This document shows, piece by piece, positions 1-43,964 of a stretch of 43,964 nucleotides of DNA. The stretch is from Nitrospirota bacterium (lineage in GTDB: Bacteria > UBA2233). Positions within the stretch are counted from its first letter, which is position 1. The number at the start of each line of letters is the position of its first letter. The stretch covers positions 1 through 43,964 of the forward strand of contig WOZJ01000041.1 of assembly GCA_011620345.1 (NCBI GenBank), written 5' to 3'. The notes under the pieces were generated by a model. That model made no database searches and was not told where the DNA came from. It saw nothing but the letters and a program-made list of their open reading frames with translations. Position numbers and translations under genes: made by a program.

Positions 1-104
1 CCAAAAAATAAAGACCGAACGTCAGAAAGTCAAGTAACGCCAACGGAGAACTACCCTTTCAAGTTCTTCTGGGCTCTAAAGGAAAAAAGAACGTTCCCGG
101 GTTT

Positions 105-1601
105 TCATGCCACGACCTTTTTGTTCCACCTGCCTTGGTCCAGTGCCGAAAACTCCTCGAAAAGGTGCTCCCCCCAACGCTTGAGCGTGAACTGCTGAAC
201 GTGGTCGTAAAGGCGCTCCATTCGGCTCTTCGCTTCCTGTTGAGGCATATCGATGGAGGTTTCGATGGCCTTGTCCATGGATTCCACTGCGTAGGGGTTG
301 ACGAGGACCGCATCCTTAAGCTCGACGGCCGCCCCCGTGAACTCGGAGAGGACCAGAACCCCCCCCTTGCCCTTTTTGGTGGCGATATACTCCTTGGCGA
401 CGAGGTTCAGTCCATCCCTGAGTGGCGTAACGAGGCAAACGTCGGCGCATTCGTAGTAGGCGATGATCTCATCGAACGGGATCAGTCGGGCAAAGTGGGT
501 CACGGGAATCCAGTCGAGCTTAGCTAACCGGCCGTTGATGGCTCCCACCCGTTGCTCGATTTCGTTTTGAGTGGTCGTGTAGACCTCCATCCCCTTGGCA
601 GCCGGGGCCGTACCCACGACCAGCTTGATTTTCTCGCGTAACTCAGGCCTTCTTTCGAGAAGACGCTCGAAGGCACCAAGCAGCTCCAGGGTACCCTTGA
701 CATAATCCACACGACCCACGCTAAAGAGCATCTTTCGGCCATGAAGCTCCTCGGAAATCCTCTCAACCCTGGCCCGGTGAATGTCCTGGGCCTGGATCGC
801 CGTGATCGCTTCAGGGTTGATCCCCACGGGGAAGGAATCGATCTTGACGTGTCGGCCACGGAAGAGGAGTTTCTTGGTGGCTTCCGGCTCGGTCAGGGCC
901 GATCCCCTGGGTGTAAAAGCCTCCTCCTCGATGGGCTCCCTTTCCAGGATGCGGACATCCTCCAGCCCCTTGGCGGTCCGTACGAAGTTTTCCGCGTAGC
1001 GGGGGATGTGAAAACCGATGAGGTCGCACGTCAACAGGCTCTCCAGGATTTCTTGACTCCAGGGGATGATGTTGAAGATGTCCGATGCAGGGAAAGGCGT
1101 ATGGTGAAAGAAGGCAATCTTGGCATCCGGCTTGACCCTGCGGATAAAGGCGGGGGCCAGCCAGAGGTTGTAGTCGTGTACCCAGATGATGGTATCGTCC
1201 CCGGCCTCTTCGAGAGCCGCCTTGGCAAAGCGTTCGTTGATGGCAACGAAATTACCCCAGTTTGCCCTCTCGGAGGAGTGATAACTGGGAAACGAGTGCA
1301 AAAGCGGCCACAAGGCCTCTTTGGAGGTGATGTGGTAAAAATCCCTGATCTCTTCCGTGCTTAAGGGAATGCGACGTATGAAATAATTGGCGTTTCCTGG
1401 GGCCGGTAGCTTTTCTATAAAGGGTTCGTCCGTCTTCTCTTCTTTCCAAGCTATCCACGACCCGTGTTCGACGTTCTGAAAGAAACCCCTCAAGGAAGGC
1501 AGGATTCCGTTCGGGCTCGCGTGATCGACAAAGCTCGCCCTGCCGTTTTGGATGACTTCGGCAAAGGGCTGACGGTGGTAAAGAATAACGAGGTTGTTCA
1601 T
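105..1601 (-). CDS. ggpS: Glucosylglycerol-phosphate synthase-like GT20 glycosyltransferase
   Basis: Cytosolic retaining glycosyltransferase of family GT20, 498 aa. It is predicted to join a glucosyl nucleotide (ADP-glucose in characterised GgpS) to glycerol-3-phosphate, giving glucosylglycerol phosphate. Seen: N-terminus [13 protein letters not shown] and the following SPNG stretch (about residues 30-35), as I remember GgpS rather than OtsA; WVHDYN (about 145); VGRVDYVKG (about 300), matching the sugar-nucleotide site of GT20; [10 protein letters not shown] near 405. The open frame can be read back to a TTG at 1625, but the ATG at 1601 matches the family N-terminus and follows GAGGAG inside the end of the upstream phosphatase gene. 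The 7-base gap implies coupling. Third gene of gpsA-phosphatase-ggpS, and gpsA would supply its acceptor. The alternative is trehalose-6-phosphate synthase (OtsA). Confidence 0.82.
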
Positions 1602-1608
1602 GATTCCA

Positions 1609-2334
1609 TCACTCCTCATAGCCAAAATGGTTCAAGCCTTCAAAGATGCCTTCGGTGCCATGCGCTACGCTGTGGTAGATGTTCGGCATGGCCCTAGTCT
1701 TTTGAACGAGGGCAGGTTCGGCATTGCCGACAACAATCCCACGAAGGCCGGTTTCGAACAAGGCCCAATCGTTCAGGGTGTCGCCAGCGCATACCACGGC
1801 CTCCTTGGGCAGGGAGAGGGCGTTGAGCAGCCGAAGCAGCGTTGTCCCTTTGTTGACCCCTTTGGGCAGGATATCGAGGTAAACCCCTGCCGACATCAAA
1901 ACGTCCACCTCCGTCTCTTTAAGGAGATCGAGAGTCCCGGGGTCGAAAGCCTTGTCGTAGTAGTAGGACAACCGGTGCCGAAAGGGGCCGGGCTGGGGGG
2001 TGAGCCCTCGGATGCGGTTGAGTATGGGATGGACACGCTCGGGCTTATCCTGCCAATTTCTGGCAATATCGGACTCTATGGAAAGATAAGGGGAAAAATC
2101 TTTGCCTTCAAACACGCTCGTTCCCACATCCCCGATGATGTAATCGGGCCTGGGGACACCGTCTTCTTGGATGATTCTGCGGATAAAGCCTAAATCGCGA
2201 CCCGTGACGAAAATGAGGGCATCCTCTTTTGATCTGCGGGACAAGAGGCGGTAAAGACGCTCCTTGGCCTCCTTCGACCCGCCTAAGAAAGTGCCGTCTA
2301 AATCGGTTGCAAGAATGAGAGGTTTTGGAACCAT
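1609..2334 (-). CDS. HAD-IIB (sucrose-phosphate-phosphatase-like) sugar phosphatase, probable glucosylglycerol-phosphate phosphatase
   Basis: 241-aa cytosolic HAD hydrolase of the Cof/sucrose-phosphate-phosphatase subfamily. Motif I is ATDLDGTF (residues 8-15) with nucleophile Asp; motif II is in FVTGRD (about 43-48); the Lys of motif III is in the KGVNKG stretch (about 158-163); motif IV is CAGDTLND (about 182-189). Its place between gpsA and ggpS makes removal of phosphate from glucosylglycerol phosphate the likely reaction. In some proteobacteria a HAD phosphatase is fused to the N-terminus of GgpS, so a separate gene directly upstream is consistent. The ATG at 2334 has AGGAGG four bases upstream and overlaps the end of gpsA by 37 bases, so translation is probably coupled. 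If ggpS is really OtsA, this would be the trehalose phosphatase. Confidence 0.8.
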   Translation of the reverse strand: MVPKPLILATDLDGTFLGGSKEAKERLYRLLSRRSKEDALIFVTGRDLGFIRRIIQEDGVPRPDYIIGDVGTSVFEGKDFSPYLSIESDIARNWQDKPERVHPILNRIRGLTPQPGPFRHRLSYYYDKAFDPGTLDLLKETEVDVLMSAGVYLDILPKGVNKGTTLLRLLNALSLPKEAVVCAGDTLNDWALFETGLRGIVVGNAEPALVQKTRAMPNIYHSVAHGTEGIFEGLNHFGYEE

Positions 2335-3359
2335 GCCACCTCCTTTCTCGATGTTTCTACGGGTTTGGCCTCGATGGTCTCCTGCTTGAGGGGGCGCCTC
2401 ATCAAGCGCTTGAGGAGGGTTTCGAGTGAAACGCCTCCGTAGAGGAGCTGGGCAATGGCCTTACAAAGGGGCATGTCCACGCCGTAGCGCTCGGCCAGCG
2501 CACTTACGGAGCGCACCGTGTGCATCCCTTCGCAGGTCTTTCGGCCATCCTCCGTCGCCTCGGCTAAGGTCTGGCCTTGGACCAGGGCATACCCCAGGGA
2601 GAAATTCCTGGATTTTGGACTCATGCAGGTAAGGGTCATGTCTCCAAGTCCGGCCAGGCCCAGGAGGGTTTCGGTCTTGGCCCCCATCCTTTCGCCCAGC
2701 CTTGCGATTTCCATAGCCCCTCTCGACAGCGCCGCTGCCTTGGCGCTCTCTCCTAAGCCTTTTCCGGCTATCGCCCCGCAGGCGATTGCCAGCACATTCT
2801 TAAGGGCCCCGCAGAGCTGAACCCCCATAGGGTCATCCGATAGGTAGGGTCGGAAGATATCCGAGGCCAAAGGCTCGAGCCATGGGAAGGCGAAATCCCG
2901 CGTAGCGATCGTCGTGGCCGATGGCAACCCTTGGGCGATTTCAACGGCGAAATTGGGGCCGGAAAGGACGGCCCTTTTTGTCCGGGGCAGGACTTCTTGG
3001 GCTATTTCCAGGGGGAAAAGCTGTGTGTGCTTTTCGATCCCCTTGCAGGCGATGAGAAGAGCAGGAAGCGGCGAGAGGTGCCTGATGGATTCCAAGAGCC
3101 CCCTTAAGGCCTGGGTAGGCACGGCGACCAGGGCCAGGGGAACGCTAAGGGCCTCTTTGAGCTCCGTCGTTGGAATGAGGGCCCGAGGAAGGGGGACTTC
3201 TGTCAGAGTGCGCGGGTGTCTGCGCTTCTTGGCGATCGTGGCCATGACGCTCGCATCCCGCCCCCAAAGAAGGACAGGGCGGCCGTGTCTGGAGAGCACA
3301 CAACCTAGCGCCGTTCCCCAAGCTCCGGCACCCAGCACCGAAAGAAACGCTCGATTCAT
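2298..3359 (-). CDS. gpsA: NAD(P)-dependent glycerol-3-phosphate dehydrogenase
   Basis: 353 aa, slightly longer than the usual 330-340. Reduces dihydroxyacetone phosphate to sn-glycerol-3-phosphate in the cytosol. Seen: the N-terminal Rossmann motif GAGAWGTALG (residues 10-19), the SGPNFAVEIAQG motif (about 138-149) and the ALKNVLAIACG segment with the catalytic Lys (about 185-195), followed by the helical C-terminal domain with GLGDMTLTC. It is normally a phospholipid-precursor gene. Here it leads an operon with a sugar phosphatase and a GgpS-like enzyme, so its product may also feed osmolyte synthesis. The ATG at 3359 has only a weak GGGA ribosome binding site. The C-terminal 12 codons overlap the phosphatase gene. 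Confidence 0.95.
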   Translation of the reverse strand: MNRAFLSVLGAGAWGTALGCVLSRHGRPVLLWGRDASVMATIAKKRRHPRTLTEVPLPRALIPTTELKEALSVPLALVAVPTQALRGLLESIRHLSPLPALLIACKGIEKHTQLFPLEIAQEVLPRTKRAVLSGPNFAVEIAQGLPSATTIATRDFAFPWLEPLASDIFRPYLSDDPMGVQLCGALKNVLAIACGAIAGKGLGESAKAAALSRGAMEIARLGERMGAKTETLLGLAGLGDMTLTCMSPKSRNFSLGYALVQGQTLAEATEDGRKTCEGMHTVRSVSALAERYGVDMPLCKAIAQLLYGGVSLETLLKRLMRRPLKQETIEAKPVETSRKEVAWFQNLSFLQPI

Positions 3360-3588
3360 TGGCTAGATTCCCGATTGGTGCGGGCCGCCCCTTAAGATGA
3401 CCCTTTGAGCTTCAAACAAAAGAGCACTCCTGGACGATGGGCTATTCCCATATTCCAGGTTTTCGATAAACCGAGACAAAAAACCTTGAAAAGGCCTTGA
3501 AGACAGTCGGTTACAGGACTAAAAAACAGACAAGTTTATCCATTATAGCCGGTGTCGCCATAAGATGGCAAGCTGCCAGTCTTGGGGC

Positions 3589-3744
3589 TTATAAAATGGG
3601 GTCGATGAGGACTTCCAAGCCGGGAGAGTCAAGGGTTTTGGTTATCTCGAAGAGCTTATCGAGGAGTTGGCCCGGGGCTAAGAAGAACGGCGTCCTCCTG
3701 CTTGTGGACCCAGGGGGCGCCAACACGGTCAAGACCCTGACAAA
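3589..3744 (-). pseudogene. Possible C-terminal fragment of a lost host gene at the left edge of the accessory block
   Basis: An open stretch of about 51 codons without a start codon, ending in TAA at 3589-3591. Its composition is coding-like, for example APGQLLDKLFEITKTLDSPG followed by a hydrophobic tail. It runs in the same direction as gpsA and stops abruptly just before the accessory genes begin. I read it as a possible truncated gene end left at the junction, but I do not recognise the family and chance is not excluded. Confidence 0.3.
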
Positions 3745-3773
3745 TCAACGACATGCCTTCGCATGCACGCTCA

Positions 3774-4565
3774 TCATCCGATCGGGGTCCGCAGCATACC
3801 GCTCAAGCTTTGATGCGTCTGCTCATCCGGGAAGCCGTCCAGGCCGAAGCGTATCATTTCGGCGTCTTCTCGAAACCGGTAGCTCCCAAAGATGCGGTCC
3901 CATATGGACAGGACGCTCGAGTAATTCGAATTTGTCTCTCGCGCCAGCCGCGAGTGATGCACCCAGTGCATCCACGGCGTCACCATCAGCCATCGCAATG
4001 CGTTATCCACCCGCCGGGGCAGATTGACGTTGCTGTGATGAAAGGCGACGATCTGTGCGGCGATCAATTCATACAACGCCAAATGCCATAGCTCCATGCC
4101 AAGCAAAGCCACCACGATCAGCCTGGCGGCAGTGGAAAGCACGATCTCGCCAGGATGAAATCTCAGTGAGGTCGAGACATCCATGCGCGGGTCCGAATGA
4201 TGCACTCGATGGAAGCGCCACAGGAATGGCATGGTGTGATTGATTCGATGCCACCAGTACATCCATGCATCGAAGAAGAGCAGGGCGACCAACGCTTTGC
4301 CCCACTCTGGACCCATCAGCCAGCGCGTCAATCCTAAATCATGGGCCTCCGCCCACCGGATCGAAACGGCAATCATTGCGCCAAGAAACACGATTCCCAA
4401 CAGGCCATTGGTTAATCCAAGCGCCGCGTTGCGAAAACCGTGAACCCATCGAGCGCGCGCATCAAGGCTAAAAGCGGCGAAATGGGGCGCGAGGCTTTCC
4501 GCCGTCCAGAGAACCGCGATGGTCACGGCAAGAGCCAGTGGACGCTCATCGCTGAATATGGTCAC
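3774..4565 (-). CDS. Sterol desaturase / fatty acid hydroxylase superfamily membrane protein
   Basis: 263-aa integral membrane di-iron enzyme of the fatty acid hydroxylase superfamily. The histidine boxes are HRINH (about 107-111), HRVHH (about 120-124) and HWVHH (about 200-204), plus FHHSN (about 175). Hydrophobic spans lie at about 10-30, 48-70, 88-103 and 140-175. The substrate cannot be read from sequence; lipids or carotenoids are typical. The GTG start at 4565 (MTIFSDERPL) has AGGAGG seven bases upstream. It is the last gene of the accessory minus-strand block, 71 bases after the glycosyltransferase fusion. A role in modifying an arsenosugar lipid is conceivable from the neighbourhood only. 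Confidence 0.85.
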   Translation of the reverse strand: MTIFSDERPLALAVTIAVLWTAESLAPHFAAFSLDARARWVHGFRNAALGLTNGLLGIVFLGAMIAVSIRWAEAHDLGLTRWLMGPEWGKALVALLFFDAWMYWWHRINHTMPFLWRFHRVHHSDPRMDVSTSLRFHPGEIVLSTAARLIVVALLGMELWHLALYELIAAQIVAFHHSNVNLPRRVDNALRWLMVTPWMHWVHHSRLARETNSNYSSVLSIWDRIFGSYRFREDAEMIRFGLDGFPDEQTHQSLSGMLRTPIG

Positions 4566-4636
4566 TCCCCTACCTCCTTTGACGGGTCAGAGGTTGGCCT
4601 CGATTATGGATAGAAGCAATATCACCGGTGGCGTGT

Positions 4637-6031
4637 TCACCCTCGTTCCCCGGCACTTTCGCGACTCGCTATCTGCGTCAAATTCCCCTTGTGTGTGGGA
4701 TAGTACCCTAACCTATTCAGCCACACGGCGATGGTGCCGGGGCTTGCCCCCATGGCATAGGCCATAATAACCCCCCGGTGGAGCAGAAAGGTCTTTAGGA
4801 TACCGAGTCTTTGCCAGCGACGAGCCGAGGTGACCGCGGATTCCGGCAAGATGACGATCTTCCCCATCCGCTTGAGAGCGCGCACGATGATGACATCCTC
4901 CAGAACAGGCGCCGCTCGGAAGCCGCCAATCTCAGCAAAGGTGGATGCCCGCAGGAACAGTCCTTGATCGCCGTAAGGTTCATGGAAGGCCGAGGATCGT
5001 ACATTGGTCAACCATTCGACAATGGCCAACAAAGGGGAATGTTTATCAACTCGAAAGCGAAAGGCGCCGGCGACATTGTCCGGTTGCTTGAGAGCGTCGC
5101 GGATCGAATGCGAGAAACCCGGCGAGAGCAATGTATCTGCGTGGAGAAACAGAAGGATTGTGCCGGTGGCAATTTCCGCGCCAGCGTTCATCTGCCGTCC
5201 ACGTCCAGGCAGGGATCGAGTGACCGTGGCTCCAAAACCTTGGGCAATGGCGCAGGTTGTATCGGTGCTGCCCCCATCGGCAATGATCGCTTCGACGTCC
5301 GGTTCATCCATCACCCTTCCTAGAATCACCCCGATTCGCGCCGCCTCATTCAGGGTGGGGATGATGACGCTGATTCGTTCGGCGCCAGAGCATGGGGCTG
5401 TCTCCTTACTGATGGCTGTCCAAAGCGCCAGATCCTCCGGACGATCGACATCGCTCAGCATTTCAAGCTGACGATATGAACGTCCGGCATCTTTCGCCCT
5501 GAACAGCGTTTCTTCGAGGACGGTTGCGGTTCCCCATGTAATCTCGTGAAAGAGCTCGGGGCAGGGACGCCGCAGACCTACCAGGTAATAGCCGCCATCG
5601 CGGGCGGGACCAAGCACAAGGTCCTTGCTTTCGAGGGACGAAAAAGCCTCTCCGAGAATGTTCCCGTCAAGCTGTGGACAATCGGTGCCTATAAGAACAA
5701 CGGACCGGTAACCGCGTTCGAAGGCCGAGGTAAACGCCTGGGCCATTCTCGCGCCCAAGTCACCCGGCGCCTGCTGCCAATACTCTAGGTCAGCCCCTAG
5801 CCATTGCTGGAAATCGGCGTGCTCGCCTCCCGTATAATGCACCTCCAGTGCAAACCCATGGCGTCGAGCCGCGCTTTGGACGAGGTCTAGCGTATGCACG
5901 GTCATCCGGCGTTGAAGATCGGCCGCCCCCTTCGGCCCCAAGGCTGGGATCAGGCGCGTCTTCGTGAGGCCGGGCTTTGGCAGGCGAGTGAAGAGAATTA
6001 CCAGCGGGGCATTCTTGTCCTGCAATGTCAT
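4637..6031 (-). CDS. Fused arsenosugar-type glycosyltransferases (TIGR04282 + TIGR04283)
   Basis: 464 aa in two nucleotide-diphospho-sugar transferase modules. Residues 1-205 are the DUF2064/TIGR04282 type: LVILFTRLPKPGLTKTRL near the start, GTDCPQLD (about 120) and GPARDGGYYLVGL (about 145). Residues 215-464 are a GT2-like TIGR04283 module: SVIIPTLNEA (about 221), ADGGSTDTT, LLFLHADT and EPYGDQGLFLR. In most genomes these are two adjacent genes associated with ArsS, annotated as arsenosugar biosynthesis glycosyltransferases; here they form one polypeptide. No membrane anchor is evident. The start is ATG 6031, with GAGGAGAG just upstream; the upstream TTG at 6064 is rejected. A GH15 remnant lies directly upstream. 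Confidence 0.88.
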   Translation of the reverse strand: MTLQDKNAPLVILFTRLPKPGLTKTRLIPALGPKGAADLQRRMTVHTLDLVQSAARRHGFALEVHYTGGEHADFQQWLGADLEYWQQAPGDLGARMAQAFTSAFERGYRSVVLIGTDCPQLDGNILGEAFSSLESKDLVLGPARDGGYYLVGLRRPCPELFHEITWGTATVLEETLFRAKDAGRSYRQLEMLSDVDRPEDLALWTAISKETAPCSGAERISVIIPTLNEAARIGVILGRVMDEPDVEAIIADGGSTDTTCAIAQGFGATVTRSLPGRGRQMNAGAEIATGTILLFLHADTLLSPGFSHSIRDALKQPDNVAGAFRFRVDKHSPLLAIVEWLTNVRSSAFHEPYGDQGLFLRASTFAEIGGFRAAPVLEDVIIVRALKRMGKIVILPESAVTSARRWQRLGILKTFLLHRGVIMAYAMGASPGTIAVWLNRLGYYPTHKGNLTQIASRESAGERG

Positions 6032-6050
6032 CGTCTCTCCTCTGGGCGCT

Positions 6051-6225
6051 TCACAACGGGTCAATCGTGGGATACTACACCTCGTTCAGCACCCCGGCCG
6101 AGAGGGTGAACCAGATCGTGCTCGAAGCCGCATAGGCGCAACCGACCGCGTCCTTATCGCTGGCGTGTCCATTTCGGCTCGATGCCCGGTGAACCGAAAG
6201 CAGGATTTTCCTTGTGAACTATCAT
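6051..6225 (-). pseudogene. Remnant of the N-terminus of a GH15 glucoamylase-like gene
   Basis: The ATG at 6225, with AAGGAG upstream, opens MIVHKENPAFGSPGIEPKWT. After a frameshift near 6160 the next frame gives DKDAVGCAYAASSTIWFTLS, then AGVLNEV-stop-YPTID. This is the characteristic beginning of GH15 glucan 1,4-alpha-glucosidases (APGIxPRWTxSxKDxVG ... WFTLSxGxLNExYYP). About 55 codons remain, with a frameshift and an in-frame TAG at 6075-6077. The rest of the gene, normally several hundred codons, is gone, so it is non-functional. Confidence 0.72.
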
Positions 6226-6282
6226 CGCGGACTCCTTGAGCGATTGAGGGTGGATAAGCCCGAGCGATCTGCTCCGTTTGGG

Positions 6283-7815
6283 CTAGCGCATGACCTTCAA
6301 CATCCATTCGAGCATTTTCTTCCGGCCAGGCGTCAGGCGTTTGCGATTATACTGGTCGGCCGCCTTGCGAATGACTTCTGCTTGTGTCGGGTAGGGGTGA
6401 ATCACGTTGCCGACACTGCCCAGCTTGATCTTCTGGGTCATCGCCAATGTCAACTCGCTGATCATTTCGCCGGCATGCCGGGCAACGAGGGTAGCCCCAA
6501 GGACGTGGCCATCCCTGACGTTCACATGCACCTTGAGAAATCCTTCCTCGTCACCATCGAGCACAGCCCGGTCGACATCACTGAGTTCCACCTTGATCGT
6601 GTCGTATCTGATTCCCTGCTCATCCAATTGGCGTGCGTAGGCCCCAACGTGAGCGATCTCCGGATCGGTATAGGTGCACCAGGGGATGACAAGGCCGCTG
6701 AACTTTTTCCTGGGCAGAAAAGGAAAGAGCGCATTTTGAACCGCAATTCGCGCGCCAAAGTCGGCGGCGTGCGTGAACTTAAAAGCCGAACAGATGTCGC
6801 CCGCTGCGTAGATGTTGGAATTGGATGTCTGCAGCGCATCATCGACCTGAACACCCGAGCGACCATATGCGACGCCAGCCGCTTCGAGATTCAGTCCCTC
6901 CACATTCGGCGCCCGCCCGACGCCGACAAGAATCTGGTCGGCTGTGAGTGCCAATGACCGACCGCTTTGATTCACGTGAATCGTCTTGACGCCATTCTCG
7001 ACACTTGCGCGCTCCACTTCGGCGTTAAGCAGAATCTCAATTCCCTCGCGTGCGAACGTCTGGGCCAGAATCGTGGCGGCATCGGGATCTTCCTTGCTCA
7101 GAAACTGTGGCCCGTGATGGATTATGGTCACGGCGGAACCGAGCCGGTGGAAGGCTTGCGCCAGCTCGCAGCCGATCGGTCCACCGCCGATCACGACTAA
7201 TTCGCGCGGCAGTTGGGTGAGAGAAAAGACGGTCTCGTTAGTCAGATAACCCGCTTCGGCCAAACCGTCGATCGGTGGTGAAGCCGCCCTCGCGCCGGTG
7301 GCGATGATCGCCTTCTTGAAGCGCAGCCTTTGGCCCCCTACCTCAACGGCGTCCGGGCCGGTGAAGCGGGCGTCGCCGAGAAACACATCGACTCCAAGCC
7401 CGGCAAATCGGTTCACTGAGTCATTCGGGCTGATGCCGCTGCGCAGGCGGCGCATTCGTTCCATCACCGCCACGAAATCCACGGAACAGTCAGATGGACC
7501 TTTGATGCCAAAATTCGAGGCATTTTGCAAATCGAAGGCCGCACGCGAAGATCGGATCATCGCCTTGGAGGGAACGCAGCCGACATTCAGGCAGTCGCCG
7601 CCCATCAGGTGGCGTTCCACAAGAGCGACATGCCCGCCCAGGCTTGCCGCAATCGCGGCGGAAACCAAACCCGCGGTGCCTGCCCCGAGAACGACCAGAT
7701 TGTATCGCCCCCGGGGCTGGGGATTGTCCCAGTCGTCCGGATGCGCGTTCTGTACCAGTTCGGAGTTGTAGCGGTCCATCGGCTCGATTCGGCCAATTCG
7801 TTCATTGCTATCCAT
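6283..7815 (-). CDS. Mercuric-reductase-like FAD-dependent pyridine nucleotide-disulfide oxidoreductase
   Basis: 510-aa flavoprotein of the class I disulfide reductase family. Seen: FAD-binding GAGTAGLVSAA (about residues 41-51), redox-active GGDCLNVGCVPSK (about 71-83, Cys-x4-Cys), NAD(P) site GGGPIGCELAQAF, and the C-terminal HPYPTQAE dimer-interface motif. It lacks the heavy-metal-associated domain and the C-terminal Cys pair of true MerA, so Hg(II) reduction is not assured. This type commonly sits beside TVP38 and ArsS-associated genes. The reading frame can be extended upstream to 7995, but that part belongs to a kinase remnant. ATG 7815 (MDSNERIGRIEPMDRYN) fits family members and has GAGAGGA about ten bases upstream. 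Confidence 0.85.
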   Translation of the reverse strand: MDSNERIGRIEPMDRYNSELVQNAHPDDWDNPQPRGRYNLVVLGAGTAGLVSAAIAASLGGHVALVERHLMGGDCLNVGCVPSKAMIRSSRAAFDLQNASNFGIKGPSDCSVDFVAVMERMRRLRSGISPNDSVNRFAGLGVDVFLGDARFTGPDAVEVGGQRLRFKKAIIATGARAASPPIDGLAEAGYLTNETVFSLTQLPRELVVIGGGPIGCELAQAFHRLGSAVTIIHHGPQFLSKEDPDAATILAQTFAREGIEILLNAEVERASVENGVKTIHVNQSGRSLALTADQILVGVGRAPNVEGLNLEAAGVAYGRSGVQVDDALQTSNSNIYAAGDICSAFKFTHAADFGARIAVQNALFPFLPRKKFSGLVIPWCTYTDPEIAHVGAYARQLDEQGIRYDTIKVELSDVDRAVLDGDEEGFLKVHVNVRDGHVLGATLVARHAGEMISELTLAMTQKIKLGSVGNVIHPYPTQAEVIRKAADQYNRKRLTPGRKKMLEWMLKVMR

Positions 7816-7883
7816 GCCAGTCCAGTCCTCTCTGATAGTTGAATTTTCCCACATGGGTGTAATGCCCATTCGTAGGGTGTCCA

Positions 7884-8086
7884 TCCTTGGCAGCTCAAAC
7901 CAAAACGTGGCGCCTCGGTCATTATTATTGATTATTGCGCACGCCGATCCGCCTGCCATGGAGTTCGACAAGTTGTTTGCAGATATGGAGGCCAAGGCCA
8001 GAACTGGTTTCAGTTACGCGATTACCACCCGCACAGAATTTGATGGCATTGCCGATCAGATTTTGTAATACCTGACGCTCATTCGG
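7884..8086 (-). pseudogene. Degenerate C-terminal remnant of a sensor histidine kinase (HATPase domain)
   Basis: Directly after the TVP38 stop codon the sequence encodes NERQVLQNLIGNAIKF (the N-box of a HATPase_c domain). It then jumps to SGLGLHICKQLVELHG (the G2 box), reaches three stop codons, and resumes in another frame as RGATFWFELPR, the usual end of the domain. The D/G1 box between the N- and G2-boxes is missing and at least one frameshift is present. No start codon or dimerisation domain remains. The last frame runs without a stop into the flavoprotein gene, which explains the artificially long open frame there. Confidence 0.75.
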
Positions 8087-8089
8087 AAC

Positions 8090-8797
8090 CTAATTGCGCA
8101 GGGCAGCCCGAGCAACGTGGGTAATGTAGATCGTCACCGCCACTGTGGCCAACAAACCGATGATCTTGAAGACTTGTTGGCTCATACCCCCTTCGACCGA
8201 ACCGGTAAAGACCTGGGCCAGGTCCTTGGCCGTCGAACCCAGATAAACATAAAGCACCGTACCGGGGATCATTCCGAGCCAGGAGGCGAGAACGTAGATA
8301 GAAAACCGGACTCGGGTCAGCCCGAACGCGTAATTGAGCATATTAAAGGGGAATACGGGCGACAAACGTGTCAAGAGAACGATTTTGAAACCTTGTCGCC
8401 CAACCGCCTCGTCAATCGCCGCGAATTTGGGGTTTCGCTCGATTTTTCGCTCGATGAAGTCCCGCGCGAAGTAGCGCCCGACGAGGAAGGCGGCACTAGC
8501 ACCCACTGTGCTCCCCACAGACACGGTTAACGAGCCTGCCACGACCCCGAAAAGAAATCCGGCGGGCAGCGTCAAGAGCAAGCCAGGGATAAAGAGCACA
8601 GTGGCAACGACATAGGCGCCAGCCAGAACCAGGTAGCCCCAGTATCCAATCCCCCGAGTCCATTCCAGCATTGCCGAGATATATCCCTTGACCGGCAGGA
8701 ACGCGAGGATGGCGACGATCGCCAGAGCAAGGCATGCCAGGAGGGCCGGTCGTACCCATTTATTCGGCCGGGGCGATGAGTGGATTGCTTGGTTCAT
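8090..8797 (-). CDS. TVP38/TMEM64 (DedA-like VTT domain) membrane protein
   Basis: 235-aa polytopic inner-membrane protein. The VTT domain shows GRYFARDFIERKI (about 106-118), then LLTRLSPVFPFNMLNYAFGLT and SWLGMIPGTVLYVYLGS (about 175-191). Hydrophobic spans lie at about 17-34, 47-70, 75-105, 165-190 and 208-228. Related DedA/TVP38 proteins are linked to lipid scrambling and envelope homeostasis; the role here is unknown. ATG 8797 has GAGGA about eight bases upstream. TVP38 genes frequently accompany mercuric-reductase-like flavoproteins and ArsS clusters, which is the arrangement seen here. Confidence 0.88.
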   Translation of the reverse strand: MNQAIHSSPRPNKWVRPALLACLALAIVAILAFLPVKGYISAMLEWTRGIGYWGYLVLAGAYVVATVLFIPGLLLTLPAGFLFGVVAGSLTVSVGSTVGASAAFLVGRYFARDFIERKIERNPKFAAIDEAVGRQGFKIVLLTRLSPVFPFNMLNYAFGLTRVRFSIYVLASWLGMIPGTVLYVYLGSTAKDLAQVFTGSVEGGMSQQVFKIIGLLATVAVTIYITHVARAALRN

Positions 8798-8861
8798 TCC
8801 GCATTGTCCTCAGGTATATTAGGTCTGGGAATCTCGTCATTCCTGACAGCAGTTTCGCGCA

Positions 8862-9028
8862 TCAGCGCTGTTCGTCCAGAGGCCGGTCATAATCCAAGCA
8901 ATCGATTCGGTACTCTTGCTTTTCGAGGTATTGCGCATCTTCATCGCTCACATGACGCGAGGTGAATTCCAAAACCGGTCGAACAGACGCATCGGCTTGC
9001 CGAAACCCTTTTGTCTGGTATTGTTCAT
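8862..9028 (-). pseudogene. Small ORF after arsS, apparently frameshifted near its start
   Basis: The AGGAGG overlapping the arsS stop codon is followed by ATG at 9028, but that frame closes after 26 codons. The alternative frame is open from before the ATG to TGA 8862-8864 and encodes EQYQTKGFRQADASVRPVLE, then EFTSRHVSDEDAQYLEK and a charged tail ending in PLDEQR. It looks like a roughly 57-codon gene shifted by a one- or two-base indel within its first codons. I do not recognise the family. Confidence 0.4.
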
Positions 9029-9030
9029 GG

Positions 9031-10047
9031 TTATCCTCCTGTGTTCTTTTGTGTACGTGTTGGGTTCACCAACGCACCTGCACACGAAGATCCGCATCCG
9101 GCAGTGCATCCGAAACAGTGTAGACCCGTGACGATCCGGCGGCGCTGGAGGGCCTCGATATCGAACTCCCGAATGTGACTCGGCGTGCCATGATTGACCG
9201 GCAACCCCAACGCCAGGTTGAAATCACAATCGTGGATCGTGCCATTCCAGTCCACGCTGATCTGGTGGCGGCACATCAGACCGGGGAGCGTTTGGGGGTT
9301 GAAATTGTCACGCAGAACAGCAAGATACGCTTCCTCCCTCTTCTGGACGCGCAGTTTGGCCCAGAAGCGGCCAATCGGCATGTTGGTGATTGTGTGCAGG
9401 TGGCTGAAGTGAATTCCAAGGCGTTCCTCGAGTTCCCTGCGATAGGTTGCTTCCAGTTCCGCCTGCGATGGCGGAAGGGTTGGGCCAATCGGATTGAATA
9501 TCAAATCCAGAGGCAGATCATCGCGCATGCCATAGCCTAGTCCATTCAGCATGCGCAACGCTTCGATGCTTCGGTGGTAAGCGCCCGGACCTCTCTGCAG
9601 ATCGACATTTTTCTCCAGGTAGCAGGGCAGAGATGCGACGAGGGAGACCATGCTATCAGCCATGAAGGACGCCATATCTTCATAGCCCGGCTCCAGCAGA
9701 ATGGTCAGATTCGTTCGCACTTGGACCTGGAATGTTTCGTCGCGCAGAGCCTGGACAAAGCGTTGAAAATGAGGATTCATCTCGGGCGCTCCACCAGTCA
9801 GATCTATCATCCAGCAACCACATTCGCGCGCGGCCTTCACGATCGCCCCCATCGTCTCCCAGCTCATCTGCTCACGGCGCTTGGGACCAGCTGCCACATG
9901 GCAGTGACGGCACTTCATGTTGCAGCGCAATCCCAGATTCATCTGTATCGTGTCTATACTTAGAGACTTAAGGGGCTGCCCTTCTTCTTGTGCAACCCGA
10001 TCACGGAAGGTATTTAATCGTTTTTGATCCAAATCATGCATACTCAT
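9031..10047 (-). CDS. arsS: Arsenosugar biosynthesis radical SAM protein ArsS
   Basis: 338-aa radical SAM enzyme. The [4Fe-4S] motif is CNMKCRHC (about residues 41-48), followed by DLTGGAPEMNP (about 85-95). The C-terminal DUF3641-type domain carries CRHQISVDWNGTIHDCDFN (about 268-286) and CFGCTAGCGSSC (about 312-323). ArsS acts after arsenic methylation, in building the 5'-deoxyadenosyl arsenical that leads to arsenosugars. The C-terminal Cys cluster corresponds, as I recall, to the region where some homologues carry selenocysteine; here all positions are Cys. The ATG at 10047 follows TTGGAGG with good spacing; the TTG at 10065 is rejected. No arsM is visible in the window, so either it lies elsewhere or the pathway is incomplete. 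Confidence 0.9.
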   Translation of the reverse strand: MSMHDLDQKRLNTFRDRVAQEEGQPLKSLSIDTIQMNLGLRCNMKCRHCHVAAGPKRREQMSWETMGAIVKAARECGCWMIDLTGGAPEMNPHFQRFVQALRDETFQVQVRTNLTILLEPGYEDMASFMADSMVSLVASLPCYLEKNVDLQRGPGAYHRSIEALRMLNGLGYGMRDDLPLDLIFNPIGPTLPPSQAELEATYRRELEERLGIHFSHLHTITNMPIGRFWAKLRVQKREEAYLAVLRDNFNPQTLPGLMCRHQISVDWNGTIHDCDFNLALGLPVNHGTPSHIREFDIEALQRRRIVTGLHCFGCTAGCGSSCAGALVNPTRTQKNTGG

Positions 10048-10086
10048 GTCGTCCTCCAACTCCAAATAGTCCAGTTACCATATTCC

Positions 10087-10620
10087 TCAGAAACCCCCTT
10101 CCCGAAAGCCCTTCCTTTCTGAGTCTATACAGTCGCATTTGTCGCTCGTCTTCATCATGACAGGCTCCAGCAGACAAACAAACATCAAAGAGGCTACTAC
10201 CCCGCCAAATATTGGCGCCAATACGTAGACGATAAGAAAGCCGCCCTGGTGATCGGGGAATGCCGTTCCTCTTCATCCCGCAAGCCATGCGAATTCCCTT
10301 GGACCCAAATCACGAGCGGGATTGATTCCGGCCTGGGTCAACGGGGCAATCGGACAGATGATGGAACTCACGGTCAGATCTATGAACAGGGGCGAAAGAT
10401 GGTTCTCCGGCCGGCCCAGGTTGCTCCCTTCGTAAGCGCAAAGATCATGATGACCAGCAGAAACGTTCTCAACGCCTCTGCACCCGTGGCGCTCAGCATA
10501 GACACCCTGGCCGCTGGCCCTGCGGTCGGATTGGGGTAGAATTCGCCGAACATCATCGCCGTCTTGACGGAGGCAGCGGCTCCGCGCACAATGCCGTGTT
10601 CACTTTCATAACCGGACGAG
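10087..10620 (-). pseudogene. Truncated, frameshifted MIP-family aquaporin
   Basis: Three minus-strand frames join into the C-terminal half of an aquaporin/glycerol facilitator. The first gives HGIVRGAAASVKTAMMFGEF then FYPNP and a membrane span ending FALT. The second gives EGSNLGRPENHLSPLFIDLT, then PIAPLTQAGINPARDLGPR with the second NPA box at about 10312-10323, closing at a TGA. The third gives AFPDHQGGFLIVYVLAPIFG and a further span, ending at 10087. The N-terminal half with the first NPA box is absent. At least two frameshifts, near 10430 and 10275, make it non-functional. Aquaporins are common in arsenic operons as arsenite or methylarsenite channels. Confidence 0.8.
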
Positions 10621-10754
10621 GTCCGGAGAGGGGGTAAGAATACGGAGAATTTTGAGGCGAAAGAGAAGAGGGATATGGCGGATTTCCCGAAAATGGAGTG
10701 ATCGCGGCGGTAGCGCCGACACCCTAAAAGCACGTAAGTCGCTGATGATACGCA

Positions 10755-10802
10755 GAAAAAGAAAACCCGTCACCTAGGAGTTTGACCCCAGAGAGACGGG
10801 TT
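10755..10802 (-). terminator. Rho-independent terminator of ssrA
   Basis: In transcription direction: AACCCGTC, a 23-base loop, GACGGGTT, then TTCTTTTT. It lies 13 bases beyond the tmRNA 3' end. Being intact, it shows that host sequence reaches at least to 10755. Confidence 0.8.
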
Positions 10803-10814
10803 GTCTTTTGTAAA

Positions 10815-11184
10815 TGGTGGAGGCGGCGGGAATCGAACCCGCGTCCGAGACCTGAGCCCAGCGGAAGACTACATGCTTAGCCCTTCTTTTCTACGCTTGG
10901 GAGGTTTCCCAAAGGGCGGGGGATATCCTCCGGCGGGCCTTGTAGCTCTCGAAGCCTGGCCCCCAAGGCCTTAAGGGTCAAACTTCCAGCCCCAGGTCGT
11001 ATTCCACCCCTTTAAAGGAGCCTAAGGCACCTCCTTCAAGGGATGCTAGCCGGTGTTAGGCGGCTAGAGCGTACTCGACGTCTTCGTCGGCACCTGTAGT
11101 GTCCCAGGTTTTTAAGGGCCTCCTGGGGAACCCTGCATGCCTTCCTGCCAAACCCTTAGATCCCGTCGAACCCAGTTCGCCCCC
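10815..11184 (-). ncRNA. ssrA: Transfer-messenger RNA (tmRNA)
   Basis: 370-nt one-piece tmRNA that, with SmpB, rescues stalled ribosomes. The 5' end GGGGGCGAACTGGGTTCGAC pairs with the 3' acceptor strand CGCCTCC followed by ACCA (one G-U pair). The T arm CGCGGGTTCGATTCCCGC lies at the 3' end. The internal reading frame at 11056-11091 encodes the tag ADEDVEYALAA. The gene follows smpB by only 21 bases, so it is probably co-transcribed or driven from within smpB. The accessory block begins just past its terminator. Confidence 0.95.
11056..11091 (-). other. tmRNA proteolysis-tag reading frame
   Basis: Resume codon GCC at 11089-11091, then codons for ADEDVEYALAA and a TAA stop at 11056-11058. 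The ALAA end is the usual ClpXP/ClpAP degron. Confidence 0.88.
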
Positions 11185-11205
11185 GTTCGTTGTTTTTAAG
11201 CCTTT

Positions 11206-11646
11206 TTAGCCTTTTAAAACTCTTCGCTCTTCCCGTTCGATGTCGCGCTTCTTAATGTCTTCTCGCTTGTCAAAGAGCTTTTTCCCCTTGCCTAGTCCAA
11301 GGGTAATCTTGACCCAAGGCCCTTTGGCGTACACCTTCAATGGAATCATCGTGAGCCCTTTTTCCTGGATGCGGCCACGAATACGCTCGATCTCCAGGCG
11401 ATGCAGCAGGAGCCTTTTGGTACGCAACGGGTCCTGTTCAGCAAGTCTTGCCTGCCCGTAGGGCGCAATGCGCATCCCTTCGACGACAAGCTCCCTTCCC
11501 CGGGCGAGCGCAAAAGCCCCCTTAAGCTCGACTCCGCCATCCCTGATTGCCTTTACCTCTGGACCTTTAAGCTCAAGGCCGGCCTCGTACTCTTCGAGGA
11601 TGTCGTAATCGTGGTAGGCTTTGCGGTTGATTGCGTACGTCTTCAT
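11206..11646 (-). CDS. smpB: SsrA-binding protein SmpB
   Basis: 146 aa, the standard length. Binds the tRNA-like domain of tmRNA and brings it to stalled ribosomes. Seen: AINRKAYHDYDILEEYEAG near the N-terminus, LKGPEVKAIRDGGVELKGAF (about 27-46), then KGLTMIPLKVY, and the basic C-terminal tail with KGKKLFDKRE and IKKRDIERE that inserts into the decoding centre. ATG 11646 has only a weak AAGGA upstream. Between grx (37-base gap) and ssrA (21-base gap) on the same strand. Confidence 0.97.
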   Translation of the reverse strand: MKTYAINRKAYHDYDILEEYEAGLELKGPEVKAIRDGGVELKGAFALARGRELVVEGMRIAPYGQARLAEQDPLRTKRLLLHRLEIERIRGRIQEKGLTMIPLKVYAKGPWVKITLGLGKGKKLFDKREDIKKRDIEREERRVLKG

Positions 11647-11683
11647 TCCTTTACAATAACCACGCCTTAAAGCAGTGCAACCC

Positions 11684-11926
11684 CTATTTGGACGCTGCGT
11701 AGTGCTCTTCGAGCCAGCGGCTGATGCCCTCGCTCTCGAGCATAGGCTTGCCGTCGATCACAAGGCAAGGTACCTGGGTTTTCCCCGTAAGCCTCTTGAG
11801 CTCTTCGAGCGATGCAGAACTTTCTTGGATGTTCTTGAGCTCGAGAGGTGCCTTTAGCTGTTCTACGACCCTGAGCACCCGTTGGCAATACGGACAGAAG
11901 GGTTGATAATACAACACTAAGTTCAT
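11684..11926 (-). CDS. Glutaredoxin-family thiol-disulfide protein
   Basis: 80-aa cytosolic thioredoxin-fold protein. It has the active site CPYC (residues 11-14), the cis-Pro segment TQVPCLVIDG (about 50-59) and a C-terminal helix ISRWLEEHY. The dithiol CPYC centre suits reduction of glutathione-mixed or protein disulfides. First gene of grx-smpB-ssrA, downstream of a clear TATAAT promoter. ATG start at 11926. Functional partners are not evident. Confidence 0.85.
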   Translation of the reverse strand: MNLVLYYQPFCPYCQRVLRVVEQLKAPLELKNIQESSASLEELKRLTGKTQVPCLVIDGKPMLESEGISRWLEEHYAASK

Positions 11927-11982
11927 GACTTTCCAAGCCTCACGGCGCTAGTTCGAGTATAAACGAACATTCTCTAAATATT

Positions 11983-12011
11983 ATTATACCACTCTTCTTT
12001 GCGGACAAAAA
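11983..12011 (-). promoter_or_regulatory. Sigma70-type promoter of grx-smpB-ssrA
   Basis: The -10 is a consensus TATAAT (11983-11988). At 17 bases distance lies a weak -35, TTTTTG (12006-12011). It is 57 bases upstream of the glutaredoxin start. Confidence 0.55.
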
Positions 12012-12030
12012 ACTTGAAGGATGGCGGAGT

Positions 12031-12957
12031 ATGCGTTGGAGACGATGGAGCAAAAAGCTGCGCTATGGTATCGGAAGGGTTGTACTTGCAATCGCTACTC
12101 CTGTCATTGCCCTTCTCCCGCTTGGGTTTTTTCCTTGGCTGTCGCGGGGCATCGTGTGGTGCCTAGGTAATCTTCCATTGCCTTTGAGTCCGTTTGAGCG
12201 CAATATCCTTGACTATACGGGGACCGAGATGTCCCCGGAGGAAAGACGAAGGCTTGCCCTGAAAGTCGCTGCCAACGTTATTTCGAGCTTTTTTGAATCG
12301 ATTCATGCCTACTTTCGCCCGCCCTCGGACTTTCTTCGCAGGGTTCGGGTTCAAGACGATTTCGGGTTAAGGGCCTTTTGCGGTGAAGGCAAGGGGGCAA
12401 TTCTCATTTCGGCGCATTTTGGGCCCTTTCCGTTACTTCAGCTTGCCTTGGCAAAGCTTGGGTATCCCTTGAGGTTTTTGATCAAACTGCCGAACAACGA
12501 ATGGCTTGCCGAGCGATACAAGGCCACCATCGCCCATCAAAACCTAGAGCCACTTTTGATCCCGCGTCGTATTGCTCCAAAACAGCAGCAGGCCCTTACG
12601 ATGGAGCTGGTTAGATGCTTGAAGGCAGGAGAGCTCGTGTGCCTGTTTGTAGACGAGCCGGAGAAGGAAGGCGGTATTCCTGTTCGATTCCTAAATCGTG
12701 CTGTTTGCCTGCCGGGAGGACCCGCCGTCTTGCACGCCCGCTACGGCTTCCCAATCATTCCTGTGTATATCTTTAGGGAAGATGGACACTACACGGTCCG
12801 CGTGGAGCATCCTGTAGAAACAGGGCCCAACCGGAAGGATATCCCCGCCATCGCCCAAGCGTGTGCCGACAGGCTGACCGCAATCATCCGGAAATACCCG
12901 GAACACTGGTCATGGCTTAGCAAGCCTAGGGAGGCGGTTAAAAAGGATGCTTCGTAG
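12031..12957 (+). CDS. LpxL/HtrB-type lipid A (lysophospholipid) acyltransferase family protein
   Basis: 308 aa, with an N-terminal membrane anchor (about 14-48) and the LPLAT fold of late lipid A acyltransferases. Seen: GAILISAHFGPFP (about 123-135), LVCLFVDEPEKEGGIPVRF (about 205-223), LPGGPAVLHARYGFPIIPVY, and an ending HWSWLSKPRE like LpxL. Odd: the catalytic motif is normally His-x4-Asp/Glu, and here HFGPFP has Pro where the acid is expected. Either another residue serves or the chemistry differs. Start ATG 12031, with AAGGA nine bases upstream. Divergent from grx, and followed by tRNA-Gly on the other strand. Confidence 0.82.
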   Translation: MRWRRWSKKLRYGIGRVVLAIATPVIALLPLGFFPWLSRGIVWCLGNLPLPLSPFERNILDYTGTEMSPEERRRLALKVAANVISSFFESIHAYFRPPSDFLRRVRVQDDFGLRAFCGEGKGAILISAHFGPFPLLQLALAKLGYPLRFLIKLPNNEWLAERYKATIAHQNLEPLLIPRRIAPKQQQALTMELVRCLKAGELVCLFVDEPEKEGGIPVRFLNRAVCLPGGPAVLHARYGFPIIPVYIFREDGHYTVRVEHPVETGPNRKDIPAIAQACADRLTAIIRKYPEHWSWLSKPREAVKKDAS

Positions 12958-12967
12958 GATTCATGGG

Positions 12968-13043
12968 TGGAGCGGGCAACGGGATTCGAACCCGCGACAC
13001 CGAGCTTGGGAAGCTCGTACTCTACCAGCTGAGCTATGCCCGC
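12968..13043 (-). tRNA. tRNA-Gly(CCC)
   Basis: Full cloverleaf on the minus strand: acceptor GCGGGCA/TGCCCGC, D arm GCTC...GAGT, anticodon stem CGAGC/GCTCG with loop TTCCCAA (anticodon CCC), T arm GCGGG-TTCGAAT-CCCGT, discriminator T and encoded CCA. Confidence 0.95.
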
Positions 13044-13054
13044 CCTCATTCGCT

Positions 13055-13083
13055 ATTATCAAACGATCCGTATGGCATGTCAA
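13055..13083 (-). promoter_or_regulatory. Promoter of tRNA-Gly
   Basis: TTGACA (13078-13083), a 17-base spacer, then GATAAT (13055-13060), which lies 11 bases before the tRNA 5' end. Confidence 0.75.
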
Positions 13084-13193
13084 GGTACGCTAAGGTCTGG
13101 CTGCCAAAAAATGCATTCACTTGGTAGCGGGCTCCTTCGGAAGCAACCGGAACCGCCCCTGAAGTGCCGGTTCCGGGGGCCGGACGAAAGGCG

Positions 13194-13222
13194 TTGTCAA
13201 TAAGCGGGCCTCATGGTACCCT
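13194..13222 (+). promoter_or_regulatory. Promoter upstream of the FetB-like gene
   Basis: TTGTCA (13194-13199), a 17-base spacer and TACCCT (13217-13222). The predicted transcript has about 150 bases of leader before the permease gene, containing a short ORF. Confidence 0.5.
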
Positions 13223-13250
13223 ACGCAAAAGGGGTAAGCTTTGGAGAGGA

Positions 13251-13376
13251 ATGGGCAAGCAAGCCAAAAGCCTCTTACATAGCTCAACGCTCGTCGAACG
13301 CTTCGAAGGGGATGGCTTTATTGGGGCGCGCACAATGCCTTGCCGGCCGGTTTTATTTGAAAAGTCTCAGGCCTAA
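13251..13376 (+). CDS. Possible leader small ORF (41 aa) before the FetB-like gene
   Basis: ATG 13251, preceded by GGAGAGGA, opens a 41-codon frame beginning MGKQAKSLLHSSTLVERF. It ends at TAA six bases before the permease start region. It has one Cys, no membrane span, and no family I recognise. The ribosome binding site and the position between promoter and permease make it a candidate leader peptide or small protein; chance is quite possible. Confidence 0.3.
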   Translation: MGKQAKSLLHSSTLVERFEGDGFIGARTMPCRPVLFEKSQA

Positions 13377-13382
13377 GGGCGT

Positions 13383-14195
13383 TTGCGGGCAAAAGGCGTG
13401 AATCCGGCATACCTAAGCCTCGGTTTTTCCGACATCTGCCTGGCGGTTGTCGTTTTTTTGTTAGCCGTAGGCCTTCAATTCATGCTAGGTCTTCGGTTGA
13501 CGCGCGACTTCTTCGTTGCCGGCTTGAGGATGTTTGGACAGTTGTTCGTTGTCGGCTGGGTGCTCTTGTGGGTTTTTCATGCAAAGAACGTTTGGGTTAG
13601 CGTAGGCGTAGCTTTGGCCATGGTCGGAGTGGCCGCTTATACCGCATGGAGCAGGGTTAGGAGTACGCAGGCTGGTCCCTTTCGACCTCGTCCGTTTCCG
13701 TTCTTGGTAGCGCTTGCCTGTGGTGTAGGGCTGGCTTCCGCGCTGGGTATCGGGGCGATTCTCCGGCCCGTTCCTTGGTTCGATCCACAGTACCTCATCC
13801 CCTTAGTGGGCATGGTGACCGGCAATACCATGAACGTTTCTACGCTTGCCGCCGAGCGTTTTATTGGGGTTGTCGTGCAGGATGCCCATTTGATCGAATC
13901 CTTGCTCGCTTTGGGCATGAGCGCCGAAAAGGCCCTTGAAAGCCATAAACGACAGGCCTTGCGCGTTTCTCTTATGCCCACGCTCAACACAATGATGGTC
14001 GTCGGGGTGGTTTCTCTTCCTGGGATGATGACGGGCCAGATTCTTGCGGGGGCCTCGCCGAACCAGGCGGTTCGCTACCAAATGCTCATTCATTCGCTGA
14101 TTTTGCTTTCGGCGCTTATTGTGTCTTTCTTGAGCGTCAGTAGTCTTGGTAAAAGGTTGATCGTAAACGAGGAGAGGCTCGCGTGGAAGGGTTGA
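13383..14195 (+). CDS. FetB/UPF0014-family ABC transporter permease
   Basis: 270-aa polytopic inner-membrane protein of the UPF0014 family, whose E. coli member FetB works with the ATPase FetA in iron export. Seen: about seven hydrophobic spans, the signature PLVGMVTGNTMNVSTLAAERF (about 139-159), then AQ-type cytoplasmic helices ESHKRQALRVSLMPTLNTM (about 188-206) and SLPGMMTGQILAGASP. No FetA-like ATPase is adjacent, so the partner must be encoded elsewhere. The start is uncertain: TTG 13383 or GTG 13398, the latter giving VNPAYLSLGFSD. The 3' end overlaps the next gene by 13 bases, implying coupling. Confidence 0.88.
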   Translation: MRAKGVNPAYLSLGFSDICLAVVVFLLAVGLQFMLGLRLTRDFFVAGLRMFGQLFVVGWVLLWVFHAKNVWVSVGVALAMVGVAAYTAWSRVRSTQAGPFRPRPFPFLVALACGVGLASALGIGAILRPVPWFDPQYLIPLVGMVTGNTMNVSTLAAERFIGVVVQDAHLIESLLALGMSAEKALESHKRQALRVSLMPTLNTMMVVGVVSLPGMMTGQILAGASPNQAVRYQMLIHSLILLSALIVSFLSVSSLGKRLIVNEERLAWKG

Positions 14196-14683
14196 GAGTT
14201 TCCTTGAAGGCCGCCATAGGGGCGTTGGCCGTTCTAGGGCTTTTGGGGGCGGGGTGCGGCCAGAACAGCACGCCAGAGAAGCTGAAATTGGAAGATCTAG
14301 GCGAAACGGATATGCAAAAAATCTTGGGCCCTCAAGCGGAGAAAACCGAAGCGCTCTATACCGGGCAAGTCGTACTTGGGCCGGGGGTTAGGTCTCCTCA
14401 AGGGGCGAAGCTTTTCCTGATCGTCCGTCTTGAAAGCCCAAAGGGGCAGATGGTCGGCGGGAAGCTCCTCGATGCCCCAAGTTTCCCCTTGCCGTTCGAA
14501 GTAAGCGGAGGCGACCTGTTCGCCCCGAGCGATAGCCTATCTTCCCGGCCAGTATTCCTGGCTGCGAGGATGGACCAAGACGGCGACCCTATGACACACC
14601 AACCCGGAGATCTCGAGGCGGCTACCCAAGCCCCCGTAACCATCGGGCAAAAGAAGATTGTCCTGGTTCTTTCCGGCTCTTAA
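14183..14683 (+). CDS. Lipoprotein with CcmI C-terminal-like domain
   Basis: 166 aa. Signal peptide of about 24 residues with lipobox LGAGC (Cys about 25), so probably membrane-anchored in the periplasm. Residues about 58-166 resemble the C-terminal domain found in the cytochrome c maturation protein CcmI: TGQVVLGPGV, then FLIVRLE (usual VFVxAR), FPLPFEV (usual xPLxFxL), PVFLAARMDQDGDP and HQPGDLE (usual QPGDL). The TPR part of CcmI is absent. GTG 14183 has AGGAGAGG upstream and overlaps the permease gene. The function of the isolated domain is unknown; haem or metal handling beside a FetB-like permease is only a guess. Confidence 0.7.
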   Translation: MEGLRVSLKAAIGALAVLGLLGAGCGQNSTPEKLKLEDLGETDMQKILGPQAEKTEALYTGQVVLGPGVRSPQGAKLFLIVRLESPKGQMVGGKLLDAPSFPLPFEVSGGDLFAPSDSLSSRPVFLAARMDQDGDPMTHQPGDLEAATQAPVTIGQKKIVLVLSGS

Positions 14684-14695
14684 ACAACGCCAGGG

Positions 14696-15844
14696 CTACC
14701 AACGCTTGAGGCCTGCCAGGCCGCCAAACTCTTTCATGAGGCTTTCGCCTTGCTCGCCTTGGAAAAATTCGAGGCCAGCGCCGTAAGATTGCGCCAACTC
14801 GACGACGATGTTTTTAAAGTCTTCCTTGAGAATGTCTCCAGGGCATGATTGTTCGGCGAGTTCTAGGCTTGGAAGAGCTAGCCTAGAGTCTTCGCAAACG
14901 AATACGTCTCTGGACAACTTCCAAGGAACGGCAAGCAGATAGATCCGCCCTTCTTGAAGGGCTTCGAGCGTTTGCTCGAACCCCCAGACCCCTTCTTCGC
15001 GTATCTTCTCGAGCAGAGCGGCTTCTTCTTTCCTCTCGATCGAGACGATCTCTTCTCGGATTGCGTGGAGGATCTCGCCCGGGGTTGCCTCTAGGTTGGA
15101 CAAGGATGTGGCATGGAAGATGACACGCTGCTGAAGCCCTTTGGGTAGGTAGGATTCAAAAAGGGCTATTTCCTCGTGTGTGCCTATGAGAATGAGCCTT
15201 TCGATGCCCTTTTCCTGGATTGTACGCTCTAGGAGCGTCGCGGCCTGCTTGTAGAAACGAATGAGCCACATAAGCATCCGCCTGTCGAACAGGTCTTTCC
15301 CGGAGCCCCCTCTTCCTGCCCTTCCAATCATGGAAGGAGGCTTGGCTTCGGTATACCGGCACCAATCTTCGCGGTTGATCGTCAGGAACGCTTCCTGGAT
15401 TTCCTCTATTTCCATCATGTTGACTTCGAGAAACCGCCAGCGCTCTTGGCTGAGGACAATAACCCCGTAGCGCTTGTATTCATCAAGGGCGAGTAAAAGG
15501 GGCAGGACATAGGGCTTACCAAGCCGTGCTTCGAGCCTTCCATGCGCGAGGTCAACGATCGGAAGGTCAACCTGAAAATCGAAATAGGCAAACAGTTCGT
15601 CTGCAACGAACATTGCACGAGTTTTTTTAAAAGGCAAAGCGTGATCAAGGCATTCAAGGGCCTTTTTGGCGTAGGGTTCTTGAACCCCCATTGCCTTGAG
15701 CGTTTGCTTGGCTCTTAGCAGGTAGGCCTTGCCTGCGTTCTCGGGCTTGGATGGGTCTAGGTCGGCGTACAAAGAAAGGACAGGCCCTTTGTCGTATGGG
15801 GCGACAATGTCACGAATACGACTAATGTCCTCGGATGAGATCAC
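14696..15844 (-). CDS. Bacterial eRF1-like (baeRF) family protein
   Basis: 382 aa, cytosolic. The N-terminus ISRIRDIV followed by GPVLSLYADLDPS (about 20-32), the middle part with VIVLSQERWRFLEV, and the C-terminal half with IERLILIGTHEEIALFESYL and LLAVPWKLSRDVFVC match the three-domain baeRF families related to archaeo-eukaryotic release factor 1. These are proposed to act in ribosome rescue or hibernation, but their biochemistry is largely unknown. GTG 15844 has AGGAGG at proper spacing. Convergent with the lipoprotein gene (12-base gap) and downstream of the membrane protein gene on the same strand. Confidence 0.72.
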   Translation of the reverse strand: MISSEDISRIRDIVAPYDKGPVLSLYADLDPSKPENAGKAYLLRAKQTLKAMGVQEPYAKKALECLDHALPFKKTRAMFVADELFAYFDFQVDLPIVDLAHGRLEARLGKPYVLPLLLALDEYKRYGVIVLSQERWRFLEVNMMEIEEIQEAFLTINREDWCRYTEAKPPSMIGRAGRGGSGKDLFDRRMLMWLIRFYKQAATLLERTIQEKGIERLILIGTHEEIALFESYLPKGLQQRVIFHATSLSNLEATPGEILHAIREEIVSIERKEEAALLEKIREEGVWGFEQTLEALQEGRIYLLAVPWKLSRDVFVCEDSRLALPSLELAEQSCPGDILKEDFKNIVVELAQSYGAGLEFFQGEQGESLMKEFGGLAGLKRW

Positions 15845-15883
15845 CTTTGTCCTCCTGCTGATTCCATATTGAGACGCGAACCA

Positions 15884-16579
15884 TCAACCCTGCTGCAAGG
15901 CTTTAAGGCCTACGAGAACGCCGAGAATAACGCCAAAACAAACCACAAGTGCAAGTGAAGCTTTCTTTCTGGGAAGGCCGTGGACTTCGAGAAGAATGTT
16001 ACGAAGCGAGCCTAAAAATGCAACCAGGACCAACGCAAAGTAGGCCAATTGAGAGAGCTGCATGATGGAACCCGCGGGGCTCAACGGCAACATCGCAAGA
16101 AGAAAGGGATCCTTGTTGGCTCCAAGCAGGGCAAGCCCGAGATCCATCGGAAGAACGAGGACGAACAGCTTGGAGGCTGCGTATAACACGGCCTTCAGCG
16201 TCATCAACAGGCTTCCTGCGCCGAAGAAAAGCCGTTGGGGTATGAAAAAAAGCAAGTACGCCAAGATTGCGAATGGAACGAGAAACATAAAAGGGGATAT
16301 CGCAACGCTCATAAGGAGCGACCCTATAGGAATCTGCGGCCTGGAGGCCAATGTATGGATTGTGTTAAAAACGACGAGCGTTGCGTAGAAAAACAACACT
16401 GCGTCCAAAAGGAAGCCTGCTGGTGCTAGACGCTTAAAGAACGAATTTTCGGCTAAAAGAAGCTCTTCATGGGCCCGGATGAACTCCTCGATAAACGCCT
16501 CTTTTCGAGCGTCCGAAGCCTTTTCTTGAGGGTCTTCGCCAACTTCTTGTTCTTCAGGAGCTTGAGGGTTTTCTTCCAT
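15884..16579 (-). CDS. Polytopic membrane protein, probably Yip1-domain family
   Basis: 231 aa. The acidic N-terminal 25 residues are followed by FIRAHEELLLAENSFFKRLAP and about five hydrophobic spans (about 52-75, 85-112, 120-150, 170-192, 205-225). The pattern of a short cytosolic N-terminus and five spans resembles bacterial Yip1/YIPF proteins, but I see no diagnostic motif. ATG 16579 with AAAGGGAC upstream. It probably forms an operon with the baeRF gene 40 bases downstream, from a TTGACA promoter at 16620-16649. Confidence 0.55.
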   Translation of the reverse strand: MEENPQAPEEQEVGEDPQEKASDARKEAFIEEFIRAHEELLLAENSFFKRLAPAGFLLDAVLFFYATLVVFNTIHTLASRPQIPIGSLLMSVAISPFMFLVPFAILAYLLFFIPQRLFFGAGSLLMTLKAVLYAASKLFVLVLPMDLGLALLGANKDPFLLAMLPLSPAGSIMQLSQLAYFALVLVAFLGSLRNILLEVHGLPRKKASLALVVCFGVILGVLVGLKALQQG

Positions 16580-16619
16580 GTCCCTTTCCCAGCTTGTTGT
16601 CCTTCAAACGCCTACGCTT

Positions 16620-16649
16620 TATCTAAGTCTTTGGATGCCCCCTTGTCAA
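16620..16649 (-). promoter_or_regulatory. Promoter of the Yip1-like/baeRF unit
   Basis: TTGACA (16644-16649), an 18-base spacer and TAGATA (16620-16625), 41 bases before the start codon and just downstream of the groESL terminator. Confidence 0.6.
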
Positions 16650-16658
16650 GCTGCTCCA

Positions 16659-16692
16659 ATAAAAAAACCCCGCCGGGAAATCCCGGCGGGGT
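16659..16692 (-). terminator. Rho-independent terminator of groESL
   Basis: Perfect 12-bp stem ACCCCGCCGGGA/TCCCGGCGGGGT with a two-base loop, followed by a T run in minus-strand reading, 23 bases after the groEL stop. Confidence 0.92.
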
Positions 16693-16714
16693 ATGGCTGA
16701 AGGCTGAAGGCGGC

Positions 16715-18687
<1,973 letters not shown>

Positions 18688-18765
18688 AGCAACCTCCCAT
18701 TTTTGGTTGATTAATAGGGTCAAAGGACGAACATGGCCGTTATGGCCGAGAAAAAACATATACAC

Positions 18766-18792
18766 TTGGCACTCATGGATTGTCAGTGCCAA
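18766..18792 (-). promoter_or_regulatory. CIRCE operator (HrcA binding site), variant
   Basis: Inverted repeat TTGGCACTC-N9-CAGTGCCAA, differing slightly from the TTAGCACTC-N9-GAGTGCTAA consensus. It sits about 12 bases downstream of the -10 box, the usual place in groESL operons, and implies HrcA repression. Confidence 0.88.
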
Positions 18793-18803
18793 AACCTACA
18801 TGA

Positions 18804-18832
18804 AATACTAATCCTTTTTTTGGGCTTGTCAA
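18804..18832 (-). promoter_or_regulatory. groESL promoter
   Basis: TTGACA (18827-18832), a 17-base spacer and AGTATT (18804-18809; GTATTT with an 18-base spacer), directly upstream of the CIRCE element. Confidence 0.65.
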
Positions 18833-18858
18833 GGGCAGGGATTTTCCATGCGGAGGAT

Positions 18859-18892
18859 AAAAAAAAGACCCCAGGGGGTCCCTGGGGTCTTT
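18859..18892 (-). terminator. Terminator of the small secreted protein gene
   Basis: In minus-strand reading: AAGACCCCAGGG, loop, CCCTGGGGTCTT, then a run of eight T. It lies 16 bases after the stop codon. Confidence 0.9.
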
Positions 18893-18908
18893 TAAGCCAG
18901 GAAAGCGC

Positions 18909-19163
18909 CTAAGAAGCGCGCTTAGAAAAAGCGTCAGAAAACTCGTCTCCGATGTCCTCGAACTCAGACCCGAGATCATCGCCGAGATCCTGGAAGGAAT
19001 CGGAAATGTTTCCGTTATCACCGTTATCACCGTTACTGCCGAGGAGATCCTCGAGCATGCCGGAGATGGAATCAACCAGATCCTGGGCGTGTGCAGGCGT
19101 TGTCTGAAGCGGAAGAAACGCCAACGCGCCTACCATGGCAAGTAAAAATGTGACTTTACGCAT
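18909..19163 (-). CDS. Small secreted acidic protein, unknown function
   Basis: 84 aa. Sec signal peptide MRKVTFLLAMVGALAFLPLQ with likely cleavage after AHA (residue about 26). The mature part, about 58 residues, is strongly acidic and low-complexity, with GSNGDNGDNGN (about 43-53) and repeated Asp/Glu-Asp-Leu/Phe-Gly units. A 9-base tandem repeat encodes the GDN stretch. Own promoter (19224-19252) and terminator, so it is a monocistronic, probably abundant periplasmic or exported protein. I do not recognise a family; metal or cation binding would suit the composition. Confidence 0.75.
   Translation of the reverse strand: MRKVTFLLAMVGALAFLPLQTTPAHAQDLVDSISGMLEDLLGSNGDNGDNGNISDSFQDLGDDLGSEFEDIGDEFSDAFSKRAS
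19012..19038 (-). repeat. Nine-base tandem repeat inside the small secreted protein gene
   Basis: Two exact copies of ccgttatca followed by a third imperfect copy (plus-strand reading). It encodes the Asp-Asn-Gly repeats of the protein and could change copy number by slippage. Confidence 0.7.
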
Positions 19164-19223
19164 CGAACAGCCTCCTTTGATTGATTTAATTTAATTTAGC
19201 TTAAACTATTACCATGTGACTTT

Positions 19224-19252
19224 AAGGTAAAACATCCTGCGAAGCTTGTCAA
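19224..19252 (-). promoter_or_regulatory. Strong sigma70-type promoter of the small secreted protein gene
   Basis: Consensus TTGACA (19247-19252), a 17-base spacer and TACCTT (19224-19229), about 60 bases upstream of the start codon, with an AT-rich leader. Confidence 0.75.
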
Positions 19253-19670
19253 GAGATAGGACCTAAGAACGCCTATTTCTTGCCACCCTCTTTCTCCCAT
19301 CACGGCCGCCTTAGCCTAAAGAAAAAGATCCGCAATCCCCTTGTCGGTGGCTTCATGCTGTTCGTCATAGCCCCGTCCTTACCTTCCGACATCCTCGAGA
19401 CTCTGCGATGCGCTCCTTTTTGATCGGCTTCACCATTCAAGTCGGTGAAAATGCCGTCAAGGAGTTCGGCTATCATGATTGTTGGTTAACCGTAGGCCCT
19501 GGACAGGTTTGGTTTGCTATTGCCCTAAAGTCTTCGATAAAGAGCGCAAAGACCATAACACAACAAAAATTGGTAAGATATTTTTTAGCGAGCGCAAAAG
19601 GGCAGGCTGGATTTTTTCTGTATTCGGATTACAATATAAATTCACGAAAAAGGAGCAGAACAGCAAAGCC
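19253..19670. other. Gene-free region upstream of aroF
   Basis: About 420 bases between divergent promoters. Open frames of 58-88 codons exist on both strands but lack convincing ribosome binding sites or recognisable protein features. The last 100 bases are AT-rich and probably hold the aroF promoter; no convincing hexamer pair could be chosen. Confidence 0.4.
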
Positions 19671-20690
19671 ATGATCATTGTCATGAAACCGCATGCGACA
19701 AAAAACGAGATTCAAGCCTTAATCCAGCGCATTGAAGAGCTGGGCTATACGGCCCATCCTATTCACGGGGTCGAACGTACGGTGGTCGGCGCGATAGGGG
19801 ATGAGCGTGGCAAGATGGAGCTCCAGGCACTAGAGACAATGGCCGGGGTGGACCGTGTCGTTCCCATCCTCGAGCCGTACAAGCTTGCCTCCATGGCTGC
19901 CTACGAAAAAACCTCCGAGATTCCTCTAGGCAGTGGGGTCGTGATTGGCGGGCAGAAGATTGTTGTCATCGCAGGCCCTTGCTCGGTCGAAGGAGAAGAC
20001 CAGGTGATTGAAACCGCGAGAATCGTGAAGGAGGCGGGGGCGACCGTTTTGAGGGGCGGTGCGTTTAAACCAAGGAGCAGCCCTTACAGCTTTCAGGGGA
20101 TGGAGCGCGACGGTCTCAGGCTTCTCAAGCAGGCAGGCGAATCCTTTGGCATGCCGGTCATTACGGAAGTCATGGCCGCCGAAGATGTCGCGTTGGTTGC
20201 AGAGTACGCGGACATCGTCCAGATCGGGGCACGCAACGCCCAGAATTTTTCGCTCTTGAAGCGAATTGGACGTATTCAAAAGCCGGTCTTGCTCAAACGA
20301 GGGCTTTCCATGACGATTGAGGAGTTACTCATGAGCGCCGAGTATATCCTCTCGCACGGCAACCCTAACGTCATCCTCTGCGAGCGCGGCATCCGAACGT
20401 TTGAGACGGCAACCCGTAATACTCTCGATTTGAGCGCCGTGCCTGTCCTGAAAGGCAGGACTCATTTGCCCGTTGTCGTGGATCCCAGCCATGGAACGGG
20501 GTATTGGAAGTACGTTGCGCCCATGGGGTTTGGCGCAATCGCCGTCGGGGCGGATGGGCTGATGATCGAGGTTCACCCACACCCCAAAGAGGCGTTGAGC
20601 GATGGGCCGCAATCGCTTAAACCCCAGACGTTCGCGAGGTTTATGAAAATGCTCGCACCTTTTGCCCAAGCGGTAAACCGTACGCTTTAA
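19671..20690 (+). CDS. aroF: 3-deoxy-7-phosphoheptulonate (DAHP) synthase, type I beta
   Basis: About 339 aa, cytosolic. Condenses PEP and erythrose-4-phosphate, the first step of the shikimate pathway. Residues 1-70 are a ferredoxin-like regulatory domain ([19 protein letters not shown]...). The TIM barrel then shows [11 protein letters not shown] (about 101-111), [15 protein letters not shown] (about 127-141), [31 protein letters not shown] and [14 protein letters not shown] 19671 matches the family; the frame extends upstream to 19479 without similarity. The AGGAG is 15 bases away, so ATG 19683 is an alternative start. Confidence 0.95.
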
Positions 20691-20726
20691 ATCAAGCGCC
20701 AAGCTGCAAAGAGGCCTTAGCAAACC

Positions 20727-21416
20727 ATGGGTAGTTCTTTGAATGTCCTTGGTATGGTGGCCCATCTAGGCCCCATAGGAAAGGCTATCCTCATCTTGTT
20801 GCTCGCTCTTTCGGTAGCCTCCGTGGCGATCATGCTCCAAAAGGGGCTGATGTTTCGGAAGGCCCGAAGGAACAACGAGCAGTTTATGGAAACCTTCTGG
20901 ACGGCTCAGTCGCTCTCTAGGGTGTTCGAGCGTGCAAAGCGCTACGAATTCTCCCCAAACGCCAGCCTGTTCTCCAACGCCTACCGCGAGTTTGGGCGAG
21001 CCGAAAGGCTGCGCTATACCAGCCCGCAGGACGCGCTTGTCCATATCGAGCGTGTCCTTAGGAAGGGCATTTTCCGCGAAACGGGCCTGCTTGAGCGCTA
21101 TCTGCCGCTTTTGGGGACTATCGGGTCGGTAAGCCCGTTCATCGGTCTTTTTGGGACCGTATGGGGGATTATGAACGCCTTCCATGCCATAGGGCTTAAA
21201 GGAACGGCAGACCTTACTACTGTCGCCCCGGGTATTGCCGAAGCGCTCATCAACACGGCGGCGGGCCTTTTTGTGGCGATCCCATCCGTCATCGCCTATA
21301 ACCTGTTCGTCCGTAGGGCAAGGGCGTTGGTGTCCGATATGGAAGGCTTTGCCTTGGATTTCCTCAACCTTTACCAGCGCCAGCTCCTGACGCTCAAACC
21401 GCAGGAAACCCCGTAA
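20727..21416 (+). CDS. tolQ: Tol-Pal proton channel protein TolQ
   Basis: 229 aa, inner membrane, three spans (about 14-36, 129-152, 172-195) of the MotA/TolQ/ExbB family. With TolR it couples the proton motive force to TolA during outer-membrane constriction. Seen: SVSPFIGLFGTVWGIMNAFH (about 132-151), VAPGIAEALINTAAGLFVAIP (about 168-188) and YNLFVRR. Starts the tol cluster 36 bases after aroF. ATG 20727 with GAGG about ten bases upstream. Confidence 0.92.
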   Translation: MGSSLNVLGMVAHLGPIGKAILILLLALSVASVAIMLQKGLMFRKARRNNEQFMETFWTAQSLSRVFERAKRYEFSPNASLFSNAYREFGRAERLRYTSPQDALVHIERVLRKGIFRETGLLERYLPLLGTIGSVSPFIGLFGTVWGIMNAFHAIGLKGTADLTTVAPGIAEALINTAAGLFVAIPSVIAYNLFVRRARALVSDMEGFALDFLNLYQRQLLTLKPQETP

Positions 21417-21444
21417 CCTCGACCCTGCAAAAGGAGTAGGAACT

Positions 21445-21867
21445 ATGGCGTTTGGAGTAGGAGGCGGCGGCCTTTCGAACGGAGATCCGATCTCGGACAT
21501 CAACATTACGCCCCTCGTGGACGTCATGCTGGTATTGCTGATCGTCTTCATGGTTACAGCGCCGATGATGATCCAAGGCGTGGATGTGAACCTGCCAAGA
21601 GTCACTACGGCCCCCCTGAAGCCCTCTGAAGACCTTTTGACCGTTCGAGTCGAAAAGGGCGGGACGGTTTGGGTGGACAAGCGGCGAACGGATATGGATG
21701 AACTTGCCCAAGTGATGGAAAAGGTGCTTGCGGCACGGGCCATCAAAGATGTGCTGCTTGCCGCCGATCGGGACCTCCCTTACGAAACGGTGATGAAGGC
21801 CATTTCGAGGCTCAAAAAGGCGGGAGTGAACCGGATCGGCATGATGACTCAACCCGAGGGTACATAG
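21445..21867 (+). CDS. tolR: Tol-Pal channel protein TolR (ExbD/TolR family)
   Basis: 140 aa with a single N-terminal membrane span (about 25-45). The span carries the conserved Asp in DINITPLVDVMLVLLIVFMV, the proton-pathway residue. The periplasmic domain contains LLTVRVEKGGTVWVD and LLAADRDLPYETVMKAI. The cytosolic start is Gly-rich. Good AAGGAG ribosome binding site; 28 bases after tolQ. Confidence 0.93.
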   Translation: MAFGVGGGGLSNGDPISDINITPLVDVMLVLLIVFMVTAPMMIQGVDVNLPRVTTAPLKPSEDLLTVRVEKGGTVWVDKRRTDMDELAQVMEKVLAARAIKDVLLAADRDLPYETVMKAISRLKKAGVNRIGMMTQPEGT

Positions 21868-21876
21868 AGCTACGCC

Positions 21877-22734
21877 ATGCGCGAGCCTTCCATTGGTCCG
21901 ATGATGGCCGTATCGGGCCTTGTTCACTTTACTTTCCTTGCGCTTGTGTTATATTTGTTCTCGTTTGAAACGAACAGGACATTCGTTGCGCCCTACGTGC
22001 AAGTCGAGCTTGTAGGGCCGGGTATTCGAGGGGAAAATCGCAGTGCTAAGCCTACATCTCCGCTTGTCGTGCCGCCTAAACCGAAAGAGCCTCCAAAAGT
22101 AGAGGCCAAGAGGCCAGCCGAGCCCTTAGAGGCGCTCAAACCCAAACCCAAGCAAGAGGCCGTTCCAAAGGATAGTATGCTGTTGCCAGACAAGCTACAA
22201 AAGGCGAAACCAAAGGCCAAGGTTGTGCCCGAAAAGCCAAAGCGGGAAAAACCATTAAGGCGGCCCATTCGGCCTGCTCCAAAAATAGAGCCCAAATCCA
22301 AAGAAAGGCAGGAAGAATCGCTCGATCCGAAGCTTGAGAGTGCGATCGAGCGCATCCGCCAACGGCTGGCCCAACAAAGCTCTTCCGGGGGCGTCCCATA
22401 CGGGGCGTTCGTTCCAGGATCTCAGACGGGGCAGCCCGTCGATGTTCGCCTTGCCAGGTACATTTCAGAGGTGTGGCAGCGGTTGATGTTGAGTTTTCGC
22501 CTGCCCCCGATGCTTGGGGAAACCAAGGGGCTAGAGGCTATTGCCGTGGTAAGGATCGGACGGAGCGGCGAGGCATTGGCCGTTTCCATGGAGAAGGGCT
22601 CTGGCATCCCTGTATTCGATGAGGCCGTAATTAGGGCGATCAAGGAGAGTGCTCCGTTTCCTCCTCTGCCCGAAGCCATAGAGGGTTCTTTCTTTGAGCT
22701 TGGAATCCGCTTTCGACCGGAGGATATGGGATGA
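21877..22734 (+). CDS. tolA: TolA/TonB-type energy transducer
   Basis: 285 aa. One inner-membrane span (about 10-30), then a long Pro/Lys/Glu-rich periplasmic linker (about 50-155, with many KPK and EPP units) and a C-terminal TonB/TolA-like domain (about 190-282) with AVVRIGRSGEALAVSMEKGS and FDEAVIRAIKESAPFPPLP. Links TolQR to TolB and Pal across the periplasm. Nine bases after tolR; its stop overlaps the tolB start as ATGA. Confidence 0.88.
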   Translation: MREPSIGPMMAVSGLVHFTFLALVLYLFSFETNRTFVAPYVQVELVGPGIRGENRSAKPTSPLVVPPKPKEPPKVEAKRPAEPLEALKPKPKQEAVPKDSMLLPDKLQKAKPKAKVVPEKPKREKPLRRPIRPAPKIEPKSKERQEESLDPKLESAIERIRQRLAQQSSSGGVPYGAFVPGSQTGQPVDVRLARYISEVWQRLMLSFRLPPMLGETKGLEAIAVVRIGRSGEALAVSMEKGSGIPVFDEAVIRAIKESAPFPPLPEAIEGSFFELGIRFRPEDMG

Positions 22735-24038
22735 AACGCCTTCTAGCCCTTTTTTCAGTTTGGATTGTTGGGTTGTCGGCCCTTACTGAGGCCAAGGCGA
22801 GGGTTTACATCGACGTCACTTCGCAAAACATCCGTAAGCTGAACATCGCCATCCCTGATTTCCTCCGCCTTTTGGGGCCAAAGGACGCGCATGTCTCGCT
22901 TAACCGTCAAATTTACGAAGCCCTTGCCTTTGATCTTGGAATGAGCGGATACTGCAATGTGCAAGACAAGGATACCTACATCGAAAAATCTTCCAACCTT
23001 ACCGGGCTTCAGGATACGAACCTGGAAGATTGGCGGCTGATAGGGACAGAGATGCTTGTTCGTGGCGGACTTAGGCTTACTTCGAGCATGTTTGAAGCCG
23101 AGGTGCGCCTAATTGATATTTCTCGGGGGGAAGCTGTCCTATCCAAAAGCTACCGGGGCAGTCAAAGTCAAGTTCGCTGGGTCGCCCACTTGATGGCCAA
23201 CGATATTCTTGAGCGGTTGACCGGGGAAAGGGGGGCATTCGATTATCAGCTCGTCTTTTCCAGAAGGCCCACGCCTCGAACGAAAGAGGTGTACATGATG
23301 GACGTCGACGGAGCGGGTGCGGTTGCCTTGACTCGGAATGGGTCACTCAACCTCTTTCCCGCCGTATCTCCGGATGGGACAAGGATTGCCTACACCTCCT
23401 ACAGGCATGACAACCCAGACTTGTACCTCATGAGCTTGGCCAAAGGGACGCTTGTACGCATCCTTTCGCATCCAGGCCTAAACACGACCCCGGCGTTCTA
23501 TCCGGACGGAAGGCGCTTGGTTGTGGCGTTGACCAAAGACGGAAACGCCGAGCTCTACGAGGCCGATTTGGCTGGTAGGCTCTTAAGGAGGCTTACGCAT
23601 AGCTTCGGGGAGGACATCTCGCCCACCGTTTCCCCGGATGGGGGAAAGGTCGTGTTTGTTTCAGACCGAGCCGGAGGGTTGGGTCTGTACGAGTTGAACC
23701 TTGAAACCCTAGAAACCAGAAGGCTTGTTCCCGACATGTCTTACTGTACAGATCCGAGCTATTCTCCAAAGGGCGACCGGATCGTTTTTTCGGCAAGGCA
23801 AGGCGGTACGTTTGACATCTACAGCGTCCAAGCGAACGGAGGAGGGCTTTTGAGGCATACGTTTGGGGAAGGAAGAAATGAGCATCCAGCCGTTTCTCCC
23901 GACGGGCGTCTTGTTGCGTTCGACTCTACCCGCGACGGCGTGAGGCAGATTTATCTACTCAACCTCAAGACGGGAGACGTAATGAGAGTGAGTAGATCAC
24001 GAAACGAAGAATCTCAGCCTGCATGGAGAAAGCGCTAA
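22731..24038 (+). CDS. tolB: Tol-Pal system beta-propeller protein TolB
   Basis: 435 aa, periplasmic. Signal peptide of about 23 residues, an N-terminal alpha/beta domain (about 25-170), then a six-bladed propeller with repeated FPAVSPDGTRIAYTSYR, ISPTVSPDGGKVVFVSDR, PSYSPKGDRIVFSAR and HPAVSPDGRLVAFDSTR. Binds Pal and TolA. GGAGG precedes ATG 22731; four-base overlap with tolA. Confidence 0.96.
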   Translation: MKRLLALFSVWIVGLSALTEAKARVYIDVTSQNIRKLNIAIPDFLRLLGPKDAHVSLNRQIYEALAFDLGMSGYCNVQDKDTYIEKSSNLTGLQDTNLEDWRLIGTEMLVRGGLRLTSSMFEAEVRLIDISRGEAVLSKSYRGSQSQVRWVAHLMANDILERLTGERGAFDYQLVFSRRPTPRTKEVYMMDVDGAGAVALTRNGSLNLFPAVSPDGTRIAYTSYRHDNPDLYLMSLAKGTLVRILSHPGLNTTPAFYPDGRRLVVALTKDGNAELYEADLAGRLLRRLTHSFGEDISPTVSPDGGKVVFVSDRAGGLGLYELNLETLETRRLVPDMSYCTDPSYSPKGDRIVFSARQGGTFDIYSVQANGGGLLRHTFGEGRNEHPAVSPDGRLVAFDSTRDGVRQIYLLNLKTGDVMRVSRSRNEESQPAWRKR

Positions 24039-24065
24039 ATCCTAAAAAGAAAGGGGGTGATAGAC

Positions 24066-24575
24066 ATGTTGAAGCGTTTATTTTTAGCCACTCTGGTCCT
24101 CATGATGGGCGTTGCCCTTGTTAATCAGGAAGGCTGTTCCAGGAAGCCCAAAGGGGCAGAAGAGGAAATGGTGGGCGTCGAAAAGGGCCGTAAGGTCCGA
24201 AGGCGTCCTATTGGTGAAGACGAGTACGCAAGGAGGGGGGTGTCTCCCCTGCAAACGGTGTACTTCGATTTCGACAGGGCCGACATCCGGCCTGAGATGC
24301 GTACCGTTCTCCAAAGGAACGCCGAATGGTTGCGGCGACATCCACGCGTGAAGATGTCCATTGAGGGCAATTGCGACGAGCGGGGTACGGAAGAGTACAA
24401 CATGGCGCTCGGGCAAAGGCGGGCAGAGGCCGTCAAGAGCTATCTCGTGAGCCTTGGGATCCCATCAAACCGGCTTTCCACGATTAGTTACGGGGAAGAA
24501 CGACCGGCAGATCCGGGTCACGGCGAGGCGGCTTGGGCCAAAAACCGCAGGGCCGATTTCTCCATCGTTCGGTAG
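24066..24575 (+). CDS. pal: Peptidoglycan-associated lipoprotein Pal
   Basis: 169 aa. N-terminal signal MLKRLFLATLVLMMGVAL ending at the likely lipidated Cys in NQEGC (about residue 24). The residues before Cys (Gln-Glu-Gly) are unusual for a lipobox. The OmpA-like domain shows VYFDFDRADIRPEM (about 67-80), IEGNCDERGTEEYNMALGQRRA (about 99-120) and RRADFSIV at the end, with the Asp and Arg that bind meso-DAP. ATG 24066 is chosen over GTG 24057 because AAGGGGG lies eight bases upstream. Confidence 0.93.
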   Translation: MLKRLFLATLVLMMGVALVNQEGCSRKPKGAEEEMVGVEKGRKVRRRPIGEDEYARRGVSPLQTVYFDFDRADIRPEMRTVLQRNAEWLRRHPRVKMSIEGNCDERGTEEYNMALGQRRAEAVKSYLVSLGIPSNRLSTISYGEERPADPGHGEAAWAKNRRADFSIVR

Positions 24576-24580
24576 GAATT

Positions 24581-24610
24581 CACCCGCCTGGGGATTTGCC
24601 CAGGCGGGTG
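24581..24610 (+). terminator. Perfect hairpin between pal and cpoB
   Basis: CACCCGCCTGGG, a six-base loop, CCCAGGCGGGTG: a 12-bp perfect stem without a T run. Likely an RNA stabiliser or partial attenuator rather than a full terminator, since cpoB follows 29 bases later. Confidence 0.6.
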
Positions 24611-24639
24611 ATGCCCTTGAAACCATGGAAGGAGATGGT

Positions 24640-25503
24640 ATGAGGCTGCGGAAGGCGTTGCTTGGAGTTGGCTTGGGTTCGTTTGTCTTCTTGGTGGCAG
24701 GTGGTTGTGCAACGACCTCCGATGTGGGCGGCCTAAAGGCGCAGCTTGACAACCTTGGGGACGAGTTGCAATCGGTCCGCGCCCTTCAGGCAGACCATAC
24801 GGCCGACCTCGAGCGTTTGCAGCGCCAGGTTACCGCGGTTGAGGAGGTCTCGAAGCAGACTCAAGAACAGCTTCTCGAGCAGGACAAGCGCCTTGATGAC
24901 GGCCTAAAGCCATTCCAGTCTAGGCTTAGCGTGATCCAGGGGGCAGTTTTAAGGAACGATGACCGCTTAAGACAAATCGAGGGGCGGCTCAAACTGGCTT
25001 CCCCGCCTCCGCTCACGTTCGGCGGATCTGCCTTCGGGCAAGCACCGTTGCTTGGGCAACAGCCGTTATCTTCGGGGGCCGCACCCTCTGGACCCACCCC
25101 GGCGGCCTCCGCAACGCCCGAAAGTGAGCTGTATGATCAGGCGTTTTCTGCGCTGTCCCAAGGGAACCCAAGCGGGGCTGTTTCCTTGTTTCAGCGTTTC
25201 CTCAAGGCCTACCCCTCTTCTAGCCTTGCTCCGAAGGCGCAATACTTTTTAGCGGAAAGTCACTACCAGCTACAGGACCACGAGCGGGCCATCGTTGAGT
25301 TCGACAAGTTCGCGCGCGACTACCCCGCCTCCGAGCTCGTTCCTAGCGCTTACTTGAGGCAAGGGGAAGCCTTTGAGGCGCTAGGAGACTTCTACGACGC
25401 CAGTATCGTGTACAAGAAGATTCTCAAAGACTTCCCCACTTCTCAGGCCTCGGTTCAGGCCAAGACTAAGCTTCAAGCGATCGATCAGCGCCTGAAGCGC
25501 TGA
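24640..25503 (+). CDS. cpoB: Tol-Pal accessory protein CpoB (YbgF)
   Basis: About 287 aa. Signal peptide with lipobox-like LVAGGC (Cys about 23), a coiled coil (about 33-110, many Gln/Leu/Asp heptads), a Pro/Ser-rich linker (about 112-150), then TPR repeats (about 155-285) with ELYDQAFSALSQGNPSGAV, AQYFLAESHYQL and AYLRQGEAFEALGDF. Coordinates Tol function with peptidoglycan synthesis in E. coli. Here the protein may be a lipoprotein, unlike soluble E. coli CpoB. ATG 24640 has AAGGAG upstream; the longer open frame is not used. Its stop is one base from the convergent flavoprotein gene. Confidence 0.9.
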   Translation: MRLRKALLGVGLGSFVFLVAGGCATTSDVGGLKAQLDNLGDELQSVRALQADHTADLERLQRQVTAVEEVSKQTQEQLLEQDKRLDDGLKPFQSRLSVIQGAVLRNDDRLRQIEGRLKLASPPPLTFGGSAFGQAPLLGQQPLSSGAAPSGPTPAASATPESELYDQAFSALSQGNPSGAVSLFQRFLKAYPSSSLAPKAQYFLAESHYQLQDHERAIVEFDKFARDYPASELVPSAYLRQGEAFEALGDFYDASIVYKKILKDFPTSQASVQAKTKLQAIDQRLKR

Positions 25504-25504
25504 G

Positions 25505-26539
25505 TCATTTTGCCCTCTCGTAGGGCTTTGGCCAGGATATCTCCTCGCCCAATGCGCGCGCCGCGGAAAGCGGCCAGTATGGGTTCCGAAGGAGCTCTCT
25601 GCCTAGGGCAATCAAATCGGCATTTCCTGCTTGGAGCGTATACTCTGCCAGTTCGGGGGAAGAAATCAGCCCCACGGCCATGGTTATGAGCCCTAGTTCT
25701 CGCTTGATACGAGAGGCATAAGGGATCTGATAGCCAGGGTAGGCTCCGATTGCCACCGGCTGCAGGCCTGTAGAAACGATCCCTCCCGAAGAAATGTCCC
25801 ATACGTCCACGGCCTCGCTTTTGAGGCAACCAAGAAGCCTTAAGGTTTCCTCTAGCGTCATGCAGTCTAGAGTATAGTCGCTGGCCGATATTCTGACGAA
25901 GAGAGGGCGCCCCTTAGGCCAAACACTCCGTACGGCATGAATGGTTTCTCTTAAGAACCTGGCCCGGTTTTCGGTGCTTCCCCCGTAGCGGTCGGTTCGC
26001 TCGTTGGCGGCGGGCGATAGAAACTCGCTGATCAAATACCCATGGGCAGCGTGAATCTCGATTACGTCAAACCCGGCCTGTAGGGCTCTTTGGGCTGCCA
26101 CCGCAAAGCGCTCTTGGATTTCTTGGATTTCTCCCTCGGAAAGCTCGTGGGGGGTACGGTAGTCTTCATCGAATGGAATTGGGCTTGGGGCGACGGGGAT
26201 TCCAGCGCGTGATTCCGACTTTCTTCCCGCGTGCGCAAGCTGTATACCGATCTTGCCTCCCAAGTCGTGAACCACCTTTACGATTCGTTCGAGCGGCTTG
26301 ATGTGGTTGTCCGACCAAAGCCCAAGGTCGTTGTCCGAAATCCTTCCCCTTGGCTCGACCGCGGTGGCCTCCACGAGAATCAGCCCAACGCCGCCGACGG
26401 CCCGGCTTGCCAGATGGACAAGATGCCAGTCTGTCGCAAAGCCGTCTTCTGTCGCCATGTACTGGCACATAGGGGACATGACAATGCGGTTTGCAAGTGT
26501 TTCTTCGCCCAATTTGATGGGGCTGAACAGACAGCTCAT
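25505..26539 (-). CDS. Old yellow enzyme-family NADH:flavin oxidoreductase (YqjM-like)
   Basis: 344-aa FMN TIM-barrel ene-reductase. Seen: LANRIVMSPMCQYMATEDG (about 16-34, with the Cys typical of the YqjM class), QLAHAGRKSE (about 99-108), IHAAHGYLISEFLSPAANERTDRYGGS (about 166-192) and VGLISSPELAEYTL near the end. Reduces activated C=C bonds of enones and related electrophiles; the physiological substrate is unknown. ATG 26539 with AAGGAGG upstream. Monocistronic, convergent with cpoB. Confidence 0.93.
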   Translation of the reverse strand: MSCLFSPIKLGEETLANRIVMSPMCQYMATEDGFATDWHLVHLASRAVGGVGLILVEATAVEPRGRISDNDLGLWSDNHIKPLERIVKVVHDLGGKIGIQLAHAGRKSESRAGIPVAPSPIPFDEDYRTPHELSEGEIQEIQERFAVAAQRALQAGFDVIEIHAAHGYLISEFLSPAANERTDRYGGSTENRARFLRETIHAVRSVWPKGRPLFVRISASDYTLDCMTLEETLRLLGCLKSEAVDVWDISSGGIVSTGLQPVAIGAYPGYQIPYASRIKRELGLITMAVGLISSPELAEYTLQAGNADLIALGRELLRNPYWPLSAARALGEEISWPKPYERAK

Positions 26540-26677
26540 AGGTTCCTCCTTCAGGTTTGGATGCTGACTGTTGGCGAATGGCTTAAAAAAGGCGGCCACC
26601 CTTATCGCTTATTGTAGCAAGCAAAGCCTTGTACCCATCAACCAGGCCGATGTATTGTAAGAGTACGGGAGTAAAGG

Positions 26678-27283
26678 ATGCGTATTGTAGGCCTAGATCT
26701 TGCGGGTTCGCCAAAGCGCCGTACGGGGTACTGCCTGTTTGCCGGCGGGCGAGTGGAGACACGGATATTGTATGCAGATACGGACATTCTGCGGGCTCTC
26801 TACGAGGATAAGCCGGAAATCGTGGCGATTGATGCGCCTCTCTCTCTTCCTTTCGGGCGATGTTGCCTGCTCGAGGAGTGTAGCTGCCGGGGCAAGGCGC
26901 ATTTGAGGGTCTGCGACAAGACGCTTCTTTCCATGAAAATCCATTTTTTCCCCATCACTTTGGGGCCCATGCGTCTTTTGACAACTCGTGGAATGAATCT
27001 AGCCGAATCGCTTGCAAAAAGGGGAATTCGCACAATCGAGGTCTACCCGGGCGCAGCACAGGACCTTTGGGGGATTCCACGCAAACAAAAAGATGTCGAG
27101 GGGCTAAGGGCAGGGCTTGAGGGGGTTGGGCTGTGCAGCATTTCTAAAGGGCTTTCCCACGACGAGTTGGACGCCATCAGCTGCGCCCTTGTCGGAAGGG
27201 ACGTGCTGGAGGGGAAGGGGTTGGCCGTTGGTATCCCTCAAGAGGGGCTTATGTTCCTTCCTGGAGTGGAAAACCAGGTTTGA
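26678..27283 (+). CDS. DUF429-family protein (RNase H-like fold)
   Basis: 201 aa, cytosolic. The N-terminal VGLDLAGSPKRRTGYCLF (about 4-21), IVAIDAPLSLP (about 47-57), IRTIEVYPGAAQDLWG (about 123-138) and SHDELDAISCALVG (about 162-175) match the DUF429 family, predicted to have a nuclease-like RNase H fold with acidic residues in the first two motifs. Biological role unknown. A Cys-rich stretch (CCLLEECSCRGKAHLRVC, about 61-78) could bind metal. ATG with AAAGG close upstream. Confidence 0.8.
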   Translation: MRIVGLDLAGSPKRRTGYCLFAGGRVETRILYADTDILRALYEDKPEIVAIDAPLSLPFGRCCLLEECSCRGKAHLRVCDKTLLSMKIHFFPITLGPMRLLTTRGMNLAESLAKRGIRTIEVYPGAAQDLWGIPRKQKDVEGLRAGLEGVGLCSISKGLSHDELDAISCALVGRDVLEGKGLAVGIPQEGLMFLPGVENQV

Positions 27284-27335
27284 ACAGCATTAATTAAAAT
27301 TAATAGTATGCCGATGAAAGAATGAGGAGGTTTAC

Positions 27336-28685
27336 ATGATTCGCGTGATCAAGGGGGGGACGGTGGTGACCTCCAGCGAGATGTACCAGGCTGACATTGC
27401 CATCGAGGACGGCGAGATCGTAAGGATTGCGAAAGACATCGACACTGGAGGCTCAGAGGTCATCGATGCCAGGGGGGCCTACGTGTTCCCCGGGGCGATC
27501 GATCCTTTCGTGAGCCATTCTTTAACGCTCGATGGTCTTTCTACCGAGGAGGATTTTTCGGAAGTAACCCAAGCGGCCGTTCTGGGCGGAACGACAACGG
27601 TCCTCGATTGTGCCTATCAAGACCGAGGCATGTCACTCAAGGCCACGCTGGAGGCTTGGCACGCAAAGGCTCGGGGGCGGGCGCTTGTGGATTATGCCTT
27701 CCACATTGTTGTTTCTGACCCATCCGAAAGGGCATTGGGAGAATTCCGCGATATCGTCGAGAACGAAGGGGTCAGCTCATTTAAAGTCTTTCTCGGGTTC
27801 AAGGACCGCTGGATGCTGGACGACGCGTCCTTTTTCCGGCTTCTCCAAAAAGCTCGGGAGATCCCGGCGCTTGTGGTCGTTCATCCAGAAAACGGCTGTG
27901 TCACGAGCTTTCTTCAAAACTATGCCATTCGCCACGACAACGTCTCTTTTGCACATTATGCACAAGCAAGCCCTTGTATTCTTGAAGGGGAAGCGATCCA
28001 TCGAGCCGTGGCGTTCGCTTCGCTCGCAAGCTGCCCGCTGTATGTGTCCCCCACGACGTGCAGCGAGGGGCTAGGGGCTGTCCTTCGCGCTCGAGGCCGC
28101 GATCAGGAGGTGTTCGCCGAGACGCTGCTGCCCTATCTCTTGTTCAATGGCCTTTCGGAGGGGGCGAGAACACTTCCGAGCCCTCCGTTTAGGGGCAAGG
28201 AGGATCGAGAAGCACTTTGGAGTGCGCTCAAGCAAGGCTACATCCATACGGTGGGTTCGGGGCACATTGGCCTGCCAGGCATGCCTGAAGTACCAGCCGC
28301 AAGGGAAGACTTTCGCGATATTCCAAAAGGCTTCCGAGGCGTGAGAGAACGCTTCGGCCTTTTATACACCTATGGCGTCGAAGAGCGCCGGATCACGCTT
28401 AATCGCTTCGTGAGCCTCGTTTCTACGGCACCTGCCAAAATTTTTGGTATGTTCCCAAAAAAAGGGACGATTGCCGTAGGCTCGGATGCCGACGTGGTCG
28501 TGTGGGATCCGACCGAAGAGCAGAAAATCACCACAAATGACTCAATGTATGCAGAGTACAGGATCCAAGGAAGGCCTCTGGCTGTCCTGCTTCGGGGAGA
28601 AGTTGTCGTTCAAAACGGCGAGCTACAAAAGGAGCCGGGCATCGGAAAATTCATCTTTCGGGCCAAGCATGGCATGTACCTGTAG
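27336..28685 (+). CDS. Dihydropyrimidinase/hydantoinase homologue lacking key metal ligands (probable pseudoenzyme)
   Basis: 449 aa, full family length and colinear with D-hydantoinase/dihydropyrimidinase (YVFPGAIDP, GGTTTVLDCA, SSFKVFLGFK, LLYTYGV, KGTIAVGSDADVVVWDP). The metal site is altered. The HxH after DP is replaced in DPFVSH (about 57-62). The His of LYVVHxS is replaced in LYVSPTT (about 233-239). The Asp of GxDHxPF is replaced in GSGHIG (about 305-310). The carboxylated Lys (FLGFK) and the His of VHPEN remain. It is therefore unlikely to hydrolyse cyclic amides, though a structural or regulatory role is possible, as in CRMP proteins. ATG has GAGGAGG upstream. Intact and not decayed. 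Confidence 0.85.
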   Translation: MIRVIKGGTVVTSSEMYQADIAIEDGEIVRIAKDIDTGGSEVIDARGAYVFPGAIDPFVSHSLTLDGLSTEEDFSEVTQAAVLGGTTTVLDCAYQDRGMSLKATLEAWHAKARGRALVDYAFHIVVSDPSERALGEFRDIVENEGVSSFKVFLGFKDRWMLDDASFFRLLQKAREIPALVVVHPENGCVTSFLQNYAIRHDNVSFAHYAQASPCILEGEAIHRAVAFASLASCPLYVSPTTCSEGLGAVLRARGRDQEVFAETLLPYLLFNGLSEGARTLPSPPFRGKEDREALWSALKQGYIHTVGSGHIGLPGMPEVPAAREDFRDIPKGFRGVRERFGLLYTYGVEERRITLNRFVSLVSTAPAKIFGMFPKKGTIAVGSDADVVVWDPTEEQKITTNDSMYAEYRIQGRPLAVLLRGEVVVQNGELQKEPGIGKFIFRAKHGMYL

Positions 28686-28723
28686 GTCCAGCCGTTGATT
28701 CGCGCCCAAAGCCTATGGCCGGG

Positions 28724-30529
28724 TCAGTTTCTGGTGGCCCGTTTGCGCTTGGTTGGGTCGGACTCTTTCTTGCGGAGTCGGAGAGACTTTGGCGTTACCT
28801 CAACCAATTCGTCGTCGGAGATAAACTCGAGCGCCTGCTCTAACGTGAAAAGGCGCGGCGGGGTGAGCTTGACGGTATCGTCGCTGCCGGCGGCACGCAT
28901 GTTGGTTAGCTTCTTTCCCTTGCAGGGGTTGACGTCCAAGTCGTTGTCTTTGCTGTGCTGGCCGATGATCATGCCGCGGTAGACCTCGACCCCTGGCCCT
29001 ACGAAGAGAATACCGCGAGGCTGAAGGGCATCCAGAGAGTAGGCCGTCGTAATGCCGTGCTCCATGGCCACCAGGACGCCGTTTTTTCTCCCTGGGATTT
29101 CGCCCTTGTAGGGGGCGTAGCCGTGGAAGGTATGGGTCATCACGGCCGTGCCACGAGTATCGGTCAATACCTCGCCTCGTAAGCCGACCAGACCTCGTGC
29201 CGGGATCACGAATTCCATCCGGACCGTGTCCCCTTTGGGGGTCATGGTGATTATTTCTCCCTTGCGGGGTCCCATCTTCTCGATGATGGCACCCTGAAAT
29301 TCAGAAGCTACGTCGACCACCAGGTATTCCATCGGCTCCATCTTTTGGCCGTCCTCGATTCGGTAGATGACCTCCGGCTTGGAAACGGCCAGCTCAAAGC
29401 CCTCGCGGCGCATGTTCTCGATCAGAATCGAAAGATGTAGTTCGCCGCGCCCCGAAACCTTGAAGGTGTCCGGGCTGTCGGTTTCTTCCACCCGCAAAGA
29501 GACGTTGGTGCGCAATTCCTTTGTGAGACGCTCGAGAATATTGCGTGAAGTGACCCACTTGCCATCCCGGCCCGCAAAAGGGGAGGTGTTTACGATAAAA
29601 TTCATGGCAAGGGTGGGTTCGTCTATGGATACGTAGGGGATCGCAACCGGGGTTTCGGCGTTTGCCAGCGTTTCGCCGATGCTTACCTCATCGAAGCCGG
29701 CCACCGTAACGATGTCGCCGGCGCCTGCCTCTTCTATTTCCACTTGCTTAAGGCCCTCGTAGCCTAGCAGCTTGGTGATGCGGCCTTTGACAATCGAGCC
29801 GTCGCGCTTAATCCTTGTCACGGCCTCGCCTGATTTTACCCTGCCGTTAAAAATTCGGCCGGTTGCCATGCGGCCTAAGTAATCGTTGTAGTCGATATTG
29901 GCGATCAGCATCTGGAAGGGGGCCTGAGGGTTTCCTCTTGGGGGGCGAACGTTCGATTCCACCACCGCGAAAAGCGCCTCCATCGTGGTAGCCTTGGCGT
30001 TGATGTCGAGCATGGCGTAGCCCAATTTGGCGCTCGTGTAGACCACCGGAAAGTCCAGCTGTTCGTCCGCGGCGTTCAGCTCGCAGAACAAATCGAAGAC
30101 CATGTCCAGCACCTCACTGGGCCGAGCGCCGGGGCGATCAACCTTGTTGATTACCACGATGGGCTTCAGCCCCAGTTCGAGGGATTTCTTGAGGACAAAG
30201 CGCGTTTGGGGCATTGGACCATCCATGGCGTCCACCAAAAGAAGCACGGAGTCTACCATTTTTAAGATGCGCTCTACCTCACCGCCGAAGTCGGCATGGC
30301 CGGGTGTGTCGACGATATTGATCTTGTAGGATCCGTGGCGAATGGAAAGATTTTTGGCCAATATGGTGATGCCGCGTTCTTTCTCGAGTTCGTTGGAGTC
30401 CATGATCCGCTCGGTGATGGCCTCGTTGTCGCGGAAAACCCCGGCATGCTTGAGCATGGCATCAACCAGCGTGGTTTTGCCGTGGTCGACGTGGGCAATG
30501 ATGGCGATGTTTCTGATTCTTTCTTGCAT
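28724..30529 (-). CDS. typA: Ribosome-associated GTPase TypA/BipA
   Basis: 601 aa, EF-G-like translational GTPase involved in 50S assembly and stress responses. Seen: G1 [10 protein letters not shown] (about 12-21), G2/G3 [10 protein letters not shown] and [12 protein letters not shown] (about 74-85), G4 [10 protein letters not shown] (about 128-137), the beta-barrel domain 2, and the BipA-specific C-terminal region with [19 protein letters not shown] and [20 protein letters not shown] 30529 with GAGAGG upstream. A hairpin in the leader may attenuate transcription. Confidence 0.97.
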
Positions 30530-30549
30530 GGCGAACAGCCTCTCGGTAT

Positions 30550-30582
30550 CTCTAGAAAGAAAGAACGGGCCCTGGGCCCGTT
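30550..30582 (-). promoter_or_regulatory. GC-rich hairpin with pyrimidine tail in the typA leader
   Basis: In minus-strand reading AACGGGCCC-A-GGGCCCGTT is followed by CTTTCTTTCT, ending about 20 bases before the typA start. It looks like a weak intrinsic terminator or attenuator. Confidence 0.45.
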
Positions 30583-30720
30583 TGCGCTAGACGTTGTTGA
30601 TTGCGTTAAAATCCTTACCAATTAAGCATGACAGGTTTTTGTACGATAAGCAAGCCAAGAATAGGTTGCGTGAGGCTTTGCCCCTACGATCTTTCAGGAG
30701 CCGGGAATGATCCCTGGAGT

Positions 30721-30749
30721 TTGCCAGCATAACTACGATATGTTATCCT
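30721..30749 (+). promoter_or_regulatory. Promoter of the SCP2-domain gene
   Basis: TTGCCA (30721-30726), a 17-base spacer and TATCCT (30744-30749), 71 bases upstream of the ATG. Confidence 0.55.
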
Positions 30750-30819
30750 TATTAAAAGGATGGTGGAATAAGGATTATGGTACATTATCGTTTGCTAGAA
30801 ACCTAAGAGGAGGTAGGCC

Positions 30820-31194
30820 ATGCCGGAAGAACAGATGACCCCAGAACAGATCAGGGAACTTCTCAAAACTACCGAAGGGTTGGCCCCAGAAACGATCTTT
30901 GCCGGTCTGCCGATGGCGTTCAAGGCCGACGAGGCAAAGGGCGAGAATATCGTGTTTCAGTGGGAGCTATCGGGCGAGAACGGGGGAACGTGGTTTGTCA
31001 AGATTCAAGATGGCGCGGTCGAGGTCAAGCCAGAGACGCACCCGAACCCAAGCATCACAATTCAGACAGATGCCGACACGTTCGTTAAAATGGCCAAGGG
31101 AGAGGCAAACGAGACGAGCCTATTTATGCAGGGCAAGATTAAGGTCAAGGGCAACCCTATGGCGGCGATGAAGTTCCGCAAATACTTCCTTTAG
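30820..31194 (+). CDS. SCP2 sterol-binding domain protein
   Basis: 124-aa single-domain protein of the SCP-2 family, a hydrophobic-tunnel fold that binds lipids or acyl-CoA. Seen: IVFQWELSGENGGTWFVKIQDG (about 44-65), HPNPSITIQTDADTFVKMAKGE (about 73-94) and LFMQGKIKVKGNPMAAMKFRK (about 100-120), the standard core. The ligand is unknown; bacteria often use such domains with fatty-acyl or steroid metabolism. ATG has GAGGAGG upstream. Own promoter and terminator, so monocistronic. Confidence 0.92.
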   Translation: MPEEQMTPEQIRELLKTTEGLAPETIFAGLPMAFKADEAKGENIVFQWELSGENGGTWFVKIQDGAVEVKPETHPNPSITIQTDADTFVKMAKGEANETSLFMQGKIKVKGNPMAAMKFRKYFL

Positions 31195-31212
31195 CACCCA
31201 ACCTTTCGCTTG

Positions 31213-31249
31213 AAAGCCCCTTTGTCCACCAAGATGAAGGGGCTTTTTT
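31213..31249 (+). terminator. Terminator of the SCP2-domain gene
   Basis: AAAGCCCCTT, a loop, AAGGGGCTTTTTT: a stem of about nine base pairs followed by a T run, about 20 bases after the stop codon. Confidence 0.92.
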
Positions 31250-31319
31250 GTTACCATAAGGCCGGTTTGGTCGGCAAAATGTGCCGTTTGTGTATTGGTA
31301 TAGCGTTCTTGTTTCGTCG

Positions 31320-31347
31320 TTGGCATTGCCTTGTCTCAATTCATAAT
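31320..31347 (+). promoter_or_regulatory. Promoter of the CoA-transferase gene
   Basis: TTGGCA (31320-31325), a 16-base spacer and CATAAT (31342-31347), 46 bases upstream of the ATG. Confidence 0.5.
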
Positions 31348-31392
31348 TGAATGCCCATAAAAAACCAGCAGGGGCACGAAGGGGGAAATGTC

Positions 31393-32982
31393 ATGCCCAA
31401 GATCCTTACATTTGCCGAAGCAGCAGAGCTCGTTCCAGACGGGGCGGTGCTTAGTACGTGTGGAATCGGGGCGATTAACCATTCCATGAAGTTTGACTTT
31501 GCGCTCGAGGAGCGCTTTCAAAAAGAAGGCCACCCAAAAGGCTTGACGCTTTTGCATGCCGCAGGACAGTCAGGGTACGAGCTCCATTTGGGACTCAACT
31601 GCTACGCCCATGAAGGGCTATTAAGCCGGCTGATCGGCGGCCACATCGATACCGCCAGGGAAATTGTCCGGCTTGCGCTCGAAAAGGGAGCACCCAAGAT
31701 CTACAACCTTCCCCAAGGCCAGATCGCCCGGCTCTTCCGAGCGATTGCGGCCAAGGAGCCTGGCATCCTCACGAAGGTCGGGATCGGTACGTTCATCGAT
31801 CCAAGGGTGGAAGGCCCGGGGCTTACGCCGGATGCTGGCAACGGCCTCGTCGATGTCGTTACGCTGAACGGGGAAGAGTATTTGTTCTATAAGGCTATCC
31901 CCATCGACGTGGCCGTCGTCCGAGCGACCGCCGCGGACACCAAAGGCAACCTCACGGCAGAGTGGGAGCCCGCTGTTACGGACATGCTCGCCTTGGCCAT
32001 GGCGGCTCGTAACTCCGGCGGGCTCGTGATCGCCGAGGTCCAGCGGCTAACGGAATTTGGCACGTTAGATCCAAGGCGGGTCGTCGTCCCAGGGGCGCTC
32101 ATTGATTGCATCGTCGTGGACGAAGAGCAGCGCATGACGCCCTTTGAAGCCTACAACCCGTCCTACGTAGGCGATGCCCGCCACCCTGAGCCCTGGGTTC
32201 TTGCGGGACGCCTAAGGGAGATGAGCGCGGGCATCACCCCGCCAAGAGGGCCCATCGATACGGTCATCATGCGCAGGGCGGCGTTCGAGCTTAAAAAGGG
32301 TGCGGTCGTAAACGTAGGGCTCGGAATCCCCGAGGGGGTCGCGGAGGTTGCCGCCAACGAGGGGGTTTTTGGGGGGATGACCTTCACGCTCGAATCCGGC
32401 CCGTTCGGCGGCATTCCTTGCGCGGGCGTGAGTTTTGGGGCCGCTATCAACCCGGAGGCCATCCTTCCTGCCGCGGCTATGTTTGATTTCTACAACGGAG
32501 GCGGGCTCGATCTGGCCTTTATGGGGTTTGCCGAGGTGGATGCCCGGGGAAACGTGAACGCGAGCAAGGTAAAAGGCAGGCTGATCGGGGCCGGAGGGTT
32601 CATCGACATCACCCAAAGGGCCAAAAAGGTCGTTTTTGTGGGGAAGTTTGCCGACAGGGCAGAGTACGACGTTTCGAGCCAGGGCCTAAAAAAGCTCAAG
32701 GAAGGAAACCCAAAGCTTGCCGATTGTGTGGCCCAGGTAACATTCAGCGCCGATTTTTCGAGGAGTATCGGCCAGAAGGTCCTCTACGTTACCGAAAGGG
32801 CCGTATTCCGGCTTGCCGAAGACGGCCTAGAGCTCGTCGAGATTGCCCAGGGGATCGATCTCGAGCGAGACATTCTGGAGGCTGTTCCCTTTCGCGTGCG
32901 TGTTGCAAGCCCGCTTCGGACGATGGATGCCCGTATTTTTGCAGGCGGCGCCCTAGGGCTCAAAGATGCGTTTTTTGGATAA
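31393..32982 (+). CDS. Acetate/propionate-type CoA-transferase (fused alpha-beta, family I)
   Basis: 529 aa, with both halves of a family I CoA-transferase in one chain, like propionate CoA-transferase/YdiF. Moves CoA between short-chain acyl-CoA and carboxylates through a glutamyl-CoA intermediate. The catalytic Glu is in TFTLESGPFGGIPCAG (about 330-345), after VNVGLGIPEGVAEVA (about 308-322); IDITQRAKKVVFVGKF belongs to the C-terminal half. The substrate is not readable. ATG 31393 with GAAGGGGG upstream is preferred over the further upstream ATG 31351. trmO follows after 95 bases. Confidence 0.9.
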   Translation: MPKILTFAEAAELVPDGAVLSTCGIGAINHSMKFDFALEERFQKEGHPKGLTLLHAAGQSGYELHLGLNCYAHEGLLSRLIGGHIDTAREIVRLALEKGAPKIYNLPQGQIARLFRAIAAKEPGILTKVGIGTFIDPRVEGPGLTPDAGNGLVDVVTLNGEEYLFYKAIPIDVAVVRATAADTKGNLTAEWEPAVTDMLALAMAARNSGGLVIAEVQRLTEFGTLDPRRVVVPGALIDCIVVDEEQRMTPFEAYNPSYVGDARHPEPWVLAGRLREMSAGITPPRGPIDTVIMRRAAFELKKGAVVNVGLGIPEGVAEVAANEGVFGGMTFTLESGPFGGIPCAGVSFGAAINPEAILPAAAMFDFYNGGGLDLAFMGFAEVDARGNVNASKVKGRLIGAGGFIDITQRAKKVVFVGKFADRAEYDVSSQGLKKLKEGNPKLADCVAQVTFSADFSRSIGQKVLYVTERAVFRLAEDGLELVEIAQGIDLERDILEAVPFRVRVASPLRTMDARIFAGGALGLKDAFFG

Positions 32983-33077
32983 ACTACCCCTTGTTTGCCG
33001 CTTATACGTTTCGCAGGCAGGCATTACAGCCGCGTAAAGAAAATGAACCTGCCAGCAAAAAAAGGAATCACAAAACC

Positions 33078-33569
33078 ATGAGGCCAGGCGCTGTCACCTT
33101 CCATCCTATCGGTATCGTGCATAGCCCGTTCAAGGAAAAGGTCGGAACTCCTATACAGGCGTGCTTTGATGGGCCAACCGAGGGACGCATCGAGATTTTT
33201 GAGCGCTACGAGGATGGGCTTGATGGGGTCGAAGGGTTCAGCCACCTTTACGTGCTGTATGTATTTGATAGGGCCATCCCGGCCAAGCTTACCGTGACAC
33301 CATTTTTAAGGGACGTCCGGGTTGGGGTGTTTGCCACCAGGGCGCCTTCGCGGCCGAACCCGATCGGTATCTCCATCGTGGAGCTTCTTGGGCTAGAGGG
33401 CAGGTTCTTGCATGTCCGGGGGCTTGATATGCTGGACGAGACCCCCGTTTTGGACATCAAGCCTTACGTACCCCGATTTGATGTCAGGGAGCATGCGCGC
33501 ATCGGCTGGATGGAGGGAACGACGGAAGAAAGCTCCCGCTACAAGGCCGATGCACGCTTCGGGGAATAA
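33078..33569 (+). CDS. trmO: tRNA (N6-threonylcarbamoyladenosine(37)-N6)-methyltransferase TrmO (TsaA family)
   Basis: 163 aa. S-adenosylmethionine-dependent beta-barrel methyltransferase that N6-methylates t6A37 in tRNA-Thr in E. coli. Seen: FHPIGIVHSPFKEK (about 7-20), the central LDGVEGFSHLYVLYVF (about 47-62), RVGVFATRAPSRPNPIGIS (about 78-96), and LDMLDETPVLDIKPYVPRFD (about 115-134). The C-terminal extension of the E. coli protein is missing, as in many short homologues. Start ATG 33078, with AAAGGA about 11 bases upstream; the frame is open far upstream but overlaps the CoA-transferase gene. Confidence 0.9.
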   Translation: MRPGAVTFHPIGIVHSPFKEKVGTPIQACFDGPTEGRIEIFERYEDGLDGVEGFSHLYVLYVFDRAIPAKLTVTPFLRDVRVGVFATRAPSRPNPIGISIVELLGLEGRFLHVRGLDMLDETPVLDIKPYVPRFDVREHARIGWMEGTTEESSRYKADARFGE

Positions 33570-33626
33570 CGACATCCAACAAGGCGCCCTGAACTTGACA
33601 AGGCCGCCTTCGCATCTTTGTTGCCG

Positions 33627-33654
33627 TTGATCATGCCCCTTCAAGGCTCATAAT
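33627..33654 (+). promoter_or_regulatory. Possible promoter of the ModE-like gene
   Basis: TTGATC (33627-33632), a 16-base spacer and CATAAT (33649-33654), about 43 bases upstream of the GTG start. Confidence 0.4.
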
Positions 33655-33696
33655 AGGCTATGATGAATACATGATAAACTTGCCGTGAGGTAGCGT

Positions 33697-34149
33697 GTGG
33701 CCGTTCGAAGCTCGAAGCCGAAGCTTAGGAAGCCCCATCCTAAACGTCAAAGCTTCGAAGGGACGCCCATCGGAGACCTGCTGGTCGGGGGAAGGGTATG
33801 GGTCGAAAAGGACGGCAGAACCTACCTGGCCTGGGGAAGGGTAGCCCTGCTCGAGCGCATCGAGCAGTGCGGGTCTATTTCGGCGGCGGCAAGGTCTATG
33901 GGGATCAGTTACCGGCACGCCTGGCTTTTGGTGGAACAGACCAACGCCCTTGCTCCGGCTCCGCTCGTTGTCGCGCAGAAGGGCGGGAAGAAGGGCGGTG
34001 GGGCATCCCTGACCCAGGAGGGCAAGCAGGCGGTTCAAGGCTTTTGGCGCCTCGTCGAAAAGTTTAAGGCCTTCCTCCGGGACGTTTCCGAGGATGCTCA
34101 GTTGATCGCATTCTTTTCTCCTCAGGGGCCGTCCCTACTAAATCGCTAG
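33697..34149 (+). CDS. ModE N-terminal-domain (winged HTH) regulator
   Basis: 150 aa. The basic first 20 residues are followed by a winged helix-turn-helix of the ModE/LysR type: VALLERIEQCGSISAAARSM then GISYRHAWLLVEQTN (about 48-82), the GGKKGGGASLTQEGKQAV wing (about 95-112) and a helix (about 113-130). No molybdate-binding MopI domains, so any molybdate sensing must come from elsewhere or is lost. GTG 33697 with GAGG upstream; no ATG fits. No molybdenum transport genes are nearby. Confidence 0.85.
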   Translation: MAVRSSKPKLRKPHPKRQSFEGTPIGDLLVGGRVWVEKDGRTYLAWGRVALLERIEQCGSISAAARSMGISYRHAWLLVEQTNALAPAPLVVAQKGGKKGGGASLTQEGKQAVQGFWRLVEKFKAFLRDVSEDAQLIAFFSPQGPSLLNR

Positions 34150-34302
34150 CATCCATACAAAGCCAGCCTTTGAGCAGTGAACGCAGTCCCCTTGATGGGT
34201 GCTGTATGATCCAGTCTAGCCAAACGGCATCCTTGTCCTCCTTTCTGTCTCAGGCACAAAATAGGCGTCGAAGCCGCGGCGGTATCCGCTCCAGGGTAGC
34301 CC

Positions 34303-35778
34303 TTACTCTCCCGGCGGGGTTTTCTCCGCTAGGCCCTCTTGCATGCCGGCCTTGGTGTTTAAAACGAGCAGCTTGGGTTCGGTCATCTCTTCGATCGCAA
34401 ACCTCACGCCCTCACGGCCGAACCCGGAGTCCTTCACCCCGCCGTAGGGCATGGGGTCGACCCGAAAGTTCGAGGCATCGCCCTGGATAACGCCGCCCAC
34501 CTCGAGCGTTTCGTAGGCCTGGAACACGCGCGCGATGTCGCTTGTGAACACGCCGGCCTGAAGCCCGTAGGCCGAGTCGTTGACCATGGCAAGCGCCTCC
34601 TCGAAATCGGCGTAAGGGATTAGGTTCACGACCGGCGCGAACGCCTCCTCGCAGACGACGCGCATCGAAGGCTCCACGTTTTCGAGTACGGTCGGCTCCA
34701 AGATGTTCTCTCGCCTCTTCCCGCCCGCAAGCAGCCTTGCGCCCCTCGATATGGCCTCTTCGATGAACGAAAGCGTCCCATCGAGCGCCGAGGGCGTGAT
34801 CATAGGGCCTACCTGGGTTTGAGGGTCGAGCGGATCGCCAAGTTTTAGCGCCTTTACGCCCTCTACGAATGCCTCCTTGAATCGCTCGTAGAGGGGCTCG
34901 TGCACGTAGATTCGCTGGATCGAGATGCAGGTTTGGCCCGCGTACCCGAAGGAGCCAGCTATGCAGCGCTTGACGGCAAACTCGAAATCGGCGTCCTCGT
35001 GGACTATGACACCCGCATTCCCGCCCAGTTCGAGCGTGACGCGTTTTTTAGGCATAAGCGCCTTTAGCCGCCAACCGACGGCGGCCGACCCGGTGAAGGT
35101 CACTTTTTTGACATCCTCATCCAAGGCCAGTTGTTCTGCAAGGTCATTGGGTAGCGGGATCACGCTGAAAGCACCCTTGGGCAGGTCTGTTGTTTCAATG
35201 ACCTTTGCCAAAAGCAGCGCCGTGAGCGGCGTTTTGCTTGCAGGTTTGATGATGATCGTGTTCCCCGCCGCCAACGCGGGGGCAACCTTGTGCACCACGA
35301 GGTTCAAGGGGAAATTGAATGGGGTGATCCCAAACACGACGCCCAGCGGGAAGCGCCTTAGGATTCCCACGCGCCCTTCCGCTCCCTCTAGAAGGTCGAG
35401 CGGAATAAGCTCGCCTCCTAGCCGTTGGGCCTCTTCCTTGGCCGTTTCGAACACAAGCAGCGAGCGTGCCACTTCCCTTTGGGCATCCAAAATTGGCTTG
35501 CCGCACTCGAGCGCGATCGTTTTGGCAAACTCTTCTTTTCTCGCTTCGATCCCATCGAGAATTTGGCCTAGCAACCTAGCCCTTGCGTGGGCAGGCAGTT
35601 TTTTATATTGCCCATAAGCCTCCTTGGCGGCCAAAAGCCCCTTTTTGGCCATCTTGGCGTCGCCTAGGCAAACCTTACCTACAAGCTCCCCGGTGTAGGG
35701 GTTTGTAATCGTGGCGATGTTCTCGCTCGCTTCCCAGGTTCCTCCTACGTAGGCGGGGACAGGCTTTAAGGTTTCCAT
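34303..35778 (-). CDS. NAD(P)-dependent aldehyde dehydrogenase (lactaldehyde dehydrogenase-like)
   Basis: 491 aa, cytosolic ALDH superfamily. Seen: GVVFGITPFNFPLNLVVHKV (about 144-163), the NAD(P) site NTIIIKPASKTPL, TFTGSAAVG, ELGGNAGVIV with the general-base Glu (about 250), YAGQTCISIQR with the nucleophilic Cys (about 284), and EEAFAPVVNLIPY. The sequence resembles LactADH-like enzymes that oxidise hydroxy-aldehydes. As cofD is in the same region, lactate supply for F420 (the archaeal CofA role) is a remote possibility. ATG 35778 with AAGGAGAGG upstream. Confidence 0.9.
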   Translation of the reverse strand: METLKPVPAYVGGTWEASENIATITNPYTGELVGKVCLGDAKMAKKGLLAAKEAYGQYKKLPAHARARLLGQILDGIEARKEEFAKTIALECGKPILDAQREVARSLLVFETAKEEAQRLGGELIPLDLLEGAEGRVGILRRFPLGVVFGITPFNFPLNLVVHKVAPALAAGNTIIIKPASKTPLTALLLAKVIETTDLPKGAFSVIPLPNDLAEQLALDEDVKKVTFTGSAAVGWRLKALMPKKRVTLELGGNAGVIVHEDADFEFAVKRCIAGSFGYAGQTCISIQRIYVHEPLYERFKEAFVEGVKALKLGDPLDPQTQVGPMITPSALDGTLSFIEEAISRGARLLAGGKRRENILEPTVLENVEPSMRVVCEEAFAPVVNLIPYADFEEALAMVNDSAYGLQAGVFTSDIARVFQAYETLEVGGVIQGDASNFRVDPMPYGGVKDSGFGREGVRFAIEEMTEPKLLVLNTKAGMQEGLAEKTPPGE

Positions 35779-35942
35779 GGACCTCTCCTTCTTCAGGGTT
35801 GAAACGGTTGCTCCTTCGCTCTTCATTATCTCAGCCGATGCGTGCTTTGGAAAGGAATCTGTGCGTGCGGGAGATCCAGGGTAAGGGTATAATGGAAGAG
35901 GAGGGCTGCATCAAGAACAAGGCGATTCGTGAGTGAGCAAGA

Positions 35943-36122
35943 ATGAAGTACTACCTTTGTCCTGCGTGCAAAAAGCCTGCTTTGGTCGAAGAAAATCCTT
36001 TTCGTCCGTTTTGTTCGGAGCGTTGCAAGCTCTTAGACCTCTACAGATGGATGTCTGAAGAATACAGGATCGAGGGTGCAGAAAATGGCCGATCCTCCAA
36101 GAATGAACCAGAACGTGCTTGA
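35943..36122 (+). CDS. yacG: DNA gyrase inhibitor YacG-like zinc protein
   Basis: 59 aa. Small zinc-binding protein with [20 protein letters not shown] (Cys pair at residues 6 and 9) and [19 protein letters not shown] (Cys at about 24 and 28). This is the YacG four-cysteine zinc finger; E. coli YacG binds GyrB and inhibits DNA gyrase. A consensus-like TATAAT lies at 35888-35893, but its -35 is not clear. The 3' end overlaps the Nudix gene by 38 bases. Confidence 0.9.
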
Positions 36123-36696
36123 GCGCATCAAGGAGGCGCTACCCAAAACTGCCTCGACTTGGACAACGGGAGTGCTATCGGCCTCGGTTGCGATTATCCT
36201 CGCAACGAGCGAAGAAGACACCTGCCTGCTATTGACGCAACGGCCTGTGCGTCCGGGCGACCCTTTCAGCGGCCAGGTGTGCTTTCCGGGCGGCAAGCGC
36301 GACCCCTTGGATGCCTCCATTCTCCAAACGGCCATACGGGAGACCAAAGAAGAAGTCGGAATCGGGCTTGAACCAGGTCACCTTTTAGGGGCGCTTACGC
36401 CCTGTTCTCCTCTCCATCCAAGCCGACGATTCTTGCAGGTCGTGCCGTTCGTGTTTGGCCTATCAAGGCAGGCCGTCGTCACGCCAGGCCCGCGGGAAGT
36501 TGCCTCGTTTGCCTGGATTCCGCTTGCATCGCTTGAGGGAAACCGCTACCTTGGAAAGGCGGCCCTTGCCCAATTGGGTGGAGTTGAGGTAGACGCCTTC
36601 CTTGTGCCCTTCGAAGGCGGTGCTTACACGATCTGGGGGCTTACGTACCGGATTCTTTCCGAGTTCCTCGGTGTTTGGAAAGCAACGCGCCCGTAG
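36085..36696 (+). CDS. Nudix hydrolase, CoA pyrophosphatase (NudL/UPF0035) type
   Basis: 203 aa. The UPF0035 motif [20 protein letters not shown] runs straight into the Nudix box [25 protein letters not shown] (about 68-92). The box keeps the REx2EE metal ligands. This combination marks CoA pyrophosphatases that split CoA into phosphopantetheine and 3',5'-ADP. ATG 36085 is preferred (GAGG nine bases upstream), with GTG 36076 or ATG 36103 possible. The gene overlaps yacG at its start, and its TAG stop (36694-36696) lies inside tRNA-Arg, so mRNA and tRNA processing must interact. Confidence 0.88.
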
Positions 36697-36762
36697 CTCA
36701 AAGGACAGAGCAACGGCCTTCTAAGCCGTGGGCTGCAGGTTCGAGTCCTGCCGGGCGCGCCA
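36687..36762 (+). tRNA. tRNA-Arg(TCT)
   Basis: Acceptor GCGCCCG/CGGGCGC, D arm GCTC...GAGC, anticodon stem ACGGC/GCCGT with loop CTTCTAA (anticodon TCT), T arm GCAGG-TTCGAGT-CCTGC, discriminator G and encoded CCA. The first ten bases overlap the end of the Nudix gene. Confidence 0.96.
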
Positions 36763-36907
36763 GAACGAAACCCTCTTATCAGGCTTTCCTAGAATAGAAG
36801 CGGGCTAGCCGTTAAAGAGGCCCCTCGCCTTGTCCTTCTCTGGCCCTGCCGTACAGAAGCCAGCTCGCGCACGCACGGCTTGTCCGTCCTTCTTCGCACG
36901 CTCAAAC

Positions 36908-39900
36908 TCAACGGACGACGGATTTTTCTTCGGTGATCTCGAGTGTCTTGTTTTCTGCCAATAAAAGAAGGAACTGGTCGGCTGGGACGGGTCTGGAAAA
37001 GATATACCCCTGGATCCCGTAGCACCTGAGCCTATGCAAGAAGAGCAGCTGATCGCGTGTTTCGACGCCCTCAGCGATGACCCTTAGCCCTAGGCTTCCT
37101 GCGATCTGGATAACTGCGCTCACGATCGCTTGATTGACTGGATCTTCCAACCCGCCCCTGATAAACGACTGGTCGATCTTTATCGTATCGACAGGCAGTC
37201 GCTTTAAGTAATTTAGCGAGGAGTATTCCATGCCGAAGTCGTCTAAGGCGATCCGAACGCCCATTTTTTTAATCTCGCCTAGGATCTCGATGGTTTGCTC
37301 GATATCGAGCATCGCGGTGGATTCGGTGACCTCGAGCTCCAGCCGTTCCGGGGGCACTCCTTCTTCGGAAAGAACCCGTTTAACCATCGACAGGAGTTCT
37401 GGGTCTTGGAACTGTCTGGCCGAAAGGTTCACGGATGCATAGATGTGCTCGAACCCAAGCGTCCGCCAGGCTTTAAGCTGCCTTATGGCCTGCTTTAAGA
37501 CCCACTCTCCGATCGGAATGATTAAGCCGGTATGCTCCGCAACGGGTATAAAGCGTACCGGGGGTACAGACCCAAGCTCTTTGCTGTTCCATCGCAACAA
37601 CGCTTCGCAGCCGATGATTTCCCCCGTTTCAAGGATAATTTGGGGCTGGTAATGTAGGCTGAACTCGCTTTCTTTCAGCGCCTTTCTTAGGTTTGTTTCC
37701 ATCAGCAGGTAATCAGAGATCTTTTCGTCTAGCTCTGCAGTATAAAATGCGTACGTCCCGCCACCCCGTTCCTTGGCCCTGTACATCGCCATTTCCGCGT
37801 TTTTCAGGAGCGTGTCCGTATTCGTCCCGTCCTTCGGAAAAATCGAAAGCCCAAGGCTTGCGGTGACGAACACCTCTTTGCCGCCTACCCAGAACGGCTG
37901 TTCGAACACCCTTAATAGCCTTCCGGCGACGTCCGCTAGGTCTTCGGTTGCTACAATATCGGGCATCACTATGGAGAACTCGTCCCCCCACGGCCTCGAT
38001 ACCGTATCCAGCGCGCGGATAGCTAGCCTGAGCCTTCCGGCTACGGAACGGATAATCTCGTTGGAGGCCTCGAACCCCAGCGATTCGTTCAACACCTTGA
38101 AGCGGTCCAAATCGATGAGGGCCACGACAACGATCGGATGATGGGAAATGGCTTGCTGTAGCCTCTCGGCGAGTAGCATCCGGTTTGGGAGCCCGGTGAG
38201 CTCGTCGTAGTAGGTCATCTGCTCGATCCGCCCTTGGGCGAGTCGCTCTTCTGTAATGTCCCTGCCAACAAAAATTAAGCCCTTACTGGAGCCATCCGGG
38301 TTGAGCAGAGGGACCTTGGTCACTTCACAAAGAATGCCTTGTCCATCTTTGACCTCTAATTTCTCTTCATAGCGGCAAAGCGTTCCTGCCTTCCATGTGC
38401 GCTCGTCCGTTACCTTGCAGTAGGCGAGCGTTTCGGCAAGCTCGGGGATGGCTTCAGAGAGCTCGTCGTCGGTTTTTCCTAGGTATTTTTTTCCTTCGAG
38501 CTGAAACAGACGAAGCGTTTGGGGGTTGGCCAAAAGCCATCGGCCCTCGGCGTCTTTCATTCCGACGGCCAAAGGCATGGCTTCAAGAAGCGTTCTTAGG
38601 AGCGCCTCGGATTCTGCAAGCGCGAGCTCCGCACGTTTTTTTTCCGTGACGTCTTGGTTCGTCCCCGTGAATTTGACTGGTTTTCCCTGCTCGTTCAACA
38701 CAACTTCGGCCTGCTCCCGAATGTAGCGCATTTCCCCGTTTTTGCGCACGATTCGATACTCAAAATCCAAACAGGCATGGTTTTGTACGGCTTCTTCTAT
38801 CACCCGATTTACAAGCGCCCGGTCTTCTGGGTGAACGACGGACATGAACCTTTCGTACGAGGGGTCCTCTCCTTCCTGAAGCCCAAAAATTTTATAGGTC
38901 TCCTTTGAGTACACCATCCCGTTTGTCTTTAAGTCGCGCTCCCAACTCCCGATGCGCGCAATCCGCTGCGCGCGCTCGAGCAGGTCTTCGAGCCTCTTGC
39001 GCTGCTCGATCTCGGACTTGAGCCGATCGATGGTTTCTCTAAGTTCGGCCGTTCGTTTGACGACCTCCCCCTCGAGGGTTTCGTTGGCACCTTTTAGGGC
39101 TTGGAGCGAATCCCGAAGGGTTGCCAGAAGCATGTGCAGGCTAACGCTTAGCGAGTTTACTTCCAAGATGGGGGTAGCTGGCCAGTCTGTTCTTGCAATC
39201 GGGGTCAGCGGCTCGTCTTTGACCCTCGAGGCGAGCGCCTCAAGCTGGCCCAAGGGGCGGGAGAGTGCCTTGGCGGCGACCCAGGCGAGCACGAGCATGA
39301 GCAGGGCAAGGCCCCAGAAGGTCGCGAGGCCGGGTAGAAGCGCGTACATTAGGCGATTGAACGAACTTCCTAAAAAAACCCTAGCTTCAAGGGTCCACGG
39401 TGTTTGGCCGACAGGAAGGCTGTAGAGGTAGAAAGACTGCTGCCAGCGTCCAACAAACCTAGCCGATGGAGATGCGCTGTCCGTCGGCATGGCGTGGAGG
39501 ATGTCGTCTTCCATGCGGCGCATGGAGTAGCGGCCATGCCCTAGGGTTTCACTGAAAAATGTCGGGGAGCCAACAATGGGCTTGCCCCGAGCGTTGACCA
39601 GGCGGACCTCGATGCTCGGGCTTGTAGCTCGAAAGAGGGCGGCGCGTAGGAAGTCTAGGTCCAAGATGCCCACGATGACCCCGAGAGGCTCCCCGTTTTG
39701 GAGTATGGGGACAACCATGGCCGGGGCGGAGTTCAACCCCGGAAGGCCCGGCTGGAAATCATCGGCTAGCATGGGCATTCCAGTATTCTGCACGACGCCG
39801 GTAAGCTTGTTATCCTCAAGCGGCCTGGTTTGTTTCCACGTGGAACAATCGAAATGGGAAGAAAGACACGCCTGGACCTTGCCTTTTTGATCGAGCACGA

Positions 39901-40717
39901 AGAACGCGGAACACTCTGGGAATACCTCTTGGGCTAAGACCATATTTCCCATAAGGTCACTCGAGGACAATCCTTTTTCAGCGGCACGATGGGCTATCCC
40001 CCACAGGATTTCTAGCCTGCGCTGGAGGATATTTTCCATCATAAGCGCCCCCTTGCCCGCCTCGGCCTTGAGTGAGCCAATAAGCTGCGACTCGATGCCC
40101 CTGAGCGTCGTCCGGGTTTGCACGAATGTAAGGAAGGTTGCAGGCAAGAGCGTGGCGGACAGCAGCGTGCTGGCAAGCACTTGGTTCATATGAAGCCCCC
40201 CCAAAGGCCGGGAGACGAGCCTGAAACGTTGAGCCAAAAGAATTAGGGCAAGGTCGGCGATGAGCGCGTTCAACACCCCGTTTGTGCCGACCTTCAGCAG
40301 GATGACCCATCCAAGCGTACTGTGCAAATCGCTTAAATGGGTAAGGGCGAAAACCGGCAGGCCGATCAAGGCCCAGAACCCAAGCGAAGCCAGCGAAAGC
40401 AAGCGAAGCCTCGGGTAGACCAAGGCGATGCAAAGGCCCTCGAGCGTGAACACCAAAATGTCCGAGGGGTTCTGCCAGATCCAGTACGGCACCAACCCCG
40501 CAACGAGCGCCCCGAGTGTTGCCCAGCGAGGGCCGTATGCGGCCGCGAGCAGGAGAACGAAAACGGGCCCGAAGAACAGCCGAACGCCAGGCAAGAGCTC
40601 GACTTTCAGCGTATTGGCAAAAAAGCCCAGCACAATAAGCAAGGCGGCAAAAACAAAAAAGGGATATCGTTTTTTTTGGCTGGAGAGGGGATTGCGTATG
40701 CTTGCTTGGCGCAACAA
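36908..40717 (-). CDS. Membrane sensor protein with PAS-PAS-GGDEF-EAL domains (cyclic di-GMP turnover)
   Basis: 1269 aa. The N-terminal polytopic part (about 20-185, six or more spans) is followed by a periplasmic sensor segment (about 210-450), a further span (about 455-485), a HAMP-like segment and a coiled coil. PAS domains lie at about 585-700 and 705-830. The GGDEF domain has an altered signature, RPWGDEFS (about 908-915). The EAL domain shows CEALLRW (about 1036) and LDDFGMEYSSLNYLK (about 1158-1172). The EAL residues suit an active phosphodiesterase, while the GGDEF domain may be weakened. TTG 40717 is the likely start, with GAGG just upstream and no ATG nearby. A 41-codon ORF precedes it. 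Confidence 0.9.
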   Translation of the reverse strand: MLRQASIRNPLSSQKKRYPFFVFAALLIVLGFFANTLKVELLPGVRLFFGPVFVLLLAAAYGPRWATLGALVAGLVPYWIWQNPSDILVFTLEGLCIALVYPRLRLLSLASLGFWALIGLPVFALTHLSDLHSTLGWVILLKVGTNGVLNALIADLALILLAQRFRLVSRPLGGLHMNQVLASTLLSATLLPATFLTFVQTRTTLRGIESQLIGSLKAEAGKGALMMENILQRRLEILWGIAHRAAEKGLSSSDLMGNMVLAQEVFPECSAFFVLDQKGKVQACLSSHFDCSTWKQTRPLEDNKLTGVVQNTGMPMLADDFQPGLPGLNSAPAMVVPILQNGEPLGVIVGILDLDFLRAALFRATSPSIEVRLVNARGKPIVGSPTFFSETLGHGRYSMRRMEDDILHAMPTDSASPSARFVGRWQQSFYLYSLPVGQTPWTLEARVFLGSSFNRLMYALLPGLATFWGLALLMLVLAWVAAKALSRPLGQLEALASRVKDEPLTPIARTDWPATPILEVNSLSVSLHMLLATLRDSLQALKGANETLEGEVVKRTAELRETIDRLKSEIEQRKRLEDLLERAQRIARIGSWERDLKTNGMVYSKETYKIFGLQEGEDPSYERFMSVVHPEDRALVNRVIEEAVQNHACLDFEYRIVRKNGEMRYIREQAEVVLNEQGKPVKFTGTNQDVTEKKRAELALAESEALLRTLLEAMPLAVGMKDAEGRWLLANPQTLRLFQLEGKKYLGKTDDELSEAIPELAETLAYCKVTDERTWKAGTLCRYEEKLEVKDGQGILCEVTKVPLLNPDGSSKGLIFVGRDITEERLAQGRIEQMTYYDELTGLPNRMLLAERLQQAISHHPIVVVALIDLDRFKVLNESLGFEASNEIIRSVAGRLRLAIRALDTVSRPWGDEFSIVMPDIVATEDLADVAGRLLRVFEQPFWVGGKEVFVTASLGLSIFPKDGTNTDTLLKNAEMAMYRAKERGGGTYAFYTAELDEKISDYLLMETNLRKALKESEFSLHYQPQIILETGEIIGCEALLRWNSKELGSVPPVRFIPVAEHTGLIIPIGEWVLKQAIRQLKAWRTLGFEHIYASVNLSARQFQDPELLSMVKRVLSEEGVPPERLELEVTESTAMLDIEQTIEILGEIKKMGVRIALDDFGMEYSSLNYLKRLPVDTIKIDQSFIRGGLEDPVNQAIVSAVIQIAGSLGLRVIAEGVETRDQLLFLHRLRCYGIQGYIFSRPVPADQFLLLLAENKTLEITEEKSVVR

Positions 40718-40795
40718 AAACCTCGCTGAACGCTCTTGTTTAGGCTCTTTAAGGGGGAACGATTTTGCTCCGGGGGTTTGTCCGGCCCAGCGCGC

Positions 40796-40921
40796 CTACG
40801 AGCCCAGCGCTTGAGCCGACCTTGTGATCGAATCCAGCGTCATCTGGATTACCTGGGGAAAACCAAAAAGATCGCTGATGAGCTGGGTGAGGTCTTGAAC
40901 GACGAGCGAAATTGGGTCCAC
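40796..40921 (-). CDS. Small ORF (41 aa) with consensus ribosome binding site, upstream of the c-di-GMP sensor
   Basis: GTG 40921 follows AAAAAAAGGAGGTTACA, one of the best ribosome binding sites in the window. The frame gives (M)DPISLVVQDLTQLISDLF, then GFPQVIQMTLDSITRSAQAL and GS, stop TAG 40796-40798. It would form a largely helical, amphipathic, Cys-free peptide with no signal sequence. I do not recognise a family. It lies 78 bases upstream of the large sensor gene on the same strand and may be co-transcribed. Confidence 0.5.
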   Translation of the reverse strand: MDPISLVVQDLTQLISDLFGFPQVIQMTLDSITRSAQALGS

Positions 40922-41146
40922 TGTAACCTCCTTTTTTTACCAGAGCCTGCTTGCCCTTGTGTCGCTTTTTCTTGCCAGAAATCTTGAATACTATTGGATA
41001 CCATTAGGGGCAGATATCCTTTTAGGGGTACGAAAGAAGGCCTGCTTATCGGCGAGTCCGTATTCTCCTTGAGAGCCAGGATTGCCTTCCTTCCTTGATG
41101 CTCGGACAACGACCCCTGCCCAAACAACTCCCCCAAGCGCAAGGAA

Positions 41147-41222
41147 TGGCTGAGGGGGCAGGACTCGAACCTGCAATCGCCTGATCCAGAGTCAGGTGGC
41201 TTACCAATTAGCCGACCCCTCA
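41147..41222 (-). tRNA. tRNA-Gln(CTG)
   Basis: Minus-strand cloverleaf: acceptor TGAGGGG/CCCCTCA, D arm GGCT...AGCC, anticodon stem CCTGA/TCAGG with loop CTCTGGA (anticodon CTG), T arm GCAGG-TTCGAGT-CCTGC, discriminator G and encoded CCA. Confidence 0.96.
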
Positions 41223-41248
41223 GCAAGCTATCCCTAAAATTCGCCTTA

Positions 41249-41276
41249 ATAATACCAAAATATTGGCTGGAATCAA
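41249..41276 (-). promoter_or_regulatory. Promoter of tRNA-Gln
   Basis: TTGATT (41271-41276), a 16-base spacer and TATTAT (41249-41254), about 27 bases before the tRNA 5' end. Confidence 0.55.
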
Positions 41277-41347
41277 ACCAAGGCCAGCCAGGCCAACGGA
41301 TTGTGGCATAATGAAACCAGCTCACAAAAAACGACAAGGAATGTTTC

Positions 41348-42559
41348 TTGGCCGTGCATTTAGGGGTCGATACCCTTATAAAAGAGCGGAAAGTTTTTTT
41401 AAAGGGGCGGCGTTTTGGCCTGATCAGCCACCATGCCGCAGTGGATTCTGGCCTGAAGGAAACGCTAAAAAGGCTTCGCGAAGAAGGGCTTGCGCCATAC
41501 GTTCTGCTTGCCCCCGAGCACGGTTATGATGGATTGCTCGAAGCGGGAGAGACGTTTGAGAGCCGCTTTGATAGGCGGATTGGTATCCGGGTCAAAAGCC
41601 TCTACAGGGGCATCCGAGGCTTGGCCGAGGGGCTTGATGCAGATGGAAGGATGCGCGCGCTCGATACGCTCCTAGAGGGCAAAAGCCCGAGCCAAAGCGA
41701 GCTGAAAGGCTTGGAGGCGCTCGTTTTCGATTTGGTGGACGTAGGCACGCGCGTCTACACGTACTTGGCAACGCTCGTCATCGCGCTGAAGGCCAGCCTT
41801 GAGGCCAATATCCCGATTTTTGTCCTAGACCGCCCAAACCCCGTAGGTGGCCACTTCGAAGGGCCGGTGCTTGAGCCAGGCTATGAAAGCTTCGTGGGCA
41901 TTCTGCCCGTTGCCTTGCGTCACGGGATGACCTTAGGCGAGCTTGCGCTCTTTGCCAACGAGCGCTTGTTTCAAGCCCGCGTTCCTCTGCACGTGGTTCC
42001 TTTAGAGGGCTGGTCTCGATCGATGCCGTTCGAACAAACGGGTCTTTTCTGGGCCCCGCCATCGCCCAACATGCCAACGCTCACGACGGCCCTCGTGTAT
42101 CCAGGCCAGGTGCTGTTCGAGGGAACGAACGTCTCGGAAGGGCGCGGGACAACTGCCCCGTTCGAGCTGATTGGAGCCCCTTGGATTTCGGCCGATGAGT
42201 TCGCAGGGGGGCTTGAGAAGGTGGGGTTGCCTGGTGTCCGCTTCAAGCCCTGGGTCTACAGGCCTGCCTTCTCGAAGTACGCCGGGGGCGTTATCGAAGG
42301 CATTCGGCTTTTCGTTGAAGACAAAAAGGCCTTTTCGCCCTTCAAGACCACAGTCGCGCTCCTTTTGGAGCTTAAACGCCTTTATCCGGGCAAGCTCGTG
42401 TTCCACGAGCACTATTTTGACCGCGTTGCAGGCAACGGATGGCTTAGGCCGATGATCGAAAAGGGGGCTTCGCTTGACGAAATTCTCGGGCGATGCCAAG
42501 AAGGGCTCGAGGCGTTCCAAACGCAACGAAGGCCGTTTTTGCTGTATGCCGAGGAATAG
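41348..42559 (+). CDS. DUF1343 / NamZ-type exo-beta-N-acetylmuramidase family protein
   Basis: 403 aa. DUF1343 family, whose Bacillus member NamZ removes terminal MurNAc from peptidoglycan fragments. Seen: FGLISHHAAVD (about 23-33), LLAPEHGYDG (about 53-62), LVFDLVDVGTRVYTYLATLV (about 126-145), FVLDRPNPVGG (about 158-168), EGPVLEPGYESFVGILPVALRHGMTLGELA, PSPNMPTLTTALVYPGQVLFEGTNVSEGRGT (about 237-267) and HEHYFD near 357. No clear signal peptide, so a cytosolic role in cell-wall recycling is more likely. The start is TTG 41348 (AAGGA seven bases upstream) or GTG 41354. Confidence 0.9.
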   Translation: MAVHLGVDTLIKERKVFLKGRRFGLISHHAAVDSGLKETLKRLREEGLAPYVLLAPEHGYDGLLEAGETFESRFDRRIGIRVKSLYRGIRGLAEGLDADGRMRALDTLLEGKSPSQSELKGLEALVFDLVDVGTRVYTYLATLVIALKASLEANIPIFVLDRPNPVGGHFEGPVLEPGYESFVGILPVALRHGMTLGELALFANERLFQARVPLHVVPLEGWSRSMPFEQTGLFWAPPSPNMPTLTTALVYPGQVLFEGTNVSEGRGTTAPFELIGAPWISADEFAGGLEKVGLPGVRFKPWVYRPAFSKYAGGVIEGIRLFVEDKKAFSPFKTTVALLLELKRLYPGKLVFHEHYFDRVAGNGWLRPMIEKGASLDEILGRCQEGLEAFQTQRRPFLLYAEE

Positions 42560-42653
42560 CCCATGGCGGGTCGGGGTGTTTCCTACGCGCCGGTAGCGGG
42601 TCAGATCATAGGCATTGCCTGGGCTTGGGGTTGCACGGGGGGTTTTCTAGAGA

Positions 42654-43643
42654 ATGCCACGCACCGATAGCGCCTCGGAACGAATCGTTTACCTGACTGG
42701 CGGGGTAGGGGGCTCTCGCTTCCTGTCCGGCCTTGTGCGCCATGTCAGCCCAAATCAGCTTTGCATCGTCGTAAACACGGCCGATGACAGGGATTTCTTT
42801 GGTCTGCACGTAAGCCCGGACCTCGATACGGTTCTTTACAAGCTTTCTGGCGTCGTCTCAGGAGAGGGCTGGGGGGTGCGGGGGGATACCTTCTTTTGCT
42901 TAGAGCAGATCTCGAAGCTTGGCGAGGAGGCGTGGTTTCGGCTTGGTGACAAGGATTTGGCCACGCACATCCTAAGGACCAAGCTGTTGCGCCAAGGGCT
43001 TCCGCTTCACTCGGTGACGGAGAGGCTTGCAAAGAGGTTCGGAATTCCGTGGAGAATCCTGCCGATGTCTGATGACCCTGTCGAGACATGGATCAAGACG
43101 GAGGAACACGGCTGGGTTCACTTTCAGGAATACCTCGTGAAATACCGAAGCATGCCCAGCGTGCTCGATGTCCGCTACAAGGGCGTCCGAGCCGCACGAG
43201 CAACGCAGGAGGTGCTAGAGGCGCTCGAGCGCGCAAGCCTTGTCATTATAGGGCCGAGCAACCCGATCACAAGCATAGGCCCCATCTTGGCGCTTCGAGG
43301 CGTCAAGCCACTTTTGAGGGCCTTAAACAAGCCTGTTGTGGCCGTAAGTCCCCTGATCGGCGGTAGGCCTGTCAAGGGCCCGCTCGATAAGCTTTTCCTT
43401 GCCATAGGGCTAGAACCCGGCAACCTTGCAGTGGCAAGCCGCTACCGCACATTCTTAAGGGGCCTCGTGATTGACCAGGCCGACCGAAGCGATGCAGGGG
43501 CTCTAGCCAAAAATGGCCTGCAGGTGCTTGTCACCGATACGCTTATGCGCACGCAAGAAGATGCTGACCTGCTTGCCGGGGTGACCCTTTCGTTCGCCCG
43601 GGATCTTTCCGCCTTGCCGGACTGTTCGAGTAAAACCGCCTAA
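42654..43643 (+). CDS. cofD: CofD/FbiA: 2-phospho-L-lactate (phosphoenolpyruvate) transferase of coenzyme F420 synthesis
   Basis: 329 aa. Transfers the phospholactyl or phosphoenolpyruvyl group from its GDP-linked donor to the deazaflavin Fo, giving F420-0 or its dehydro form. Seen: YLTGGVGGSRFLSGL (about 13-27), VVNTADDRDFFGLHVSPDLDTVLY (about 39-62), DKDLATHILRT, PMSDDPVETWI (about 138-148), FQEYLVKYRS, IIGPSNPITSIGPIL (about 197-211) and AVSPLIGGRPVKGP (about 228-241), all family hallmarks. No cofC, cofE, cofG or cofH gene is within the window. Plus strand, 94 bases after the NamZ gene. Confidence 0.93.
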   Translation: MPRTDSASERIVYLTGGVGGSRFLSGLVRHVSPNQLCIVVNTADDRDFFGLHVSPDLDTVLYKLSGVVSGEGWGVRGDTFFCLEQISKLGEEAWFRLGDKDLATHILRTKLLRQGLPLHSVTERLAKRFGIPWRILPMSDDPVETWIKTEEHGWVHFQEYLVKYRSMPSVLDVRYKGVRAARATQEVLEALERASLVIIGPSNPITSIGPILALRGVKPLLRALNKPVVAVSPLIGGRPVKGPLDKLFLAIGLEPGNLAVASRYRTFLRGLVIDQADRSDAGALAKNGLQVLVTDTLMRTQEDADLLAGVTLSFARDLSALPDCSSKTA

Positions 43644-43964
43644 GGCGTCTTCGTACAACCTCCCGTCCCAGCCACCCGGCGAACAGTTTCGACAAGCCGT
43701 CTTCCGCGCGGAGGGCGTAGTCTTGGGACGGCCAAACGGGGATCTCCCGTAGGTCCCTGCCTCTACGATGTTTTGTCTACTCCGCCATGCGTTGTTAAGC
43801 CCTCAAGCCGCACCTTGCAAGGATAAGCCGGGGAAAGCCCTCGAGCAGCGAGCGAGCGACGATCTAACAGGCAATCCCAGGGCCTTTTCTAAAAAATGAC
43901 ACCCGTAGAAGCAGTCTCTTTCGTAGTGAAGAAAATATGTGTTGAAAAAGTGAACCTCAAAAAG
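43644..43964. other. Gene-free right end with inverted repeats, possible structured RNA
   Basis: No convincing protein frame in 320 bases. CCGTCCCA (43663-43670) is exactly complementary to TGGGACGG (43724-43731), enclosing 53 bases that contain the self-complementary CCGCGCGG. Directly after lies a hairpin ACGGG-GATCT-CCCGT (43736-43750). I looked for tmRNA, SRP RNA and RNase P core motifs and found none. The last 90 bases are AT-richer and may lead into the next gene. Confidence 0.35.

Follow-up and report, generated by a model that had tools for sequence, protein, structure and literature searches.

The open reading frame (ORF) at positions 27,336–28,685 (+ strand) of contig WOZJ01000041.1 (assembly GCA_011620345.1) encodes a 449-amino-acid homologue of D-hydantoinase/dihydropyrimidinase without four of the six metal ligands of that family. 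The contig stretch analysed here, 43,964 nucleotides in length, is referred to as the window. Our comparisons suggest that the product is probably a folded, catalytically dead descendant of a D-hydantoinase, that is, a lineage-specific bacterial pseudoenzyme that would act by binding; this reading rests on two closely related sequences. It is best read as convergent with the animal CRMPs and the pseudo-dihydroorotase of Pseudomonas.

A full-length D-hydantoinase homologue

The reading frame starts with ATG and its translation contains no internal stops. A strong Shine–Dalgarno sequence, GAGGAGG, read directly from the sequence at 27,324–27,330 (+ strand, approximate to 1–2 nt), lies 5 nt 5' of the start codon and is also conserved in Nitrospirae bacterium UBA2233, a genome of the same genus. 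Promoter and terminator scans gave matches at chance level only.

Among NCBIfam profiles, the D-hydantoinase/dihydropyrimidinase equivalog TIGR02033 matched the protein with 409.9 bits (cut-off 393.25 bits) over model positions 2–454 of 454, compared with 167.8 bits for the best dihydroorotase model. The nearest solved structures by HMMER were the bacterial D-hydantoinases 1k1d (370 bits), 3sfw (354 bits) and 1yny (352 bits), with which the protein shares full-length colinearity and about 40% identity. These scores confirm the original prediction of a full-length protein colinear with hydantoinases. It differs from the D-hydantoinases in its metal ligands, in its pocket (where neither Tyr155 nor the IPNGG motif is kept) and in two shorter loops, near residues 273 and 402. 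Structure prediction with AF2 gave a mean pLDDT of 37 from the single sequence and of 47 (pTM 0.51) from a 5-row alignment, which is too poor for pocket inspection; Foldseek ranked 1k1d first for the latter model, but at 14 Å rmsd, and the pocket was left uninterpreted.

Loss of metal ligands and pocket residues

All five metal motifs align with 1k1d without gaps in HMMER, and the ligand assignment was the same in a 24-sequence alignment and in the 138-row MAFFT alignment described below. Four ligands are replaced (H58F, H60S, H239P and D309G) and two are kept (Lys150 and His183), as had been read from the sequence: both His of HxH, the later His and the Asp substituted, with only the Lys and one His remaining. 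PHTH of 1k1d has become PFVS, so that codons 58–60 (27,507–27,515) encode F-V-S in place of H-x-H, by alignment to 1k1d and 135 homologues. SLKVF corresponds to SFKVF, in which the bridging Lys, normally carboxylated in the family, is retained at codon 150 (27,783–27,785), and VHAENG to VHPENG, in which the ligand His is retained at codon 183 (27,882–27,884). YVVHVTC has changed to YVSPTTC, with Pro for the ligand His at codon 239 (28,050–28,052), and GSDQC to GSGHI, with Gly for the catalytic and ligand Asp (D315 of 1k1d) at codon 309 (28,260–28,262); all these codons are on the + strand.

The pocket has also changed. Comparison across the family places Phe at codon 155 (27,798–27,800, + strand) in place of a near-invariant pocket Tyr, and the IPNGG pocket motif of the family reads IPKGF. 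His310 is conserved, and a new His61 stands in VSH, one residue past the lost HxH. The protein retains the C-terminal motif GxGxF and the segment KGTIAVGSDAD. Ten of 44 near-invariant family positions, defined from the 48 best homologues, are altered (H58F, H60S, Y155F, V238S, H239P, G256D, D309G, F313L, K319V and G407E), compared with 0–5 for any other homologue left out in turn. Alterations affect 5 of the 7 pocket positions and 5 of the 37 elsewhere (Fisher P = 0.004, a descriptive value, the pocket class having been set after the alignment was seen), and three of the five outside the pocket (V238S, F313L and K319V) adjoin pocket motifs in sequence. As judged from these alignments, the active site has been lost selectively while the scaffold around it was retained. 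Binuclear metal hydrolysis by such a protein appears very unlikely, because four ligands are gone, including the Asp, and Pro replaces one ligand His. Retention of Lys150 and His183 is odd for a purely structural protein, and a residual site might persist there.

Distribution among homologues

The homologue sample came from 829 genome-searches, which covered about 720 distinct genomes, and from a small number of public contigs. Of the 138 rows of the final alignment, three belong to the protein itself (the query, a copy from its own locus and the sequence from the second Cutipiota species), leaving 135 others. All six ligands are present in 130 of these; the remaining five each differ at a single position (in two, which are dihydroorotase-like proteins, the Lys is missing), and none differs at more than one. 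The same four substitutions recur in UBA2233, whose protein is 96% identical. Within the homologue sample, therefore, only the two genomes known for the genus show the fourfold ligand loss, and because the second genome was independently assembled, chance or assembly error is very unlikely. A single scan of public genome contigs recovered, besides UBA2233, one distant protein from Alkaliphilus and nothing else. Viral-contig scans returned two ordinary hydantoinase homologues, which served alignment depth only, and the relatives returned included no other members of the source's family or of higher ranks up to its phylum.

In GTDB-based taxonomy UBA2233 forms its own phylum, Candidatus Cutipiota, comprising two genomes (1.8–1.89 Mb, 55.75–56.11% GC) whose source habitats were oil-contaminated soil and a tailings pond (PMC11382960). 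The source genome is 1.80 Mb and 96.8% complete. We found no bacterial hydantoinase pseudoenzyme in the open-access literature (subscription journals were mostly outside the scope of the search). The view that bacterial examples of this kind are little described therefore holds for hydantoinases in the literature searched, but not for pseudo-dihydroorotases, which are well described (PMC7053772).

Purifying selection

Across 449 codons, the source and UBA2233 copies of the gene are separated by 48 synonymous changes, 20 nonsynonymous changes and no indel. In this two-species comparison dS was 0.158, dN 0.020 and dN/dS 0.127, inside the range of the neighbouring genes (0.057 for TypA to 0.28 for DUF429), and 20 or fewer nonsynonymous changes among 68 would have P = 4.6e-15 under neutral proportions. 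The gene is under purifying selection and is not decaying. The ratio reflects only the time since the two species diverged, which is recent, and not the stem on which the ligands were lost; the stem branch of the Cutipiota protein is long, at about 1.0 substitution per site. An intact frame had originally been taken to argue for a non-hydrolytic role. With selection, ligand loss and the CRMP-like pattern (fold and two of six ligands kept) added, such a role is the best inference.

Genomic context

Directly upstream and co-directional, separated by a 52-bp gap, lies a gene for a 201-amino-acid DUF429 protein with an RNase H-like fold (26,678–27,283, + strand; Pfam PF04250, 30.7 bits, cut-off 23). 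From this arrangement, it is probably an operon partner of the hydantoinase-like gene. The pair is flanked by NamA and TypA on the opposite strand, and an AT-rich palindrome in the 52-bp gap is not conserved in UBA2233. The DUF429 neighbour had been proposed as a conserved one, and the same gene order is indeed present in UBA2233. However, the whole 10-kb region is colinear between these two nearly identical genomes at 94% identity, so the shared order carries little weight, and no DUF429 relatives were present in the fetched flanks of other hydantoinase homologues' loci. The DUF429 family has conserved putative active-site residues and a genomic context conserved across related taxa (PMC3985635). 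We regard the DUF429 protein as no more than a tentative candidate partner of the hydantoinase-like protein.

The source genome, 96.8% complete, contains no second hydantoinase-type gene, and no match to the pyrimidine dehydrogenase PreA scored above the cut-off; because of these two absences, we see no sign of a classical pyrimidine catabolic pathway in this genome. The sub-cut-off PreA match is a PyrD-like ORF adjoining a ferredoxin-reductase-like ORF (named by reading), and five nitrilase-fold proteins are present, which are not diagnostic of pyrimidine catabolism. The source pyrC, which has the HxH, His and Asp motifs, lies in a pyrB–pyrC–carA–carB cluster on another contig (genes named by reading). 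An annotation trap follows from the profile scores: the ORF passes a curated dihydropyrimidinase equivalog cut-off without four of six metal-binding residues, and the pyrimidine or hydantoin catabolism with which automatic annotation would credit Cutipiota is probably lacking.

Comparison with known pseudoenzymes

The original prediction likened the protein to the CRMPs of animals. CRMPs (CRMP1–5, DPYSL) share with it the hydantoinase fold and the loss of four of six ligands, and those of animals show no DHPase activity; CRMP-4 keeps two of the six, has Leu165 in place of the bridging Lys, retains its pocket and has no DHPase activity (PMC4051505). In the Cutipiota protein, by contrast, the bridging Lys is kept (Lys150), and its 449 residues compare with about 570 in CRMPs, which carry an extra C-terminal region. 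On the sequence evidence, the likeness is one of analogy and not of descent, because the bacterial D-hydantoinases score up to 370 bits, against about 243 or less for CRMP structures in HMMER, and the Lys is kept; descent was judged here from bit scores. The comparison thus stands for the retained fold and the number of ligands left, and as an analogy only.

A bacterial precedent for a non-catalytic subunit of amidohydrolase fold is the pseudo-dihydroorotase (pDHO), as in Pseudomonas PyrC' and the pDHO domain of yeast Ura2. The Pseudomonas pDHO is inactive, yet aspartate transcarbamoylase (ATCase) needs it, and in the yeast type the zinc ligands are absent and the fold is retained (PMC7053772). 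These proteins derive from dihydroorotase and work with PyrB, whereas the Cutipiota ORF is hydantoinase-derived and unlinked to pyrB.

Proposed function and alternatives

A protein so altered would be unable to assemble a binuclear Zn centre or to activate a hydrolytic water, and so would work by binding. Another protein might use it as an oligomeric scaffold or regulatory subunit, the part played by CRMPs in animals and by the pseudo-dihydroorotase for Pseudomonas ATCase, or it might be a sensor, with a small ligand still bound in the ancestral pocket; we judge the scaffold or regulatory subunit to be somewhat the more likely of the two. A bolder version, in which the protein is an independently evolved bacterial counterpart of CRMPs, a scaffold or regulator without enzymatic activity, whose partner may be the DUF429 protein, kept across a candidate phylum, is conceivable, and we would put it at rather less than even. 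If the pseudoenzyme reading is correct, animals and a bacterium have each kept a hydantoinase scaffold emptied of its metal site for a role other than catalysis, which makes at least two such cases, and the Cutipiota protein would offer a simple bacterial system for asking what such scaffolds do.

The protein could instead still be an enzyme, with a remodelled mononuclear or metal-free site (Lys150, His183, His310 and the new His61) and a different reaction. The amidohydrolase superfamily includes some mononuclear or metal-independent members, and selection on the gene together with the kept Lys150, His183 and His310 would suit this alternative. We nevertheless consider it unlikely, since the protein has lost the water-activating Asp, both HxH His and the later-strand His, Pro239 cannot serve as a metal ligand, and the pocket residues Tyr155 and IPNGG (IPKGF in the ORF) have also changed. 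Membership of the same superfamily and a style of ligand loss like that of the Pseudomonas pDHO (PMC7053772) might point to a pseudo-dihydroorotase-type subunit of ATCase. The D-hydantoinase score (409.9 bits, against 167.8 at best for dihydroorotase) makes this very improbable, as does the placement of pyrB beside an ordinary pyrC, with HxH, His and Asp motifs, on another contig; the idea of an ATCase partner was rejected on that pyrB–pyrC context.

We give each of two further explanations hardly any credence. A recently inactivated gene becoming a pseudogene would be in keeping with the missing catalytic residues and with a stem as long as about 1.0 substitution per site, but both frames are intact and free of indels, dN/dS is 0.127 with P = 4.6e-15 against neutral proportions, and the strong ribosome-binding site is conserved in UBA2233. 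Misalignment, with the true ligands of an ordinary enzyme shifted, draws on the His one residue past the lost HxH position (VSH), where His61 might act as the second His. Such a shift explains at most one of the four losses, and the surroundings of D56-F58-S60, 239 and 309 are gap-free in both the HMMER and the MAFFT alignments.

Other genes in the window

The window differs from the syntenic UBA2233 contig at 32,999–34,277 (+ strand), where a TrmO-like gene (by reading) and an HTH_1/LysR-type regulator have no counterpart; in UBA2233 the sequence that matches 34,278 onward comes almost immediately after a CoA-transferase, indicating an insertion in one species or a deletion in the other. At 105–3,359 (− strand), a GT20 glycosyltransferase, a sucrose-phosphatase-like HAD phosphatase and a GpsA-like glycerol-3-phosphate dehydrogenase (by reading) form one run, whose composition suggests a pathway for glucosylglycerol or a similar compatible solute. 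A DUF2064/glycosyltransferase 2 fusion, a pyridine-nucleotide disulphide oxidoreductase and a radical SAM-DUF3641 protein are encoded at 4,637–10,065 (− strand), a set that we take to resemble genes linked to arsenosugar biosynthesis; we note beside it that a tailings pond is one Cutipiota source habitat. A 1,269-amino-acid sensor protein with PAS, GGDEF and EAL domains is encoded at 36,908–40,717 (− strand), and a CofD family protein (PF01933) at 42,654–43,643 (+ strand) adjoins a NamZ muramidase.
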